Part shown: positions 1-64,000 of the stretch, piece after piece
How positions within the stretch are numbered: position 1 is the first letter of the stretch
Layout of the letters: every line of letters begins with the position of its first letter
From: an uncultured Phocaeicola sp.
GTDB lineage: Bacteria; Bacteroidota; Bacteroidia; Bacteroidales; Bacteroidaceae
NCBI GenBank assembly: GCA_947626525.1
Contig: CANQSM010000005.1
Span: forward strand, 1 to 64,000
Length of the DNA stretch: 64,000 nucleotides
Direction: 5' to 3'
Notes under the pieces: generated by a model
What the model was told of the DNA's origin: nothing
What the model saw: only the letters and a program-made list of their open reading frames with translations
Databases searched by the model: none
Translations under genes and position numbers: made by a program

Positions 1-2045
1 GTTTTCTGGCATTTATAGGAGTCTCGCAAGATTCTGCAGCCGTCATCTGCAGCCTTTAACTGAATATCCCTAATTACTGTTATACCATCTTCGATTTCTA
101 ACCTGCTAAACGAGGCGTATTGGCCTTGTAAAGCTATCGCCACTTTATCGTCGTATTCTACAGGGGTGAACGTCAGTATCACTTGTTTCGTCTTGGCTAT
201 TTCGCAAAGTGTATTGATAAAATTCAGTCGGTTGTCCTGATCTACTCGGCCAATAGGTGTGTCGATAAATAATAGAGAGTCGTGCATTGATACCTTCTGC
301 AAGGCAAGTGTAAACGATAGGGCTAGCAGAGCTCGTTCCGCAGCACTACAAGAACCAAGTGTCTGCGAACCATATTTGTCTAGCAGACGAAAAGTGTAAT
401 CCTCCAGGATTTCTACCTTAGAGAAAGCATCTTTCTTCCATAACAGTCGAGTGAATGTGTCAAATGTCTCTTGTTCCATTTCCCGACGGCTCTCTTCTAG
501 CAAGTCAAGACGTGTTTCTTTTAAAATGTTTCGGCATTTCTTACAATAGTCTGCCTGCTTATTTATTTTTTCGAGTTGCTGATTCTTTTCGATGAGCGAT
601 TTCAGTAGTTTAGATTGATTATATAGCTGATTGTCGAGTACTTTTTTATGTTCCTCTTCAACACCTTTCTTAGCAACTATATCGTCACGTTTCTGGCGAT
701 ATTCTTTCTTATTCTCAATAGCCTTAGTTATAGCTTCCGTATTGGGGATATTCATCAAATAGATATTCAGTTGCTTCTCCTCTTCAAGGTATTCAGTATA
801 TTGCTTGCGAAGTGCTTTCTCTTCCTCCATAAGAGTGGTACGACGTTCCTGATAATGTGACAATTTATCAATATACTGACGTAATACCACAACCGATTTA
901 TTCAACAAAGCAGATGTCTCTGATGACACTTCAAGTTCTTTTCTCAGATCTTTAATAAAACTATAAGAATGGGCACTTAAATCTTGGTCACATATCAGGC
1001 AATGTTTATGTTCTTCAATCGCCTTAAGCAGAAATTTATCTATGCGAGGTGGCAACTTACCGTGCTTGTCTTGTTCCTTTATATATGTATATAGATTTTT
1101 GATGGCAGGATATAGGGCAAAATACTGAACATATTCACGGACAAACGCCATAAGTTCTGCTTTCTTCTTTGCAATATCACTTTTCAATGAGTCTATCAAG
1201 TCATCAATTTCTTTTAACCTTGCTGTTTTCTCTGAAACATGAATATGCCCGCTAATTATATTATCAAGTATTGCAATCTCATCATCGCAATTATGGATTT
1301 GCCTTGTTAGGGTATTGATAGAATCTACGGTAGCATCAATGGCCTCCTGTGTTTTATCCAACTCTTTCTGTGCAACAGAAATATCCTTAACAGAAGAATT
1401 AGCTATCTGAGGATTTAATACTCCAATCAAATAATTGTTAAAAGCAGCTTCTGCTTTCTCAATTATTTTTGCCTGTGTAAGTTCTTCTATGCCGTTCTTT
1501 ATATTCTCAAACTGCCCCGCTTTGAAATAGCTTTCAAGATGTTCTCCGTCGAAGAATATATATTCATGTATTTCCTCTGGGACATTCTTCTTCACAAATG
1601 ACAATGTTTCTTCTTCTGCATCTATTGAATTCCATTCTCCATCAACTAAATGCATGATCGAGAAATCTGTATTTACAAGAATAACAGCTTCTTTTGTTAC
1701 ATTGAACTTACCTACCCTCTGGAATAGGATTTTCTCAGAAGCATCATCCGATGAGAAAAGGATTCGTACGGCTGCATCACCAATCATACTTCCACCTTCT
1801 GGAAGATGCATACGCAGTTCATGAACCTTTTGGTTGTTTAATATGGCAAGTGCAGTATTTTTATCTCCCAAATGCATTTCCTTGTCGTAAAGGCACCAAG
1901 TGATTGCATTGAGCACATTCGTCTTACCTACGCCATTGTTGGCAAAGATAATATGCAAGTCATTTTCTCCATAGGAATGAGGGAACTTGAATAACAGATT
2001 GCGATACTGACGAAAATTCTGAATTTCAATACTTTCTATTCTCAT
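1..2045 (-). CDS. DndD/Rad50-like SMC-family ATPase, partial (C-terminus beyond window)
   Basis: About 681 codons are visible and the frame stays open to the window edge. ATG at 2045 begins MRIESIEIQNFRQY, the usual start of RecF/SMC/DndD ATPases. A Walker A motif (NNGVGKT) lies near residues 36-42. Long Glu/Lys-rich coiled-coil stretches flank a CLIC motif near residue 350, like the zinc hook of Rad50. The ABC signature (SCSAAERALLALS) is near 567 and Walker B with the DndD-like IDTPIGRVDQDNR near 594. Such proteins hydrolyse ATP on DNA and serve repair or, as DndD, phosphorothioation and defence. It is the last visible gene of an operon, 4 bp after the 49-residue ORF. Family level is fairly sure; the exact subfamily and role are inferred from neighbours. 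Confidence 0.85.
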   Translation of the reverse strand, partial: MRIESIEIQNFRQYRNLLFKFPHSYGENDLHIIFANNGVGKTNVLNAITWCLYDKEMHLGDKNTALAILNNQKVHELRMHLPEGGSMIGDAAVRILFSSDDASEKILFQRVGKFNVTKEAVILVNTDFSIMHLVDGEWNSIDAEEETLSFVKKNVPEEIHEYIFFDGEHLESYFKAGQFENIKNGIEELTQAKIIEKAEAAFNNYLIGVLNPQIANSSVKDISVAQKELDKTQEAIDATVDSINTLTRQIHNCDDEIAILDNIISGHIHVSEKTARLKEIDDLIDSLKSDIAKKKAELMAFVREYVQYFALYPAIKNLYTYIKEQDKHGKLPPRIDKFLLKAIEEHKHCLICDQDLSAHSYSFIKDLRKELEVSSETSALLNKSVVVLRQYIDKLSHYQERRTTLMEEEKALRKQYTEYLEEEKQLNIYLMNIPNTEAITKAIENKKEYRQKRDDIVAKKGVEEEHKKVLDNQLYNQSKLLKSLIEKNQQLEKINKQADYCKKCRNILKETRLDLLEESRREMEQETFDTFTRLLWKKDAFSKVEILEDYTFRLLDKYGSQTLGSCSAAERALLALSFTLALQKVSMHDSLLFIDTPIGRVDQDNRLNFINTLCEIAKTKQVILTFTPVEYDDKVAIALQGQYASFSRLEIEDGITVIRDIQLKAADDGCRILRDSYKCQK

Positions 2046-2049
2046 AGCA

Positions 2050-2199
2050 TTATATAGATTTCATTATTTTGTCAATAATTCGTTTACCTTGACGACCTTC
2101 TTCTATACCAGAAAGTACGCTCTTGATGTTCTTCTGCATAGCGATATCAGACTTCGTCTTATCTGCTATCTTCACTAGGATCTTTTTGTTAATGGCCAT
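2050..2199 (-). CDS. small 49-residue basic protein linking helicase and SMC ATPase
   Basis: A 49-codon ORF, begins MAINKKILVKIADKTKSD and ends DKIMKSI, lies exactly between the helicase stop (2201) and the ATPase start (2045), with gaps of 1 and 4 bp. This tight packing is the main evidence that it is translated. The product is short, strongly basic and probably helical, with no signal peptide or membrane segment. I do not recognise the family. Its place beside a DndD-like ATPase recalls the small DndE protein of dnd operons, but it is less than half DndE length and I see no convincing similarity. It may be an assembly or DNA-binding accessory subunit. Confidence 0.6.
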   Translation of the reverse strand: MAINKKILVKIADKTKSDIAMQKNIKSVLSGIEEGRQGKRIIDKIMKSI

Positions 2200-2200
2200 A

Positions 2201-4321
2201 TTAATCTAATGAATTTATTATTGTTAACGCATCTATTGAATTGATTGCATTTGCCGCAATCTCTTTGAGACGTATTTGTTCTTTCGCTCTTATTTTACGT
2301 TCAAATTCAACATAATCATCGCCCACAGAATGTATCGTATCAACGCAAATATCGTATAGTTCTGCCGAATGTTTGTTAGGACTCTGGCGGATAATACGAC
2401 CTATTCGCTGAACATATTCACGTGGATTCGTACTGGATGCCATCAATATTCCCACATCTGCCGTTGGAATGTCTATGCCCTCATCCATACACTTGATAGC
2501 AACAATTACCTGATAGTCTCTGGATTTGAACTTTGATATGATATGCTCCCGTTCAGACTTATTTCCAAAGCGTTTCTCTACTTTGGTTCCTTCTTTCTCG
2601 GTCAACTTATGAAAAATGATTTCCCTTGACGCAAGGATATTAAGCACCTCCATTATTTGTTGGGGAGAGACAAATATGATTAAATTTTCTATTCTACCTT
2701 TTGCTTGTAACTCATCAAGAATTATCTCTAATTGATTATATTTTGCGGAGGCATTCCTGATGATGTTTGCCCTTTTCTCAATCAGTCGCTCTAATGTTAG
2801 AGCAGCATCTGGGTTGTTATCTTTCAGGTTCCACAATTTGCTAATCTTCGCTGAAATATTCTTGTATTCTTCTGTTTCATCTTCATCAAGCGAGACCTTG
2901 GAAATGAGATAATGGTAATTGACAAGGAAATGTTTACCTGTCATCGGGTTGTATTCCGTTAATGCATCTTTGATGGTAAACTCGAAATTCGCATTTCTAT
3001 AGAAAGCTACAAGTTTGGCAGTACCTACATCGTCAAACCAACGGCTTGGAGTAGCGCTAAGTCCGATTCTGTATTTGTAACAAGGTAACAATGCATGTTG
3101 GAATTTATGCGCTCCCAGCCAATGAGTCTCATCACCTACGAACAAAACATCTGTACCAATTTGAAGATTCTGCTGAATAGCGTTCGTGAACTTATCAGAT
3201 GAAGCGGTATTGTGTGTTGTATATAAGCAGATATGATCAGCCATACCCGTCCCATTCTTTAACAGTAATTTAACCAGCAATCTATCCCATTGAGGCACAG
3301 AACCATCAATAATAACACTTTCATCAAAAGTAAGTTTCTGAGCATCCACTTCATCTTTCCATTGTTTAGAAAGCGTATTTTGCGGAGTGGTTATAATTGT
3401 AATAAGCCGTTTCCTTGTTTGATTCAGATATTTAATACCAGCAATGGCTGTTCTGGTCTTTCCAGTACCAGTTGCCATCTCAAAGAGCAGTTTATAATTA
3501 TTCGCCTTCCATTTATTTAATGCATCTGCCTGATAGAAAAATAATTTCTTGTCGCTCCTAAAGTCAAATTCCCTTAAACGGATAGTACGATATTTCTTTA
3601 AAGAGATACTCTCCTTATCGAAGTCAGAGGAATAGTGGATAATATTTGACTTTATGGCTGACGGGAGATTATAGACTTTTACGTTCTTTCGCTCGCCATT
3701 CCATATCTCATTGAATCGTTTTCTATCTCTCTCAAAATACTCACGTGCATCCGTCCACTCCTTGAACACCTTAAATTCTTCATCATTATTGACCCATGCT
3801 GAAGCGGTTTCGTTAATAGAACCACTAAACGACATTTCATTTCCTTCTGTATCCTTTAGTATTCCGACCTTCTGATGGAACAGTCCTTTCTCGGATATAG
3901 TTTCATTGTCACAGATGCTACCATCATCATTAAAGACAATAGCTAATTTCATTTCAAGTAAGCCTGATGCGAGCATCCAACCAAGTGCCTTTACGTGGTT
4001 TCTCTCAAATTCATTTTCAAGATTATCCAAATCAATTCCAAAATCGGATATTGTAAGAGAGGAATCGTCTGCGACTATCTTCTTGACAATATCAATATCT
4101 TCTCCATTCAGCCTTGGACTCGTAATAAGTCTCATCCTACCACCATTAACAATAAAGTCGGCTATACCACGAGCAGCCACAGCTAAGGATGTGGATGAAA
4201 AGAATCCTGTAATCCTGTCATATCGCATCGCAGCACCAAGGACAGGCACATAATAATCTTCTATTATATCATCTACGCCAGATTCATAACATGGTTTAAT
4301 ATGTAAATCCCTAAAGCTCAT
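2201..4321 (-). CDS. phospholipase D-domain / SF2 helicase fusion (706 aa)
   Basis: The N-terminal part is a PLD-like nuclease module: GFFSSTSLAVAARG near residues 39-52, FHQK with H149 and K151, and GSIN at 167-170. A superfamily 2 helicase core follows: GTGKT at 285-289, a DETH box near 395, GLSATP, motif V (DEGIDIP) and motif VI (YVQRIGRIIR) near 640. The combination suggests an ATP-driven translocase that positions a cut. Only one HxK half-site is evident, so activity may need a dimer. The start overlaps the radical SAM gene by 11 bp, indicating translational coupling. PLD-helicase fusions are common in restriction and defence islands; the substrate here is unknown. Confidence 0.85.
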   Translation of the reverse strand: MSFRDLHIKPCYESGVDDIIEDYYVPVLGAAMRYDRITGFFSSTSLAVAARGIADFIVNGGRMRLITSPRLNGEDIDIVKKIVADDSSLTISDFGIDLDNLENEFERNHVKALGWMLASGLLEMKLAIVFNDDGSICDNETISEKGLFHQKVGILKDTEGNEMSFSGSINETASAWVNNDEEFKVFKEWTDAREYFERDRKRFNEIWNGERKNVKVYNLPSAIKSNIIHYSSDFDKESISLKKYRTIRLREFDFRSDKKLFFYQADALNKWKANNYKLLFEMATGTGKTRTAIAGIKYLNQTRKRLITIITTPQNTLSKQWKDEVDAQKLTFDESVIIDGSVPQWDRLLVKLLLKNGTGMADHICLYTTHNTASSDKFTNAIQQNLQIGTDVLFVGDETHWLGAHKFQHALLPCYKYRIGLSATPSRWFDDVGTAKLVAFYRNANFEFTIKDALTEYNPMTGKHFLVNYHYLISKVSLDEDETEEYKNISAKISKLWNLKDNNPDAALTLERLIEKRANIIRNASAKYNQLEIILDELQAKGRIENLIIFVSPQQIMEVLNILASREIIFHKLTEKEGTKVEKRFGNKSEREHIISKFKSRDYQVIVAIKCMDEGIDIPTADVGILMASSTNPREYVQRIGRIIRQSPNKHSAELYDICVDTIHSVGDDYVEFERKIRAKEQIRLKEIAANAINSIDALTIINSLD

Positions 4322-6425
4322 AGTCTATAGATTCCTTTATTGTATGAATGATAGTATTAACATTAGAACGTCTTCTTACCTGAGTGGTATGAGACAATAT
4401 GCTAAGTATTTCATCACGAACTTTATCCGTGGCTCCAGCCATAAAATAGTTCTGAATGAAAGGTATATACAAACATAATTTTGGAAGAATGTTCCTTCTA
4501 TCTGCTTCACTCAGTTTGACAAAGCAACTACCAAAAGCATTAGCATTTCCATGACACTTTTCAAATCTGCAAAGTCCCAACTGTGCAGCTGTTTTCATGT
4601 GGTTCTCACCATATTTCTTATCGGCAACATCCTTACGTTTTTCGGCTCGTAGCATATAACCCATCTTTGAGTAATCAACATCTTTTAACCCACAATTTTG
4701 AAGCACATACGGTACAGTATAATATACATCTCTGAAATCACTAAACTGCGATATATCCTTCTTGTCGATTTTCGCTGGCTCAAAGCCTTCTTTAATAATT
4801 TTCAATATCTCGCTACATTTGTGTTTTTTTAGAACCGCTAACAGCAATTCACTTTTCCTTTCATCCTCCAAAAGACTGACATCTTTATGTGTATAGAATG
4901 CCTTCAATAAGGCTTGCTCGTATACACTGTTGCCGATTAAGTTATCCCAAAACTCGCTGTTAAGGGTAAATTTTACTCCTCCCAGTGTTATCTCTGTATC
5001 ACGATACCATAAGTTAGAATCTATCATCTGCTTAAACGACATATTAAAAAAAGATAAAAACAAATCTTTATGTTCCTTGAATTGATTCAGGAAATCTACA
5101 ACAGTTTTCAGAGGGGTGGAAATTCCAATTTCATCATAATATCCGTTATTATAGTCTTCTAAGAACTCCTCATAAGTTTTAAGTTTTGACGGTTCACGGC
5201 CAAGAGTATGTTCTTCCCAAAAAGTCTGATTTTTATAACAGAACTGCCAGAACGACAAGTTACGGAAAAAACCAGGTTGGTTACACCATCTAGCTATCTG
5301 CACATAAATGTTAGATAGAGGTGCTTTCTTGTAATCCTCATGGCGCATGATATACGGAAGACATCCATATCTCATCAGCACACAGATACGCATAAAGATT
5401 TCAGCCACATCCAATTGAAACTTCTTGTAGTCTTTCATAGACTGTCGGAAACCACAAAATAAGTAGAACTTGGTTTCTTTCTTGGGACAATAGTACTTCC
5501 ATATTTTAAGTGCTTTTACAATGACCTTGCGGTCTGACCAATTGTCAAAAGCAAAGATGAAATCTCCATGATAATTGGCGCTGGCCAATTTCCTTGCTAT
5601 ATCTTCTCCACGTTTATGTTGAGCTATCAATCGTTCGTCAAGTCCCTGTCTAAATTGAAAAGGACGTTTCGTTGCTATCAATTCGTCGAGCAAAGACTCC
5701 CAGTTGGGTGATGCTAAAAAATTATCATCCCAGAGATAAATATATGGACGCTTCAGTTTCCCAGTTTTCTCGTCAATCTCGTTATCAAGAAAATCACTGA
5801 GTTTAGAATAAGGCATAACCTTGCGTTCCAACTTGTTAACGCAAAATGGGCAGCGACGGAAGCAACCTCGTGTTAGGAAACCAATGGAGTATTCTTTGTA
5901 ATCCTTGTAATATACATCCGATGCCTTCACGTTCTCCATTGCACTGATGAAATCATCATACAGATGATAGTCAGGCATCTGTATCTGCATGTCTATTCCG
6001 TAATTACCCGACTTATTCTTCAAAGTATTCAAGAAAGCATCCTTCTCCAACTTGAGCATATCTTCTTCACGTTTCTCTGCAAAGCCTTCCTCTTCAGAAA
6101 GATTTGCGTAAGTGCCTGTTCCACCCATGCGAACACGCTTTGATAATTTTTTATCATTGAGGAGGGTAGTTAGTACAAGTGGAGGATTATCAATGGTGAA
6201 AGTAAAGACACAAGAAACATAGAAATAGTTATACTTCTGTAGCTCCTCAAAGTTACTTTCATTTGTAATTAATTCATAGCAATTGGCATCATCGGTATAG
6301 CCCCGCACATAGCCATTATCTCTAAAATATCCAGCGATCTTTAATAGCGCAAGATTAGGGTGCCGCGTTCCATTACAAAGCAGGTCGGCATCCACAAGCC
6401 CTATCTTAATCTTTCGTCTCGTCAT
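4311..6425 (-). CDS. radical SAM protein with N-terminal B12-binding-like region (704 aa)
   Basis: The radical SAM cluster motif is clear: C188, C192 and C195 in GCFRRCPFC. Residues 5-110 (KIGLVDADLL ... VRMGGTGTYA) resemble the Rossmann-like cobalamin-binding domain found before many radical SAM domains, but I see no DxHxxG cobalamin motif. The region after the cluster (LWDDNFLASPNWESLLDEL, FRQGLDERLI) fits the partial TIM barrel of B12-type radical SAM proteins. A long C-terminal extension of about 350 residues has no recognised domain and contains several cysteines near 635-655. First gene of the operon, 30 bp downstream of a good promoter. Companions that act on nucleic acid suggest a DNA- or RNA-modifying enzyme, which is inference. 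Confidence 0.85.
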   Translation of the reverse strand: MTRRKIKIGLVDADLLCNGTRHPNLALLKIAGYFRDNGYVRGYTDDANCYELITNESNFEELQKYNYFYVSCVFTFTIDNPPLVLTTLLNDKKLSKRVRMGGTGTYANLSEEEGFAEKREEDMLKLEKDAFLNTLKNKSGNYGIDMQIQMPDYHLYDDFISAMENVKASDVYYKDYKEYSIGFLTRGCFRRCPFCVNKLERKVMPYSKLSDFLDNEIDEKTGKLKRPYIYLWDDNFLASPNWESLLDELIATKRPFQFRQGLDERLIAQHKRGEDIARKLASANYHGDFIFAFDNWSDRKVIVKALKIWKYYCPKKETKFYLFCGFRQSMKDYKKFQLDVAEIFMRICVLMRYGCLPYIMRHEDYKKAPLSNIYVQIARWCNQPGFFRNLSFWQFCYKNQTFWEEHTLGREPSKLKTYEEFLEDYNNGYYDEIGISTPLKTVVDFLNQFKEHKDLFLSFFNMSFKQMIDSNLWYRDTEITLGGVKFTLNSEFWDNLIGNSVYEQALLKAFYTHKDVSLLEDERKSELLLAVLKKHKCSEILKIIKEGFEPAKIDKKDISQFSDFRDVYYTVPYVLQNCGLKDVDYSKMGYMLRAEKRKDVADKKYGENHMKTAAQLGLCRFEKCHGNANAFGSCFVKLSEADRRNILPKLCLYIPFIQNYFMAGATDKVRDEILSILSHTTQVRRRSNVNTIIHTIKESIDYEL

Positions 6426-6454
6426 ATTTCTTGGTAAGTCATGTTATGCAGCGT

Positions 6455-6485
6455 CAAAAATAACATTGCACATGTCTATATCAAA
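6455..6485 (-). promoter_or_regulatory. Bacteroidetes-type promoter of the radical SAM operon
   Basis: Reading the minus strand, a -33 TTTG (6485-6482) is followed after 19 bp by a -7 TATTTTTG (6462-6455), an exact match to TTTG-N19-TAnnTTTG. The start of transcription would fall near 6448, giving a leader of about 20 nt before the ATG at 6425. It shows that the cassette has its own promoter. Confidence 0.75.
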
Positions 6486-6521
6486 TAAACAAAATTGTAG
6501 ATTCTTATCTACGAACATCAA

Positions 6522-6605
6522 CTAATCTCTATCCTTCTCTGCCAACCACTTGTTAATCAAGTTTCGTTCTACAAGGGCTACTTTGATTCTATTTAATTTT
6601 GCCAT
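6522..6605 (-). pseudogene. truncated XRE-like HTH regulator (27 codons)
   Basis: The 27-codon frame begins MAKLNRIKVALVERNLINKW and continues LAEKDRD before TAG. This matches the first 25 or so residues of small Bacteroides helix-turn-helix regulators, whose sequence normally goes on through the recognition helix (typically ...WLAEQLGKDPATVSKW). Here it stops exactly where that helix should begin. The following bases do not continue the family in any frame that I can follow. It is best read as the 5' relic of a regulator that once stood before the operon. A functional micropeptide is possible but unlikely, since no complete DNA-binding fold remains. Confidence 0.55.
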
Positions 6606-6677
6606 TATATTGTTATTTCTTCTTATTATTCTATGTTTTCGTCTATTGTATGCAAAATAAATGAAATAATGTGAGAA

Positions 6678-6716
6678 TAGCCCACAAACTTTCAAAAAAA
6701 AGAAAGTTATGGGCTA
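6678..6716. terminator. stem-loop in AT-rich intergenic DNA
   Basis: TAGCCCAcaAACTTTC (6678-6693) pairs with GAAAGTTaTGGGCTA (6702-6716) around an A-rich loop. The stem is about 14 bp with one small bulge. Weak T-rich sequence follows on the plus side. It could terminate transcripts or be a relic of a mobile element. No intact gene lies immediately beside it. Confidence 0.4.
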
Positions 6717-6786
6717 TATATTCGCGATTCTGTCATTTATTTGAGGTTTCATAAATTTTCTTTTTTCTCTTCTCTCTCACCCTTTC

Positions 6787-7130
6787 CTATCCCAGCATCT
6801 TTTTAGCTAACACACTTTCTCCAGCAGGAAAATAGAGAGGAAAAACTTTATATAGGAAAGTTACTAGTCTTATCAGAACTTTCATGAGCCAAAATTCCCA
6901 TATTCCTAAGGTTCTTGATATTTTTTCTATAGCACGTTTAGTTACGCCAATCTTGTTAGCAGCTGTGATTGTGTGAACACATCCGCAATAACGGGGTTAC
7001 GGCGCATGGACGGCACTTTGTATATGTCTCGGTCTTGGATTTGTGTACCGTCAAGTATCGCACTGGGTGATACCAATCCTTCGAAGATGGCACGGTCGGA
7101 ATAGTCAGGAAGGTTGCAGTACCTGCCAAC
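6787..7130 (-). pseudogene. remnant of AlbA_2/RecG-like ATP-binding transcriptional regulator
   Basis: On the minus strand an open segment (7130-6945) reads DYSDRAIFEGLVSPS, then DGTQIQDRDIYKVPS and MRRNPVIADVF, which is typical of the C-terminal half of AlbA_2/divergent-AAA (RecG-like) Bacteroides proteins. It ends at a stop at 6942. In another frame, 6960-6787 reads ITAANKIGVTKRAIEKIS, the winged-helix tail of such proteins, then drifts to a stop. The usual block between FEGLV and DGT, with the HRDY motif, and the MERRGSG block are missing. The locus therefore carries at least one frameshift and two deletions. Confidence 0.6.
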
Positions 7131-7183
7131 CTATATGAATCGCCATGGTTATGGAGGTGTTTTGTCTGTTTCTTGTATCTCCG

Positions 7184-7280
7184 TTCACCGTCCAGCGAAC
7201 GCTGGACGGTCCATGCAGATAGGTGCATCGGCTTTCGCAGCTATCTAACTTCACCGTCCAGCGGTCCGCTGGACGGTGAA
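7184..7280. repeat. pair of related long palindromes (core CCGTCCAGCG)
   Basis: TTCACCGTCCAGCG occurs at 7184-7197 and again at 7250-7263. Each is followed by its inverse: CGCTGGACGGT at 7200-7210 after a 2-base centre, and CGCTGGACGGTGAA at 7267-7280 after a 3-base centre. The second palindrome has perfect 14-bp arms. The first has perfect 11-bp arms. The copies are 66 bp apart in a stretch with no intact gene. They resemble REP-type or element-end repeats, and their GC content exceeds that of the AT-rich surroundings. Function unknown. Confidence 0.75.
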
Positions 7281-7317
7281 CGGTGCTTACTGTTATGACT
7301 ATTGAACTTTGTACTAT

Positions 7318-7348
7318 AGAAAAAATTAAATACCTTTGCCCATGGATA
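7318..7348 (+). promoter_or_regulatory. promoter of the flavoprotein gene
   Basis: TTTG at 7318-7321 and TACCTTTG at 7341-7348 are separated by 19 bp, a full match to the Bacteroidetes consensus. The ATG lies 20 bp beyond the -7 box. Confidence 0.75.
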
Positions 7349-7367
7349 ATGACTAACTGACAAAAAG

Positions 7368-7988
7368 ATGAAAGTAACCTTAGTAAATGGCAGCCCTCAC
7401 AAACAGGGATGTACTTATACCGCATTGACAGAGATTGCAGAAACGCTGCAAAAAGAAGGAATAGAAACAGAATTGTTCTGGTTAGGGAACAAGCCCATTT
7501 CGGGATGTTTAGGATGTCAGAAATGCTTGAGCACCGGCAAATGTTTTATGCATGACGCTGTCAACGATTTTTTGGAAAAAGCAAAAGAAAGTGACGCTTT
7601 TATTTTCGGCTCACCCGTTCATTTTGCATCGGCTTCCGGCACCATCACCTCTTTTATGGACAGGGCATTTTACGGACGCGGTTCCCTATTTGCCAACAAA
7701 CCGGCAGCCTCTGTAGTAAGTTGCAGAAGAGGAGGCGCCACCGCAACTTTTGACCAACTCAACAAATACTTTACCATCAGCAACATGCCTATTGTATCCT
7801 CACAATATTGGAATATGGTACACGGAAACACACCCGAGGAGGTGCGACAGGATGCAGAAGGATTGCAGACAATGCGCACATTAGCGCGCAATATGGCATG
7901 GTTGCTGAAATGCATTGATGCCGGAAAACAGGCAGGCATTCCCTACCCGCAAAACGAGAAGAAAATAGCCACCAATTTTATCCGATAA
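7368..7988 (+). CDS. NADPH-dependent FMN reductase / iron-sulfur flavoprotein family
   Basis: 206 residues with a flavodoxin-like fold. The start MKVTLVNGSPHKQGCTYT holds the FMN-phosphate loop (NGSPxxxGxT). GCLGCQKCLSTGKC near residues 46-60 is the cysteine cluster of the iron-sulfur flavoprotein branch, and FGSPVHFASASG near 85-97 is the flavin ring loop. It probably reduces quinones or other small electron acceptors in the cytoplasm. It stands alone between an element scar and the convergent tadA gene and has its own promoter. The physiological substrate cannot be told from sequence. Confidence 0.85.
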   Translation: MKVTLVNGSPHKQGCTYTALTEIAETLQKEGIETELFWLGNKPISGCLGCQKCLSTGKCFMHDAVNDFLEKAKESDAFIFGSPVHFASASGTITSFMDRAFYGRGSLFANKPAASVVSCRRGGATATFDQLNKYFTISNMPIVSSQYWNMVHGNTPEEVRQDAEGLQTMRTLARNMAWLLKCIDAGKQAGIPYPQNEKKIATNFIR

Positions 7989-8034
7989 GAATAAAGCTGC
8001 CTCAAACAAGAAACGGGATAACAAAAAGAAACGT

Positions 8035-8472
8035 TTATCGTCTGGCCCGGAAAAAGGCTGTAATCAGCTTGGAAGCCTCATCCGCCAAGACACCCTTTAC
8101 CACTACGGTCTTGGGATGGAGAGCTTGTGGCGCATAACATTGATATCCTCGTTTAGCATCATCCGCCCCATATACCAAACGTCCCAATTGCGCCCACGAA
8201 ATGGCTCCGGCACACATGACACAAGGCTCAACGGTCACATACAAAGTACATTCATCCAAGTACTTGCCTCCTAAAGCATTCGCTGCCGCCGTAATAGCCT
8301 GCATCTCCGCATGAGCCGTCACATCATTCAATGTTTCCGTCAAATTATATGCCCGGGCTATGATGCGATCCTTACACACCACCACCGCGCCAACCGGTAC
8401 CTCCCCCTTGTCACGAGCTTTTTCAGCTTCCAGCAAGGCCTGTTTCATATAAAATCGGTCATCAGCCATCAA
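8035..8472 (-). CDS. tadA: tRNA-specific adenosine deaminase TadA
   Basis: 145 residues of the cytidine/deoxycytidylate deaminase fold. HAEMQ provides a zinc histidine and the catalytic glutamate; PCVMC provides the two zinc cysteines. The length and the segments VPVGAVVV and CAGAISWAQLGRLVYGA fit bacterial TadA. TadA converts A34 to inosine in tRNA-Arg(ACG), allowing CGU/CGC/CGA reading. The ORF begins MMADDRFYM and its start overlaps the upstream 77-residue gene by 4 bp (ATGA type), so the two are one operon from the promoter at 8712-8741. Other deaminases of this family act on guanine, but context and length favour TadA. Confidence 0.9.
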   Translation of the reverse strand: MMADDRFYMKQALLEAEKARDKGEVPVGAVVVCKDRIIARAYNLTETLNDVTAHAEMQAITAAANALGGKYLDECTLYVTVEPCVMCAGAISWAQLGRLVYGADDAKRGYQCYAPQALHPKTVVVKGVLADEASKLITAFFRARR

Positions 8473-8702
8473 CGTCGCATATCATGTTCATTAAATAATG
8501 TAGGATAATCCTCTTCCATGGTCCTGTAAATGAAAGAAAGCACCGTTTCGCGTACCCAACGTCCTTTATTGGTTATTTTGTATTTAGCCAAGTAACGCTC
8601 CACAATTTCCACCTCTTCATCACTCATCAGACAGACCATCCGCTGCCTGCGTCTTGGTTCTGAAGAGGGCACTTTCACCCGTTTTTTTACTTCTTTACTC
8701 AT
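8469..8702 (-). CDS. small conserved protein, ribbon-helix-helix-like
   Basis: 77 residues with a basic N-terminus (KKRVKVPSSEPRRRQR), then RMVCLMSDEEVEIVERYLAKY, which fits a beta-strand followed by a helix as in MetJ/Arc-type ribbon-helix-helix DNA-binding proteins. The turn KITNKGRWVRETVLSFI would be the second helix. No catalytic motif is visible. It is coupled by a 4-bp overlap to tadA and precedes it. A role in DNA or RNA binding is inference; I do not know a named family for it. The ATG at 8702 lies just after a good -7 box, which supports this start. Confidence 0.75.
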   Translation of the reverse strand: MSKEVKKRVKVPSSEPRRRQRMVCLMSDEEVEIVERYLAKYKITNKGRWVRETVLSFIYRTMEEDYPTLFNEHDMRR

Positions 8703-8711
8703 ATTTCATCG

Positions 8712-8741
8712 CAAAATTAATGTTAGTTATTGAAAAACAAA
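8712..8741 (-). promoter_or_regulatory. promoter of the 77-residue gene and tadA
   Basis: On the minus strand TTTG (8741-8738) and TAATTTTG (8719-8712) are 18 bp apart. The ATG at 8702 is about 10 nt past the -7 box, giving a very short leader. Confidence 0.65.
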
Positions 8742-8754
8742 GAATAAAAAGAAG

Positions 8755-8762
8755 TAAATTTG
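8755..8762 (+). promoter_or_regulatory. -7 box of the yraN promoter
   Basis: TAAATTTG matches TAnnTTTG. The -33 element is weak (ATTG at 8729-8732, 22 bp away). Because the box overlaps the first in-frame TTG codon, translation must start downstream, at the ATG at 8787. Confidence 0.55.
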
Positions 8763-8786
8763 CAAAAACGTAAAGCAACAACCGAC

Positions 8787-9152
8787 ATGGCCAAACACAA
8801 CATTCTTGGAAAGGCAGGCGAAGACCATGCCGTTGCCTATCTCAGACAAGAAGGGTACACCATCCGCCATTGCAACTGGCGATGTGGCAAAAAAGAACTG
8901 GACATTGTAGCTCAACAGGGCAACGAACTGATAGTAGTGGAAGTAAAGACCAGAAGCTCTTCCGAATTCGGAAATCCGGAAGAAGCCATAACAGACCGCA
9001 AGATACGAAACATCGTATCTTCCACGGACGCCTATCTAAGAAAGTTTTGTCTGGATTTACCTGTACGATTCGATGTCATAACCCTTATAGGCAGTGAGGA
9101 ACATTTTACAATAGAACACATCCGTGAAGCCTTTTTCCCTCCAGTCTGGTAA
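8787..9152 (+). CDS. YraN family (UPF0102) endonuclease-like protein
   Basis: 121 residues from the ATG MAKHNILGKAGEDHAVAYL. The open frame extends upstream to a TTG at 8760, but that lies inside the -7 box, so the ATG is chosen. GKAGE, the catalytic-type core ELDIVAQ and VVEVKTRSS (D...E-x-K) and the helical tail are typical of UPF0102, a Holliday-junction-resolvase-like fold of the PD-(D/E)XK class. Its cellular role is not settled; a part in DNA processing is usually assumed. Length is normal for the family. It leads a same-strand run yraN - mmcQ - birA - MATE. Confidence 0.88.
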   Translation: MAKHNILGKAGEDHAVAYLRQEGYTIRHCNWRCGKKELDIVAQQGNELIVVEVKTRSSSEFGNPEEAITDRKIRNIVSSTDAYLRKFCLDLPVRFDVITLIGSEEHFTIEHIREAFFPPVW

Positions 9153-9202
9153 AGTTACGCCATCAACCATTTAGAACCTGAATATAAAACATAGGAATAA
9201 AT

Positions 9203-9556
9203 ATGAATATTGAAGCAATCAGAGAATATTGCCTGGAGAAAAAAGCGGCTACCGAATGCTTTCCATTCGATGAAGTCACATTGGTATTTAAAGTTATGGG
9301 AAAGATGTTTGCTTGCATTCCTCTGGACAATCCCATACTGATAGTTGTCAAATGTGACCCTGATTATGCCTTGGAACTGCGCGAACAGCATCCGGGCATC
9401 GAAGGAGCGTTTCATTTTAACAAAAAGTACTGGAATCAGATTTCCCTGCTTGGTGACATAGACGACCGGCTTATCCGGCATTTAATAGACCATTCCTATG
9501 AAGAAGTGATAAAGAAGTTCACCCGTAAAATGCGTACAGAATATGAAAACTTTTGA
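9203..9556 (+). CDS. MmcQ/YjbR family protein
   Basis: 117 residues, full length for the MmcQ/YjbR family (CyaY-like fold). Recognisable segments are IREYCLEKKAATECFPFDE at the start, FKVMGKMFACI in the middle and HFNKKYWNQISL followed by LIRHLIDHSYEEVIKK near the end. The family is thought to bind DNA, but no firm function is known. Its stop overlaps the next gene, birA, by 14 bp, so the two are translationally coupled. Confidence 0.88.
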   Translation: MNIEAIREYCLEKKAATECFPFDEVTLVFKVMGKMFACIPLDNPILIVVKCDPDYALELREQHPGIEGAFHFNKKYWNQISLLGDIDDRLIRHLIDHSYEEVIKKFTRKMRTEYENF

Positions 9557-10307
9557 AAATTATGAATTTATCCACGTAAAGGAAGTAGATTCAACCAACA
9601 ATTACGTAAGAAGTATGGCTAATTCTTTTCCCGAAAAAGAATTTGTAGTGGTTACTGCCGATTTCCAGACATCCGGACGCGGACAACGCGGCAATTCCTG
9701 GGAATCTGAAAAAAAGAAGAATCTATTATTTAGTATATTATGCCACCCGACTTTCCTTGAAGCCAACCGGCAATTCACTCTTTCCCAGGTTATTTCTTTA
9801 AGTATTAAAGAAGAGTTAGAGCATCATGCAAAAAAAATCAGCATTAAATGGCCAAACGATATCTACTGGAGAGAGAAAAAAATCGGCGGCATACTCATAG
9901 AAAACGATCTCGAGGGAAAACATATCGCATCCAGCATCATAGGCGTAGGAATCAACCTGAACCAACTTGAATTTACAAGCGATGCCCCTAATCCGGTTTC
10001 GTTGCTGCAAGCAACCGGACAGTCCAAAGACGCTGACGCCATTTTACGAAAGATACTCGAACGTTTCGAATATTATTATCGCCAACTGGAAGAAAGACAA
10101 ACCAATCAGATAGCAGAATTATATAAAAAGTCATTGCTCAGGAAACGAGGATATTACATGTTCCAGGATAAAGACGGACTGTTCGGAGCCCGCATTCATC
10201 ATATAGAACCGGACGGGCACATTGTGTTATTGGATACAGAAAAGAATCTGAGAAAATATTCCTTTAAAGAGGTACATTACATTTTTGAGCAACCGAAGGC
10301 CAATTGA
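9543..10307 (+). CDS. birA: biotin--[acetyl-CoA-carboxylase] ligase
   Basis: 254 residues. The catalytic domain is complete: EVDSTNNYVRSM, the biotinyl-AMP loop GRGQRGNSWES near residues 43-53, KWPNDIYWREKKIGGIL near 99-115 and the C-terminal SH3-like domain. The N-terminal helix-turn-helix of E. coli BirA is absent, so this is a monofunctional ligase that does not repress biotin genes. It activates biotin with ATP and transfers it to the carrier lysine of biotin carboxylases in the cytoplasm. The ATG at 9543 sits inside the end of the preceding gene. Confidence 0.93.
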   Translation: MKTFENYEFIHVKEVDSTNNYVRSMANSFPEKEFVVVTADFQTSGRGQRGNSWESEKKKNLLFSILCHPTFLEANRQFTLSQVISLSIKEELEHHAKKISIKWPNDIYWREKKIGGILIENDLEGKHIASSIIGVGINLNQLEFTSDAPNPVSLLQATGQSKDADAILRKILERFEYYYRQLEERQTNQIAELYKKSLLRKRGYYMFQDKDGLFGARIHHIEPDGHIVLLDTEKNLRKYSFKEVHYIFEQPKAN

Positions 10308-10364
10308 CATGCCAGACACCGCCAACCTGCAAAAGGGACAAGCCGTATTGAAAGAAAATCTTTG

Positions 10365-11669
10365 ATGAAAAAACAGATAAACAGACAGATATTACAGATT
10401 GCCATCCCATCCATCGTTTCCAACATCACCGTACCCCTATTGGGATTAGTTGATGTCACCATCACCGGCCATCTGGGATCAGCCTCCTACATCGGCTCCA
10501 TAGCCGTAGGAGGCATGTTATTCAATATCATTTACTGGATATTCGGTTTCCTGCGTATGGGAACCAGTGGCATGACCTCACAGGCATATGGCCGGAACGA
10601 CCAGAACGAAATCACCCGGTTGTTAGTCCGTTCCGTAGGAGCAGGACTGCTTATCGCCCTATCCCTGCTTATTCTGCAATATCCCATACAGGCCATCGCT
10701 TTTACCTTTATACAAGCCACACAAGAAGTAGAACGATTTTCACGGTTATATTTCCGTATTTGCATTTGGGGAGCTCCTGCCGTACTCGGATTATATAGTT
10801 TTTCCGGATGGTTTATCGGCATGCAAAACTCCAAGATTCCAATGTTTGTAGCCATTACCCAGAACATTGTCAACATTGTGGTCAGCCTTTTGCTTGTCTT
10901 TGTTCTAAAAATGAAAATAGAAGGAATTGCCATAGGTACGGTCGTAGCGCAATATGCCGGACTGGCAATGGCCTGTTTTCTATGGATACGTTATTACGGT
11001 GCATTACGTAAACACATGGACTGGCATTCCCTTTTAGATAAAGAAGCCATGTCTCGTTTTTTCCGGATAAACCGGGATATTTTTCTCCGAACCCTCTGTC
11101 TGGTGGCTGTCACGATGTTTTTCACCTCTGCCGGCGCTGCACAAGGAGAAATTATTTTAGCCGTCAACACATTACTCATGCAGCTTTTCACGCTCTTCTC
11201 CTATATTATGGATGGTTTCGCCTATGCGGGAGAAGCGTTGGCCGGACGATACATCGGAGCCTGCGATCGGACAAGGCTGTACCAGACTGTATGCCAACTA
11301 TTTGGTTGGGGAGCAGGACTCTCTGTCGTTTTCACCTTATTATATAGCACGGGCGGACACTCCTTTTTACAGTTACTGACCAATGAAGAAACAGTCATCC
11401 ATGAAGCCGGAAACTATTTTTACTGGATACTGGCCATCCCCTTGACAGGCTTTTCGGCCTTTCTGTTCGACGGGATATTCATCGGCGCCACAGCCACGAA
11501 CCTGATGTTGCGTTCCATGTTCATCGCCTCTGCCGGTTTCTTCCTCTTGTATTACGGACTCAAGCCCTCCATGGGGAATCATGCCCTTTGGCTGGCTTTC
11601 ATTGTTTACCTGCTGCTCCGGGGAGCCATGCAGGGATTTTTAGGACGTAAGATTTTGGAAAACGACTAA
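10365..11669 (+). CDS. MATE family efflux transporter
   Basis: 434 residues with about 12 hydrophobic segments. The N-terminus QILQIAIPSIVSNITVPLLG and the segment MRMGTSGMTSQAYGR-like (FLRMGTSGMTSQAYGR) are characteristic of the DinF branch of MATE transporters. The repeat in the second half (FTSAGAAQGEIILAVNTLL) is also present. These proteins export drugs or metabolites with Na+ or H+ across the inner membrane. A TTG three bases upstream is in frame, but ATG at 10365 is preferred. The 54-bp gap after birA holds an 18-codon ORF whose TGA overlaps this ATG. Substrate unknown. Confidence 0.92.
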   Translation: MKKQINRQILQIAIPSIVSNITVPLLGLVDVTITGHLGSASYIGSIAVGGMLFNIIYWIFGFLRMGTSGMTSQAYGRNDQNEITRLLVRSVGAGLLIALSLLILQYPIQAIAFTFIQATQEVERFSRLYFRICIWGAPAVLGLYSFSGWFIGMQNSKIPMFVAITQNIVNIVVSLLLVFVLKMKIEGIAIGTVVAQYAGLAMACFLWIRYYGALRKHMDWHSLLDKEAMSRFFRINRDIFLRTLCLVAVTMFFTSAGAAQGEIILAVNTLLMQLFTLFSYIMDGFAYAGEALAGRYIGACDRTRLYQTVCQLFGWGAGLSVVFTLLYSTGGHSFLQLLTNEETVIHEAGNYFYWILAIPLTGFSAFLFDGIFIGATATNLMLRSMFIASAGFFLLYYGLKPSMGNHALWLAFIVYLLLRGAMQGFLGRKILEND

Positions 11670-11686
11670 AAGAATCATTATCTTTG
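11654..11686 (+). promoter_or_regulatory. promoter of pyrH
   Basis: TTTG at 11654-11657 and TATCTTTG at 11679-11686, 21 bp apart, match the Bacteroidetes consensus. They lie at the very end of the MATE gene, 53 bp before the pyrH ATG. Confidence 0.65.
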
Positions 11687-11739
11687 CAACGAGCCTTTTA
11701 CACAGTGAAAACTATAAGACAACTATATATAGCATTATT

Positions 11740-12450
11740 ATGGCAAAATTTAAACGTATTCTGCTCAAATTGAGTGGAGAAAGCCTGATAGGCGAGAAAA
11801 AATATGGTATCGATGAAAACAGACTGGCACAATATGCCGCACAAATCAAGGAAATCCACGAGATGGGGGTACAAATCGGCATCGTCATTGGAGGAGGAAA
11901 TATTTTCCGTGGACTGAATGGTGCCGGAAAAGGCTTCGACCGCGTGAAAGGAGACCAAATGGGAATGCTGGCAACCGTCATCAACAGTCTGGGACTCAGT
12001 TCCGCACTGGTTGCAGCCGGCGTCAAATCCCGCGTCCTGACAGCTATCCGCATGGAGCCTATCGGAGAATTTTATACCAAATGGAAAGCCATTGAATACA
12101 TGGAAAACGGAGAGATTGTCATCATGTCTGCCGGAACCGGCAATCCGTTTTTCACCACCGACACCGGTTCTTCCCTGAGAGGAATTGAAATTGAGGCAGA
12201 TGTCATGCTAAAGGGGACTCGTGTGGACGGCATTTATACAGCCGACCCGGAAAAAGACCCGACCGCCACCAAATTTGATGAGATCACTTATGATGAAGTG
12301 CTGAAACGCAATCTTCGCGTCATGGACCTTACCGCCACCTGCATGTGCAAAGAGAACAACCTGCCAATCATCGTTTTCGACATGGACACGGCAGGAAACC
12401 TGAAGAAAGTGATGAACGGAGAATCCATCGGCACCTTGGTACACAATTAA
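11740..12450 (+). CDS. pyrH: UMP kinase
   Basis: 236 residues of the amino-acid-kinase fold, normal length for bacterial UMP kinase. The start FKRILLKLSGESLIGEKKYG holds the phosphate-binding KLSGE. GIVIGGGNIFRG, DQMGMLATVINSL, SAGTGNPFFTTDTG and the C-terminal VFDMDTAGNLKKV are all diagnostic. It phosphorylates UMP to UDP with ATP in pyrimidine nucleotide synthesis and is essential in most bacteria. It is transcribed from its own promoter and followed by a possible terminator hairpin at 12459-12496. In many genomes pyrH lies next to frr; here frr is about 24 kb away on the same strand. Confidence 0.96.
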   Translation: MAKFKRILLKLSGESLIGEKKYGIDENRLAQYAAQIKEIHEMGVQIGIVIGGGNIFRGLNGAGKGFDRVKGDQMGMLATVINSLGLSSALVAAGVKSRVLTAIRMEPIGEFYTKWKAIEYMENGEIVIMSAGTGNPFFTTDTGSSLRGIEIEADVMLKGTRVDGIYTADPEKDPTATKFDEITYDEVLKRNLRVMDLTATCMCKENNLPIIVFDMDTAGNLKKVMNGESIGTLVHN

Positions 12451-12458
12451 TCCAAACG

Positions 12459-12496
12459 GACATCACTGAAATCCGAAGCATTCCACATCGGATGTC
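12459..12496. terminator. imperfect stem-loop after pyrH
   Basis: GACATC (12459-12464) and CCGA (near 12473-12476) together pair with TCGGATGTC (12488-12496), with a bulge on the left arm. No strong T-run follows. It may end pyrH transcripts or protect their 3' end. Confidence 0.35.
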
Positions 12497-12586
12497 AGTC
12501 GTCTATGATTCATGAAATCAAACCGAAGGCAAGCATATCGCCCCTTTCCGGAGAGTGGATACTTCGCCGCCTAAAAATTCAATACT

Positions 12587-14689
12587 ATGAAAAAACTGAT
12601 CCTAATGGCCGGAATGGCCACCGTATGGGGAGCATGCGGTTCACAAAAGACAACTGAGGCCAACCCGTTCTTCTCAGAGTACAACACTCCGTTCGAGGTC
12701 CCTCCTTTCGACAAAATCAAACTGGAACACTACAAACCGGCTTTCCTGCAAGGCATGGAGGAAGAAAGCAAAGAAGTGGAAGCCATCGTCAACAATCCGG
12801 AGGCAGCCACCTTCGAAAACACCATCGTGGCATTAGATCAGAAAGGATCGCTCTTGCGTAAAGTCTGTGACGTGTTCTTCAACCAAAACGAAATGGACAC
12901 CAACGATGAAATGCAGGAACTCGGCAGGGAGCTTTCCCCGCTCTTATCGAAGCACTATGATGATATCAGCCTCAACCCGGAATTGTTCAAACGCGTAAAA
13001 ACAGTGTACGACAACATGGAAACCCTTTCTCTCGACAAGGAACAACGGAAATTGGTGGAAGAGACCTACAAGAGTTTCGTACGGAACGGAGCGAACTTAA
13101 ATGCAGGCAGCCAAGCACGGCTCCGCAAGCTGAACAGTGAGATAGCCATGCTACAGCTTATCTTCGAACAGAATACCTTAAAGGAAACGAACGACTTCCA
13201 ACTGGTAGTCGACAGAAAAGAAGATCTGGCGGGATTGCCCGAAACCCTAATCGCCAACGCTGCCGAAACGGCCAAAGAAGCAGGCATGGAAGGGAAATGG
13301 GTCTTCACCTTGCATAACCCGAGTGTCATGCCATTCTTACAATATGCCGAAAACCGCGACCTGCGCGAGAAAATATTCAAAGGCTATATCAACCGGGGCA
13401 ACAACGGCAACGATGCCGACAACAGAGAAATCGTGCTACGGCTGATTAAAGCCAGGTTGGAAAAGGCAAAGATCATGGGATATGACAATTACGCCGAATG
13501 CGCATTGGAGAACCGTATGGCCGGACATGCCGACAAAGTCTACAATCTGCTCGACCAAATCTGGACACCGGCTCTGGCCAAAGCCAAAGAAGAGCTCGCC
13601 GACATCCAAACTGAAATTAAAAAAGAAGGAAAAGACTTTACGGCCGAAGGATGGGACTGGCGCTATTATGCCGAAAAGGCCAAACAGGCCCGTTTCAACT
13701 TGGACGAAAACGAACTGCGCCCGTACCTGCAACTGGAAAACGTACGGAACGGAGTGTTCTACGTGGCCAACAAACTGTACGGCATCAGCTTTACGGTGTT
13801 GCAGGACATTCCCCTTCCACACCCCGATGCCGAGGCTTTTGAATGTAAGGACAAAGACGGCCGGCATTTAGGAGTCCTGTATCTGGACTTTTTCTCACGT
13901 GCCAGCAAACGGGGTGGAGCTTGGTGCAGCAGTTACCGTACGCAAACCTACCGTGACGGCAAGAAAGTGTCCCCCATCGTCACAGTAGTCTGCAACTTCA
14001 GCAAGCCCACAGCCGGACAACCCGCCCTGCTGAACGCTGACGAGACCGAAACCCTGTTCCACGAATTCGGGCATGCGCTCCACGGCTTGTTCCAAGACGT
14101 ACATTACTACGGAACAAGTGACGTTCCACGCGACTTCGTCGAGCTTCCTTCCCAAATAGACGAGCATTGGGCCTTCGAGCCGGAAGTGCTGAAAGTCTAT
14201 GCCAAACACTATCAGACCGGTGAAGTAATGCCCAACGAACTAGTAGACAAAATGGATAAAAGCGGCAAATACGGCCAGGGATTCGCGACGACCGAATATC
14301 TGGCAGCCTCTTATCTGGATATGGACTACCATACCTTGAAAGACATTCCCGAAAAGATGGATGTCATGCAATTCGAAAAGGAAACATTAGGCAAGAGGGG
14401 CTTATTGCCGCAAATCCCGTCGCGCTACCGTACCACCTATTTCCGCCATACCATGGGCGGAGGCTACACGGCAGGCTATTACAGCTATATCTGGGCCGAA
14501 GTGCTGGATGCGGACGCTTACGAAGCCTATAAGGAGACCGGCGACATCTTCAATCAGGAAGTGGCCGGAAAGTTCCGTCAATACATCCTCACTCCCGGAG
14601 GCATCAATGATGCCATGGACATGTATGTCAACTTCCGCGGCAAGGAACCCGGAATAGAGCCTTTGCTGAAAGACAGAGGCCTGAAATAA
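12587..14689 (+). CDS. M3 family metallopeptidase, peptidyl-dipeptidase-like lipoprotein
   Basis: 700 residues, the usual size for Dcp/oligopeptidase A (M3) enzymes. The zinc site FHEFGHALHGLF (HExxH) lies near residues 490-500, with the downstream glutamate in ELPSQIDEHWAF. The tail MGGGYTAGYYSYIWAEVLDADAY is a family hallmark. The N-terminus MKKLILMAGMATVWGACGSQ is a lipoprotein signal with lipobox WGAC, so it is probably anchored in the periplasm or outer membrane. It would trim oligopeptides, removing C-terminal dipeptides if it is a true Dcp. It stands between pyrH and the DUF6361 cassette. Dcp versus OpdA specificity cannot be told here. Confidence 0.9.
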   Translation: MKKLILMAGMATVWGACGSQKTTEANPFFSEYNTPFEVPPFDKIKLEHYKPAFLQGMEEESKEVEAIVNNPEAATFENTIVALDQKGSLLRKVCDVFFNQNEMDTNDEMQELGRELSPLLSKHYDDISLNPELFKRVKTVYDNMETLSLDKEQRKLVEETYKSFVRNGANLNAGSQARLRKLNSEIAMLQLIFEQNTLKETNDFQLVVDRKEDLAGLPETLIANAAETAKEAGMEGKWVFTLHNPSVMPFLQYAENRDLREKIFKGYINRGNNGNDADNREIVLRLIKARLEKAKIMGYDNYAECALENRMAGHADKVYNLLDQIWTPALAKAKEELADIQTEIKKEGKDFTAEGWDWRYYAEKAKQARFNLDENELRPYLQLENVRNGVFYVANKLYGISFTVLQDIPLPHPDAEAFECKDKDGRHLGVLYLDFFSRASKRGGAWCSSYRTQTYRDGKKVSPIVTVVCNFSKPTAGQPALLNADETETLFHEFGHALHGLFQDVHYYGTSDVPRDFVELPSQIDEHWAFEPEVLKVYAKHYQTGEVMPNELVDKMDKSGKYGQGFATTEYLAASYLDMDYHTLKDIPEKMDVMQFEKETLGKRGLLPQIPSRYRTTYFRHTMGGGYTAGYYSYIWAEVLDADAYEAYKETGDIFNQEVAGKFRQYILTPGGINDAMDMYVNFRGKEPGIEPLLKDRGLK

Positions 14690-14715
14690 AAGATTTCACT
14701 TCATTTGGAAATCTT

Positions 14716-15882
14716 ATGAAATTAGGATATATACACAGCAACCGAGAAGAACAAACCCGAGTCATGCAAGTACTGAAAATGACTTCAGAATCTGTAGCTC
14801 TCGATGAACTCGGCATTGGTCGTATCCGTGATGCTTTTGCAGACCGTATGTTTCCCGGAATATCTACCCTGCAAAAGCACATGAAATATTTCTCGATCAT
14901 GCCGCAACTCTATCGCAAGGCTACAGAAAAAAGATATAACCGCTTGTCTGAGGTGAAAGCGGAAATTATCCGGCTGGAACGCATCATGACAAAGAATCTT
15001 TACGAAGGCAGTACAGACAAGCGAGGTATCACCGGAAGTGATATGATTGGCAAAAGTGGAAACAATTATGTAAAATATGATCCGGCATATATCTACAATT
15101 CAGGGTTGCAGACCTTTGGAATTTTACGTAGTCCACAGTTGTATGAACTGATCTATTCCACCTCAAAAGCCTTGCACAATACGCCTAAGGTAACCAAGAC
15201 GGATGACGAAGATGCGGATGACAAGTCTGGCTTGTTCCAATTCTGCTCTTTCCCTAATGTAAATTATGATTTTACTCAGAAATGCGCATTAGCCCTAACT
15301 GTAGAGGACAAAAATTTCATTGTGGATCACATACTGAATGCAGAAGCATGTCGAGATACTTTATTACGCTACATCATAGATAATTCTGACTTTACGATAG
15401 CCGATAGGTTTGAACAGATTCCATTTCGCCAGTTACCGCAGGAGATTGGAGAATTGCAAGATTTGGCCCGACGCTTCGCAGATTTCATATATATGGTACA
15501 CATCCGTTATAACTATATATATTCGCAATACCAGGATGAAGAAATGCGAACTGAATTTCGGGAAAAACTTGAAGAATATCAGAATAGTGGTACAGACATA
15601 GACAAGGTGCTGAATGCCGTAAGCATACGGGAGAATAGTGGAAAATGGTTCTGCAAAGAAGTTGCGGAATGTATTGCAGCCAATGATATTAAAGAAAATG
15701 GCGGTTTGGATCAGTTGATTATCAACCGGGAACGAAGAGTAAAGGGGAATCGCAGAAAAATTGGAAATCCTGCATATATTTACGACAAGAAGAACCGCAT
15801 ACACTACCATAAACTCACTTACCGATGGGAAACGGTAAAGACCTTTGCCGAGGAATTAAGAAAGGAGACAGCCAATGGCTGA
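14716..15882 (+). CDS. DUF6361 family protein (388 aa), first gene of a candidate defence cassette
   Basis: The N-terminus reads MKLGYIHSNREEQTRVMQVL, then VALDELGIGRIRDAFADRMFPGIS and KHMKYFSIMPQLYR. This is the conserved head of DUF6361 proteins (ELGLGxIRDAFADLLFPGxST...RARYFLFVPxxY). The rest is mostly helical with no catalytic motif I can name. The gene begins 26 bp after the peptidase stop and overlaps the next gene by 8 bp. Base composition is more AT-rich than the flanking housekeeping genes, which suggests acquisition. I see no good promoter in the 26-bp gap, so it may depend on read-through or on a promoter within the peptidase gene. The biochemical role of DUF6361 is unknown. Confidence 0.8.
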   Translation: MKLGYIHSNREEQTRVMQVLKMTSESVALDELGIGRIRDAFADRMFPGISTLQKHMKYFSIMPQLYRKATEKRYNRLSEVKAEIIRLERIMTKNLYEGSTDKRGITGSDMIGKSGNNYVKYDPAYIYNSGLQTFGILRSPQLYELIYSTSKALHNTPKVTKTDDEDADDKSGLFQFCSFPNVNYDFTQKCALALTVEDKNFIVDHILNAEACRDTLLRYIIDNSDFTIADRFEQIPFRQLPQEIGELQDLARRFADFIYMVHIRYNYIYSQYQDEEMRTEFREKLEEYQNSGTDIDKVLNAVSIRENSGKWFCKEVAECIAANDIKENGGLDQLIINRERRVKGNRRKIGNPAYIYDKKNRIHYHKLTYRWETVKTFAEELRKETANG

Positions 15883-17659
15883 TGCGTTATGGAATGATAT
15901 TGTCTATACGGATGTGTTGCAAAGCGATGGCTTTGTGATTGATTATGCGGTTTGTACTACCTACAGTCTGGACATGCCTTCCTTATTGTCTGTACCATTT
16001 ATGCTAGGCACAATGACAGACTTGACGGAGACGGCCATGCGCTCTCCTCACCTGATATTGGAGACTATCAATCAATCGGCAGGCAAGTTCGCGGTATTCT
16101 GTAATGCCGGATGTATTGCAGTACCGCAGGCCAACTCCAAAGTATATTCACTTCTGGAGCAAAGTGTTGTACAGGTAACACTGCAAACGAAAGAGGGTGG
16201 ATTTATCAATTTTCATCCCAAAGTATGGATAATCAAAGAAACAAACCCGGACACGGGTACCCAGCAAATCAAACTGATTGTCCTTTCCCGTAACCTTACC
16301 GGCTCCAACGATCTGGACGTGGTATGTGAACTTGTCGGCAAAATCAGTATAAAACCAGCTACCCGGAAAGCGCAAGGCAAGCATACCCCACTTGCAGACT
16401 TTCTCACATGGCTAATCGCAAAAGCCGATAACCGTACTATCCGTAAAAATATGCGTTTGCTCCGCAAGGACATCAACTACATTGAACGATTTGATCTTAC
16501 GGACTCTCCTTTTGAGGATTACGAGTTTTTTCCTATGGGAATACCGGGACATGATGGATATGCAGAATGTTTTAAACAAAATATGCTGAATCATGCGAGA
16601 GAAATATTGGTCATCTCCCCGTTCGTGGACAAGAATATCTTGAATCAGATGATCAATTGCAGTCCTGGAGCCAAAAAGACACTTATCACAAGACATGCTT
16701 CGGTTACACAAGAGATAATAAAGTTGTTTAATGACGGTGTTTACACTCCTAAGGAAGTACTGACCGATAAAGTGGAAAAAGATGTAGCTGTCGATTTGCA
16801 CGAGAAAGTTTATTTCGTACATCGGTACGAGGGCAATCTTAGCTATAATCATCTGTATCTCGGCTCTACCAATGCCAGCATGAATGGATTCGGGCGGAAT
16901 GTGGAGTTTTTACTGCACCTGAAGTTCGCTCCCTATAAATCCTCGTATGAAAAATACCGGAGTGAACTGATTAATGACAGTAAAGAATGTATGTTCGAGC
17001 AGGTCACTTCGGTTCCTGAAGAAGACGGCGGAAAAGAGGATGTTACCAACGAATTGATGCTACATCGTGCAATTGCAGCCATTCAAAAGGCACAGATTAG
17101 CTCAAATGACGACAACTATACCATCACAATACAATGCCAGCCCAAAAAGATGCCTTCGGAACCTGTTTTTCTTTATCCTTTAGGATGTGATGGCAAAGAA
17201 CAGGAATTGGCTGACGGATTGACATTTGAAGATATGCCACTGGAGTCATTGACAACATTTTACACGATACGGATTGGAGATTTGCGTCGTTTGATAAAAA
17301 TACAGACGGAAGGAATGCCGGCCGATGAACGGGACAAAGCGATATTCCGTTCCTTTATCAATACGAAAGGAAAGTTTATCAACTATCTGGCATTCATGCT
17401 GACGGATAATGTGGAACAGTATATATTGGAAAGCCAGCAGTTGGAAAAGGAACTAGCCAATAACAATGCGTCCTCTCTGGAACAGCAAATCAGCACCTCA
17501 CTTTATGAGGATATGGTGAAAATGGCCTATAAAGACCCTGACCGCATCGCTTCCATCCGGCAAATCATAGAAAAAGCGAACAAGACAGTTATTCCGGACC
17601 ATTTCATGGAGATGTACAACACATTTGAAAATGTTCTTAAACAAATCAAACGCCTATGA
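15875..17659 (+). CDS. phospholipase D-like (HKD) protein, 594 aa
   Basis: Two PLD half-sites are visible: FHPKVW (H114, K116) followed by SRNLTGSNDLD near residues 138-148, and LHEKVYF (about 310-316) followed by GSTNASMNGFGRN near 329-341. Both have the HxK...(G/S)xN pattern of PLD-superfamily nucleases, so one chain could form a complete active site. The C-terminal 200 residues have no recognised domain. No signal peptide, so cytoplasmic. It overlaps DUF6361 by 8 bp and the helicase by 4 bp (ATGA), showing one operon with coupled translation. It is most likely the nuclease of the cassette; a lipase role is unlikely beside a helicase. Confidence 0.85.
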   Translation: MADALWNDIVYTDVLQSDGFVIDYAVCTTYSLDMPSLLSVPFMLGTMTDLTETAMRSPHLILETINQSAGKFAVFCNAGCIAVPQANSKVYSLLEQSVVQVTLQTKEGGFINFHPKVWIIKETNPDTGTQQIKLIVLSRNLTGSNDLDVVCELVGKISIKPATRKAQGKHTPLADFLTWLIAKADNRTIRKNMRLLRKDINYIERFDLTDSPFEDYEFFPMGIPGHDGYAECFKQNMLNHAREILVISPFVDKNILNQMINCSPGAKKTLITRHASVTQEIIKLFNDGVYTPKEVLTDKVEKDVAVDLHEKVYFVHRYEGNLSYNHLYLGSTNASMNGFGRNVEFLLHLKFAPYKSSYEKYRSELINDSKECMFEQVTSVPEEDGGKEDVTNELMLHRAIAAIQKAQISSNDDNYTITIQCQPKKMPSEPVFLYPLGCDGKEQELADGLTFEDMPLESLTTFYTIRIGDLRRLIKIQTEGMPADERDKAIFRSFINTKGKFINYLAFMLTDNVEQYILESQQLEKELANNNASSLEQQISTSLYEDMVKMAYKDPDRIASIRQIIEKANKTVIPDHFMEMYNTFENVLKQIKRL

Positions 17660-20622
17660 ACCAAGAAGTAAAAGACTTTCAGCGCACCACAGCAAATCGT
17701 ATTCTGCATATCTATAAAAATTTAGGCCACCGCCGGGTATTGCTTGCCGACGAAGTGGGACTGGGCAAGACATTCGTGGCCAAACAAGTCATAAACTTGG
17801 TGCGTGAATGGCACAAACAGGAGAAAGATGACTTCTTTAAAGTGGTTTATATTTGTTCAAATGCCAACATAGCCGATCAGAATATTGAGAAATTAGGGGT
17901 TGAAAACCGGATGAGTATCAGCGAGAGCCGTCTGTCAATGCAGCATCTCTATATCAAATTGGCTGAAAAACGAATTGCGGAACAACATGAGAAGGGAGAA
18001 ATGCCTGAATCAATCATTCCACTGACTCCTTCCACTTCTTTCCGTTTTTACAGTGCACAAGGAACGGCTAATGAACGTGCCTTGATGTGTGTCATTTTAT
18101 GCGGACTGACTCAATTCAAAGATTGTAAGGAAATTATCAGCAACTTTCTTAGCTGTAATGTAAAAAACTGGCAGGAGCTTACCTACAATTATAACGACAA
18201 AATCAAAGAATGTGGTGAAAATTATCTTTGTGAAATGTATGACAAGCTACAGACAAGCTTATCGGACAGTATCATCAATCAACTGATTGAATACGCACAA
18301 AATGGTTGCGACAATCGTCAGCGTACAGATATGATTAACAAGTTGCGTCGTATCTTCGCAAGAATCAGTATAGACATGCTCGATCCGGACTTAGTCATCA
18401 TGGATGAGTTTCAACGCTTCAATTCACTGCTTGAACAAGGCGATGACGAGCAATCCATGCTGGCCAACCAATTCTTTGACAACGAACGTTCCAACACGAA
18501 AATTCTGTTACTTTCCGCCACGCCCTACAAACCTTATTCCACCCTTGAAGAATTGAATACAAATGGGAATGACGAGCATTATCAGGACTTTATGAAAGTA
18601 ATGGACTTTCTATATGCCACAAAAGATAAAATCGACCAGTTCAAGTTAATATGGCATACATATTCTGCCGCATTGAAACGTACCGATGTGGTTGATTTGA
18701 CACCGCTTGTGGCTGCCAAGAACGAGGCGGAAGAAGCACTGTATGGGGTGATGTGTCGCACGGAACGGTTCAACTGCGGTATTATAGACGATTCCCGTGT
18801 GAGTGATGTGCAGGTCATGCCGGAAGATATCCTTTCGTTTGCAGAGGGCCAGCATCTGATGGATTGTCTGAGCCATGAAAATACGAGAGTACGTTTGGGG
18901 AATCTTCCCATGGAATACGTCAAATCTTCACCCTATTTGTTGTCTTTTATGGACAAATACGAACTGAAGAAACGAATTGCTTCGGCATTACAACACTCAG
19001 ACGTAAAAAGATATGGCAAAATGGACGCATTGCTTCTATCAAGGTATGCCATCAACAATTATCGTCCCATTCCTGCTGCCAATGGAAAATTAAAGTATCT
19101 CCACGATCTCGTATTTGGCGCACGTCATGAGAAAAGGACACAGTTGTTGCTTTGGGTTCCTGCCTCCAATCCATACTATAAGACCGGAGGTGTGTTCGAG
19201 AGTAACGAAGCCCGCAGCTTCTCCAAGATTATCCTATTCTCTTCATGGGAAATGGTACCGAGAATGATTTCCATCATGATGTCATATTATTCGGAGTTAT
19301 ATACTTTTGGAGAATTAAAGAAAACAGAACCGGAGATACGCTATACTTCTCAAAAGAAGAACCGTTACGGCGAGAATCGTTTAAGAGCCGACGGACTATT
19401 GGAGTATCCTTGCCGAACCTTAGCCAATATTTTCTCTCCTGCCACATTTTATGGAGAGAAACTTTCCTCAATCCGGAAAATTATCAAACAGAGAATTCAA
19501 GAAGAATTTGCGCGGAATTCGCTTATACGTACCCTTCCACAACAAGGGCGAAACAACGCCAAGCTTATTCTTTTCCTCATGAAAATACTGGATGGAGAAC
19601 CAGTGGAAGATATGACCGGCTTGTATATACCTTCAAACGCATTGGATGTGATGACGGATATAGCTATCGCTTCACCGGCGATATGCGCTTATCGGCAATC
19701 CGGCAATGAAGAAGATGCCAAGATGGTGGCCAAAGCAGTTGTCTCAGTATTCAACAAGCCTGAAAGTGCAGCTGTGATAGACTTGATATACAATAAAAAG
19801 AATGATGATGATTATTACGAATCGGTCCTTGATTATTGTGTGATGGGCAACCTGCAGGCTGTACTCGATGAATATTTACACATGGCACAAACAAATGATA
19901 AGAGGCTGGGACAAGTGGTCACAGATGCCATTATCGGCACAAGCAATCTCAGCATAGACACAACCGATTCTTTGGGCAAGGAAGAGAAAAAGCAACTTAT
20001 GCGTTGCCACTTTGCTATTCCATTCATTGATAAAACGGTCACAGACAAATCTGTCGCACGTACCACCAATATCCGTAAGGCATTCAACTCTCCTTTCCGC
20101 CCGTTCCTGCTTTCCACGACTTCTATCGGTCAGGAGGGGCTTGATTTTCATTGGTATGCCAGAAAAATTGTGCATTGGAATCTACCCTCCAATCCTGTGG
20201 ATCTAGAGCAACGGGAAGGCCGTATCAACCGTTTTAAGTGCCTGGCCATTCGTAGAAATGTAGTAAAATTGTATGGCAGTGAAACTTATTATACGTGGAA
20301 TGAACTGTTCTTTATGGCCTATTCAAATTTGAAAGGTACACATTCAGACATTGTTCCTTATTGGTGTCTTCCTGTGGCAGAACTGACGGAAGAACAACGT
20401 GCAAAATTGGAATACATTGAACGCATTGTTCCACTTTACCCGCTCAGCCGAGATCGATATAAGTACGAACGTCTTATCAAGGTGCTTGCCTTGTATCGCA
20501 TGACTCTGGGGCAGCCACGCCAGGAAGAGCTGTTGGACCTTTTGAAAAATATGCATCTCTCGAATGAACAACTCAAAGAACTGACAATTGATTTGTGTCC
20601 ATACAATAAAAGAGAAAATTGA
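17656..20622 (+). CDS. SNF2-like SF2 helicase/translocase, 988 aa
   Basis: Motif I is VLLADEVGLGKTFVAKQVI near residues 28-46, the DEVGLGKT form typical of RapA/SNF2-type translocases. Motif II is VIMDEFQRFNSLL near 248-260 (DEFQ rather than DEAH). Motif III is LLLSATPYKP near 287. Motifs V and VI are TTSIGQEGLDFHWYARKIVHWNLP and LEQREGRINRFK near 825-860. A large insertion of about 400 residues separates the two RecA lobes. It would move along DNA using ATP. The start overlaps the PLD gene by 4 bp. Such helicase-PLD pairs are common in antiphage systems such as DISARM, but DrmB and methylase genes are absent here. Confidence 0.88.
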   Translation: MNQEVKDFQRTTANRILHIYKNLGHRRVLLADEVGLGKTFVAKQVINLVREWHKQEKDDFFKVVYICSNANIADQNIEKLGVENRMSISESRLSMQHLYIKLAEKRIAEQHEKGEMPESIIPLTPSTSFRFYSAQGTANERALMCVILCGLTQFKDCKEIISNFLSCNVKNWQELTYNYNDKIKECGENYLCEMYDKLQTSLSDSIINQLIEYAQNGCDNRQRTDMINKLRRIFARISIDMLDPDLVIMDEFQRFNSLLEQGDDEQSMLANQFFDNERSNTKILLLSATPYKPYSTLEELNTNGNDEHYQDFMKVMDFLYATKDKIDQFKLIWHTYSAALKRTDVVDLTPLVAAKNEAEEALYGVMCRTERFNCGIIDDSRVSDVQVMPEDILSFAEGQHLMDCLSHENTRVRLGNLPMEYVKSSPYLLSFMDKYELKKRIASALQHSDVKRYGKMDALLLSRYAINNYRPIPAANGKLKYLHDLVFGARHEKRTQLLLWVPASNPYYKTGGVFESNEARSFSKIILFSSWEMVPRMISIMMSYYSELYTFGELKKTEPEIRYTSQKKNRYGENRLRADGLLEYPCRTLANIFSPATFYGEKLSSIRKIIKQRIQEEFARNSLIRTLPQQGRNNAKLILFLMKILDGEPVEDMTGLYIPSNALDVMTDIAIASPAICAYRQSGNEEDAKMVAKAVVSVFNKPESAAVIDLIYNKKNDDDYYESVLDYCVMGNLQAVLDEYLHMAQTNDKRLGQVVTDAIIGTSNLSIDTTDSLGKEEKKQLMRCHFAIPFIDKTVTDKSVARTTNIRKAFNSPFRPFLLSTTSIGQEGLDFHWYARKIVHWNLPSNPVDLEQREGRINRFKCLAIRRNVVKLYGSETYYTWNELFFMAYSNLKGTHSDIVPYWCLPVAELTEEQRAKLEYIERIVPLYPLSRDRYKYERLIKVLALYRMTLGQPRQEELLDLLKNMHLSNEQLKELTIDLCPYNKREN

Positions 20623-21119
20623 TTACGACGGATTCTAAATTTTAATGTTTCACATTTATATTCCATTTCCTTATCAGAGCCATGCCTTTTTCATAAAAGG
20701 AGGTGCCATATATAATAAGGTATAAGATGCCGCCTTCTCCCCGTGCGTCATATCGATATAGAGCCAAAGCATGCACATAGGCAGAAACGAGGTGTACGGT
20801 ATAAGTGGAGACGACGCCTGCACTTTTAAAAAGACCGTGTATCTCTCACTTATGGAGATTGGGAAAAAATGGACTCAGTCTATTCATAACCGGGGTTTGA
20901 TTATGAACCGGTTTATGCTTGTTTTTGAAAACAGAATCCGGATATAAGATTTGCATCTTCTGAAAATAAAGTATTTACCTGTATTTTCACAGGTATGTTT
21001 ATTGGACAAATGTCCGGAGGGGTAACATCAGGCCGCAAAAATACCCTATTTATGGGATTGCGTCCCCGGTTTTCTTCCCGTATCTTTGTCCTGCATAATA
21101 TAAAAGAAAGGAAAGACAG
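20623..21119. other. 497-bp non-coding stretch with small hairpins
   Basis: No convincing gene or gene remnant is seen on either strand. It contains an imperfect repeat CATAACCGG / ACCGGTTTATG (20885-20917), a perfect hairpin TACCTGT / ACAGGTA (20976-20982, 20989-20995) and GGACA / TGTCC (21004-21015). The last two lie 60-100 bp before the cysK promoter and could bind a regulator. The -33/-7 boxes of cysK are at its right end. Confidence 0.5.
21057..21088 (+). promoter_or_regulatory. promoter of cysK-metY
   Basis: TATCTTTG at 21081-21088 is an exact -7 box. ATTG at 21057-21060, 20 bp upstream, is a one-mismatch -33 box. The cysK ATG is 32 bp downstream. Confidence 0.6.
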
Positions 21120-22067
21120 ATGAAGAAGATTGCCAAGCAACTCACCGACCTGATAGGGAACACTCCCTTGCTGGAGCTGTCGCACTATCGCGACAAACGG
21201 AAACTAAAAGCAACGCTTCTAGCCAAACTTGAATCGTTCAATCCGGCCGGAAGCGCCAAAGACCGTATCGCCCTGGCCATGATAGAAGACGCCGAACAGC
21301 GGAATACGCTTCAGCCCGGAAGCACCATTATCGAACCGACCAGTGGCAACACCGGCATCGGACTGGCTTTCGTCGCTACCGTGAAAGGTTACAAACTCTT
21401 GCTGACCATGCCCGAGACAATGAGTCTGGAACGCCGTAATCTACTCAAGGCCTTAGGAGCAAGAGTCGTCCTTACACCGGGAACAAAAGGTATGAAAGGG
21501 GCCATCGAAAAGGCCTACGAGCTTAAAGAGGAAATCCCGGGCTCCGTCTTGTTGCAACAGTTCGAAAATCCGGCCAACCCACTTATTCACCGACTGACCA
21601 CCGGAGAGGAAATTTGGCGGGACACAGACGGGGAAGTGGACATCTTTTGCGCAGGCATCGGTACGGGCGGCACGATATCCGGAGTAGGAGAAGCCTTAAA
21701 AGCTCACCGGGCCGATATTCGAATTGTAGGAATCGAACCCGAAAGTTCTGCTGTCCTGTCCGGCAAAGAAGCAGGCCCTCACATGATACAGGGTATCGGC
21801 GCAGGCTTCATCCCCCATACGTATCATGCCCAGGTAGTAGACCAAATCATCCCCGTAAGCAACAATGACGCCATACGTACCGCACGTGAAGTGGCAGCCG
21901 AAGAAGGTTTGCTGGCAGGCATCTCTTCGGGAGCAGCCCTGTATGCCGCCACCCGACTGGCCCTGTTACCGGAAAACGAAGGAAAAACAATCGTGGTGCT
22001 CTTGCCGGACACGGGTGAAAGATATCTGTCCACGTCTTTATATGCGTTTGAAGAATACCCACTATAG
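21120..22067 (+). CDS. cysK: cysteine synthase A (O-acetylserine sulfhydrylase)
   Basis: 315 residues, the full length of CysK. The PLP lysine is in [13 protein letters not shown]. The substrate loop [13 protein letters not shown], the phosphate-binding [13 protein letters not shown] and the C-terminal [14 protein letters not shown] are all intact. It joins sulfide to O-acetylserine to make cysteine. It is followed 41 bp later by metY, so the pair assimilates sulfide into both cysteine and homocysteine. The 5' hairpins at 20976-21015 could be a regulatory site, but no known riboswitch is recognised. Confidence 0.95.
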
Positions 22068-22108
22068 AGCTAAAAATAAAAATCTAACCTGTAGAAATTG
22101 ATTGAATT

Positions 22109-23395
22109 ATGGAAAGAAAGAATTTACACTTTGAAACATTACAATTACATGTGGGACAAGAACAACCGGATCCGGCTACGGATGCCCGTGCGGTCCCCAT
22201 TTATCAGACGACCTCCTATGTTTTCCGTAACTCGGCCCATGCCGCCGCACGATTCGGACTCGAAGATGCCGGAAATATTTACGGTCGCCTGACAAACTCC
22301 ACGCAAGGCGTATTCGAAGAACGTGTCGCCGCACTAGAAGGGGGAATCGCAGGACTGGCCGTATCATCCGGCGCGGCTGCCGTAGCGTATGCCATCCAGA
22401 ACATCACCCAGGCAGGCGACCATGTGGTGGCCGCAAAAACCATCTATGGAGGCACTTACAATTTGCTGGCGCATACGTTACCTTCGTACGGAATAACCAC
22501 CACATTCGTAAATCCGGAACGGCTGCAAAATTTCGAGGAGGCTATCCAAGAGAACACCAAACTCCTTTTTATCGAGACTCTCGGTAACCCGAACTCCAAC
22601 ATAACCGACATCGATGCCGTAGCCGGCATCGCACACAGGCACCGGATACCGCTGATTATAGACAACACGTTCGGAACCCCCTACCTCATCCGCCCTATAG
22701 AACACGGGGCAGACATCGTTGTACATTCGGCCACCAAGTTTATCGGCGGACACGGAACATCTTTGGGCGGCGTGATTGTGGATTCGGGCCAGTTCGACTG
22801 GGTGGCATCCGAAAAATTCCCGCAACTGACAGAACCAGAAGCATGCTATCATGGCCTGCGTTTTGTGGACGCCGCCGGAGCTGCCGCCTATATAACCCGC
22901 ATCCGGGCCGTTTTGTTACGTGACACAGGTGCCACCATCAGTCCATTCAATGCCTTTATCCTGCTTCAAGGTCTCGAGACCTTATCATTGCGTGTGGAAC
23001 GACATGTAGAAAACACCTTGAAAATTGTAAACTTTCTAAAACAACATCCCAAAATCAGGGCCGTCAACCACCCGTCCTTGCCGGAACACCCCGACCATAC
23101 CTTATATAATAGGTATTTCCCGAAAGGAGCCGGTTCCATTTTCACCATCGAAGTAAAAGGCGGAGCTGCAGAAGCTCAAAGGTTTATCGACAGTTTGGAA
23201 ATCTTCTCACTATTGGCCAACGTCGCCGATGTCAAATCATTGGTCATACATCCGGCGAGTACCACACACTCCCAACTGAATGAAAGAGAGCTGGCCGAAC
23301 AGGGCATCAAGCCCAACACGGTACGTCTGTCCATCGGTACGGAACATGTAGATGACCTGATAGCCGACCTAAATCAAGCGCTGGGAAATATTTAG
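22109..23395 (+). CDS. metY: O-acetylhomoserine aminocarboxypropyltransferase
   Basis: 428 residues of the Cys/Met metabolism PLP family; the length and the inserts ([26 protein letters not shown]) favour the MetY branch over MetB or Met[12 protein letters not shown] contains the PLP lysine. Near the start, [19 protein letters not shown] and [22 protein letters not shown] are typical of MetY. The enzyme makes homocysteine directly from O-acetylhomoserine and sulfide. It is downstream of cysK in a probable operon, and metF in the same region supplies the methyl group for the next methionine step. Confidence 0.93.
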
Positions 23396-23430
23396 TCTTC
23401 AAACAATAACAGTTAAATCAACAGAGAGAG

Positions 23431-24492
23431 ATGAAAATCGCTGCTCTAATCTCAGGAGGTGTCGACAGTTCTGTGGTCGTACACCTCCTTTGCGAACAAG
23501 GATACAGGCCCGACCTGTTCTACATCAAAATCGGAATGGAGGACGATACGGAACTCAGCTGCACCGCCGAAGAGGACATGGAGATTTCAAACATCATCGC
23601 TAAAAAATATGGCTTGCACTTAGAGGTTATCAATTTACAGAAAGAATACTGGGAGCAAGTAGTAGCTTATACCATCGACAGGGTCAGACGAGGTCTTACT
23701 CCCAACCCGGATGTCATGTGCAACAAATTGATCAAGTTCGGATGCTTCGAAGAAAAGGCCGGGAAAGAGTATGACAAAACAGCTACGGGGCATTATGCCA
23801 CGACCCACCTTATCGACCACCGAGTCTGGCTGGGTACAGCCAAAGATCCGATAAAAGACCAAACGGACTTTTTAGCCCAAATCAATGCCTTGCAAGTCTC
23901 CAGACTGATGTTCCCTATCGGACATTTGATGAAAAGGGAAGTACGGCAAATCGCATCCGCCGCCGCATTGCCAAGTGCCTGCAGGAAAGACAGCCAGGGA
24001 ATCTGTTTTTTAGGGAAAATCCGATACAATGACTTCATACGCCGTTTCTTAGGCGAAAAAGAAGGTAAAGTCGTGGAATTGGAAACAGGAAAGATCATAG
24101 GCTCTCACAAGGGATACTGGTTCCATACAATTGGCCAACGCAAAGGATTGGGAATCAGTGGAGGACCATGGTTCGTCGTCCGTAAGGATATCCACGAAAA
24201 CACCCTTTACGTATCACACGGATACGATACGGAAAAACAATATGGAAATGAATTCCGGATGAATGACTTCCATTTTATCACTGCCAATCCCTGGAAAGAA
24301 ACAGAACAAGTATCCATCACTTTCAAAATACGCCATACGGAGAAAAGACAACCTGGAATTCTCTACAATGAACAGGGTACCTATCGCCTGGTCAGTCCAC
24401 AGCCCATACAAGGCATTGCGCCGGGACAGTTTGGAGTCATTTATGACGCTGAAGAACAATTATGCATCGGTAGCGGCGAGATAGCACTCTGA
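23431..24492 (+). CDS. mnmA: tRNA 2-thiouridine(34) synthase MnmA-type
   Basis: 353 residues. The PP-loop ATP site [13 protein letters not shown] is at residues 8-20. [13 protein letters not shown] holds the first catalytic cysteine and [10 protein letters not shown] the second. [19 protein letters not shown] and the C-terminal beta-barrel are typical of MnmA. The enzyme adenylates U34 and inserts sulfur into tRNA-Glu, -Gln and -Lys. It begins 35 bp after metY on the same strand, so the run cysK-metY-mnmA may be co-transcribed, a fitting set for sulfur use. Bacteroides genomes often carry more than one MnmA-like gene, so this may be a paralogue. Confidence 0.92.
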
Positions 24493-24522
24493 TACATCCA
24501 TTCCCCTGCAAAGCGCAACCAT

Positions 24523-25173
24523 TCAGATATAGTACTCCGCCATGTTTACAATCCCAGCACGCATGGCATATTTCGTGGCTTCATGTACATTGTTTACCCG
24601 TAACTTACGAAAAATATTCTTACGATGTGTCATCACGGTGTGTACACTGAGAAAACGTTCCGCCGCTATCTCCTTAGTCGTTTTCCCCATAGCGATGGCT
24701 CTCAGTATTTCTTTTTCCGTAGCCGTCAACCGCTCCCTTTCATCAAAGGAAGCCCCTACCTTTGATTGCATCAGCTGCATGATACGCCGGCAAATAAAAC
24801 GTTCCGCTTTCAAAGTGCATTGTATGGCTTCCTCCAATTCCGGCAATTTGCAATCTTTCATGACAATGCCAATACGACTGCCGCTTATGAGCACTTTATG
24901 TATAAAGTCCTCACTCAAATCATCACAGAACAATATCCATTGTGTTTCGGGAAAACGTTGTTCCAATATGAGCAGCTCATCCACTGACGAAAGGTCGAAC
25001 AGCGTATAATCCAATACCACCAATGAGCATGGACATTGCAACAGGATTTGCACCAGCCTCTTCTTGCCCGTTATTTCCACCACATCTCCTAACCCGACGT
25101 GTACCGAGCAGAGCAGTTTTATCCCATAGCGGGTGATATCCTGATTGTCAGCCAATACTAAAGTTCTCATCAT
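24523..25173 (-). CDS. LuxR/NarL-family response regulator
   Basis: About 216 residues. The receiver domain starts MRTLVLADNQDITRYGIKLL; the acidic pair is partly kept, the likely phospho-acceptor is D in LVVLDYTLFD, and the conserved lysine is in GIVMKDCKL. The LuxR helix-turn-helix is LTATEKEILRAIAMGKTTKEIA followed by LSVHTVMTHRKNIFRKL. The frame extends to 25194, but a -7 box at 25192-25199 and the codons MMRTLV argue for ATG at 25173 or 25170. No histidine kinase gene is adjacent, so this is an orphan regulator. It is convergent with mnmA and divergent from metF. Its targets are not visible. Confidence 0.88.
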   Translation of the reverse strand: MMRTLVLADNQDITRYGIKLLCSVHVGLGDVVEITGKKRLVQILLQCPCSLVVLDYTLFDLSSVDELLILEQRFPETQWILFCDDLSEDFIHKVLISGSRIGIVMKDCKLPELEEAIQCTLKAERFICRRIMQLMQSKVGASFDERERLTATEKEILRAIAMGKTTKEIAAERFLSVHTVMTHRKNIFRKLRVNNVHEATKYAMRAGIVNMAEYYI

Positions 25174-25191
25174 GTCATCCATATTTACAGG

Positions 25192-25199
25192 CAAAGTTA
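25192..25199 (-). promoter_or_regulatory. -7 box of the response regulator gene
   Basis: TAACTTTG on the minus strand matches TAnnTTTG. No -33 TTTG is found at the expected distance. The box rules out the in-frame start codon at 25194. Confidence 0.5.
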
Positions 25200-25307
25200 T
25201 AGTTTATTGACAACACCGATTACTTGCCGGAACTGTTTTTTTATGTTTTTAGGAAAAGTCACGGCCATTTACCTTTCCAATCACTTCGCTTTTCACAATA
25301 TTTTCCC

Positions 25308-25315
25308 TACTTTTG
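25308..25315 (+). promoter_or_regulatory. -7 box of metF
   Basis: TACTTTTG matches TAnnTTTG. The -33 position is not recognisable, which may mean an activator is needed. The box places the transcript start near 25322, so upstream in-frame start codons of metF are not used. Confidence 0.5.
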
Positions 25316-25361
25316 CCTCATTATGTACTTCAGGCGAAGAAAAGCCTCCAAAACAGGAAGA

Positions 25362-26315
25362 ATGAAAGTCATAGATTTAATTAAAGATACAAAAAAGACA
25401 GCTTTCTCATTTGAAATCCTTCCACCTCTGAAAGGCACAGGAATCGAAAAGCTGTACCAGACCATCGACGTGCTGCAAGAGTTCGACCCTAAATACATCA
25501 ATATCACGACCCATCGCAGTGAATATGTATACAAAGATTTAGGGAACGGACTGTTCCAGCGTAACAAATTGCGACGCAGGCCGGGAACCGTGGCTGTGGC
25601 GGCCGCCATCCAAAACAAATACAATATCACCGTTGTCCCTCATATCCTGTGCAGCGGATTTACCCGGGAAGAAACCGAATACGTTTTGCTCGATCTGCAG
25701 TTCTTGGGTATTACAGACTTACTGATTCTGCGTGGTGATAAAGCCAGACATGAGTCCGTCTTCACTCCCGAGGGAGACGGTTACGCACATGCCATCGAAT
25801 TGCAACAGCAAATCAATGACTTCAACAAGGGATTGTTTGTCGACGGTTCTCCCATTAAAGCAACAGGGACGCCATTTTCTTATGGAGTAGCGTGTTATCC
25901 GGAAAAACATGAGGAGGCTCCCAATCCGGATTCGGACATGTATTGGCTGAAAAAGAAAATGGAGATGGGAGCCGAATATGCGGTCACCCAACTCTTCTAC
26001 GATAACCGCAAATATTTCGATTTTGTGGAACGGGCCCGTCGACAAGGCATCACCATCCCTATCATTCCGGGCATAAAACCGTTTGCCAAGTTGTCCCAGC
26101 TGTCCATGATTCCCAAGACGTTTAAAGTCGATTTGCCTGAACCTCTGGTATCTGAGGCGGCACGTTGCAAGACCGACGCCGAAGCAGCAGGACTGGGAAT
26201 AGAATGGTGTGTCAACCAATGTAAAGAGCTCATTGCACACGGTGTACCAAGCATCCACTTCTATACTGTTTCCGCCGTAAACAGCATCCGGGAAGTGGCC
26301 AAACAAATTTATTAG
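25362..26315 (+). CDS. metF: methylenetetrahydrofolate reductase
   Basis: 317 residues from ATG 25362 (MKVIDLIKDTKKTAFSFEIL). The open frame runs 46 codons further upstream, but that part crosses the promoter and reads as untypical sequence. SFEILPP with the catalytic glutamate, NITTHRS, VPHILCSGF, LILRGDKAR and AVTQLFYDN are MetF hallmarks of the FAD TIM barrel. It reduces methylene-THF to methyl-THF for methionine synthesis. Followed 11 bp later by the delta-prime-like gene. Its nearness to metY suggests a methionine-related cluster. Confidence 0.93.
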   Translation: MKVIDLIKDTKKTAFSFEILPPLKGTGIEKLYQTIDVLQEFDPKYINITTHRSEYVYKDLGNGLFQRNKLRRRPGTVAVAAAIQNKYNITVVPHILCSGFTREETEYVLLDLQFLGITDLLILRGDKARHESVFTPEGDGYAHAIELQQQINDFNKGLFVDGSPIKATGTPFSYGVACYPEKHEEAPNPDSDMYWLKKKMEMGAEYAVTQLFYDNRKYFDFVERARRQGITIPIIPGIKPFAKLSQLSMIPKTFKVDLPEPLVSEAARCKTDAEAAGLGIEWCVNQCKELIAHGVPSIHFYTVSAVNSIREVAKQIY

Positions 26316-26326
26316 TCAGAAAATAT

Positions 26327-27445
26327 ATGTTTTTTAAAGACATCATAGGGCAAGAAGAAGCCAAAAAAAGATTTATCCTGGAAGTAAAAGAAGGACGTGT
26401 ACCGCATGCCCAATTACTTTGTGGGCCGGAAGGAACAGGAAAATTACCTTTGGCCATTGCTTATGCCCGCTATCTTTGCTGTATGAACCGTGGAGAAGAA
26501 GATGCATGCGGGACATGCCCTTCATGCATAAAATTCAATAAGCTGGCTCATCCAGACCTGCATTTTGTCTTTCCGGTCATAAAAAAGAAAAGCGACGCGA
26601 TAAGTGACGACTATATCAAAGAGTGGCGTAACCTCCTGCTGACAACTCCTTACTTCAATCTGAATCACTGGCTGGCCGAAATGGGCGCCGAAAACCAACA
26701 AGCCATGATCTACGAAAAAGAAAGCTCGGAGATATTGAGGAAACTGACTCTGAAATCGAGTGAAGGCGGATATAAAATCATGATTATATGGTTACCGGAG
26801 AAGATGAATATCACATGTGCCAACAAACTGTTGAAGCTACTTGAAGAACCTCCCAGCCAAACGGTTTTATTATTGGTTTCGGAAACTCCTGACATGATTC
26901 TGCCTACCATATCAAGCCGTGCGCAACGTTTCAACATCCACAAAATAGAAGAATCAAAGATTATCCATGCGCTGAAAAACAAATTCGGTCTGCAACCGGA
27001 AGACGCCGCAAGCATTGCCCATCTTTCCGGAGGAAACTACGTAAAAGCATTGGAAACAATTCATTTGAGCCAGGATCATAAGCTGTTCTTCGAATTGTTT
27101 GTCAGCCTGATGCGCCTCTCCTATCAGGTAAAAATCAAAGAGATGAAAGAGTGGAGCGAACAGGTGGCGGGAATGGGACGGGAAAGACAGAAGAATTTCC
27201 TGGAATACTGCCAGCGTATGATCCGAGAGAATTTTATATATAATTTCCACCAATGCGAATTAACGTATATGAACCAGGAAGAAACGAACTTCTCCAGCCG
27301 TTTCTCCCCATTCGTCAATGAACGCAATGCCATAGGAATTATGAATGAATTAAACGAAGCACAACAACATATAGAGCAGAACGTGAATCCCAAAATGGTA
27401 TTCTTCGATTTCTCGCTGAAAATAATTGTATTGCTTAAAAAATAA
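26327..27445 (+). CDS. holB: DNA polymerase III delta-prime-like clamp-loader subunit
   Basis: 372 residues of the AAA+ clamp-loader family. HAQLLCGPEGTGKLPLAIAYA holds Walker A, and the zinc-binding module (C-x-CGTCPSC, residues near 45-65) follows. INCTCANKLLKLLEEPP-type segment (ITCANKLLKLLEEPPSQTVLLL) and TISSRAQRFN are the delta-prime motifs after Walker B. It probably helps load the sliding clamp at the replication fork. Delta prime is usually inactive as an ATPase, yet Walker A looks intact here, so a tau/gamma-like activity cannot be excluded. It is 11 bp from both neighbours, in the run metF-holB-ricT-gldH. Confidence 0.88.
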   Translation: MFFKDIIGQEEAKKRFILEVKEGRVPHAQLLCGPEGTGKLPLAIAYARYLCCMNRGEEDACGTCPSCIKFNKLAHPDLHFVFPVIKKKSDAISDDYIKEWRNLLLTTPYFNLNHWLAEMGAENQQAMIYEKESSEILRKLTLKSSEGGYKIMIIWLPEKMNITCANKLLKLLEEPPSQTVLLLVSETPDMILPTISSRAQRFNIHKIEESKIIHALKNKFGLQPEDAASIAHLSGGNYVKALETIHLSQDHKLFFELFVSLMRLSYQVKIKEMKEWSEQVAGMGRERQKNFLEYCQRMIRENFIYNFHQCELTYMNQEETNFSSRFSPFVNERNAIGIMNELNEAQQHIEQNVNPKMVFFDFSLKIIVLLKK

Positions 27446-27456
27446 ATATAAAGGCC

Positions 27457-28824
27457 ATGACAGATTTCATACAAAAATGCGGAGGCGACGGTTTATGCGC
27501 CAAAGGCTGCGGACGACAAGATAATAAGCTGAATACTTACGACTGGCTGGCAGACATACCAGAAAACAGCGAACTCTACGATATGGTAGAGGTACAGTTC
27601 AAGAATACCCGCAAGGGATATTACAAGAACAGCAATAACCTGAAACTGGAAAAAGGGGATATCGTAGCGGTGGAAGCCAGCCCCGGACACGATATCGGCA
27701 CCGTCACGCTAACCGGAAAATTGGTTTCACTTCAGATGAAAAAGGCCAATCTGAAACCGGATGCGGAAATCAGACGCATTTATCGCAAAGCAAAGCCCGT
27801 CGATATGGAAAAATATCAGGAAGCCAAAGCTAAAGAACACCCAACAATGATTCGTTCCAGACAGATTGCCGCCAGTCTGAATCTGAACATGAAGATCGGC
27901 GATGTGGAATATCAGGGCGACGGCAACAAAGCCATATTCTACTACATAGCCGATGAACGGGTAGATTTCCGGCAACTTATCAAAGTTCTGGCAGAAACCT
28001 TTCACGTGCGGATAGAGATGAAACAAATCGGTGCCCGCCAGGAAGCAGGACGTATTGGAGGTATCGGGCCATGCGGAAGAGAACTCTGTTGCGCCACATG
28101 GATGACTAACTTTGTTTCCGTCTCAACCAATGCCGCACGCATTCAGGACATTTCTCTCAATCCACAGAAACTGGCAGGACAATGTGCCAAACTGAAATGC
28201 TGCCTTAATTATGAAGTGGACGCTTATGTGGAATGCCAAAGACGTCTGCCTTCCAAAGAAATTACCTTAGAAACCAAAGAGGGAACATTTTATTATTTTA
28301 AATCGGATATCCTGAAAGGGGTCATTACTTATTCTTCCGACAAGAACTTCGCAGACAACATCGTTACCATAACCGGAAAAAGAGCCTTTGAAATCATCAA
28401 CATGAACCGGAAAGGCCTCAAGCCTGACAGTCTGACAGAAGAAGAGAAGAAAACCGATTCCAAACGTCCTACGGACTTGCTGGAGCAGGAAAGTGTCACG
28501 CGCTTTGACCGCAGTAAAAATGGAGGCAAGAAAAAGAAGAAAAAAGGAGAAGGAAAAACATCGCCTTCCCAACAGGAAACCAATGCAAACAACGGGAACG
28601 GAGAGAAACGACGCAATGAGGAACGCAACGGAAAGAATCGCCATAACGGTGGAGGAGGCATACAGCTACGTCCACAACGCCAGTCTCAAACGCAATCCAC
28701 TTCACCGGTTCCCGAGAAACGTGCCCAGGGAGAAAAACAATCCCAAACCCAGTCATCCTCTTCTGCCCAACGTCCGAAATCTATCAAACGTGAGAATGGC
28801 AACAAAGAAACGGATAAGGCATAG
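27457..28824 (+). CDS. ricT: PSP1 domain protein, RicT/YaaT-like regulatory iron-sulfur protein
   Basis: 455 residues. The PSP1 domain follows an N-terminal cysteine cluster (CGGDGLCAKGCGRQ, residues 8-21). The family core is clear: GPCGRELCCATWM and AKLKCCLNYE. The C-terminal 110 residues are Lys/Asn/Gln-rich and of low complexity (KKKKKKGEGKT), an extension typical of Bacteroidetes members. In Bacillus the RicA-RicF-RicT complex carries iron-sulfur clusters and influences RNA processing. RicA and RicF are not seen here. It lies between holB and gldH; the gldH start is inside its 3' end. Confidence 0.88.
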   Translation: MTDFIQKCGGDGLCAKGCGRQDNKLNTYDWLADIPENSELYDMVEVQFKNTRKGYYKNSNNLKLEKGDIVAVEASPGHDIGTVTLTGKLVSLQMKKANLKPDAEIRRIYRKAKPVDMEKYQEAKAKEHPTMIRSRQIAASLNLNMKIGDVEYQGDGNKAIFYYIADERVDFRQLIKVLAETFHVRIEMKQIGARQEAGRIGGIGPCGRELCCATWMTNFVSVSTNAARIQDISLNPQKLAGQCAKLKCCLNYEVDAYVECQRRLPSKEITLETKEGTFYYFKSDILKGVITYSSDKNFADNIVTITGKRAFEIINMNRKGLKPDSLTEEEKKTDSKRPTDLLEQESVTRFDRSKNGGKKKKKKGEGKTSPSQQETNANNGNGEKRRNEERNGKNRHNGGGGIQLRPQRQSQTQSTSPVPEKRAQGEKQSQTQSSSSAQRPKSIKRENGNKETDKA

Positions 28825-29281
28825 TTTTCTAGCAGGCTTGTTGACAAGCCTGCTGGCTTCGTGCCAGCCTCATACCATATATCACTCTTTCCGCACTCTG
28901 TCCAAGGACGGATGGAACAAGAGTGATACACTTGTATACCCTATTCCCATTAAAGATATCGAGGCGGAACATTATGAGCTCCAAATCGAAATACGCCATA
29001 CACAAGACTTGGCCTACCGCTCGTTATGGATAGTAGTCTACCAAAACTCACAGGATTCCGCCCGTTTTACCGCAGATACGCTACAATGCGTTCTGACTGA
29101 TGAAAAAGGCCGATTTATAGGGAACGGACTGAACAATTATTATCAGACCTGTTTTCCTCTGAAAACAGTGACCTTGAACAAAGCATATACCCCCATCTTC
29201 AAGTTGGCTCATTATATGCAGAAAGGCCGTATAGAAGGGATTCATGACGTGGGAATCAGACTCTCTTCCTCTCGGCACTGA
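28796..29281 (+). CDS. gldH: gliding motility lipoprotein GldH
   Basis: 161 residues from ATG 28796 (MATKKRIRHSFLAGLLTSL), with lipobox LLASC near residues 18-22. This is a type II signal peptide, so the protein is a lipoprotein. YHSFRTLSKDGWNKSDTLVY and the beta-rich body with YQTCFPLKTV fit the GldH family. The longer open frame begins at 28493 inside ricT, but its extra 101 residues are basic out-of-frame translation. The start overlaps ricT by 29 bp and the end overlaps rodA on the other strand by 26 bp. GldH is needed for gliding in Flavobacterium; in non-gliding Bacteroidales its role is unclear. Confidence 0.88.
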   Translation: MATKKRIRHSFLAGLLTSLLASCQPHTIYHSFRTLSKDGWNKSDTLVYPIPIKDIEAEHYELQIEIRHTQDLAYRSLWIVVYQNSQDSARFTADTLQCVLTDEKGRFIGNGLNNYYQTCFPLKTVTLNKAYTPIFKLAHYMQKGRIEGIHDVGIRLSSSRH

Positions 29282-30713
29282 TGCGAAGAAAGATAAACAG
29301 CAAAAGAGTAAATCCCCATAAAGAAGACCCCCCATAACTAAAAAAAGGCAAAGGAATGCCAATGACAGGAGTCAGTCCCAATACCATCCCGATATTAATA
29401 AAGAGATGGAAAAAGAAAATACTGACCACCGAATAGCCATACACACGTCCGAACACGGTCGTCTGTCTCTCTGAAAGCACAATCAACCGCAATATAAGCA
29501 GCATAAAAAGAACAAGCACTGCCGCTGCTCCCAGAAAACCTTCCTCCTCACCTACCGTACAGAAGATAAAGTCGGTATCCTGCTCGGGCACATATTTCAA
29601 TTTAGTCTGCGTACCATTTAAAAAACCTTTTCCCGTCAATCCGCCCGATCCAATAGCAATCTTCGACTGATTGACATTATATCCGGCTCCTGACAAATCT
29701 TCCTCCATGCCCAAAACCACTTTAATCCGGACCTGCTGGTGTGGTTGAAGCACCTTGTTAAAGACCAAATCACCGGAATAGAAAAAAACAGCAGAACCCA
29801 ATGTAAACACTGCAATCAAAGCATAATTCTTACTCCGCTCGCTTAATGAAAGATACAGCAAATAGCCCACCAGTCCGATACACAGTCCTATCTGAACCCA
29901 TACCAAATCAAAAGGAATCACAAACTCCGCAAACAAACAAGCTGATACCGTCGCTCCCAATCCTACGGTCAGCACATTCCAGACCGGCTTTTTTCTTTCG
30001 CAATAAGTCCACATCATACCTGCCGTAAAAAGCAGAATCATCAACAAAACTGAAAAGGTTCCGACCGAAGTGGGAATGGTTTCCGACATCCGTACTTCTG
30101 AAAAACGGATGCCCACCACAAAATAGGTGACGGCACAGACACCGGAAAACAGGAAGGCACCGGACATTCCTTCCCTATAGAGCATTAAAAAGAAAGCCAA
30201 ATAAACCAACGCCGACCCGGTCTCTTTCTGTAGGACAATCAACAGCATAGGTAAAAGAATCATCCCCACGACCGTCATAAAATGACGGCTCTTCTCCATC
30301 GAAAAAGAATAGGCACTCATATACTTGGCTACCGCCAACGCCGTAGCGAACTTAGCAAATTCCGCCGGTTGGAGACTGACTGGACCAAATTTAATCCATG
30401 AATAGGATCCTTTCGTGTCTTCAGCTAAAAACGGTGTTATCAACAAAAGGAAAAGCACCGCCCCATATAAAATATAAGCAAACATTTCATATAACTTTTC
30501 CTCCAGCATCAACAAAACGAACCCTAAACCGAAAGAACAGAAAATCCAAACCATCTGTTTCCCGGCACGAGTGTCAAAATCAAAAAAGTCAGTCTCACCA
30601 TAAGTATAGCTGGCGCCACACACACTGAACCAACCGTATATCACCAACAACAAGTAAATGAAGATGGTTATCCAGTCAACTGACTTGAACAGACTACCGT
30701 TCCGCATTGCCAT
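29256..30713 (-). CDS. rodA: rod shape-determining SEDS glycosyltransferase RodA
   Basis: 485 residues from MAMRNGSLFKSVDW; an AGGAGG lies 8-10 bp before this ATG, an unusual Shine-Dalgarno for this phylum. About ten transmembrane segments. Family signs are YSWIKFGPVSLQPAEFAKFA, GLTGKGFLNGTQTKLKYVPEQDTDFIF with the essential acidic residues, and the tail IGIPLPFFSYGGSSLW. RodA polymerises lipid II glycan strands for cell elongation with PBP2. Its start lies inside the end of mrdA (20-bp overlap). A large extracytoplasmic/hydrophobic insertion near the middle is typical of Bacteroidetes RodA. Confidence 0.94.
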   Translation of the reverse strand: MAMRNGSLFKSVDWITIFIYLLLVIYGWFSVCGASYTYGETDFFDFDTRAGKQMVWIFCSFGLGFVLLMLEEKLYEMFAYILYGAVLFLLLITPFLAEDTKGSYSWIKFGPVSLQPAEFAKFATALAVAKYMSAYSFSMEKSRHFMTVVGMILLPMLLIVLQKETGSALVYLAFFLMLYREGMSGAFLFSGVCAVTYFVVGIRFSEVRMSETIPTSVGTFSVLLMILLFTAGMMWTYCERKKPVWNVLTVGLGATVSACLFAEFVIPFDLVWVQIGLCIGLVGYLLYLSLSERSKNYALIAVFTLGSAVFFYSGDLVFNKVLQPHQQVRIKVVLGMEEDLSGAGYNVNQSKIAIGSGGLTGKGFLNGTQTKLKYVPEQDTDFIFCTVGEEEGFLGAAAVLVLFMLLILRLIVLSERQTTVFGRVYGYSVVSIFFFHLFINIGMVLGLTPVIGIPLPFFSYGGSSLWGFTLLLFIFLRISAERKRV

Positions 30714-32541
30714 ACATAATCCTCCTTGCCTGAAATTCGGCGGCACGCACCTCACTCTCAGGAGATAATTTACCATTCAGATACTGCTCTATCATCAACG
30801 CACCAATCGGCACACCATATACCGCCCCGAACCCACCGTTCTCCACATAAACGGCTATGGCTATCTTAGGCTGTTCCATCGGGGCGAATCCCATAAAAAC
30901 AGAATGATCATGCCCCCGATTCTCCGCTGTCCCGGTCTTTCCACAGACTTCAATCCCCGGTATATCTGCTCCACGGCAAGTTCCTCCCAGAACAGCCTGG
31001 CGCATTCCCTTCACCACCACCTCATAATATTTCTTGTCGACATCCGTATTACGAGGAAAGCGATACAAACTGTCCAGCTCCTCCCCTTCCACTTCCTTGA
31101 CCACATGCGGAGTGATGAAATGCCCCCGATTGGCTATGGTCGCTCCCAAATTGGCAATCTGCAAAGGAGTCAGCGTCACTTCCCCCTGCCCGATGGCAAT
31201 ACTAATCACGGTCAATCCGTTCCACGATCCCTTGTATCTTTTGTCATAATAGACGGCATTGGGAATCATTCCCCGCTTCTCACCCGGAATGTCAACTCCC
31301 AACCGATAACCGAACCCCATCGAGACCATGTGGTCTTTCCACACGGTCATAGCATTCTGTACGGATCCGTATTTTTTCCTCGCCCCTAACATGTGATACA
31401 GTCCCCAACAAAAATAACCATTGCAGGAAGTAGCGATGGCCGGTACCAGAGGCAAGGGAGAACCGTGCGCATGACAGCCTACCCGCAATCCCCTGAAGAC
31501 AAATCCGTGATGACACGGATAGGAAGTTTCCGGTGTGATGATTCCTTCTTGCAGAAACGTAAGAGCCTGGGAGGTCTTGAAAGTCGACCCCGGCGGATAG
31601 GTTCCGGAAACGGCCCTGTTCAACAACGGCTTCCACGAATCATTCGAAAGTTCCAAATGATTCTTTCCGCGCTGACGCCCAATCATCAAATGAGGGTCAT
31701 AAGCCGGAGAAGAAACCATACAGAGGATTTCCCCGGTAGCAGGCTCTATAGCCACAATACTACCGATTTTTCCCTCAAGCAACCGTTCTCCCAATTGCTG
31801 CAACTGCACATCGATGCCCAATGTCAGATTTTTACCGGGAATCGGAGTCTTGTCATATGCTCCATTCATATAACGTCCCTGTATACGACCATGCGCATCA
31901 CGCAACAGAACCTCTACTCCTTTCTCACCCCGTAATTGCTTTTCGTATGAGCGTTCCACCCCCTGTATACCTATGTAATCGCCCATACGGTAGTAATCAT
32001 CTTTCTCGATATCTCTTTTGGATACTTCCGCAACATCTCCAAGCACATGAGCGCCCACGCTATAGGTATATTGCCGAATGGTACGGCGTTGTATATAAAA
32101 TCCCTTAAACTTGAAAAGCTTCTCCCGAAAGACAGCGAACTCTTCTGCCGAAAGCTGGCTTACGAACATCTGTTCCGTATAACGGGAATACCCCGGATTC
32201 AAATTCCGGTTCTTGATATCTGCCATACGTTTCAAGAAATAGTCTCTGGATATGTTTAAAGTCCGGCAAAAATCCAAAGTATCCAAGTCTTCCACCTCCT
32301 TCATAATTACCATGACATCATAAGCAGGCTGGTTATAGACCAACAGTTCCCCGTTCCGATCATAGATGGTCCCTCGCGCCGGAAATAAGACCTTATTCAA
32401 AAAAGCATTGCTGTCAGCATTCTTCTTGTAATCGTCACTCATAATCTGAAGCGTAAACAGACGTATCAGATAAACCAAGACTACAGAGACAACCACTCCG
32501 CCGATTACGAGCTTCCGTTTTTCGAGGTTATAATCACTCAT
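30694..32541 (-). CDS. mrdA: penicillin-binding protein 2
   Basis: About 615 residues. An N-terminal transmembrane helix (LVIGGVVVSVVLVYLIRLF) anchors the periplasmic protein. The PBP dimerisation domain follows. The transpeptidase motifs are SGTYPPGSTFKT (SxxK), SCNGYF (SxN) and CGKTGTAENRG (KTG). PBP2 cross-links peptidoglycan with RodA during elongation. The open frame can begin at GTG 32550, but ATG 32541 three codons later is preferred. The gap to mreD is short and the stop overlaps rodA. Confidence 0.94.
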   Translation of the reverse strand: MSDYNLEKRKLVIGGVVVSVVLVYLIRLFTLQIMSDDYKKNADSNAFLNKVLFPARGTIYDRNGELLVYNQPAYDVMVIMKEVEDLDTLDFCRTLNISRDYFLKRMADIKNRNLNPGYSRYTEQMFVSQLSAEEFAVFREKLFKFKGFYIQRRTIRQYTYSVGAHVLGDVAEVSKRDIEKDDYYRMGDYIGIQGVERSYEKQLRGEKGVEVLLRDAHGRIQGRYMNGAYDKTPIPGKNLTLGIDVQLQQLGERLLEGKIGSIVAIEPATGEILCMVSSPAYDPHLMIGRQRGKNHLELSNDSWKPLLNRAVSGTYPPGSTFKTSQALTFLQEGIITPETSYPCHHGFVFRGLRVGCHAHGSPLPLVPAIATSCNGYFCWGLYHMLGARKKYGSVQNAMTVWKDHMVSMGFGYRLGVDIPGEKRGMIPNAVYYDKRYKGSWNGLTVISIAIGQGEVTLTPLQIANLGATIANRGHFITPHVVKEVEGEELDSLYRFPRNTDVDKKYYEVVVKGMRQAVLGGTCRGADIPGIEVCGKTGTAENRGHDHSVFMGFAPMEQPKIAIAVYVENGGFGAVYGVPIGALMIEQYLNGKLSPESEVRAAEFQARRIMYGNAER

Positions 32542-32553
32542 ACCACCCACCGA

Positions 32554-33054
32554 TTACTTTTTACATATCCCTTCTACGGCCATTACACAGAATACGGTCA
32601 ACAACGAGCTTGATAAAATTTCAAGCAACAAGAAACCAAAATCAAAAAACGAAAAAGCTTCCATTGCCAGCAAAACCGTATGATGCAAAACGACTCCCGC
32701 CAAAATATAACGGAAGAACAACCATTCCCCCATGCTCCCGATGCCAGGCTCCATATCATCCGAGCAATCACGCGGGGCAAACAAGGTCAACAAGGAAGGA
32801 CGCATAAACGCCAAAAATGTAGTCGCAGCGGCATTCATTCCAGGAGTATCAGAAAAAATATCCACTGTCAGCCCAAGAAAGAAACCCCACAATAACAACG
32901 CCTTCCGGGATGTATTGACATTCAGCGTCAAAATCAGATAAACATACAGAAACGGCATGGCACACCCCAACAGGTGCACATGGTTCAAGACCAGTGCCTG
33001 CAGAAGAACCAGCAACCAAAACCATCCCAAACGCTTAAAGAAAATTACTGCCAT
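32554..33054 (-). CDS. mreD: rod shape-determining protein MreD
   Basis: 166 residues, almost entirely hydrophobic with five or six predicted transmembrane segments (WFWLLVLLQALVLNHVHLLG, LLLWGFFLGLTVDIFSDTPG). PFLYVYLILTLN and GLTVDIFSDTPGMNAAATTFLAF fit MreD. Its position between mreC and mrdA supports the call. It is an inner-membrane part of the elongasome linking MreC to PBP2/RodA. The ATG is 2 bp after the mreC stop. Sequence conservation in this family is low, so context carries weight. Confidence 0.9.
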   Translation of the reverse strand: MAVIFFKRLGWFWLLVLLQALVLNHVHLLGCAMPFLYVYLILTLNVNTSRKALLLWGFFLGLTVDIFSDTPGMNAAATTFLAFMRPSLLTLFAPRDCSDDMEPGIGSMGEWLFFRYILAGVVLHHTVLLAMEAFSFFDFGFLLLEILSSSLLTVFCVMAVEGICKK

Positions 33055-33056
33055 GC

Positions 33057-33899
33057 TTACTTCCCTATTTTCTGTTCCAATCCTCTTTGTTCCATCGCAT
33101 CATTGCGGGATATCACCCACACATCATTCAATTTTCCAAAATCCGTAGAAAGTTTTACCTTTACCAAATATGACAAACCATCATGCGAATCCGTAATCTC
33201 TTCTGCTGTTCCAACCATCATCCCCGCAGGAAAGATAGAAGTAAAACCACTGGTAACAATCGTATCTCCCTTTTCACATACCGAATGACGGGGTAAATCC
33301 ATTAAATAAGTATAACGGCTGTCCTCCCCATCCCATTTCAAATAACCAAAATAATCACTGTTCTTTACTTTGCAACTTATATTGGATTTACTGTTCAAAA
33401 CAGGAATTACAATAGAAAAGCGGGAGGATGTCAAATACACGATTCCCACCACACCGTTACCGTCAATTACTCCCATTTCGGGATAAATCCCATCCGTCTC
33501 CCCTTTGTTCAGCGTGACATAATTATCCGTCCGATTGATACTGTTATGAATCACATCAGCCTTTAATATCGTAAAATCCTTTAGAACCGAATGTCGAATT
33601 TCTTCCACCCTGCTCGTATCGCAGGTAGCTTCCATGTATGCCTCACGCAAAGCCAAAATCTGTTGTTCCAGATAAATATTACGCTCCATCAGTTCCTCAT
33701 TCACACTTTTCAGATGAAAATAGGAAGTCACTCCGGCCGATATTTCATATATCGTTCCAGATAACCAATTGGCCGAAGTAAAACAGACACTCCCCTGATA
33801 GTTGTTAAAACGAAACAACAATCCGAAACTGATGACTTCCAATAATATGAAAAGAAACCAGTGATGATACTTCAGAAAGAAATCAAGCAGATTACGCAC
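33057..33899 (-). CDS. mreC: rod shape-determining protein MreC
   Basis: 280 residues. One N-terminal membrane helix (WFLFILLEVISFGLLF) is followed by a coiled coil (ELMERNIYLEQQILAL) and the two beta-barrel domains: NYVTLNKGETDGIYPEMGV, GVVGIVYLTSSRFS, and GDTIVTSGFTSIFPAGMMVG. MreC is the periplasmic scaffold that activates PBP2. It is preceded by a 94-bp gap containing a perfect hairpin between mreB and mreC. Length is normal. Confidence 0.93.
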   Translation of the reverse strand: MRNLLDFFLKYHHWFLFILLEVISFGLLFRFNNYQGSVCFTSANWLSGTIYEISAGVTSYFHLKSVNEELMERNIYLEQQILALREAYMEATCDTSRVEEIRHSVLKDFTILKADVIHNSINRTDNYVTLNKGETDGIYPEMGVIDGNGVVGIVYLTSSRFSIVIPVLNSKSNISCKVKNSDYFGYLKWDGEDSRYTYLMDLPRHSVCEKGDTIVTSGFTSIFPAGMMVGTAEEITDSHDGLSYLVKVKLSTDFGKLNDVWVISRNDAMEQRGLEQKIGK

Positions 33900-33923
33900 A
33901 TTCCCACTTTTTGTGATGTCAAC

Positions 33924-33956
33924 AAAGCGGAACTAAGGAAGCCCTAATTCCGCTTT
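33924..33956. promoter_or_regulatory. intercistronic hairpin between mreB and mreC
   Basis: AAAGCGGAA (33924-33932) and TTCCGCTTT (33948-33956) form a perfect 9-bp stem with a 15-nt loop. It lies inside the operon just after mreB. With no T-run it is more likely an RNA-processing or stabilising element, or a partial terminator that lowers mreC-rodA relative to mreB, which is needed in far greater amount. Confidence 0.45.
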
Positions 33957-33993
33957 CATAAACCAGACATCGTTAAATTACCGTATTTTACCG

Positions 33994-35016
33994 TTATCGC
34001 ATCAGGAATGAAAAACGATTGACATTTTTCAAAGCGATACCTGTACCTCTCGCTACACTGTGCAAGGGGTCTTCCGCAATATGAAACGGAATATTGATTT
34101 TGTCGGTCAAACGCTTGTCCAAGCCACGCAACAACGCACCTCCACCCGCAAGATAAATGCCGTTGTTCACGATATCCGCATACAACTCAGGAGGCGTATT
34201 TTCCAGTGCATTCAATATGGCAGTCTCTATTTTCGCGATAGACTTTTCCAGACAATGGGCAATCTCCTGATAACATACGGGTACCTCCGTCGGAAGCGCC
34301 GTGACGCGGTTAGGCCCATGCACTATATAATCCTCAGGAGCCTCGTCACCCAAATCCGTCAAAGCGGATCCTACTGAAATCTTAATACGCTCAGCCATGC
34401 GTTCACTCACTTTCACATTATGCTGGCGGCTCATGTATTCCTGAATATCAGCTGTCAAATCGTCCCCCGCTATACGGATAGAGCTATTTGTCACAATGCC
34501 TCCCAATGAAATAACCGCAATTTCGGTAGACCCGCCGCCTATGTCTACAATCATATTTCCTTCCGGAGCCTCTACATCCAATCCGACCCCCACGGCAGCA
34601 GCCATCGGCTCAAATATCAAATAAACGTCACGCCCTCCTGCATGTTCGGCAGAATCACGCACAGCCCGAAGCTCTACCTCCGTACTGCCCGAAGGCACGC
34701 CTATAACCATACGCAAAGAAGGTGAGAACAGACGATTGCCCATATTGACTTTCTTAATCAGTCCACGCATCATCTGCTCACAGGCATTAAAGTCCGCGAT
34801 AACTCCATCTTTCAATGGACGCACTGTACGGATATACGGATTTTCCTTCTCGTACATCAGTTTGGCCCGTTCCCCCACAGCTATCATCTTTTCCGTGCGA
34901 CGGTCCAAGGCCACGACTGACGGCTCGTCCACTACAATTTTACCGTTAGAGGTAATAATCGTATTGGCCGTACCGAGATCTATGGCTATTTCTTGTGTAA
35001 ATGAAAACAATCTCAT
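33994..35016 (-). CDS. mreB: rod shape-determining actin homologue MreB
   Basis: 340 residues, full length. FTQEIAIDLGTANTIIT is the phosphate-1 loop; GNMIVDIGGGSTEIAVISLGGIV is phosphate 2; GIYLAGGGALLRGLDKRL is the adenosine motif. The start MRLFSF(T) carries the membrane-binding amphipathic end. It forms filaments under the inner membrane that direct elongation-phase wall growth. It is the first mre gene, 18 bp after purH on the same strand, so purH and mre genes are probably one transcription unit from the promoter before purH. Confidence 0.96.
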   Translation of the reverse strand: MRLFSFTQEIAIDLGTANTIITSNGKIVVDEPSVVALDRRTEKMIAVGERAKLMYEKENPYIRTVRPLKDGVIADFNACEQMMRGLIKKVNMGNRLFSPSLRMVIGVPSGSTEVELRAVRDSAEHAGGRDVYLIFEPMAAAVGVGLDVEAPEGNMIVDIGGGSTEIAVISLGGIVTNSSIRIAGDDLTADIQEYMSRQHNVKVSERMAERIKISVGSALTDLGDEAPEDYIVHGPNRVTALPTEVPVCYQEIAHCLEKSIAKIETAILNALENTPPELYADIVNNGIYLAGGGALLRGLDKRLTDKINIPFHIAEDPLHSVARGTGIALKNVNRFSFLMR

Positions 35017-35034
35017 TTAAAATTCCTTATTTTA

Positions 35035-36558
35035 TTAATGTTTAAAATGACGAATACCAGTTGTCACCATTGCCATATCATGCGCGTCGCAATACTGGAA
35101 TGACAACTCATCTTTAACAGAGCCTCCCGGCTGAATCACGGCTGTAACCCCTTCGTTCCCTGCAATCTCCACACAATCCGGGAACGGGAAAAAAGCATCG
35201 CTCGCCATCACGGCACCCCGCAGGTCAAATCCGAAATTATGTGCCTTTTCTATTGCCTGTTTCAAGGCATCCACCCGTGAAGTCTGTCCCACTCCACTTG
35301 CTATCAGCTGTTTGTTTTTTGCCAAAACAATGGAATTACTCTTGCTGTTCTTCACTATTTTATTAGCAAACAACATGTCCTCCACTTCTTCTTCAGTCGG
35401 AGCTTTAACAGTCACTTGTTTCAAATCGGCCTTTGTTTCGATATCCAAATCCTTGTCCTGTACCAATACCCCGTTCAATACAGAACGATATTGCAACTTG
35501 GGAAGCTCAATATCTTTACGGACCAGAATGATGCGGTTTTTCTTCTGTCCCAGAATTTCCAAAGCATCCACATCATAGTCCGGAGCGATAATCACTTCAA
35601 AAAATATCTTGTTTATTTCTTCCGCCGTAGCCTTATCTATCACTTCATTCGTTATCAGAACTCCTCCGAATGCGGATACAGGATCACCGGCCAAGGCATC
35701 TTTCCAAGCCTGCAGCAAAGTAGAACGGGAGGCCAATCCGCATGCGTTGTTATGTTTCAATATAGCAAACGTAATGTCATCGAACTCATCGATTAAATCG
35801 ACTGCAGCATGAATGTCCAACAAATTATTATAAGAAATTTCCTTGCCGTGAATTTGGTCGAACATCTCTTCCAGATTGCCATAAAAGTATCCTTTCTGAT
35901 GGGGATTCTCCCCATAACGGAGCTGTTTCTGATCATCCACCGCACAACGGAAGGCCGATCCTTCCCCACCGTCAAAATAATTAAAGATGGCCGAATCATA
36001 ACGGGAAGACACCGCAAACGCCTCCTTGGCAAACCAGCGCCGCTCTTCCAAAGTCGTACAAGCGCCGTGATCGACCAATATGTCCCTCAAGGGTTTATAC
36101 TGCGCCTTACTTGCCACAATGACTACATCCTTAAAATTCTTGGCTCCGGCACGGATCAAAGAAATTCCGCCTATGTCTATTTTTTCAATGACCGCAGCCT
36201 CATCCGCCCCTGAAGCGACCGTATCTTCAAAAGGATACAAGTCGACAATCACCAAATCAATCTCAGGAATACCATATCGGGCGATCTGATTCTGATCCTC
36301 CTCCAACGCACGGCGGCAAAGAATGCCGCCAAACACCTTAGGATGCAAAGTCTTCACCCTTCCGCCTAAAATAGAAGGATAGGAAGTCAAATCCTCCACG
36401 GCCTGACAAGGATACCCCAACGACTCTATAAACTGACGGGTTCCGCCCGTCGAGAGGAACCGTACACCCTCTTCATGAAGTTTGGCAATTATTTCGTCCA
36501 ACCCTTCTTTATGGAAAACCGATATCAACGCGGTTTTTATTCTCTTCGTTTCAGACAT
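35035..36558 (-). CDS. purH: bifunctional AICAR formyltransferase / IMP cyclohydrolase
   Basis: 507 residues, full length. The N-terminal IMP cyclohydrolase (MGS-like) domain has ALISVFHKEGLDEII, LSTGGTRQFIES and VVDLYPFEDTVA. The transformylase domain has RYGENPHQKGYFYG, KHNNACG, SNSIVLAKNKQLIASGVGQ and DAFFPFPDCVE. It performs the last two steps of IMP synthesis. It leads the minus-strand group purH-mreBCD-mrdA-rodA and is divergent from frr. Confidence 0.96.
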   Translation of the reverse strand: MSETKRIKTALISVFHKEGLDEIIAKLHEEGVRFLSTGGTRQFIESLGYPCQAVEDLTSYPSILGGRVKTLHPKVFGGILCRRALEEDQNQIARYGIPEIDLVIVDLYPFEDTVASGADEAAVIEKIDIGGISLIRAGAKNFKDVVIVASKAQYKPLRDILVDHGACTTLEERRWFAKEAFAVSSRYDSAIFNYFDGGEGSAFRCAVDDQKQLRYGENPHQKGYFYGNLEEMFDQIHGKEISYNNLLDIHAAVDLIDEFDDITFAILKHNNACGLASRSTLLQAWKDALAGDPVSAFGGVLITNEVIDKATAEEINKIFFEVIIAPDYDVDALEILGQKKNRIILVRKDIELPKLQYRSVLNGVLVQDKDLDIETKADLKQVTVKAPTEEEVEDMLFANKIVKNSKSNSIVLAKNKQLIASGVGQTSRVDALKQAIEKAHNFGFDLRGAVMASDAFFPFPDCVEIAGNEGVTAVIQPGGSVKDELSFQYCDAHDMAMVTTGIRHFKH

Positions 36559-36585
36559 TTAATTATAGATTATGCGATTTGTCTG

Positions 36586-36593
36586 CAAAGGTA
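36586..36593 (-). promoter_or_regulatory. -7 box of purH and the mre operon
   Basis: TACCTTTG on the minus strand is an exact TAnnTTTG. A TTTG -33 at the usual distance is not found. The purH ATG is 28 bp downstream. Confidence 0.5.
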
Positions 36594-36666
36594 GATATTT
36601 TAAAGCAAAAAGCATTTAATAAACAACTAATTTTTAACGGAAAATGGATACTAAATAAGAGAAAAC

Positions 36667-36698
36667 ATTGCAACCTATCAAAAAAACAGTTACTTTTG
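36667..36698 (+). promoter_or_regulatory. promoter of frr
   Basis: ATTG at 36667-36670 (one mismatch to TTTG) and TACTTTTG at 36691-36698 are 20 bp apart. The frr ATG is 48 bp downstream. Confidence 0.6.
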
Positions 36699-36745
36699 TT
36701 CTATCAATCGACAAAAACAGTAAATAACCTAAAAGAACAAATGAT

Positions 36746-37306
36746 ATGACAGACGTAAAAGTTTACTTAGACGAAGCGGAAGAAAAAATGCAAATGGCGG
36801 AAATGTATCTGGACGATCAGCTATCCCGAATCCGTGCGGGTAAAGCCAATGTACGCATTCTCGATGGCATCCGTGTGAACTCATACGGAAGTATGGTTCC
36901 CCTGAATAATGTGGCGGCCGTTACAACTCCGGACGCACGTACGATTGCTATCAAGCCATGGGACAAGTCCATGTTCAGAGTCATAGAAAAGGCGATCATG
37001 GATTCAGAAGTCGGAATTACCCCTGAGAACAACGGAGAAATTATCCGTCTCGGCATACCTCCCCTAACCGAAGAACGCCGTAAACAATTGGCCAAGCAAT
37101 GCAGCAAAGAGGGAGAGACGGCCAAGATCAGCATCCGCAACGCGCGCCGTGACGGCATCGATGCGCTGAAAAAAGCCCAAAAGGAGGGACTTCCCGAAGA
37201 TGCACAAAAAGACGCGGAAGCCAAATTGCAAAAAATACATGACAAATACATAAAGAAAATAGAAGATATCCTTGCGGCAAAGGAAAAAGAGATCATGACC
37301 GTTTAG
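36746..37306 (+). CDS. frr: ribosome recycling factor
   Basis: 186 residues, the standard length. The three-helix-bundle signatures are [38 protein letters not shown] and [21 protein letters not shown]. With EF-G it splits post-termination ribosomes. The [18 protein letters not shown] follows a normal promoter. A strong hairpin ends the gene before rsgA. Confidence 0.96.
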
Positions 37307-37315
37307 TTGTCAATT

Positions 37316-37362
37316 GAGAATGGGAAGTTGCCTTCCAAGCTTGTCGGCGGCTTCCCATTCTC
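37316..37362. terminator. stem-loop between frr and rsgA
   Basis: GAGAATGGGAAG (37316-37327) pairs perfectly with CTTCCCATTCTC (37351-37362) around a 23-nt loop. The 12-bp stem begins 10 bp after the frr stop. No long T-run follows, so it may be a processing or stabilising element as much as a terminator. Confidence 0.6.
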
Positions 37363-37380
37363 CGTTTCCATGTACTCTGA

Positions 37381-38313
37381 ATGAAAGGATTAGTCATACG
37401 AAATACAGGCAGCTGGTATCAAGTAAAAACGGAAGACGGTTCGGTGACAGACTGCAAGATCAAGGGAAATTTCCGATTGAAAGGAATACGTAGCACCAAT
37501 CCGGTGGCCGTGGGCGATTACGTGCAAATTATAATCAACCGGGAAGGGACCGCCTTCATCAGTGAAATAGAAGACCGGAAAAACTATATCATACGGCGCT
37601 CTTCCAACTTGTCCAAGCAATCACATATCATTGCCGCCAACCTCGACCAATGCTTTCTGATTGTAACGGTGAACTATCCGGAAACATCCCCTATCTTTAT
37701 CGATCGTTTTTTAGCGTCAGCCGAGGCCTATCGCATTCCCGTAAAACTGCTATTCAATAAAATCGACCGTTACAACGAAGAAGAGTTTCATCACCTTGAA
37801 GGTCTTATCCACCTTTATACGCACATCGGATACCCTTGTCATAAGGTTTCGGCACAGACCGGAGAAGGTATCGAGCGGCTGAAAACGGAAATGGCCGGTA
37901 AAACGACGCTGTTCTCCGGGAATTCCGGTGTCGGAAAATCGACGCTTATCAATGCGATTCTGCCTGAGTCCAATGCCAAGACCGGAGATATATCCGCCTG
38001 CCACAACAAAGGTACACACACGACCACTTTCTCCGAAATGTTTCCGACAGAAAATGGAGGTTATCTGATAGACACTCCGGGAATCAAAGGATTCGGCACC
38101 TTCGATATGGAGCAAGAGGAGGTCGGACACTATTTCAAGGAGATATTCCAATATTCCGCCCGATGCAGATACAACAATTGCACGCATGTACACGAACCGG
38201 GATGCGCTGTACGCACAGCCGTAGAGCAACACCTCATCAGCGAATCGCGCTATACTTCATACCTGAACATGCTCGAAGACAAAGAAGAGGGAAAATACAG
38301 GACTGCCTATTGA
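37381..38313 (+). CDS. rsgA: ribosome small-subunit GTPase RsgA
   Basis: 310 residues with the circularly permuted GTPase order. The OB domain ([20 protein letters not shown]) comes first. Next is LFNKIDRY (G4), then [15 protein letters not shown] (G1), the T-rich G2 HTTTFSEM and DTPGIKGFG (G3). The C-terminal zinc site is [16 protein letters not shown] (C-x5-C-x-H-x5-C). It checks maturation of the 30S subunit. It is convergent with the HTCS gene, with only a few bases between stops, so this marks the end of the core region and the start of the pectin locus. Confidence 0.95.
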
Positions 38314-38316
38314 CCT

Positions 38317-41300
38317 CTAAACCTCTTTTTTACCTTTTTGATACAGTGAAGGCGATACGCCGAACTGCTGCTTAAAACATTTGCTGAAATAAAAAGGATC
38401 ATTCATTCCTACTTCATAACAGACCTCCGATACGCTGTGCGTACCCTCCGACAAGAGCTCCGCAGCCTTTTTCAAGCGGATAATATGAATGTATCTATTG
38501 GGAGAGTAACCTGTCACTCCCCGTACCTTACGATAAAAAATAGTGCGCCCCATTCCCATCATCGAAATCAAATCATCCACAGAGAGATCCGGGTTATGGA
38601 TATGCTTTTCTACCATAGACTGCAAATCGTCGGCGAACTTCTGATCCTTATCAGAAGAACACAGCGCCGGACGCACCATATTCGGAGTGTTCGAAAACTT
38701 CTCGCGCAACTTTTCACGCTGTTCTATCAGCTTATAGACACAAGTAATGAGATACTTCGGACTAAAAGGCTTGGTAATGTAAGCATCAGCCCCATTCTCC
38801 ACTCCTTCCAAACGTTTCTCCGATGAATCGAGTGCCGTCAGCAAAATGATAGGAATATGGCTTGTATTAAAATCCTCCTTCAACCTGCGGGTCACCTCAA
38901 ATCCATCCATACCCGGCATCAGCACGTCACATATAATCAAATCCGCGTCATAAATCCTCGCGCGTTCAAGTCCGGAAATGCCATCGGATTCCGTTACGAC
39001 CTCAAAATATCTCCCGACTTCTTCTCTCAGGAATTCCCGGATATCACTGTCATCTTCTATAACCAACACCTTCCGTTCATTCAACGGTACGGCAGATTCC
39101 GCATGCGTCTCGCTCTCCAACTGTTCTTCCACCAATATGTCCTTCAAATGTTGCGCTTCCTGTTCCTCATCCAATAACCGGTTAGGAACCAAAAAATCTT
39201 TCTCTTCATATACACCGGCATCCAAAGGGAGCGAGACCGTAAAGACAGAGCCTCTCCCTTCATTTTCACTATACTCAAGCGTTCCCTTATGTATATTTAC
39301 CAGCTCATGGCTCAGATGGAGACCCACTCCTACACTGCTTCCTGAAAAGCTGCTCTGCATGAAACGTTTAAACAGTTCATCCCTTTTTTCCTTGGGAATA
39401 CCGACTCCCGTATCGGCCACCCGGATAACCAGCACCCTTTTCGTTTCATCCACATTCACTGAAAAAACAATCCGCCCCTTACTCGGAGTATATTTAAAGG
39501 CATTGGACAGCAAATTATAAATTACCTTATCCACATTTCCCTTATCAATGAACATCTTATAAGAATCCACCGAAGGCATAAAACGAAAATCCATATTCTT
39601 TGACTCGGAAACATCCTTGAAAGTCAAAAAGATTTCATACAGAAAGGCAATCACATCCGTTTCCTCCAGCGACAGAGCCAACTTGTTGTTCTGCATCTTA
39701 CGGAACTCCAGCAACTGGTTAATGAGACGAAGCATGCGCCGTGTACTCTTGTCCATAATCCTCAAGGAATATGCCATCTCCTTAGGCACCCTTCCAAGTG
39801 TTTCAATCTTTTCCAACGCTCCTTGTATCAAAGTCAGCGGAGTACGGAATTCATGAGAGATATTAGTAAAAAACACAAGCTTATACTCGGTCAGTTGTTT
39901 TTCCACTTCTATACGGTTCCGCAAGGCATTGAACTTATGCATCAGACGGAACAGGATATAACATGCAACCCCGAACAACACCAGATACAGGATATAGGCC
40001 CATGGCGTTTTCCAGAAAGGAGGCTCCACCACAATCTTCAGTACAGTCTCTTTCCGGCACCATACACCGGCCTCACTGCACGCCTTCACACACAGGCGGT
40101 ATGTACCCGGCAGCAGATTCTTGTAGGAAGCAAAATTCAACGATGAAGGCGTACTCCAGCCCTCCTCATAGCCCTCCAACTTATAGGTATATTTCACATT
40201 CCCCTCTATGGAATAGTCAAATGTCGAAAAATCCACCACCAATGAGTTCTGATAGTGCTTTAAATGTATCTCCTCCGTATAAGCCATAGAATTAGCCAAA
40301 GGAGAATCACCCATTCCGGGACGTACTTCCATGCCATTAATTTTCAGATTTGTCAGCACAACCTGTTGGGCAGAGGCCTCACTGTCAGCCTGAATGTCCT
40401 CCGGATTCAGCACCAGTAATCCATAATTCGAACCGAATAAAATCCGTCCGTCTTCACACAGGCATCCGCTGTTCTCACTGTAAACGTTTCCCAATCCATA
40501 CGCGGAAAAGAAAAAATTCTGAAAAGAACGGTTCCCGACATCAAAACATGAAATGCCATATTCCGTAGCCATCCACAATTTCCCTTGCTTGTCCTCGACA
40601 ATAGACTGGACTATGCTATTGACCAGCCCCTCTTCCGTTCCATAGTGTTTGAATTCCAAATCCCTATAACCTTGTCTCGGATCGCAGACGCTGACTCCCG
40701 CACCGGACGTCCCCACCCAGACACGGCCTTTGCTATCCGAACAAAGACACCTGATCTCATTATTGCGCAACTTTCCATTCCGGTTGTTATATTCCAAGTA
40801 ATTCTCAGGATCTGCAATCAAGGAATCAGGCTGAAACACATAAACGCCGTCACTTGTCCCTACCCACATCCATCCGTTGCAATCTTCCTCAATCACCCGT
40901 ATCTGTTTTTGAGTAGAGGTCTTGTTCAGGAAATGCATGAATTCATAACCGTCTCCTTTCCGGATTGCCAAATCCAGTCCCCCGCCAAAGGTTCCTACCC
41001 ACATACGGTCTTTCCGGTCACGATGAATGCAGAATATCTGATTCCTGCCCAGTGATGAAGCGTTTGCGCCATGCGTGTACCAAGTGTTCCCGATGCACAA
41101 GCCGTCCCCCCGGCTTCCCAGCCACAACCGTCCGTCCGCATCCTCAGCCACCGCATAAATATTGGAATGGTAATAATGCGTTCCACCTTTTCTGCGCAAT
41201 GCCGAATCATAAGTATACACTCCTCCCCTACGGGTTCCTACCCAGATGTCCCCATTCGGCAACCGGTTTATCATCCGGATCGTGTTGGAACGATCGGACA

Positions 41301-42582
41301 ATGCCCTGTCTTCCGGATACATACGCAGCACCTCTTCATTCTGTACCAACAGTCTCGACACTCCGGCATACTCCGAACTCACCCAGATACCCCCGGACCG
41401 GTCTTCCGCCACACACAGCAGGAAATTGGAATTTATATGGCTGAAACCGCTGATATCCGAAGTAAAATGCTGCAATTCGTCTTTCCTCAAATCATAAGTG
41501 TACAAACCGTTTCCATACGTCGAAATCCATAGAATGTCACGGGAATCATGCACGATCTCATACCGTTCCCTGTCAATATAGCCGACCTTGTCGTCCGGCA
41601 TGAGCCGGAACTCTTTCACGGCACGGGTCTTCGCATTAACATACCACACTTTCCCAGTATGGTTGCATATCCAATAGTTTCCCCGATTATCCGTCTGCAC
41701 CCTTCCTTCCTTAATATCCAATAAGGTGGAACGGGAAACCCTGAATGTAGAGGTATCGAACATATAAGTTCCATTGGAGGTCAGCACCATCCAGTCATCC
41801 TGTACACGGAGGCATCCGGTAACACTCAAACTTTTTTCCTTACCCAGATTAGCCACTTCCCGTACCGGCTTCCCTTCCTCCTTCATGGAAACGATTCCTT
41901 GGGATGACAAGAAAAACACACGTTTCCCCACAGACTGTGCCGCAAAGGCGCTTGGAGCCGCGACAGCCAAATCGGCCCGTTCTCCGGTAACCAATGCCAC
42001 TCCCTGATCGCAACCTATCCAGATTCGTCCCACATAATCCTCAAACACATAAGTGACATGGCTGGAGGGTAAATTTTTCTTTTTCTTCGTAAACGTAAAA
42101 GATGAAAAAGCCTGATTCTCATACATCACCTTACGGCATCCGTTCCCTTTATGCCACAACCAGATGTTTCCATTGGAAGTCTCTATCTTGTTGCCATAGC
42201 ATTGATCCAATTCCCCGGAACCGGTAAAATCCACAAAACAGTCTCTTTTCAGATCATAGCAACTGTATAAATCCGGAAAGGTACTAATCCATAAAAAGCC
42301 GTTTCTATCCTCATCAATCTGCCTGATGCGGTGGTCCGCCAGTGAAAGGCTATCCCGGCTGTCCGGACGGAAATTGACAAATGAATTTCCATCATACCGG
42401 CTTAACCCGTTCAATGTGCCGAACCAGATAAATCCTTTGCTATCCTGGAATATGCAACGTATGGAATTATTTACGATACCATCGTTTGTTGTCACATGGA
42501 CAGAACGAACGTCCACGGAAGCCCTTCCATAAACATTCAGAAACAGAAAGAGCATGCCTAAAAGATATCTGTGCATTCTCAT
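38317..42582 (-). CDS. hybrid two-component system regulator (HTCS)
   Basis: About 1421 residues from MRMHRYLLGMLFLFLNVYG, a signal/anchor segment. The periplasmic sensor has many Reg_prop beta-propeller blades (GFIWFGTLNGLSRYDG, GRIWIGCDQGVAL, GRLWLGSRGDGLC) and a Y_Y_Y domain (KYTYKLEGYEEGWS). A membrane helix near 855-875 follows. The histidine kinase has the phosphorylated His near 911 (SHEFRTPLTLIQ) and the HATPase motifs ADTGVGIPKEKRDELF. The receiver Asp is near 1217 (ICDVLMPGMDG), and a C-terminal AraC-type HTH ends the chain. HTCS proteins bind one oligosaccharide in the periplasm and activate the local utilization locus. The frame opens at 42666 but the ATG at 42582 is chosen. Confidence 0.95.
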   Translation of the reverse strand: MRMHRYLLGMLFLFLNVYGRASVDVRSVHVTTNDGIVNNSIRCIFQDSKGFIWFGTLNGLSRYDGNSFVNFRPDSRDSLSLADHRIRQIDEDRNGFLWISTFPDLYSCYDLKRDCFVDFTGSGELDQCYGNKIETSNGNIWLWHKGNGCRKVMYENQAFSSFTFTKKKKNLPSSHVTYVFEDYVGRIWIGCDQGVALVTGERADLAVAAPSAFAAQSVGKRVFFLSSQGIVSMKEEGKPVREVANLGKEKSLSVTGCLRVQDDWMVLTSNGTYMFDTSTFRVSRSTLLDIKEGRVQTDNRGNYWICNHTGKVWYVNAKTRAVKEFRLMPDDKVGYIDRERYEIVHDSRDILWISTYGNGLYTYDLRKDELQHFTSDISGFSHINSNFLLCVAEDRSGGIWVSSEYAGVSRLLVQNEEVLRMYPEDRALSDRSNTIRMINRLPNGDIWVGTRRGGVYTYDSALRRKGGTHYYHSNIYAVAEDADGRLWLGSRGDGLCIGNTWYTHGANASSLGRNQIFCIHRDRKDRMWVGTFGGGLDLAIRKGDGYEFMHFLNKTSTQKQIRVIEEDCNGWMWVGTSDGVYVFQPDSLIADPENYLEYNNRNGKLRNNEIRCLCSDSKGRVWVGTSGAGVSVCDPRQGYRDLEFKHYGTEEGLVNSIVQSIVEDKQGKLWMATEYGISCFDVGNRSFQNFFFSAYGLGNVYSENSGCLCEDGRILFGSNYGLLVLNPEDIQADSEASAQQVVLTNLKINGMEVRPGMGDSPLANSMAYTEEIHLKHYQNSLVVDFSTFDYSIEGNVKYTYKLEGYEEGWSTPSSLNFASYKNLLPGTYRLCVKACSEAGVWCRKETVLKIVVEPPFWKTPWAYILYLVLFGVACYILFRLMHKFNALRNRIEVEKQLTEYKLVFFTNISHEFRTPLTLIQGALEKIETLGRVPKEMAYSLRIMDKSTRRMLRLINQLLEFRKMQNNKLALSLEETDVIAFLYEIFLTFKDVSESKNMDFRFMPSVDSYKMFIDKGNVDKVIYNLLSNAFKYTPSKGRIVFSVNVDETKRVLVIRVADTGVGIPKEKRDELFKRFMQSSFSGSSVGVGLHLSHELVNIHKGTLEYSENEGRGSVFTVSLPLDAGVYEEKDFLVPNRLLDEEQEAQHLKDILVEEQLESETHAESAVPLNERKVLVIEDDSDIREFLREEVGRYFEVVTESDGISGLERARIYDADLIICDVLMPGMDGFEVTRRLKEDFNTSHIPIILLTALDSSEKRLEGVENGADAYITKPFSPKYLITCVYKLIEQREKLREKFSNTPNMVRPALCSSDKDQKFADDLQSMVEKHIHNPDLSVDDLISMMGMGRTIFYRKVRGVTGYSPNRYIHIIRLKKAAELLSEGTHSVSEVCYEVGMNDPFYFSKCFKQQFGVSPSLYQKGKKEV

Positions 42583-42635
42583 AATATTTACTACCCTAAC
42601 GGGAACAAATGTACGAAAATAGCCGGAAAGGAATA

Positions 42636-44291
42636 TTACTTTTTCAAATAATTCTTCAACGTGCAATTTGTATGCTTCAATCCTTCTATTATACTTTTCG
42701 CATTCAAGCGAGCCCCCTCCAGAGAGGTATGGGTGTGGTCCCGGTTGAAGAAAGCCGACGCTTTCTCTTTTCCCATCCGCTGCAAGACATCGGCGGAAAT
42801 CGCGTTCAAGTCAATGAAACAGGCGTCTCCGGCCTCAGCGGCCTCACGGGCCCAACGTCCATAAGTATCCGCATTGCGCTCTATTTTGCCATCCACCCAT
42901 CTGTTGCGAGGCGTATGGCTCAATATGACAGGAACCGCTCCCTTCTCTTTGGCATCCTGTATAAATTTACGCAAATACCAACCGTATGTATAGACCACTT
43001 CATAACACTTCGTGGGTTCTATAAAGAAAACCTTGCTTTCATTTCCGCTTCCGCGCAATTCACCTCTGGCTTTACCCCTATGAATCTCCCCTCCGTCGTT
43101 ATGGCCGAACTGGATAAGCACAAAATCTCCCGGCCGCAAAGCCGCGTAGATTTTGTCCCAACGTCCTTCATTCAAGAATGTACGGGCACTTCGCCCCGCC
43201 TTAGCCCAGTTCTCGACGGTTATTTTCCGCAAGTCAAAATAAGGCTCCATCACACTTCCCCACCCCCACATTCCGTCCGGGTCATCATCATTGTTCTTTA
43301 CCGTACTGTCGCCAATCACAAAAAGGACCGGACATCCGGGCTTCCGAGTAGCTCCGGTCACCGTATCCGGCACAACCGGCTTCAGGAACTCCGCCAACTT
43401 CAGTCCGGGTGTATCGCGAATGCCTTCCGCGACAGATTCCGCATTCACACGTGCTCCGAAACGGCTCGTATGGATACGGTCCTGATAGAACAGATATTTC
43501 ACTTTTTCCTTGCCATATCTCTCGAATTTACGGGCGGATATTTCATTCAAATCGATAAAAGGAATCCTCTCGCCATCGGCCACTTGAGCCGCCCATAGCC
43601 CAAAAGTCCGGTTCACACGTGTAACCACCGTACTATCCTTATCATCCCAGGCATTACGGGGAGTAAGCGAGCACAAAACCGGATGAGCCCCTTTTGCTTT
43701 CACATCACGAATAAAACGGCGCATATATTCCCCATACGTATAAACGGTTTCCTTTACCCCGCTTTCTTTGATTACCACATTCAGGCTGTCCTGTCCGATA
43801 CCGGGAATAGAAGCGCGCGCACGCCCACTGTCATAGGGACCGTTGTCATTATGCCCCAATTCGATAAGCACCCAGTCACCCGGCAGAACCCCTTTCAGCA
43901 CATCCGGCCACAAACGATTATAAAAAGTACGGCTGCTGGTTCCACCCAACGCATGATTTTCCACCGTTATTTTATTCTCATCAAAATATTCACGGGCATA
44001 ATATCCCCATCCCCACTGCCCGTTGTTTCCGTTGCCAAGCGTCCCCGTCCTCATGGTCGAGTTCCCTACAAGAAACAGTACCGGACAACCCTTTCTACGG
44101 CTGGAGCCTGCCACCGGACGGGCCGTCCGTACTTTATTCAGGCTGTCAAGAGTATTGTCTGTCACCTGGTTCACATCTTTCATCGGTGCCGTGACATCGT
44201 GTTGCGCGCTCATCGGCATATCCATCAGGACAGTTGCCAAAAAGAGCGACCACCCCAACCTATTCCTGCTCATCCCATTTATCTCCATCAT
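42636..44291 (-). CDS. tandem SGNH esterase, rhamnogalacturonan acetylesterase (CE12)-like
   Basis: 551 residues with a signal peptide (SLFLATVLMDMPMSAQ). Two CE12-type domains follow in tandem. Domain 1 (about 70-290) has FLVGNSTMRTG, ELGHNDNG and DRIHTSRFGARVNA. Domain 2 (about 310-550) has FVIGDSTVKN, QFGHNDGG and DHTHTSLEGARLNA. Catalytic Ser, the GHND block and the Asp-x-x-His pair are kept in both, but domain 1 has GNS where GDS is usual. The enzyme should remove acetyl groups from rhamnogalacturonan in the periplasm, exposing it to lyase and hydrolase. It lies between HTCS and GH28, all on the minus strand. Confidence 0.9.
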   Translation of the reverse strand: MMEINGMSRNRLGWSLFLATVLMDMPMSAQHDVTAPMKDVNQVTDNTLDSLNKVRTARPVAGSSRRKGCPVLFLVGNSTMRTGTLGNGNNGQWGWGYYAREYFDENKITVENHALGGTSSRTFYNRLWPDVLKGVLPGDWVLIELGHNDNGPYDSGRARASIPGIGQDSLNVVIKESGVKETVYTYGEYMRRFIRDVKAKGAHPVLCSLTPRNAWDDKDSTVVTRVNRTFGLWAAQVADGERIPFIDLNEISARKFERYGKEKVKYLFYQDRIHTSRFGARVNAESVAEGIRDTPGLKLAEFLKPVVPDTVTGATRKPGCPVLFVIGDSTVKNNDDDPDGMWGWGSVMEPYFDLRKITVENWAKAGRSARTFLNEGRWDKIYAALRPGDFVLIQFGHNDGGEIHRGKARGELRGSGNESKVFFIEPTKCYEVVYTYGWYLRKFIQDAKEKGAVPVILSHTPRNRWVDGKIERNADTYGRWAREAAEAGDACFIDLNAISADVLQRMGKEKASAFFNRDHTHTSLEGARLNAKSIIEGLKHTNCTLKNYLKK

Positions 44292-44430
44292 TCATTTCCA
44301 ACCTCATCGCAACCATAAAAATACAAAACAAAGAAACTTTCTCAGGTAAAATCCTCAATAAAATCCTCAAAAATGTACTATATTCCATGTATATGTACAA
44401 TTATCCATGGCAAGAAAAACAGAAGCACAT

Positions 44431-44474
44431 TACTTTTGCACATCGATAAATATCATCGGTGATACTGTTTTTTT
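44431..44474 (+). promoter_or_regulatory. plus-strand -7 box followed by hairpin and T-run (possible tiny RNA)
   Basis: TACTTTTG at 44431-44438 is an exact -7 box on the plus strand. No plus-strand gene follows. TATCA-TCGG-TGATA (44451-44464) and seven T (44468-44474) form a small terminator-like hairpin. The transcript would be only about 30 nt, and no -33 TTTG is seen. It lies antisense in the GH28-CE12 gap. Confidence 0.25.
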
Positions 44475-44512
44475 CATAGATTCGGGATAGGTACATTTTT
44501 CAGGTAAACAGA

Positions 44513-45838
44513 TTAGTTTTTCGGATAACATTTTTCAACCTTTACATCCTTCCAGCCGAATACAGGAATAATACTTTTATCACATGCGTCATTATTCGCC
44601 TTTATACGCAAGTTTTCAAACGCGAAATGATTCAACTGATATTGATCGGACTTCTGCACTTCAAAGAATACATTACATTCCAGCTCGATATTACGCATGG
44701 TGACGTAATCGGAATAAGACATGGGAGGATCTTTCCGGCCCTTCAAGTCAAAAAACTGCGTCCAAGGTTTCACTACGAGGAAACTCTTCGCGTCGCCGTC
44801 AATATCTTCCACCAGGATATATTCATACCTCTGAGGAGTATCCGGACGCATCTTCAGCCAGAGCAGACGCGAGGCGTTCCGTATATGGCAGCGCCGAAGA
44901 ATGATATTACGATTGTATACAGACTCGCTACCGCATGTCAAGGCACTATGGCAAAACCCATACGTGCAGTCCTCAATGATAATATTGCGGTTTCCCCCAT
45001 TATTCGGATCCTTGTCGGCCCAAGGCCCTTTTCCTCCTTTCAGAGCTACCGCGTCATCATTCACCGACATATAGCAGCCTTTAATCAGCACATCCGTACA
45101 GACATCTATATCTACGGCGTCCGTACTTGGCGCCTTCACAGGCTTGTATGGAGAACTGATGCGCAAATTCAAAAGCTTCACCCTGTTGCATTGATAGAGA
45201 TGCGTCGTCCAAAACGGAGAATTCATAAGGTGCACATCAGAAATCCGGACATCATTGCAGCGGGACAAATAAAGCAGACGGGGACGAAGCTCATCCATGT
45301 TCGTACACTTGGGAATTACAGCCCGGCGCAACCAGAAAGATTTCCAGTAGCGAAGCCCGTTTCCGTCAATCGTTCCCTCTCCGGAAATCGTGAATCCGTT
45401 TACCCCGTCGGCATTCACCAAAGCCGCGAAATACTTCAGCGTCTGTCCCTCCATACGGGTAGTCACTACCGGAAAATGGCTGATATCGTCACTTCCTTTC
45501 AATACGGCCCCTTTCGTCAAATGCAGATGTGTCCCGGGACGGAAAAAAAGCGCCCCGCTCAGATAGGTTCCTTCCGGAATCACCACGACTCCTCCCGTCT
45601 GTTCCGCCTTATCAATCACGACCTGAATCCGTTCGGTCTGTAATAACGTGCTATCGTTTACCACACCAAAGTCCGTAATGACATATCTTGTCCCCAAATT
45701 TTCTATCCGAACCGGTTCGCTATCGCTGAACCACTCCGGAACAGGCGTGCCATCCGGAAATTTTTCCTGTCCCGACAAAGACATGGAAATACAAATCATG
45801 CATGTTAGAAAAGTGAATCTCATGGTTATCTGTTTCAT
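44513..45838 (-). CDS. glycoside hydrolase family 28 (polygalacturonase-like)
   Basis: 441 residues with a signal peptide (LTCMICISMSLSGQ). The right-handed beta-helix has the GH28 catalytic blocks: STDAVDID (usual NTD) near residue 240, VNDDAVALKGG near 260, the histidine in FCHSALTCGSE near 295 and the RIK-like RLLWLKM. GVVVIPEGTYLSGALF is the usual N-terminal segment. In an RG-I locus such enzymes cut galacturonic acid linkages of rhamnogalacturonan or homogalacturonan; exact linkage cannot be told. It is divergent from the GH2 gene across a 244-bp AT-rich gap that should hold the regulator sites of both. Confidence 0.92.
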   Translation of the reverse strand: MKQITMRFTFLTCMICISMSLSGQEKFPDGTPVPEWFSDSEPVRIENLGTRYVITDFGVVNDSTLLQTERIQVVIDKAEQTGGVVVIPEGTYLSGALFFRPGTHLHLTKGAVLKGSDDISHFPVVTTRMEGQTLKYFAALVNADGVNGFTISGEGTIDGNGLRYWKSFWLRRAVIPKCTNMDELRPRLLYLSRCNDVRISDVHLMNSPFWTTHLYQCNRVKLLNLRISSPYKPVKAPSTDAVDIDVCTDVLIKGCYMSVNDDAVALKGGKGPWADKDPNNGGNRNIIIEDCTYGFCHSALTCGSESVYNRNIILRRCHIRNASRLLWLKMRPDTPQRYEYILVEDIDGDAKSFLVVKPWTQFFDLKGRKDPPMSYSDYVTMRNIELECNVFFEVQKSDQYQLNHFAFENLRIKANNDACDKSIIPVFGWKDVKVEKCYPKN

Positions 45839-46082
45839 ATTAAATCAATTTTATTTACTTGAACTTTGCAAATAAAGCAAACTTTTAACAAAATAGATTT
45901 TTAATAATGATTTTTATTCTATGGAATATGATTTTTTTCAAAAGAAAGAGACAAACTGTTTATTATGATTTTCCGACCATGAAAAATGACGAAATTTAGG
46001 AATTTCAACGCAATAATCATCTTATTTCTTGCATATATAACCGGTAAAAGGTTATTTTGTCCGGCAAAAATCAAAACACACC
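45839..46082. other. 244-bp AT-rich divergent control region
   Basis: This gap separates the minus-strand GH28 gene from the plus-strand GH2 gene. I found no exact -33/-7 pair, only one-mismatch -7 forms (TTATTTTG at 46053-46060 plus strand; TTTATTTG on the minus strand near 45870). HTCS-controlled promoters often have weak boxes and need the activator. No gene is seen in it. Confidence 0.4.
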
Positions 46083-48965
46083 ATGAAAAAAACAGCGCTT
46101 ATCCTTTGTCTCCTTCTATCGGGAACCAATGTCAATCTCGCACAAGACACGTTAGATCTTTCCGGTATATGGCGGTTCCGCATCGACCGTAATGACCAAG
46201 GCATTCGGGAACAATGGTATAAACAGACCCTGGAAGATACGATACTGTTGCCCGGTTCCATGCCCGAAAGAGGAAAAGGAGACGAAGTGACCGCCCGCAC
46301 CAAATGGACAGCCAGCCTCTACGACAGTTCCTATTATTACAATCCTTATCTGGAAAAATACCGGAAAACAGGAAACATCAAGCTCCCTTTCTTCCTGACT
46401 CCCGTCAAACATTATGTAGGAACCGCCTGGTACCAAAAAGAAATAACATTGCCCAAAGAGTGGAAAGGCAAACGAATCATACTGTTTTTGGAACGCCCGC
46501 ACACGGAAACGACCGTATGGGTCAATCATAGGCAGGCAGGAAAGCGGAACAGCCTCTGTGTGGCGCATGAATATGACTTAACGTCCTATCTGTCACCGGG
46601 AAAAAACCAAATATCCATACGAATCGACAACCGGCTGGAAACTGTGAATGTAGGAAAGGACTCGCATAGCGTGACCGATCAGACCCAAGGAAACTGGAAC
46701 GGAATCGTGGGCAAGATAGAATTAAGGAAGGAACCGCTCACCTATATAAAGGAGATACAAATATACCCTCACCTTTCCCAACAGACCGCCACAGTGAAAA
46801 TATGGATAGGTTCCGGCAAGACATCCAGGCAAAAGGCTCTTCTCCGGCTCTCCGCGGAAAGCTTCAACACCCGGCACCGGCACATAGTGACCCCCGTCAG
46901 CAAGACACTGACTTTATGCGACACCCTGACCTCCATTGAAATTCCAATGCCAATGGGAAAGGAGATGCAAACTTGGGACGAGTTTTCACCGGCATTGTAC
47001 AAACTGACCGTATCCCTGGAAACGGGAAAACAGACAGACGTGAAAGAAAAGACTTTCGGCATGCGGGAGTTCACCATCCGGGGAAAATGGTTTTATGTGA
47101 ACGGACGGAAAATCATGCTCCGTGGAACGGTTGAGAATTGCGACTTCCCCTTAACAGGTTATGCTCCCATGGATACAGAAAGCTGGAAAAAGATTTTCAG
47201 CAAATGCAAGCAATACGGCCTGAACCACATGAGATTCCATTCTTATTGTCCTCCCGAAGCCGCGTTCCAAGCCGCCGACCTGGTCGGTTTTTACCTGCAA
47301 CCGGAGGGGCCCAGCTGGCCGAACCATGGAACCAGCCTCGGAAAAGGAAAATTCATCGATACCTATTTAATGCGGGAAACCATAGACATGACACGCCAAT
47401 ACGGCAATTACGCCTCTTTCTGCATGCTGGCCTGCGGCAACGAACCGGCAGGGAACTGGGTTCCATGGGTCAGCCGTTTTGTCGACTACTGGAAAGAACA
47501 CGACCCGCGCCGCGTTTATACCGGAGCCTCCGTCGGCAACGGCTGGAAGTGGCAACCCCAAAACCAGTACCATGTAAAAGCCGGGGCAAGAGGACTGAAC
47601 TGGCATCAATCGCCTCCGGAGACAATGAGCGACTATCGCTATCAAAGCCGCATCGACACGGTGTCCCAGCCTTATGTTTCGCATGAGACCGGACAATGGT
47701 GCGCCTTTCCCAACTTCGAAGAACGATACAAATACACCGGAGTCAACCGGGCCAGGAATCTCGATATATTCCATGATATCCTGGCAGAAAACGACATGGA
47801 GGGAATGGAGCAGCGTTTCCTTATGGCTTCCGGAAAGCTACAGGCCCTCTGTTATAAACACGAAATAGAACGGACTCTGCGCACGCCCGACTACGCGGGC
47901 TTCCAGCTTCTCGCCCTGAACGACTATTCCGGACAAGGTTCGGCTCTGGTAGGATTATTGGATGTCTTTTTCGAGGAAAAAGGGTACATCCATGCCGGAC
48001 AGTTCCGCCGGTTCTGCTCGCCTGTCGTGCCGCTCATGCGTACCGGCCGCTTTGTATATGCCACGACCGATACGATTCAGGCCGCCATCGAAATAGCCAA
48101 TTTCAGTCCGCAAGCCATGCAGCGCCGGACAGTCAGCTATACGTTAAGCGACGAATACGGAAAGACATACCACAGCGGCCGGTTCGAAGATTGCTCCCTT
48201 CCTGTCGGCAACCGGAATGAAGCGGGAGTCATACGGTATTGCCCGAAGGAAATAGACAAGCCCACCAAGCTGAACCTGACCGTACGCGTACAAGGGACGG
48301 AGGCTGTCAACGACTGGGACTTCTGGGTATACCCGGCAGTCCCGTCCATAGACCACGGAGAGGTTTATGTGACCGACACGTTGGATTCCAAAGCACTCGA
48401 ACGGCTGGAACAAGGGAACAAAGTCCTGATTCTGGCAGCCGGGAAAATAAGTTACGGCAAAGAAGTGGTACAACACTTCACCCCCGTATTCTGGAACACC
48501 TCCTGGTTTAAAATGCGCCCGCCTCACACCACCGGCATCTGGGTGAACAATTACCATCCCCTCTTCCGCGAATTCCCGACAGAATACCACAGCAATCTGC
48601 AATGGTGGGAACTGTTGAACAACGCGCAGGTCATGCAATTCACCCGTTTCCCAAAAGGATTCCAGCCATTGGTGCAAAGCATCGACACCTGGTTCCTGAG
48701 CCGTAAAATAGGCATGTTGTACGAAGCGAACGTCCTAAACGGCAGACTGATGATGACTAGCATGGATTTGACCTCCGATCCGGAACACCGCATCGTGGCC
48801 CGGCAAATGTACAAGGCCATCCTCGATTATATGAATTCCGACCGGTTCAAACCGGAATTCAAGGTCTCTCCGCGACAGATTCAGGAACTCTTCACCCGTG
48901 TGGCCGGAGAAATCAAGTCCTTTACCAAGGACGCGCCGGACGAACTGAAAGACAAAATGAACTGA
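46083..48965 (+). CDS. glycoside hydrolase family 2 protein (beta-galactosidase/glucuronidase-like)
   Basis: 960 residues with a signal peptide (LILCLLLSGTNVNLAQ). The jelly-roll sugar-binding domain is at about 20-215 (LSGIWRFRIDRNDQGI; WYQKEITLPKEWKGKRI). Next come an Ig-like domain and the TIM barrel from about 330 (WFYVNGRKIMLRGTVEN). The acid/base is the E in MLACGNEPAG near residue 452 and the nucleophile the E in YVSHETGQW near 534. C-terminal beta domains complete it. In RG-I loci GH2 enzymes remove beta-galactose, beta-glucuronic acid or arabinose side chains; the sugar is not predictable here. PL11 follows after 36 bp. Confidence 0.88.
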   Translation: MKKTALILCLLLSGTNVNLAQDTLDLSGIWRFRIDRNDQGIREQWYKQTLEDTILLPGSMPERGKGDEVTARTKWTASLYDSSYYYNPYLEKYRKTGNIKLPFFLTPVKHYVGTAWYQKEITLPKEWKGKRIILFLERPHTETTVWVNHRQAGKRNSLCVAHEYDLTSYLSPGKNQISIRIDNRLETVNVGKDSHSVTDQTQGNWNGIVGKIELRKEPLTYIKEIQIYPHLSQQTATVKIWIGSGKTSRQKALLRLSAESFNTRHRHIVTPVSKTLTLCDTLTSIEIPMPMGKEMQTWDEFSPALYKLTVSLETGKQTDVKEKTFGMREFTIRGKWFYVNGRKIMLRGTVENCDFPLTGYAPMDTESWKKIFSKCKQYGLNHMRFHSYCPPEAAFQAADLVGFYLQPEGPSWPNHGTSLGKGKFIDTYLMRETIDMTRQYGNYASFCMLACGNEPAGNWVPWVSRFVDYWKEHDPRRVYTGASVGNGWKWQPQNQYHVKAGARGLNWHQSPPETMSDYRYQSRIDTVSQPYVSHETGQWCAFPNFEERYKYTGVNRARNLDIFHDILAENDMEGMEQRFLMASGKLQALCYKHEIERTLRTPDYAGFQLLALNDYSGQGSALVGLLDVFFEEKGYIHAGQFRRFCSPVVPLMRTGRFVYATTDTIQAAIEIANFSPQAMQRRTVSYTLSDEYGKTYHSGRFEDCSLPVGNRNEAGVIRYCPKEIDKPTKLNLTVRVQGTEAVNDWDFWVYPAVPSIDHGEVYVTDTLDSKALERLEQGNKVLILAAGKISYGKEVVQHFTPVFWNTSWFKMRPPHTTGIWVNNYHPLFREFPTEYHSNLQWWELLNNAQVMQFTRFPKGFQPLVQSIDTWFLSRKIGMLYEANVLNGRLMMTSMDLTSDPEHRIVARQMYKAILDYMNSDRFKPEFKVSPRQIQELFTRVAGEIKSFTKDAPDELKDKMN

Positions 48966-49001
48966 TGAAAGTATAACCCCGCTCAAAAAAACAAAGAAAG
49001 A

Positions 49002-50879
49002 ATGAACCGCTTTTTACACCTTATTATATTAGGAGCATGCTGGTGCTCGGCATCGGTATCCCTCACCGCCCAGCCCCATTACGATTATTCCCGTCTGCAA
49101 AAGGAAAAGCTCGGACGCGGCGTAGTGGCCTTCCGCCATACGCCATACGATGTCGTCGTTTCCTGGAGGTATCTTTCTTCCGACCCGCAAGGAGTCACTT
49201 TCAACGTCTACCGCGACGGTAAAAAGATAAATCCCGTTCCGGTTGCCAACTGCACTTTCTTCCGCGACCGTACCGCAGATACTTCCGCAGCCACTTATGA
49301 AGTCAGGCCCATTCTCCACGAAAACGCGCAAGCCGTCTGTGGAAGCTTTCAGCTTCCGGCAAACGCTCCAAACGGATATATCGAAATCCCCTTGCAACGT
49401 CCGGCCGGCGGAACCACTCCTGACCAACGTTCTTTTGAATACACTCCGAATGACGCGTCCGTAGGCGATGTAGACGGAGACGGGGAGTACGAAATCATTC
49501 TAAAATGGGACCCGACAAACGCGCACGACAACGGGCACGACGGATATACCGGAGCGACCCTGTTTGAAGCCTATCGCCTGAATGGAGAACGTCTCTGGCA
49601 AATCAACCTGGGACACAACATCCGATCAGGGGCACACTATACCCCCTTCCTGGTATATGATTTCGACGGGGACGGGAAAGCGGAACTGGCCGTACGCACC
49701 TCCGATGGGACGGTCGACGGAAAAGGGAAGGTCATCGGAAACGCCTCCGCGGACTACCGGGGGAAAGGAGGCCCTGAAGACCCCCGCGGCAAAGGAAGGA
49801 TTCTTACCGGAAATGAATTCCTCACCATTTTCTCCGGTCTGACCGGTGAAGCCCTTTGTACGGTTCCCTATCTGCCTCCACGCGGCAATCCGCAAGACTG
49901 GGGAGACTCCCGTGCCAACCGCAGTGACCGTTTTCTGGCAGCCGTAGCCTACCTCGACGGCCACACTCCAAGCATGGTTTTCTGCAGGGGATACTACACC
50001 CGCACCGTACTGGCCGCTTTCGACTGGGATGGAAAGCGCCTGAAACGGCACTGGTTGTTCGACAGCAACCAGCAGCCCGAATATGCGGGCCAGGGCAACC
50101 ACAATCTACGGGTAGGCGATGTAGACGGAGACGGATGCGATGAAATCATTTACGGGTCCTGTACAATCGACCACAACGGAAAAGGACTCTACTCTACCGG
50201 ACTGGGACACGGCGATGCCCTGCATCTCACCCAATTCGACCCTTCCAGGAAAGGGATGCAGGTATGGGACTGCCACGAAAACAAACGCGACGGCTCCACC
50301 TATCGGGATGCCGCCACCGGAGAAATCCTCATGCAGATAAAGAGTCCGATCGATGTGGGACGCTGCATGGCCGCCGACATCGACCCGGATTATCCGGGAG
50401 TAGAAATGTGGTCCTCCGACTCTAAGGGCATCCGCAGCGTAACAGGAGCAACCATCTGCCGGAGTCCCCGCCGTATGCCAACAAACATGGCGGTATGGTG
50501 GGACGGAGACCTCTTACGCGAATTGCTCGACCATACGACCCTCAGCAAATATGACTGGAAAGAACAAAAGTGCGTCCCACTCCTGCGCTTCGAAGGCTGC
50601 CTGTCCAACAACGGCAGCAAAGGCAATCCCTGCCTGCAAGGAGATATCATAGGCGATTGGCGCGAAGAGGTACTGGTACGTACGGAAGACAACAAGGCCT
50701 TGAGGCTTTACATCTCCCCGGAGCCCACCCCGTTCCGATTCCATACCTTCCTGGAGGATCCGATCTACCGAATCAGTATCGCCACCCAGAATGTAGGCTA
50801 CAATCAGCCTACCCAGCCGGGCTTCTATTTCGGGCCGGACTTGAAATCGACCGTTTTCCGGGGCACACGGCTTCCTTAA
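49002..50879 (+). CDS. rhamnogalacturonan lyase, PL11 family
   Basis: 625 residues with a signal peptide (LIILGACWCSASVSLTAQ). RGVVAFRHTPYDVVVSWRYL is the conserved PL11 N-terminus. The beta-propeller carries calcium-binding loops DVDGDGEYEI, DFDGDGKAEL and DVDGDGCDEI; WDPTNAHDNGHDGYTG and RCMAADIDPDYPGVEMW are further family blocks. The enzyme cleaves the rhamnose-galacturonic acid backbone of RG-I by beta-elimination. Together with CE12 and GH28 it defines the locus as RG-I-directed. Length agrees with YesW/YesX-type enzymes; endo versus exo action cannot be seen. Confidence 0.94.
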   Translation: MNRFLHLIILGACWCSASVSLTAQPHYDYSRLQKEKLGRGVVAFRHTPYDVVVSWRYLSSDPQGVTFNVYRDGKKINPVPVANCTFFRDRTADTSAATYEVRPILHENAQAVCGSFQLPANAPNGYIEIPLQRPAGGTTPDQRSFEYTPNDASVGDVDGDGEYEIILKWDPTNAHDNGHDGYTGATLFEAYRLNGERLWQINLGHNIRSGAHYTPFLVYDFDGDGKAELAVRTSDGTVDGKGKVIGNASADYRGKGGPEDPRGKGRILTGNEFLTIFSGLTGEALCTVPYLPPRGNPQDWGDSRANRSDRFLAAVAYLDGHTPSMVFCRGYYTRTVLAAFDWDGKRLKRHWLFDSNQQPEYAGQGNHNLRVGDVDGDGCDEIIYGSCTIDHNGKGLYSTGLGHGDALHLTQFDPSRKGMQVWDCHENKRDGSTYRDAATGEILMQIKSPIDVGRCMAADIDPDYPGVEMWSSDSKGIRSVTGATICRSPRRMPTNMAVWWDGDLLRELLDHTTLSKYDWKEQKCVPLLRFEGCLSNNGSKGNPCLQGDIIGDWREEVLVRTEDNKALRLYISPEPTPFRFHTFLEDPIYRISIATQNVGYNQPTQPGFYFGPDLKSTVFRGTRLP

Positions 50880-50989
50880 GACCGCATTGCGGGAAGTCCC
50901 GATAAGGCTCTCTCTAATCTATGCGTCATAATGTCTCAAAATAATGCCATACTTCCCAAGCAAAACCTGTCGGATTAAGCTATATTAAC

Positions 50990-50998
50990 GGGGGGGGG
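50990..50998. repeat. nine-base G homopolymer
   Basis: GGGGGGGGG lies 110 bp after the PL11 stop and 142 bp before the orphan gene, in otherwise AT-rich DNA. Such tracts slip during replication and can vary spacing between promoter parts. It is not inside a reading frame. A sequencing-length error is also possible. Confidence 0.6.
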
Positions 50999-51080
50999 AA
51001 TTTTCCTGAAATATTTTAATAAATAATCATTTTCCACACATCTATAATCATTTTTACAAATTCAGTCTGTTTTTAAATTC

Positions 51081-51089
51081 TAATCTTTG
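51081..51089 (+). promoter_or_regulatory. near-consensus -7 box before the orphan gene
   Basis: TAATCTTTG has one extra base compared with TAnnTTTG. No clear -33 box. The ATG is about 50 bp downstream. It may serve the orphan gene and perhaps the receptor operon. Confidence 0.35.
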
Positions 51090-51139
51090 CAACGTGAAAT
51101 AAAGTCACACGTTCGCATAACCATAAAATTAGTATCATA

Positions 51140-51706
51140 ATGAAACACATAAGAGACTGTGGCAGTTTAAAAACAGGTGAGCCTAAATTAAAAAGTGCAC
51201 GTTCGAACGACTTAGATCTTGTAACGGGCGTAGAATTTGAATATCGTTTGTCAGACATTGACGATGAAGGACAAGCCAATCATGAAGTATGGTTCAATTT
51301 TTCATCTTATAGTGATATATGGCACACAACATTTGTTGGTAATACCAATAATCAAGGAATAATATCTTTTAAATTAGATCTTGATAACAACCTTGACGAA
51401 ATAGAAATAGCCATAGAAAATCTACAAGATATAGTACAATATACCCAAATGGAATTTCTCTGCGAGTCTAGTGATTTATCATATCTAAAATTTTTAGAAA
51501 TCGTTGATTATGGGGACTTTGCAGATAATGGAACGCTAGATATCGGAAATAATGGATTTGGACTATACATGGCAAAAAATATGGAATCTGATATTACATA
51601 TTCAGCAAAAGTCAAATGTGAGTTATTCAACTGCTCTTATATGTCAAGTAAAATAATTTATGTTAACATAAAATTCTTAGCTGTAAATGGGGAGAACTTA
51701 GCTTAA
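51140..51706 (+). CDS. hypothetical AT-rich orphan protein, 188 aa
   Basis: The ORF begins MKHIRDCGSLKTGEPKLKSA and is complete. I recognise no family. It is acidic (many Asp/Glu), with alternating polar and aromatic residues (VWFNFSSYSDIWHTTFVG, ISFKLDLDNN) that suggest a beta-rich fold. There is no signal peptide, lipobox or membrane helix, so it appears cytoplasmic, unlike every other product of this part of the locus. Its codons are strikingly AT-rich (AAA, AAT, ATA), unlike the neighbouring genes. It lies between PL11 and the FAS1/SusC operon. The features suggest a recently acquired gene of unknown role; the coding call rests on length and on a plausible start. Confidence 0.65.
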   Translation: MKHIRDCGSLKTGEPKLKSARSNDLDLVTGVEFEYRLSDIDDEGQANHEVWFNFSSYSDIWHTTFVGNTNNQGIISFKLDLDNNLDEIEIAIENLQDIVQYTQMEFLCESSDLSYLKFLEIVDYGDFADNGTLDIGNNGFGLYMAKNMESDITYSAKVKCELFNCSYMSSKIIYVNIKFLAVNGENLA

Positions 51707-51804
51707 ACTATTCTCCAACTATAAATAAAAACACCATCAACATAACAATTCTATTCATCTCAAAGAAAATAATATCAAACAATCATATTAATTAATAACA
51801 ACAA

Positions 51805-54105
51805 ATGAAAAAAGCGACATTCTTACGAAAAATGTTTTGGCTAATGCTCATTCCATTTCTTGCCTTCGCCTGTGATGACAAAATGGACGAACATTACGAA
51901 GTGCCAGATTGGGTGCCTGCCAGTGCGTGGGAAGTACTGCAATCCGGAGAGAACGGAAATTATTCCATCTTTCTGGAAGGAGTAGAACTTGCCGGCTATA
52001 GGCCAATGCTGGAAGGACAAAGTTTACTTACGGTGATGGCACCTGACGATACGGCGTTCAAGACGTATTTGGAATCCAAAGGTTACGCCTCTATCAAGGA
52101 TATGCCTGCCGATGAACTCAAAAAGTTAATCGGATTCCATCTGATGTATTATTCTTATAATACGGACAACCTGATTAACTTCCGTCCGAAAGGAAGCACG
52201 GAGACAGATGAAGAGAAAGAAATCAACGCCGGTCTGTATTACAAGCACCGCACCTACAGTGCCAACGAACCGACTACGGAAACCGACCCGGTCACGGGAG
52301 AGAATATCTTGGTGTACCATCAGGAACGTTTCCTCCCTGTATTCTCTCACCTCTATTTCAATTCAAAGAAAATCAACGCGAAAGAGAATTATGAATATTT
52401 CTTTCCCCAATCCACGTGGAACGGAGATGCCGGTTTCAATGTGGCCAATGCGTCAGTGAAAGAATACGGAATCAAAGCCAACAACGGTTACATCCATGTG
52501 GTGGATCAGGTATTGGAGCCATTGGAAACCATCTACACGGAATTACGGAACAAAGAGGAATACTCCACGTTCATCAAATTGTTCGACACGTATGGAGGCT
52601 ACGAAGAAGATGCCACTTTGACCAATCTCTACAAAGAGAGTTACGGAGTGGACGCCATCTATCTGTATAAGCATACCAACCTGAACAACACCAACATCGC
52701 CTGTGAATGGATCAGCACTTCCTACACGGATTTCGAAAAGAACTCAAAAGAGGCGTATACGGTTTTCGCCCCGACAAACGAGGCGTTCAGTTCTTTCTTC
52801 AATGATTTCTGGAAAAAAGGCGGATACGCTTCATTGGAAGAAGTGGACAAGACGGCCATCAACGAAGTGTTGCAGCAATATATCTATTCCAAGGATCTGG
52901 TCTTCCCCGAAGAGATAAAATCCGGCCTGTTGGTATCCGCTTCCGGAAGCGCCATCGACAACATCGACTTCTCTTCCGTAAAAGAGCCTATGATGTGCGT
53001 AAACGGTGCCGTTTACGGAATGGACGAAATGAAGCTGCCTGCCTTTTTGCAGTCAGTCCTTTCCCCGGTGTACCGGAACATGGATATGCGTACTTTCATG
53101 TATGCCATTGACGGTTCTGGACTGAAAAACAACTATACCTTAGCCGGAACCAACTACATCCTGCTGGTTCCTACCAAAGAGCAATTCGAAGCGAATAACA
53201 TCTATACCGTCTATGTGACCCGCACACTGGAGCAGGAGTCCGAAGACGGACGTATCACAATGAGCGCTTCCGCCCTGTCGGAAATCGCCAATATGCATAC
53301 CGCCAACATCGTCACCGGAGAAAGCAATCAACTCCCGACAGAAGGCGTGCGGGTGATTCCTACCCAATGCAGCTGGAACTTCTGGTTCATCAAAGACGGG
53401 AAAATCACCACCAACGCGCTCTATAACCTACAACTAAATCCGCAAAATACCAACACGGACATCTTCTCCACGTTTACGAAGGTAAGCGATGAGAAGAACG
53501 GTACGGTTTATCAGTTCGGATACAACGGGCTGTTTGAGGAAGCGTCGCAGGATATCACACGAGACATAGCCATTTGCGCCAACAAGGAGTATGAGTACCA
53601 CCACTTTTCCCAGTTGTTGAAAAAAGCCGGATTGGCCACAAACGAAATGCTGTTGCCGGCCTATCAATTAGATGAAAACGATAATATAATAGGACCCGCC
53701 CGTTACATCGCTTTCATCCCGACGAACGAAGCCATAGAGAAATCATTGGCGGAAAACCGCATCCCCGGATGTGTCGATGCCTCATTCGGCAGTGACGGCG
53801 AATTGTTAGGCTCATTCGACGAGAAACAGTTGAAAGAGTATCTCAAATCGTATTTCCTGACTCTTTCGACCAATAACCTCAGCACCTATCCATATATTGG
53901 TTCGAGCATGAAAAGCGGAAAATACATCACTCAACAGACGTCTACAGAAAGCGGAAACGCCCCGGCTCTCATCTATACCGATAACGGCAGCAGCTTGAGT
54001 GTTCAGTTGGAAGGTGGAAACGTCTGCCATGTCATTCCGAAATACAATTATTTCCCGTTCGCCTACGAGGATGGTTGTTTCCACCTGATAGACGATACCC
54101 TTTGA
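51805..54105 (+). CDS. multi-FAS1 (fasciclin) surface lipoprotein, 766 aa
   Basis: The N-terminus MKKATFLRKMFWLMLIPFL ends in lipobox LAFAC, so it is a lipoprotein, probably surface-exposed. Several fasciclin repeats follow, recognised from blocks such as LLTVMAPDDTAFKTYL, YTVFAPTNEAFSSFF, YILLVPTKEQFEAN and YIAFIPTNEAIEKS, about four modules. FAS1 domains mediate adhesion or binding. Position directly before susC, with a 20-bp gap, suggests it acts with the receptor like the usual surface glycan-binding proteins. It has no visible catalytic motif. Glycan binding is inference. Confidence 0.85.
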   Translation: MKKATFLRKMFWLMLIPFLAFACDDKMDEHYEVPDWVPASAWEVLQSGENGNYSIFLEGVELAGYRPMLEGQSLLTVMAPDDTAFKTYLESKGYASIKDMPADELKKLIGFHLMYYSYNTDNLINFRPKGSTETDEEKEINAGLYYKHRTYSANEPTTETDPVTGENILVYHQERFLPVFSHLYFNSKKINAKENYEYFFPQSTWNGDAGFNVANASVKEYGIKANNGYIHVVDQVLEPLETIYTELRNKEEYSTFIKLFDTYGGYEEDATLTNLYKESYGVDAIYLYKHTNLNNTNIACEWISTSYTDFEKNSKEAYTVFAPTNEAFSSFFNDFWKKGGYASLEEVDKTAINEVLQQYIYSKDLVFPEEIKSGLLVSASGSAIDNIDFSSVKEPMMCVNGAVYGMDEMKLPAFLQSVLSPVYRNMDMRTFMYAIDGSGLKNNYTLAGTNYILLVPTKEQFEANNIYTVYVTRTLEQESEDGRITMSASALSEIANMHTANIVTGESNQLPTEGVRVIPTQCSWNFWFIKDGKITTNALYNLQLNPQNTNTDIFSTFTKVSDEKNGTVYQFGYNGLFEEASQDITRDIAICANKEYEYHHFSQLLKKAGLATNEMLLPAYQLDENDNIIGPARYIAFIPTNEAIEKSLAENRIPGCVDASFGSDGELLGSFDEKQLKEYLKSYFLTLSTNNLSTYPYIGSSMKSGKYITQQTSTESGNAPALIYTDNGSSLSVQLEGGNVCHVIPKYNYFPFAYEDGCFHLIDDTL

Positions 54106-54125
54106 TTAACTGAAAAAATGAGATT

Positions 54126-57100
54126 ATGAAATTATTTAAATACATACTGACAGCAACTTTCCTCGTCGTCATGACGAGCAACGCATATTCCCAGACGGGA
54201 ATCCTGTCCGGTAAAGTGACCGAGATATTCGGCGGAAAAGCCGAGCCGATGATGGGTGTGAACGTTACGGTCGTAAATAACCAAAACCGTACACTAGGCG
54301 GTGGCATTACGGATATAAACGGAACGTACAACATCAAAATCCCTAATGAAAAGAACCTGACCATTGTATTCTCTTACATCGGTATGAAAACCGAGCGTGT
54401 GAAATACACCGGACAGGAAAAACTGAACATGACCCTGAAAGACGATTCGCAGACCATGTCCGAAGTGGTCGTACAGGCAGAACGTCTGGACCGAAATGAA
54501 ATGGGTATCACTGCCCGTCAACAAGTATCCGCCACACAAAAGGTGAACATGGACGAACTGGTAGCGACCTCACCGGTTTCTTCTATCGAAGACGCACTGC
54601 AAGGCCAATTGGGAGGTGTGGATATTATATTGGGCGGTGGCGACCCCGGAGCGCGTGCCAGCATTCAAATCCGCGGAACAAGCACCTTGAACGCCAATTC
54701 CGACCCGTTAATCGTCATCGATGGAATTCCGTATCCGTCGGACATTTCCGAGGATACCGACTTCTCGAACTTAAATAATGAAGATTTAGGAGCCTTGTTG
54801 AATATCTCCCCACAAGACATCGCCTCCATCGAGGTATTGAAAGATGCCGCCGCAACGGCCATCTGGGGAACGAAAGGAGCCAACGGTGTGCTGATGATTA
54901 CCACCAAAAAGGGTACCGTCGGCAAGACCCGCTTCACCTTCTCATCCAAATTCTCGGCCAAAAGAGAGCCGTCGAGCATCCCCATGCTGAACGGTAACCA
55001 ATACAAGACCCTGATTTCCGAAGCGATCTGGAACAGTGCCAACTATTCGGGATTGAGCAATAGATACCTCGATTTGTTATTCAATACACCTGAAATTGCC
55101 AACAACCAAAATTGGGCTTACTACGATGAGTACGCGCAAAACACCGACTGGCTGGCAACTGTCCGCCAAAACACACATACATGGGACAACAACTTCTCCA
55201 TGAGTGGTGGAGGTGAAAAAGCCACTTACCGCTTCGCCTTAGGATATTTGGACGAAGGAGGTACCACCATCGGTACCGGCATGAACCGTATCAACTCTTC
55301 ATTGGACATTACGTACAAGTTCTCCGATAAGCTGAAATTCACGGCCTACTTCTCTTATTCACAGACGGATAAAGATGAGAACTACTACAATGTCCGCACG
55401 GAAGCATTCCGGAAGATGCCGAACAAATCGCCATATTATATCGATGACAAGACAGGCGAATACACTTCCGTGTACTTCAACCGTTACAACACGAATCCAA
55501 GCACCAGCGCGTTTGATGGAGCGCCTTCTTTGTCAGAAGACAGCGGTTCAAACTACAACCCCATAGCCATGGCCAAAGAAAGCAGAAACAATACGCTACA
55601 AAACGAAAGTAAAATCAACGTCCGTGCCGAATATAAATTCCTAAAGGACCTGACATATAGAGGATACGTATCTTTGAACATCCGTAACACCAAAGGACGC
55701 ATGTTCCTGCCGCAAGTGGCCACCGGTCTTCCCTGGGATGATCCCTATTCAAACCGTAGCACGGATACTTCGGCAGACCAGCTGACCATCAGCACGGAAA
55801 ACCAGTTGATGTACATCCGGAATTGGAACGATCGGCACAATCTCGTCGCCAACGCCATCTGGAGGACTTCGGAAACCAGTAAAAAGAGCTACGGCAGCCA
55901 GACTTCGGGCAACCCCAGTTCCGATTTGTCCGACCCGGTTATCGGAAGTACTGTACAGAAGAAATCTTCTAGCGAGTCGAAAACACGCAGTTTGAGCGGT
56001 GTGCTTAATGCGAACTACACCTATTTGAACCGCTATGTGTTCAATATAACAGCCAATATCGAAGGCAACTCGGCCATGGGTAGAAGCGAGCGCTGGGGAG
56101 TATTCCCGGCTGCCGGTGTGGCATGGCATTTGCAAGACGAGCCTTTCATGCGTGAAATAAAGTGGCTGCAAGAATTAAAATTGCGTTTCAGCGCCGGACA
56201 GAGCGGTAAGGCGGCAAGCGGTACAAGCCTCTATTTAGGCTCCTACCAAGCTACCGGTGACAACTATATGGGCATGGGTACGATAATTCCCAAGAAAATG
56301 CAATTGAACCGTTTGAAATGGGAAACAACCACCGAATACAACACCGGAGCGGATATCTCCTTATTGAAAGGAAGATTACGTTTCACCGTGGATGTATATC
56401 AGAAGTTCACGAAAGACCTGTTGCAAAGAAACGTAACCATCCCCAGCTCATTAGGTTATGGTTCGGATTACACAAAGATGGCTTATTTCAACTCAGGAAA
56501 AATGACAAACAGAGGTTGGGAGTTCCGGACAGATGTAGTATTCTATGAGAAAAAAGACCTCCGAATCGCCGGTTTCTTCAACATCGCCCGCAATACCAAC
56601 AAATTGACTGAAATGCCGGACAACTATTCGGAAGAAAACTACAGTTTCAAAAACGGAGAATACGCCTACCGTTGGGAAGTAGGCCGACCGATCGGATCTT
56701 TCTTCGGTTACCGGTACTTGGGCGTTTACCAAAACAAAGACGCCACGTATGCCCGCGACGCGGAAGGAAACATCATGAACGACGTGAACGGAAGTCCGAT
56801 TGTGATGCAGAACGGAACAGCCCCGGTAGCTCCCGGTGATGCCATTTACGAGGACATCAATCACGATGGTGTCATCAACGAATACGACATTGTCTATTTG
56901 GGAAATTCACAACCACGTTTCACCGGCGGTTGCGGTCTCAACATCAGCTACAAGAACTTCCGCTTATCAGCCAACTTCTACGGGCGTTACGGACAGGATG
57001 TCATCAACAGCACCCGTATGAGCAATGAATCCATGTACGGCACAAACAACCAAAGTACGGCTGTATTGAGAAGATGGCGTAACGAAGGCGACATCACGGA

Positions 57101-57398
57101 TATTCCGCGCGCGCTCTATAACGAAGGCTATAACTATTTAGGTTCCGACCGCTTCGTGGAGGACGCTTCATACTTGCGCCTGAAATCCTTGTCACTCACC
57201 TACAAGGTACCGAATAAACTTTGCCAAAACTGGGGACTCAATTCATTGGAAGTGTATGTAACCGGCTATAACCTGTTCACCTGGACCAAATATACCGGTC
57301 AGGATCCGGAAGTGAAAACCACGAACACTTACGCCAAGGATTCGGCTATCACCCCTATTTCCAAGCAATTTACCTGTGGTATCAATTTAAGTTTCTAA
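54126..57398 (+). CDS. SusC/RagA family TonB-linked outer membrane receptor
   Basis: 1090 residues. Signal peptide (YILTATFLVVMTSNAYSQ), then a carboxypeptidase-regulatory-like domain (LSGKVTEIFGGKAEPMMGVNV, about 25-105), the plug (DALQGQLGGVDIILGGGDPG, IQIRGTSTLNANSDPLIVIDG) and a 22-strand barrel ending in an aromatic residue (CGINLSF). It imports oligosaccharide with energy from TonB and forms a lidded pair with the SusD encoded 14 bp later. The order SusC-SusD and the RG-I enzymes upstream support rhamnogalacturonan as ligand. Confidence 0.95.
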   Translation: MKLFKYILTATFLVVMTSNAYSQTGILSGKVTEIFGGKAEPMMGVNVTVVNNQNRTLGGGITDINGTYNIKIPNEKNLTIVFSYIGMKTERVKYTGQEKLNMTLKDDSQTMSEVVVQAERLDRNEMGITARQQVSATQKVNMDELVATSPVSSIEDALQGQLGGVDIILGGGDPGARASIQIRGTSTLNANSDPLIVIDGIPYPSDISEDTDFSNLNNEDLGALLNISPQDIASIEVLKDAAATAIWGTKGANGVLMITTKKGTVGKTRFTFSSKFSAKREPSSIPMLNGNQYKTLISEAIWNSANYSGLSNRYLDLLFNTPEIANNQNWAYYDEYAQNTDWLATVRQNTHTWDNNFSMSGGGEKATYRFALGYLDEGGTTIGTGMNRINSSLDITYKFSDKLKFTAYFSYSQTDKDENYYNVRTEAFRKMPNKSPYYIDDKTGEYTSVYFNRYNTNPSTSAFDGAPSLSEDSGSNYNPIAMAKESRNNTLQNESKINVRAEYKFLKDLTYRGYVSLNIRNTKGRMFLPQVATGLPWDDPYSNRSTDTSADQLTISTENQLMYIRNWNDRHNLVANAIWRTSETSKKSYGSQTSGNPSSDLSDPVIGSTVQKKSSSESKTRSLSGVLNANYTYLNRYVFNITANIEGNSAMGRSERWGVFPAAGVAWHLQDEPFMREIKWLQELKLRFSAGQSGKAASGTSLYLGSYQATGDNYMGMGTIIPKKMQLNRLKWETTTEYNTGADISLLKGRLRFTVDVYQKFTKDLLQRNVTIPSSLGYGSDYTKMAYFNSGKMTNRGWEFRTDVVFYEKKDLRIAGFFNIARNTNKLTEMPDNYSEENYSFKNGEYAYRWEVGRPIGSFFGYRYLGVYQNKDATYARDAEGNIMNDVNGSPIVMQNGTAPVAPGDAIYEDINHDGVINEYDIVYLGNSQPRFTGGCGLNISYKNFRLSANFYGRYGQDVINSTRMSNESMYGTNNQSTAVLRRWRNEGDITDIPRALYNEGYNYLGSDRFVEDASYLRLKSLSLTYKVPNKLCQNWGLNSLEVYVTGYNLFTWTKYTGQDPEVKTTNTYAKDSAITPISKQFTCGINLSF

Positions 57399-57412
57399 AA
57401 AGATTCATAAAC

Positions 57413-58942
57413 ATGAAAAAGATATTTATAACATCACTTTTAATCGGAGGCTTATTGACAAGCGGCTGTAATGATTATCTGGAGATTTTGCCGAAAGATC
57501 AACAAGCGAGAGACCAATATTGGGCATCCTCCGAAGATGTGGAAAGCATTCTTGCGGAAGGATATTATACCATGCGAAGTCTCCCCTCCACCTTCTTCGA
57601 ATGGGGAGAACTCCGTGCCGGCTCCATGACCACAACAGTCGTGGACGGACAGAAACTGGAGACATTCCAAACGCTTCCAAGCAATTCATTGGTGAAATGG
57701 AGCAACTTCTACCATATTATCGGTATGGCCAATCAGGTACTGAAATATGCGCCGGGAGTAATGGAGGTGGACGACAGTTACAAGGAGGCTCAAATGAAGT
57801 CGCATCAGACCGAAGCCTATTTCCTGCGCGCCCTCTCCTATTTCTATCTGGTACGCAACTTCAAAGAGGTACCGTTAATTCTGGAACCGTATGATACGGA
57901 TGACCAGCCCATCTATATGGCCAAGTCATCGGAAGCCGACATCATCGCGCAAATCAAGGAAGACATTGAAACAGCTTTAGCGAGCGGTGCGGCAAAAGAG
58001 ATGTTCAACTCGACGACGACATGGAGCAATCCAAGTAAAGGCCGTGCCACCAAATGGGCCCTCTATGCGCTCATGGCTGATGTCTGCCTGTGGAATGAGG
58101 ATTATGATGAGTGTATCGAGTATGCCGATTTGCTGCTGAATGCCAGCTCCGGAATTCGTCCGGTATTCATGAGCGACCCCATGCAATGGTTCTCCATCTA
58201 CTATCCGGGTAATAGCAACGAATCCATTTTCGAGATTCCGTTCGACAACAATCTGAACCAGGCTAACGGAAGCCCCAGCGCAAAAACGATACCCACCGAC
58301 ATGGCTACCCTTCCAACGTACTGTTTCTCGACAACCATGACCGAGAAGCTGGAAACGGAAGCGCTTTCTTCCCCTTCGACTGTCGGAAGAGCGCGAAACA
58401 CCTACCACATGTTGGAAATGGAGGAGAACTATTCTTTCGTTTGGAAATATGCGGGCATCGATGAGCAAACACAACGCGGTAGCGACGCGCAAGACGCCAA
58501 CTTCATTATCTACCGCATGGCGGACATCATTCTGATGAAAGCGGAAGCTTTAATCTGCAGCGGCGGGACAGCCAACTGGACGGAAGCGATAAGACTGATC
58601 AACCAAATCCGCGCACGGGCCGGTGCCAATACGGTCGATCCCTCCATTGAAGAGGAGACCGAAGAGAGTATGTTGACCGAATACCTGTTGCCCGAACGTG
58701 AAATGGAATTCGCCGCGGAAGGGAAACGGTGGTACGACTTGCTCCGCTTTGCCAGGAAACACAACAACCAATACAAGCAACAGTTTATGAATCTCATTCT
58801 GGAAAACAACGTGGAAGGAAACCAGAAATGGTTGAAATCCGCTCTCCAAAGCGAAGACGCATGGTTTCTGCCCATCGCCGAAAGCGAGTTGACCAGCAAC
58901 AAATTATTGGTTCAGAATCCATATTACGGTGTAACAAATTAA
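57413..58942 (+). CDS. SusD/RagB family nutrient-binding lipoprotein
   Basis: 509 residues. MKKIFITSLLIGGLLTSGCN is a lipoprotein signal with lipobox LTSGC. TPR-like helices and SusD blocks follow: SEAYFLRALSYFYLVRNF-type (TEAYFLRALSYFYLVRNFKEVPLI), LRMADIILMKAEALI-type (YRMADIILMKAEALI) and LLPEREMEFAAEGKRWYDLLRF. It acts as the lid of the SusC barrel and captures glycan. The next gene begins 11 bp later. Confidence 0.95.
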   Translation: MKKIFITSLLIGGLLTSGCNDYLEILPKDQQARDQYWASSEDVESILAEGYYTMRSLPSTFFEWGELRAGSMTTTVVDGQKLETFQTLPSNSLVKWSNFYHIIGMANQVLKYAPGVMEVDDSYKEAQMKSHQTEAYFLRALSYFYLVRNFKEVPLILEPYDTDDQPIYMAKSSEADIIAQIKEDIETALASGAAKEMFNSTTTWSNPSKGRATKWALYALMADVCLWNEDYDECIEYADLLLNASSGIRPVFMSDPMQWFSIYYPGNSNESIFEIPFDNNLNQANGSPSAKTIPTDMATLPTYCFSTTMTEKLETEALSSPSTVGRARNTYHMLEMEENYSFVWKYAGIDEQTQRGSDAQDANFIIYRMADIILMKAEALICSGGTANWTEAIRLINQIRARAGANTVDPSIEEETEESMLTEYLLPEREMEFAAEGKRWYDLLRFARKHNNQYKQQFMNLILENNVEGNQKWLKSALQSEDAWFLPIAESELTSNKLLVQNPYYGVTN

Positions 58943-58953
58943 TCAAAGCATTT

Positions 58954-60669
58954 ATGAAAAAAATAAAATTCTATGTATGTTTGATGTTGTCGTGCCTGTT
59001 TTCGTTCACTGCTTGTGACGATGAATTCAAGGACGAAACGTATGTGCTCTACGATATGCAGCCTGCATCGACTTATCTATCCGACCGATCGGAAGATTTC
59101 TCCGAATGGATAAAGATTATGAAATATGCAGACCTCTACAATGCAGTGAACGTGGCTACCCAATATTTCACGCTGTTTGTCCCGAACAATCAGGCGGTGA
59201 CGGAATTCTACGCCAAGAAAGGAGTCTCTTCCATTGAGGAATTGGGTGAAGAGTATGCCAAGACACTGGTCCGGTTCCATGTCATCAACGATACGATTAA
59301 TCAGGAAACTTTCATCAGCACCGACGGGGATTTGGAAACACAAACCTTGTCCGAAGATTATCTGAATGTTTCGTACGGAACCGGAAATGAAAACGCCGGA
59401 GGCTTGCAGTCGCTGTATTTGAACAAAGAAGCGCATGTGGTAGAACTGGCCAACCACGTGAGCAACGGATATGTGTATGTGCTTGAAAACGTAATGACCC
59501 CTCTTACCGAAAGTGTCTACGATCGGATCCAAGAAGAAAGCGAATACGGCATATTCAAAACAGCGCTCGATGAGACGAAACTCGGCGCGCGCATTCACGA
59601 GATCTACGAAAACGTGCCGGACGCCAATGGAAAAGTGACACAACAAAAGCGGAACTATACAGTGCTGGCTGTCACCGACGCGACATTCCAAGCCGAAGGC
59701 ATTGCCGACTTCAATGGTCTGGCAAACCGGCTGGGAGCGGGAACAGACTACACGAATCCGGAAAACGCGCTCTATAAATATGTAGCCTACCACATCATTT
59801 CAGGTATGTACAGCCTCAGCAGAATGCAACAATTCGACACGGAAGGCAGCGCGTCGAAACTGTGGAACACTCTTTCCAACGACTATCTGATAAAAACCAG
59901 TGAAGAAGGGGACGGATTCTATCTGAATTACGACAACCAGGAAAGCCGCAGTCAATTCGTAGAAGACAACTGCGACATCAAAGCGAAAAACGGATACATC
60001 CACCAACTCTCCAGCTGCTTATGGGTAACGGAGCAGAAACCGGAAAGTGTCCTGTTCGATCTCTGCGACTTCGAAGAGATAGCCAACGCCATCGCGGCAG
60101 GCAAGGCCGATGCGAACTGTGTCTACCAGACCGTAGGAAGCAGCGAAGGATGGCTGGATTGTACCGAACTGGACATCTATCAAAGCTATGCGCCGAACCC
60201 GAGTTCATGGCGCCCGGGAACCTGCCCCGACGGTTTGCTGAACTATATGAACGCCAAGTCAAGCAACGACTGGCAATACGCCCAGAATCATGATTACTTG
60301 GTATTCAATGTGGGATACATGGGCTGGTTCTCCGTACAAACGCCAACGATTCTGAAAGGAAAATACAAGGTATCCATCCAATTCGGTCATGCCAAAAGCA
60401 TCGATTTCATCGCTAAGGCAAGCGATGGCAGCAACGGAGGCCAGATGGATATAAGTTTCGATGACAAGGTCATTACTTGTTATCCTTATACGAGTGACCA
60501 CAAGACGGGAAACTCTTACAACTTCTCTTACGAAGTAGGCGAATGGGAGTTCGACAGCACCGCCTCCCATACGTTCAAGCTGACGCTGAAAGACCCAACG
60601 GCCAGCAAGAACTCCAACTACCGTATGTATATAGATTATATTTTATTTGAACCTGTAACAGAAGAATAA
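58954..60669 (+). CDS. FAS1 lipoprotein with C-terminal carbohydrate-binding-like domain, 571 aa
   Basis: Start ATG 58954, MKKIKFYVCLMLSCLFSFT with lipobox FTAC. The open frame extends 75 codons upstream into susD but that part is out-of-frame translation. Two FAS1 modules (YFTLFVPNNQAVTEFY near 65-80; YTVLAVTDATFQAEG near 235) are followed by a C-terminal region (about 365-571) of beta-rich sequence: KGKYKVSIQFGHAKS, FKLTLKDPTASKNS and YRMYIDYILFEPV. This ending resembles CBM6/35-type jelly rolls. The combination suggests a surface glycan-binding protein; its ligand is inferred to be pectin-derived. Confidence 0.82.
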   Translation: MKKIKFYVCLMLSCLFSFTACDDEFKDETYVLYDMQPASTYLSDRSEDFSEWIKIMKYADLYNAVNVATQYFTLFVPNNQAVTEFYAKKGVSSIEELGEEYAKTLVRFHVINDTINQETFISTDGDLETQTLSEDYLNVSYGTGNENAGGLQSLYLNKEAHVVELANHVSNGYVYVLENVMTPLTESVYDRIQEESEYGIFKTALDETKLGARIHEIYENVPDANGKVTQQKRNYTVLAVTDATFQAEGIADFNGLANRLGAGTDYTNPENALYKYVAYHIISGMYSLSRMQQFDTEGSASKLWNTLSNDYLIKTSEEGDGFYLNYDNQESRSQFVEDNCDIKAKNGYIHQLSSCLWVTEQKPESVLFDLCDFEEIANAIAAGKADANCVYQTVGSSEGWLDCTELDIYQSYAPNPSSWRPGTCPDGLLNYMNAKSSNDWQYAQNHDYLVFNVGYMGWFSVQTPTILKGKYKVSIQFGHAKSIDFIAKASDGSNGGQMDISFDDKVITCYPYTSDHKTGNSYNFSYEVGEWEFDSTASHTFKLTLKDPTASKNSNYRMYIDYILFEPVTEE

Positions 60670-60673
60670 AGCC

Positions 60674-62377
60674 ATGAAAAGAAAGATATATTTATTATGC
60701 TCCATTTTGGCGGGCGGTATCATGACAAGCGGTTGTTCCGACACATGGGACGATCATTACAAAGGAGAAGAGAGTGTGGTGGAAAACACCTCCATCACCA
60801 GTGTCAACCAGCCAATCACCTCCTATTTGGCGAACGAGGAATCCCTCAGCGGCATGTACCAGTTGTTCCAAGAGACAGGAGTACTGGAACAACTGAACAA
60901 TATCACAGGACAACTCTACACGGTGCTGGCCGTGGAGGGACAAGGCCCCAAAGCAGCCAAAGCCGAATCATCGGCCGATGACATTTACATGGCCCAATCT
61001 TATGTATCGAGCGTCGGGCTGGCCCCCTCAAGCATCACGAACGGACAGCGCATCAAGATGTGGAACGGCAAATTCCTGGAAATCACGAAATCGGAGGATG
61101 ACGAAACCATCAAATTCGCCAATTCGGAAGTGTCGAGAATAGTGAAACTGAATGACGGCTATCTCTATGTCCTGAAAGAAGAGGTGGAATCTCCCCGCAG
61201 CCTCTATGAGACGATCAAAGCTTTAGGGGATGACTATTCCATATTCCGCGAAATGGTACTCTCGCGCAACCAGATAGTGTTCGATAAGGCCAACAGTGAA
61301 GTGATCGATGTGGACGCGACAGGAAACAACGTTTATGATTCCATCTTCATCGAAAAAGCCTCCTACTTTGAGAGTAAAGGCTTCGACCTCATGTCTGAAG
61401 GAGGAAACTCCACCTTGTTGATACCTTCCAACGAAGTGATCAACGAAGCCATCAGTACAGCGAAAAGAAACCTCAGCGACTGGGGGCTGGAACGGGAAGA
61501 CAGCGTATTGCAAAACTGGGTTTTTCAGAGCATGTTCTACAATACCCGATATACGAAAGAGGATTTCGAAACGAACACCGACTTGAAATCCGTCTTCGGC
61601 ACACAATGGCGTACCACCGTGCAGGAAGTGGACTTGGACAATCCGGTTACCCTCTCCAACGGAATCGCATATTATGTAAAAAAAATAAAAATCCCGACCA
61701 ATGTATTAATATACAGGTTGAAAGATTATTATAGATGGTACGAGTACATGACCGCCTCGGAAATCAGCACTTATTTCGTCACGGAGAATCTAAGTTATGA
61801 GAAGATTCGCCAAAGCGGTAAAATGTCGGGACTTGGTTGGACGCAAGCCGGCGTGGACAAGTATGGAAACTACCTGTTCCCGGAAATAGAATACTACTAT
61901 GTGCTGGCATTTACGCTGACAGATAGCGAAAACAAATCATACGAGCTGACATTCACGCCGTTTAAGTTTACCGGTGACGCCAATGCCCATACCGTCAGAG
62001 ACTACAAAATACCTCCCGGTGAATATGATCTGTGTTTGGGATTCGAACAGAACAAGAATCACGAATTAGGAGATATAGAAGTTTACTTCAACGGAAAATA
62101 TATTACCAAAGTTTCGGATAGTCAGCTGACAGGATCGGGTTTTCACTACGACCGAGCCGGTCAAGGTTACCCGGAAGGCTTTGATACGAACGCCGCCAAA
62201 AAAGCCGGTTGGAGCAAGGCAAGCAATTATGACAGAGATGGTACCAAAGTGGGCACTGTAACCATTGAAGGAGACGAAGCCCAGACAGTGGAATTGCGTT
62301 TTGTGGGTTCAGGGAGCAAATTAGCACGTTGCTGGTTACACCACTGGTGTCTGAAACCGACCTCCAACTGTTATTAA
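60674..62377 (+). CDS. FAS1 lipoprotein with C-terminal beta-sandwich domain, 567 aa
   Basis: MKRKIYLLCSILAGGIMTSGC gives a lipobox MTSGC. Fasciclin-like blocks are QLYTVLAVEGQGP near 80 and STLLIPSNEVINEAI near 250. The second half (about 380-567) is beta-rich, with FTLTDSENKSYELTFTPFKF, GEYDLCLGFEQNKNHELGDIEVYFNG and VELRFVGSGSK, as in domains that bind carbohydrates. It begins 4 bp after the previous gene and is likely its partner or a divergent duplicate. It belongs to the outer-membrane operon. FAS1 assignment is less certain than for the other two. Confidence 0.75.
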   Translation: MKRKIYLLCSILAGGIMTSGCSDTWDDHYKGEESVVENTSITSVNQPITSYLANEESLSGMYQLFQETGVLEQLNNITGQLYTVLAVEGQGPKAAKAESSADDIYMAQSYVSSVGLAPSSITNGQRIKMWNGKFLEITKSEDDETIKFANSEVSRIVKLNDGYLYVLKEEVESPRSLYETIKALGDDYSIFREMVLSRNQIVFDKANSEVIDVDATGNNVYDSIFIEKASYFESKGFDLMSEGGNSTLLIPSNEVINEAISTAKRNLSDWGLEREDSVLQNWVFQSMFYNTRYTKEDFETNTDLKSVFGTQWRTTVQEVDLDNPVTLSNGIAYYVKKIKIPTNVLIYRLKDYYRWYEYMTASEISTYFVTENLSYEKIRQSGKMSGLGWTQAGVDKYGNYLFPEIEYYYVLAFTLTDSENKSYELTFTPFKFTGDANAHTVRDYKIPPGEYDLCLGFEQNKNHELGDIEVYFNGKYITKVSDSQLTGSGFHYDRAGQGYPEGFDTNAAKKAGWSKASNYDRDGTKVGTVTIEGDEAQTVELRFVGSGSKLARCWLHHWCLKPTSNCY

Positions 62378-62398
62378 CCAGAACGAAATTGAAACATT

Positions 62399-64000
62399 AT
62401 GAAAAAGATAAATTTAGTACTCTTCATAGCATTGTTCAGCCTGTCCGTAACCAAATCGTATGCGCAGGAGACCAGCACGATAAGCGGAAAAGTGCTGTCG
62501 ACACTGAACATTCCGGTAGAAGGTGCCGTGATCTCTGTTACAGGCAGCGAAGATGTCAAGACAGACAAGGACGGAAACTTCACCATCACGTGTAAAAATC
62601 CCAAAGATGCCACCATTGCGGTATGGGCAGCCGGTTACTATCAGGTATTGCAAGCTGTGGATGGCCGCAAGGAGGTAACTTTCGTTGTGATTCCCGAAAC
62701 ACAACACCGTTACAACGAAACCAAGGTATTGCCATTCCGGATTGACAACAACCTGGAACACACATCCGCGGAAAACATCGCCAAAAAGGACTTCCTGTTG
62801 GGAAGCATGAAAATAGACCGTGCCCTGTCCGGTCAAATAGCCGGTCTGCAGGTAACACGCGGCAGCGGTATGCCGGGCGAAGGAAGCGCCTTCAACTTAC
62901 GCGGAATCCGCTCGTTCATAGGCGAGAACTCTCCCTTGATTGTCATTGACGGGGTGCCTTATCGTCCCGACACGAAAGATTCTCCTCTCATCAACGGGTT
63001 GGGACGGGACATCTTCTCGGCTTACAACATCAACGATATTCAGAACATCACGGTTCTGAAAGGAGCGGATGCCGCCATCTACGGCTCGATGGGTTCCAAT
63101 GGAGTGATTCTCATCGAGACGGACGCCGCCACCTCCGAGAACCTGAACACGGAAATCAGCTATTACGGACAGTTCGGCACGAGTTGGAACAACAAACGGA
63201 TGCCCCTGTTAAGCGGAACGGAATACAAGTCCTACTTATCGGATGCCGGCATGAACTATTACGGTTCCATGGTGACGTTGTTCTCCCGTTTCCCATTCCT
63301 CGACTCTACGGCCCCGAACATTTACCAGCGTTATTACAACAACGCGGCCAATACCGATTGGCAGGATCTGATTTACCAGAACGGATTGGTAACCGACCAT
63401 CTGTTCAGGGTAGAAGGTGGTGACGCCATCGCCAAATACGACATTTCGTTGGGTTATTCCAATGAAGAGGGTATCCTGAAGAGTACGAAGAGACAACGCT
63501 ACCACACCATGTTGAACGGTAACTTCCTCGTAAACAAGAACATGGAAATCTATGCGTCCGTAGGATTGGCCTATCTGACCGGTTCTTATCAGGAACAAGG
63601 CATGAACGTACGTACCAACCCTCTTCTGGCCGCCTATGCCCAGTCACCTGTACTGTATCCGTACCAGCGGCTCCAGCAAACCGACGGAAGCATCGACAAC
63701 ACGCCTCTTTACTCACAATACTATTTCGGCGCTCCCAACCTCTGGAAACAGAATGGCGACGGAGATAATTTTGCGGATGCGATGGACGCGGCGGTGAGCA
63801 ACCCGTTGGCCATTGTCAACACCCTGGATGCCAGCAGCCGTCAATATGACGTGAACGTGAAAGCGGGATTCAACTATAAAATACTCCGGGACCTGACGTT
63901 GAACGGAACGATAGGCATCTATTACAATTACAACAGTGAGCACATGTTCATTCCGGGCAAGACCGACAAAACCATCATTCCGGTGACAGACTATTACGGT
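62399..64000 (+). CDS. second SusC/RagA-type TonB-dependent receptor, partial (3' end beyond window)
   Basis: ATG at 62399 starts MKKINLVLFIALFSLSVTKSYAQ, a signal peptide. The carboxypeptidase-regulatory-like domain (SGKVLSTLNIPVEGAVISV) and plug (ALSGQIAGLQVTRGSG, LRGIRSFIGENSPLIVIDGVPYRP, LKGADAAIYGSMGSNGVILIETD) are complete. About 530 residues are visible and the frame is open at the edge. It is 21 bp after the previous FAS1 gene, so the operon has two different SusC receptors. A SusD partner may lie further downstream. Confidence 0.9.
   Translation, partial: MKKINLVLFIALFSLSVTKSYAQETSTISGKVLSTLNIPVEGAVISVTGSEDVKTDKDGNFTITCKNPKDATIAVWAAGYYQVLQAVDGRKEVTFVVIPETQHRYNETKVLPFRIDNNLEHTSAENIAKKDFLLGSMKIDRALSGQIAGLQVTRGSGMPGEGSAFNLRGIRSFIGENSPLIVIDGVPYRPDTKDSPLINGLGRDIFSAYNINDIQNITVLKGADAAIYGSMGSNGVILIETDAATSENLNTEISYYGQFGTSWNNKRMPLLSGTEYKSYLSDAGMNYYGSMVTLFSRFPFLDSTAPNIYQRYYNNAANTDWQDLIYQNGLVTDHLFRVEGGDAIAKYDISLGYSNEEGILKSTKRQRYHTMLNGNFLVNKNMEIYASVGLAYLTGSYQEQGMNVRTNPLLAAYAQSPVLYPYQRLQQTDGSIDNTPLYSQYYFGAPNLWKQNGDGDNFADAMDAAVSNPLAIVNTLDASSRQYDVNVKAGFNYKILRDLTLNGTIGIYYNYNSEHMFIPGKTDKTIIPVTDYYG

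Follow-up and report, generated by a model that had tools for sequence, protein, structure and literature searches.

Restriction systems are known to mark self DNA by base methylation, by phosphorothioation, or by one of a few hypermodifications. PbeABCD was first described as an antiviral module (PMC6459918) and then re-described as the CxC ABC-ATPase-DndE system (PMC10853773), and its marking genes are DndCDEA, Ssp-like genes, or methyltransferases. In plasmid Pbe cassettes, pbeA is preceded either by dndCDEA or by an Ssp-like set whose last gene encodes a PAPS-reductase. Solitary PbeAC sets are common (320 of 553), and because most PbeAC sets lack dndCD, DndCDEA is not obligatory for Pbe (PMC6459918). 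Neither paper mentions a radical SAM enzyme as a component, and in the open-access literature that we searched we found no report of such an enzyme as part of DISARM, Dnd, or Pbe. Here we describe a Pbe cassette that has a radical SAM enzyme instead of these marking genes. Judging from comparative gene content, we consider it likely (roughly 70%) that this cassette joins a radical SAM DNA-modifying enzyme to a PbeABCD restriction module, and that the enzyme is an interchangeable marker of self DNA.

The cassette lies at one end of the stretch of DNA that we analyzed, 64,000 nucleotides of a contig from an uncultured Phocaeicola sp. (CANQSM010000005.1; hereafter the window). Four packed open reading frames fill positions 3-6425 on the minus strand, with an 11-bp overlap followed by gaps of 1 and 4 bp, an arrangement that agrees with a preliminary description of this DNA. 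The radical SAM gene comes first (4311-6425; 704 aa), followed on the same strand by pbeA (2201-4321; 706 aa), a pbeB-like gene encoding a small basic protein (2050-2199; 49 aa), and pbeC (3-2045; 681 aa, open at the contig end). The CX3CX2C, HKD/GSxN, helicase, and IDTPIGRVDQDNR motifs were all found. The preliminary description had also proposed that the four genes form an undescribed system. PADLOC, though, assigns the 706-aa protein to PbeA (5e-202 over residues 2-697) and the ATPase, over its full length, to PbeC (1.9e-86). PbeA has an N-terminal HKD (PLD) nuclease domain with H-Q-K...GSIN and an SF2 helicase part with MATGTGKT and DETH; the helicase matches TIGR04095, “DNA phosphorothioation system restriction enzyme”, below the NCBIfam cut-off. 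PbeC is a DndD-related coiled-coil ABC ATPase that carries the IDTPIGRVDQDNR motif and a cysteine hook of the form CxxC (CLIC, residues 349-352). The 49-aa protein had no match in family searches; it sits between pbeA and pbeC, the site expected of PbeB, and was recognized by sequence in 12 of 17 relatives, with a similar-sized ORF at that position in some further relatives. The order PbeA, PbeB, PbeC is that of the described system (PMC6459918, PMC10853773). By homology and position, three of the four genes belong to the known PbeABCD system, so the statement that no described system has this set is wrong for those three. The radical SAM gene stands outside the named system.

The small protein had also been considered as a counterpart of DndE. 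We rejected this, as the counterpart is the gene of the PbeD family (~153 aa) that follows pbeC in 16 relatives. A weak match to TIGR04062 (dnd_assoc_4), the model by which PbeD is named in the dnd plasmid taken as a control, was obtained for one member of this family. In the Phocaeicola genome itself, the best DndC match reached 23.9 bits against a cut-off of 290, so no coupled DndCDEA set was found there; a profile search of the same genome with TIGR03184 (DndE) gave no match, in a search where no control responded either.

The described system has pbeD, whereas in the window this gene is cut off by an insertion element. What lies beyond position 1 had been posed as a question; in relatives pbeD follows pbeC, and here positions 1-72 are one end of a multicopy insertion element that sits 6 nt short of where pbeC normally stops, and the contig breaks there. 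The repeat is outside the normal pbeC, whose reading frame continues into it. In a 95%-identical relative, Bacteroides ndongoniae (L041), PbeC has its normal 659 aa, ends in ...ITVIE, and is directly followed by a 153-aa gene. The ~72-bp element end (...CTGAATATCCCTA) occurs at 40 listed places in the genome, almost all of them contig ends, facing outward: a highly multiplied insertion element fragments the assembly of this strain. A plasmid search with the contig-end repeat gave no match. We did not find pbeD in the window's assembly in a search that detected it in a control genome; small contigs may be missing, so loss of pbeD is not proven, yet the operon is interrupted. Given the insertion element between pbeC and pbeD and the failure to find pbeD, the cassette is probably impaired in this strain.

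The window and B. ndongoniae share positions 72-6853 at 95% DNA identity, with different flanks, and the GC content of this segment is 36-39%, versus 40-50% in most neighboring DNA. As judged from its boundaries with B. ndongoniae, the segment is a transferred unit. Upstream of the first gene, the consensus promoter of the preliminary description was recovered as a perfect match to the Bacteroidota type (TTTG-N19-TATTTTTG; 6455-6485, minus strand), with TTTG-N19-TANNTTTG ~30 bp 5' of the first start codon. Roughly one match of this kind per 64 kb would arise by chance, so this one supports a promoter without proving it. Farther upstream is the remnant of an XRE-type regulator gene (6534-6605, minus strand), kept in broken form by both the window and B. 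ndongoniae. Intact copies stand 5' of the radical SAM gene in some relatives, and XRE-type regulators or their traces are found upstream in 19 loci, belonging to three of the cassette types described below (Pbe, DndFGH, and DISARM). They are reminiscent of the controller proteins of restriction-modification systems.

We scanned 84,980 GTDB species genomes, which yielded 120 relatives of the radical SAM protein; the best 80 were kept, and their neighbors were clustered and then named. Among these best 80 of 120, 70 belong to four kinds of restriction-type cassette and 10 lie elsewhere: 17 in a Pbe type that encodes PbeA and PbeC, mostly with PbeB and PbeD; 12 in a type with DndF-DndG-DndH; 28 in a DISARM-like type that usually encodes a NERD-helicase, a ~790-aa protein, DrmA, and DrmB; and 13 in a type with a ParB-like protein, a ~138-aa protein, an SNF2 helicase, and a second ParB-like protein. 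The grouping is not due to chance: the trio of radical SAM gene, pbeA, and pbeC recurs in 17 other genomes, mostly with the same order and spacing, and the recurrence in unrelated genomes that had been proposed as a check is borne out. The radical SAM gene is the first gene in nearly every set (in L098 it stands last), and gaps typically run from -20 to +60 bp. Among the carriers are Bacteroidota, Bacillota, Actinomycetota, and Verrucomicrobiota, and all four types are represented by isolates as well as MAGs (e.g. L041, L058, L077, L084, L092, L098, and L110). Carrier isolates include Paraprevotella clara YIT 11840 with a cassette of the DndFGH type, Dysgonomonas sp. 520 with one of the DISARM type, and B. 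ndongoniae with one of the Pbe type.

Each of the other types can be set beside its closest described system. Compared with DndBCDE-DndFGH, the relatives head cassettes in which DptF and DptG score above curated cut-offs and the third gene is DndH, but none of those 12 genomes has DndC over its cut-off; the window itself is without DndFGH. Compared with DISARM, the relatives head DrmA-DrmB cassettes, but DrmMI and DrmMII were not seen, and upstream there are instead the radical SAM gene, the NERD-helicase, and the ~790-aa protein, which matches no family. Several of these DISARM-like loci are cut by contig ends. The cassette of radical SAM, NERD-helicase, ~790-aa protein, DrmA, and DrmB, with no methyltransferase seen, recurs, for example in L035 (MT837356.1), L064, and L084, and L035, filed as “Bacteriophage sp.”, looks like a bacterial cassette. 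The ParB-like/SNF2 arrangement accompanies the radical SAM gene in L054, L061, L087, L098, L102, L114, and L120; it has no close PADLOC system and is possibly an undescribed restriction module. For sets of this kind without the radical SAM gene, no partner was found in 395 genomes of the phylum, a search that had no control, and a plasmid search gave one weak match.

We then asked which marking enzymes accompany the radical SAM gene. Methyltransferases were sought with limited sequence seeds and an NPPY-type motif rather than full HMM libraries, and by these means no homolog was found inside the cassettes; matches in two loci, L061 and L110, both lie outside the cassette, and none was seen beyond DrmB in 12 extended loci. 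Among 28 carriers of the radical SAM gene whose cassettes are of the Pbe or DndFGH type, one had DndC over its cut-off, in a search that detected the plasmid control. DndH was encoded by three of 395 sampled genomes from the same class; none of the three has the radical SAM gene, and all of them encode DndC within ~10 kb. DndFGH types therefore have DndC in 0 of 12 cases with the radical SAM gene versus 3 of 3 without it (Fisher p ~0.002, our own calculation). This comparative evidence supports the view that the radical SAM gene occupies the place of Dnd, Ssp, or methyltransferase genes and replaces them. The preliminary description had suggested that a radical SAM enzyme could replace the modifying enzyme; as regards position this stands, while DNA marking is what the comparison suggests.

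The relationship between enzyme and module appears to be fluid. On the tree of the radical SAM proteins, there are at least 22 switches from one of the four named cassette types to another. Enzymes that are 91.6% identical are paired with a DndFGH module in L076 and with a DISARM-like module in L111, and further cross-module pairs share 79-88% identity. In several such pairs, DNA similarity covers ~250 bp of upstream sequence plus the radical SAM gene and ends at its stop codon; in others it ends near that codon. These patterns support exchange of the radical SAM enzyme among modules as a unit. Keeping the function of the enzyme while swapping the restriction module is the behavior expected of a self-marking enzyme. 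The same patterns also bear on the idea of a passenger gene: the radical SAM gene would be a co-transcribed but functionally separate neighbor in a defense island, next to a Pbe set that is solitary here. The frequency of solitary PbeAC sets noted above would agree with this idea. Against it are the near-zero spacing, the association of 70 of the best 80 of 120 relatives with four modules, the exchanges that have happened repeatedly and break at the stop codon, and the mutual exclusion with DndC in DndFGH types, and of the alternatives that we weighed it is the one to which we give the least credence.

The radical SAM protein itself gave few matches in sequence searches. Pfam returned only Radical_SAM, weakly (9.8e-05, under the gathering score), a PDB sequence search gave no informative match, and PADLOC matched the protein to no defense model; it does match the phage family phrog_9298 (1.8e-33). 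The three cysteines of the CX3CX2C iron-sulfur/SAM motif (C188, C192, and C195; 5841-5864, minus strand) are identical in 84 of 84 aligned family members, and C355 and C381 are also nearly invariant. In a structure model (pLDDT 92.5), residues ~1-470 form a Rossmann domain and a radical SAM core/barrel, and residues ~475-704 form a winged-helix domain. The closest solved folds are MgmA (Z 14.6), AprD4, MiaB, RimO, OxsB, and TsrM, with Z scores of 13-15 to known radical SAM members. On this model, the protein belongs to the B12-type/methylthiotransferase class of radical SAM folds. Like the window protein, these enzymes have a Rossmann domain, a radical SAM barrel, and CX3CX2C, but they share only ~13% identity with it and have other partners, and the window protein adds the winged-helix domain. 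The Rossmann domain is correctly placed for a B12-dependent enzyme, and cobalamin is a candidate ligand. Because the substrates of the fold relatives are tRNA, proteins, and small molecules, the fold does not by itself imply a DNA substrate.

MiaB and RimO are among the closest folds (Z 13), and so the enzyme might instead modify tRNA or another RNA in the manner of MiaB, with the restriction genes guarding the modification or the RNA. We consider this very unlikely. The partner modules are DNA-restriction systems, and Radical_SAM being the sole Pfam match, a TRAM domain was not detected. Moreover, MiaB and RimO have three conserved N-terminal cysteines for a second [4Fe-4S] cluster, whereas in the alignment of the window family no N-terminal cysteine is common to more than 26 of 82 members.

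The winged-helix domain matches the N-terminal DNA-recognition part of FokI with a middling score (Z 7.3 over 145 residues), and is a possible counterpart of the MTaX1 domain of PMC10853773. It is absent from most DndFGH- and DISARM-type relatives, and a search for it in plasmids found none. In several relatives, these C-terminal ~230 residues are encoded as a separate gene. In a spirochaete MAG (L115, 2070-9322), radical SAM and winged-helix genes are oriented opposite to PbeA/PbeC-like genes.

Relatives of the enzyme are also found in viral contigs, where a single-protein search found nothing and an alignment query recovered them. A methyltransferase homolog lies within 6 kb of the radical SAM gene in 28 of 50 non-redundant viral contigs, a figure that may be inflated toward one type of phage because the methyltransferase seeds came partly from such a phage; the two genes are directly adjacent in 15. 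Several of these contigs have the order methyltransferase, radical SAM, C5 methyltransferase. In the phage operons of L036 (8013-9137), L168, L184, and L186, the methyltransferase, radical SAM, and C5-methyltransferase genes overlap or are adjacent. The adjacency of radical SAM and methyltransferase genes in phages fits an anti-restriction DNA modification.

Viperins are radical SAM defense enzymes. By analogy, and given its presence in defense operons, the radical SAM protein could be an effector that, like prokaryotic viperins, makes a toxic or chain-terminating nucleotide once the restriction module senses phage. Several of the results above make this unlikely: no PADLOC defense model matches the protein, its fold is a Rossmann domain plus barrel as in MgmA and MiaB, its partner sets already include nuclease, helicase, or translocase genes, it replaces DndC or methyltransferase genes rather than accompanying them, and its phage copies are often beside DNA methyltransferases.

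We therefore return to the reading of the enzyme as a marker of self DNA. Because the radical SAM gene heads four unrelated restriction cassettes in place of the usual marking enzymes, it probably writes a new “self” mark. We infer from its genomic associations that its substrate is DNA and that the modification is used in self/non-self discrimination and protection; by analogy with its fold relatives, the chemistry would be methylation or methylthiolation. Under this model, the radical SAM protein would chemically mark host DNA, and its winged-helix domain would contribute to the choice of sites. PbeC and PbeD would scan DNA, PbeB would regulate, and PbeA, with its helicase and HKD nuclease, would block replication of unmarked DNA or cut it, these roles of the Pbe proteins being taken from the literature.

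With somewhat less confidence, we favor a broader proposal, in which the radical SAM enzyme family writes a new DNA modification by which at least four unrelated machineries (Pbe, DndFGH, DISARM-like, and ParB/SNF2) recognize self, and phages use the same enzyme for anti-restriction. Since the marks read by PbeABCD, DndFGH, and DISARM are said to differ, being either phosphorothioate or methyl, a single mark serving all of them would be surprising. If the proposal is correct, the association of the same enzyme with Dnd-, Pbe-, and DISARM-type modules would mean that readers of “phosphorothioate” and “methylation” are more general sensors of modification, and it would account for some of the “solitary” PbeABCD and DndFGH sets without dndC. 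A radical SAM marking enzyme would also be new chemistry in the DNA epigenome of anaerobic gut bacteria.

Outside the transferred segment, the window also contains a cluster of palindromes at positions 7176-7283, built on CACCGTCCAGCG/CGCTGGACGGTG and including a perfect 15-nt hairpin at 7250-7280, which is possibly REP-like.
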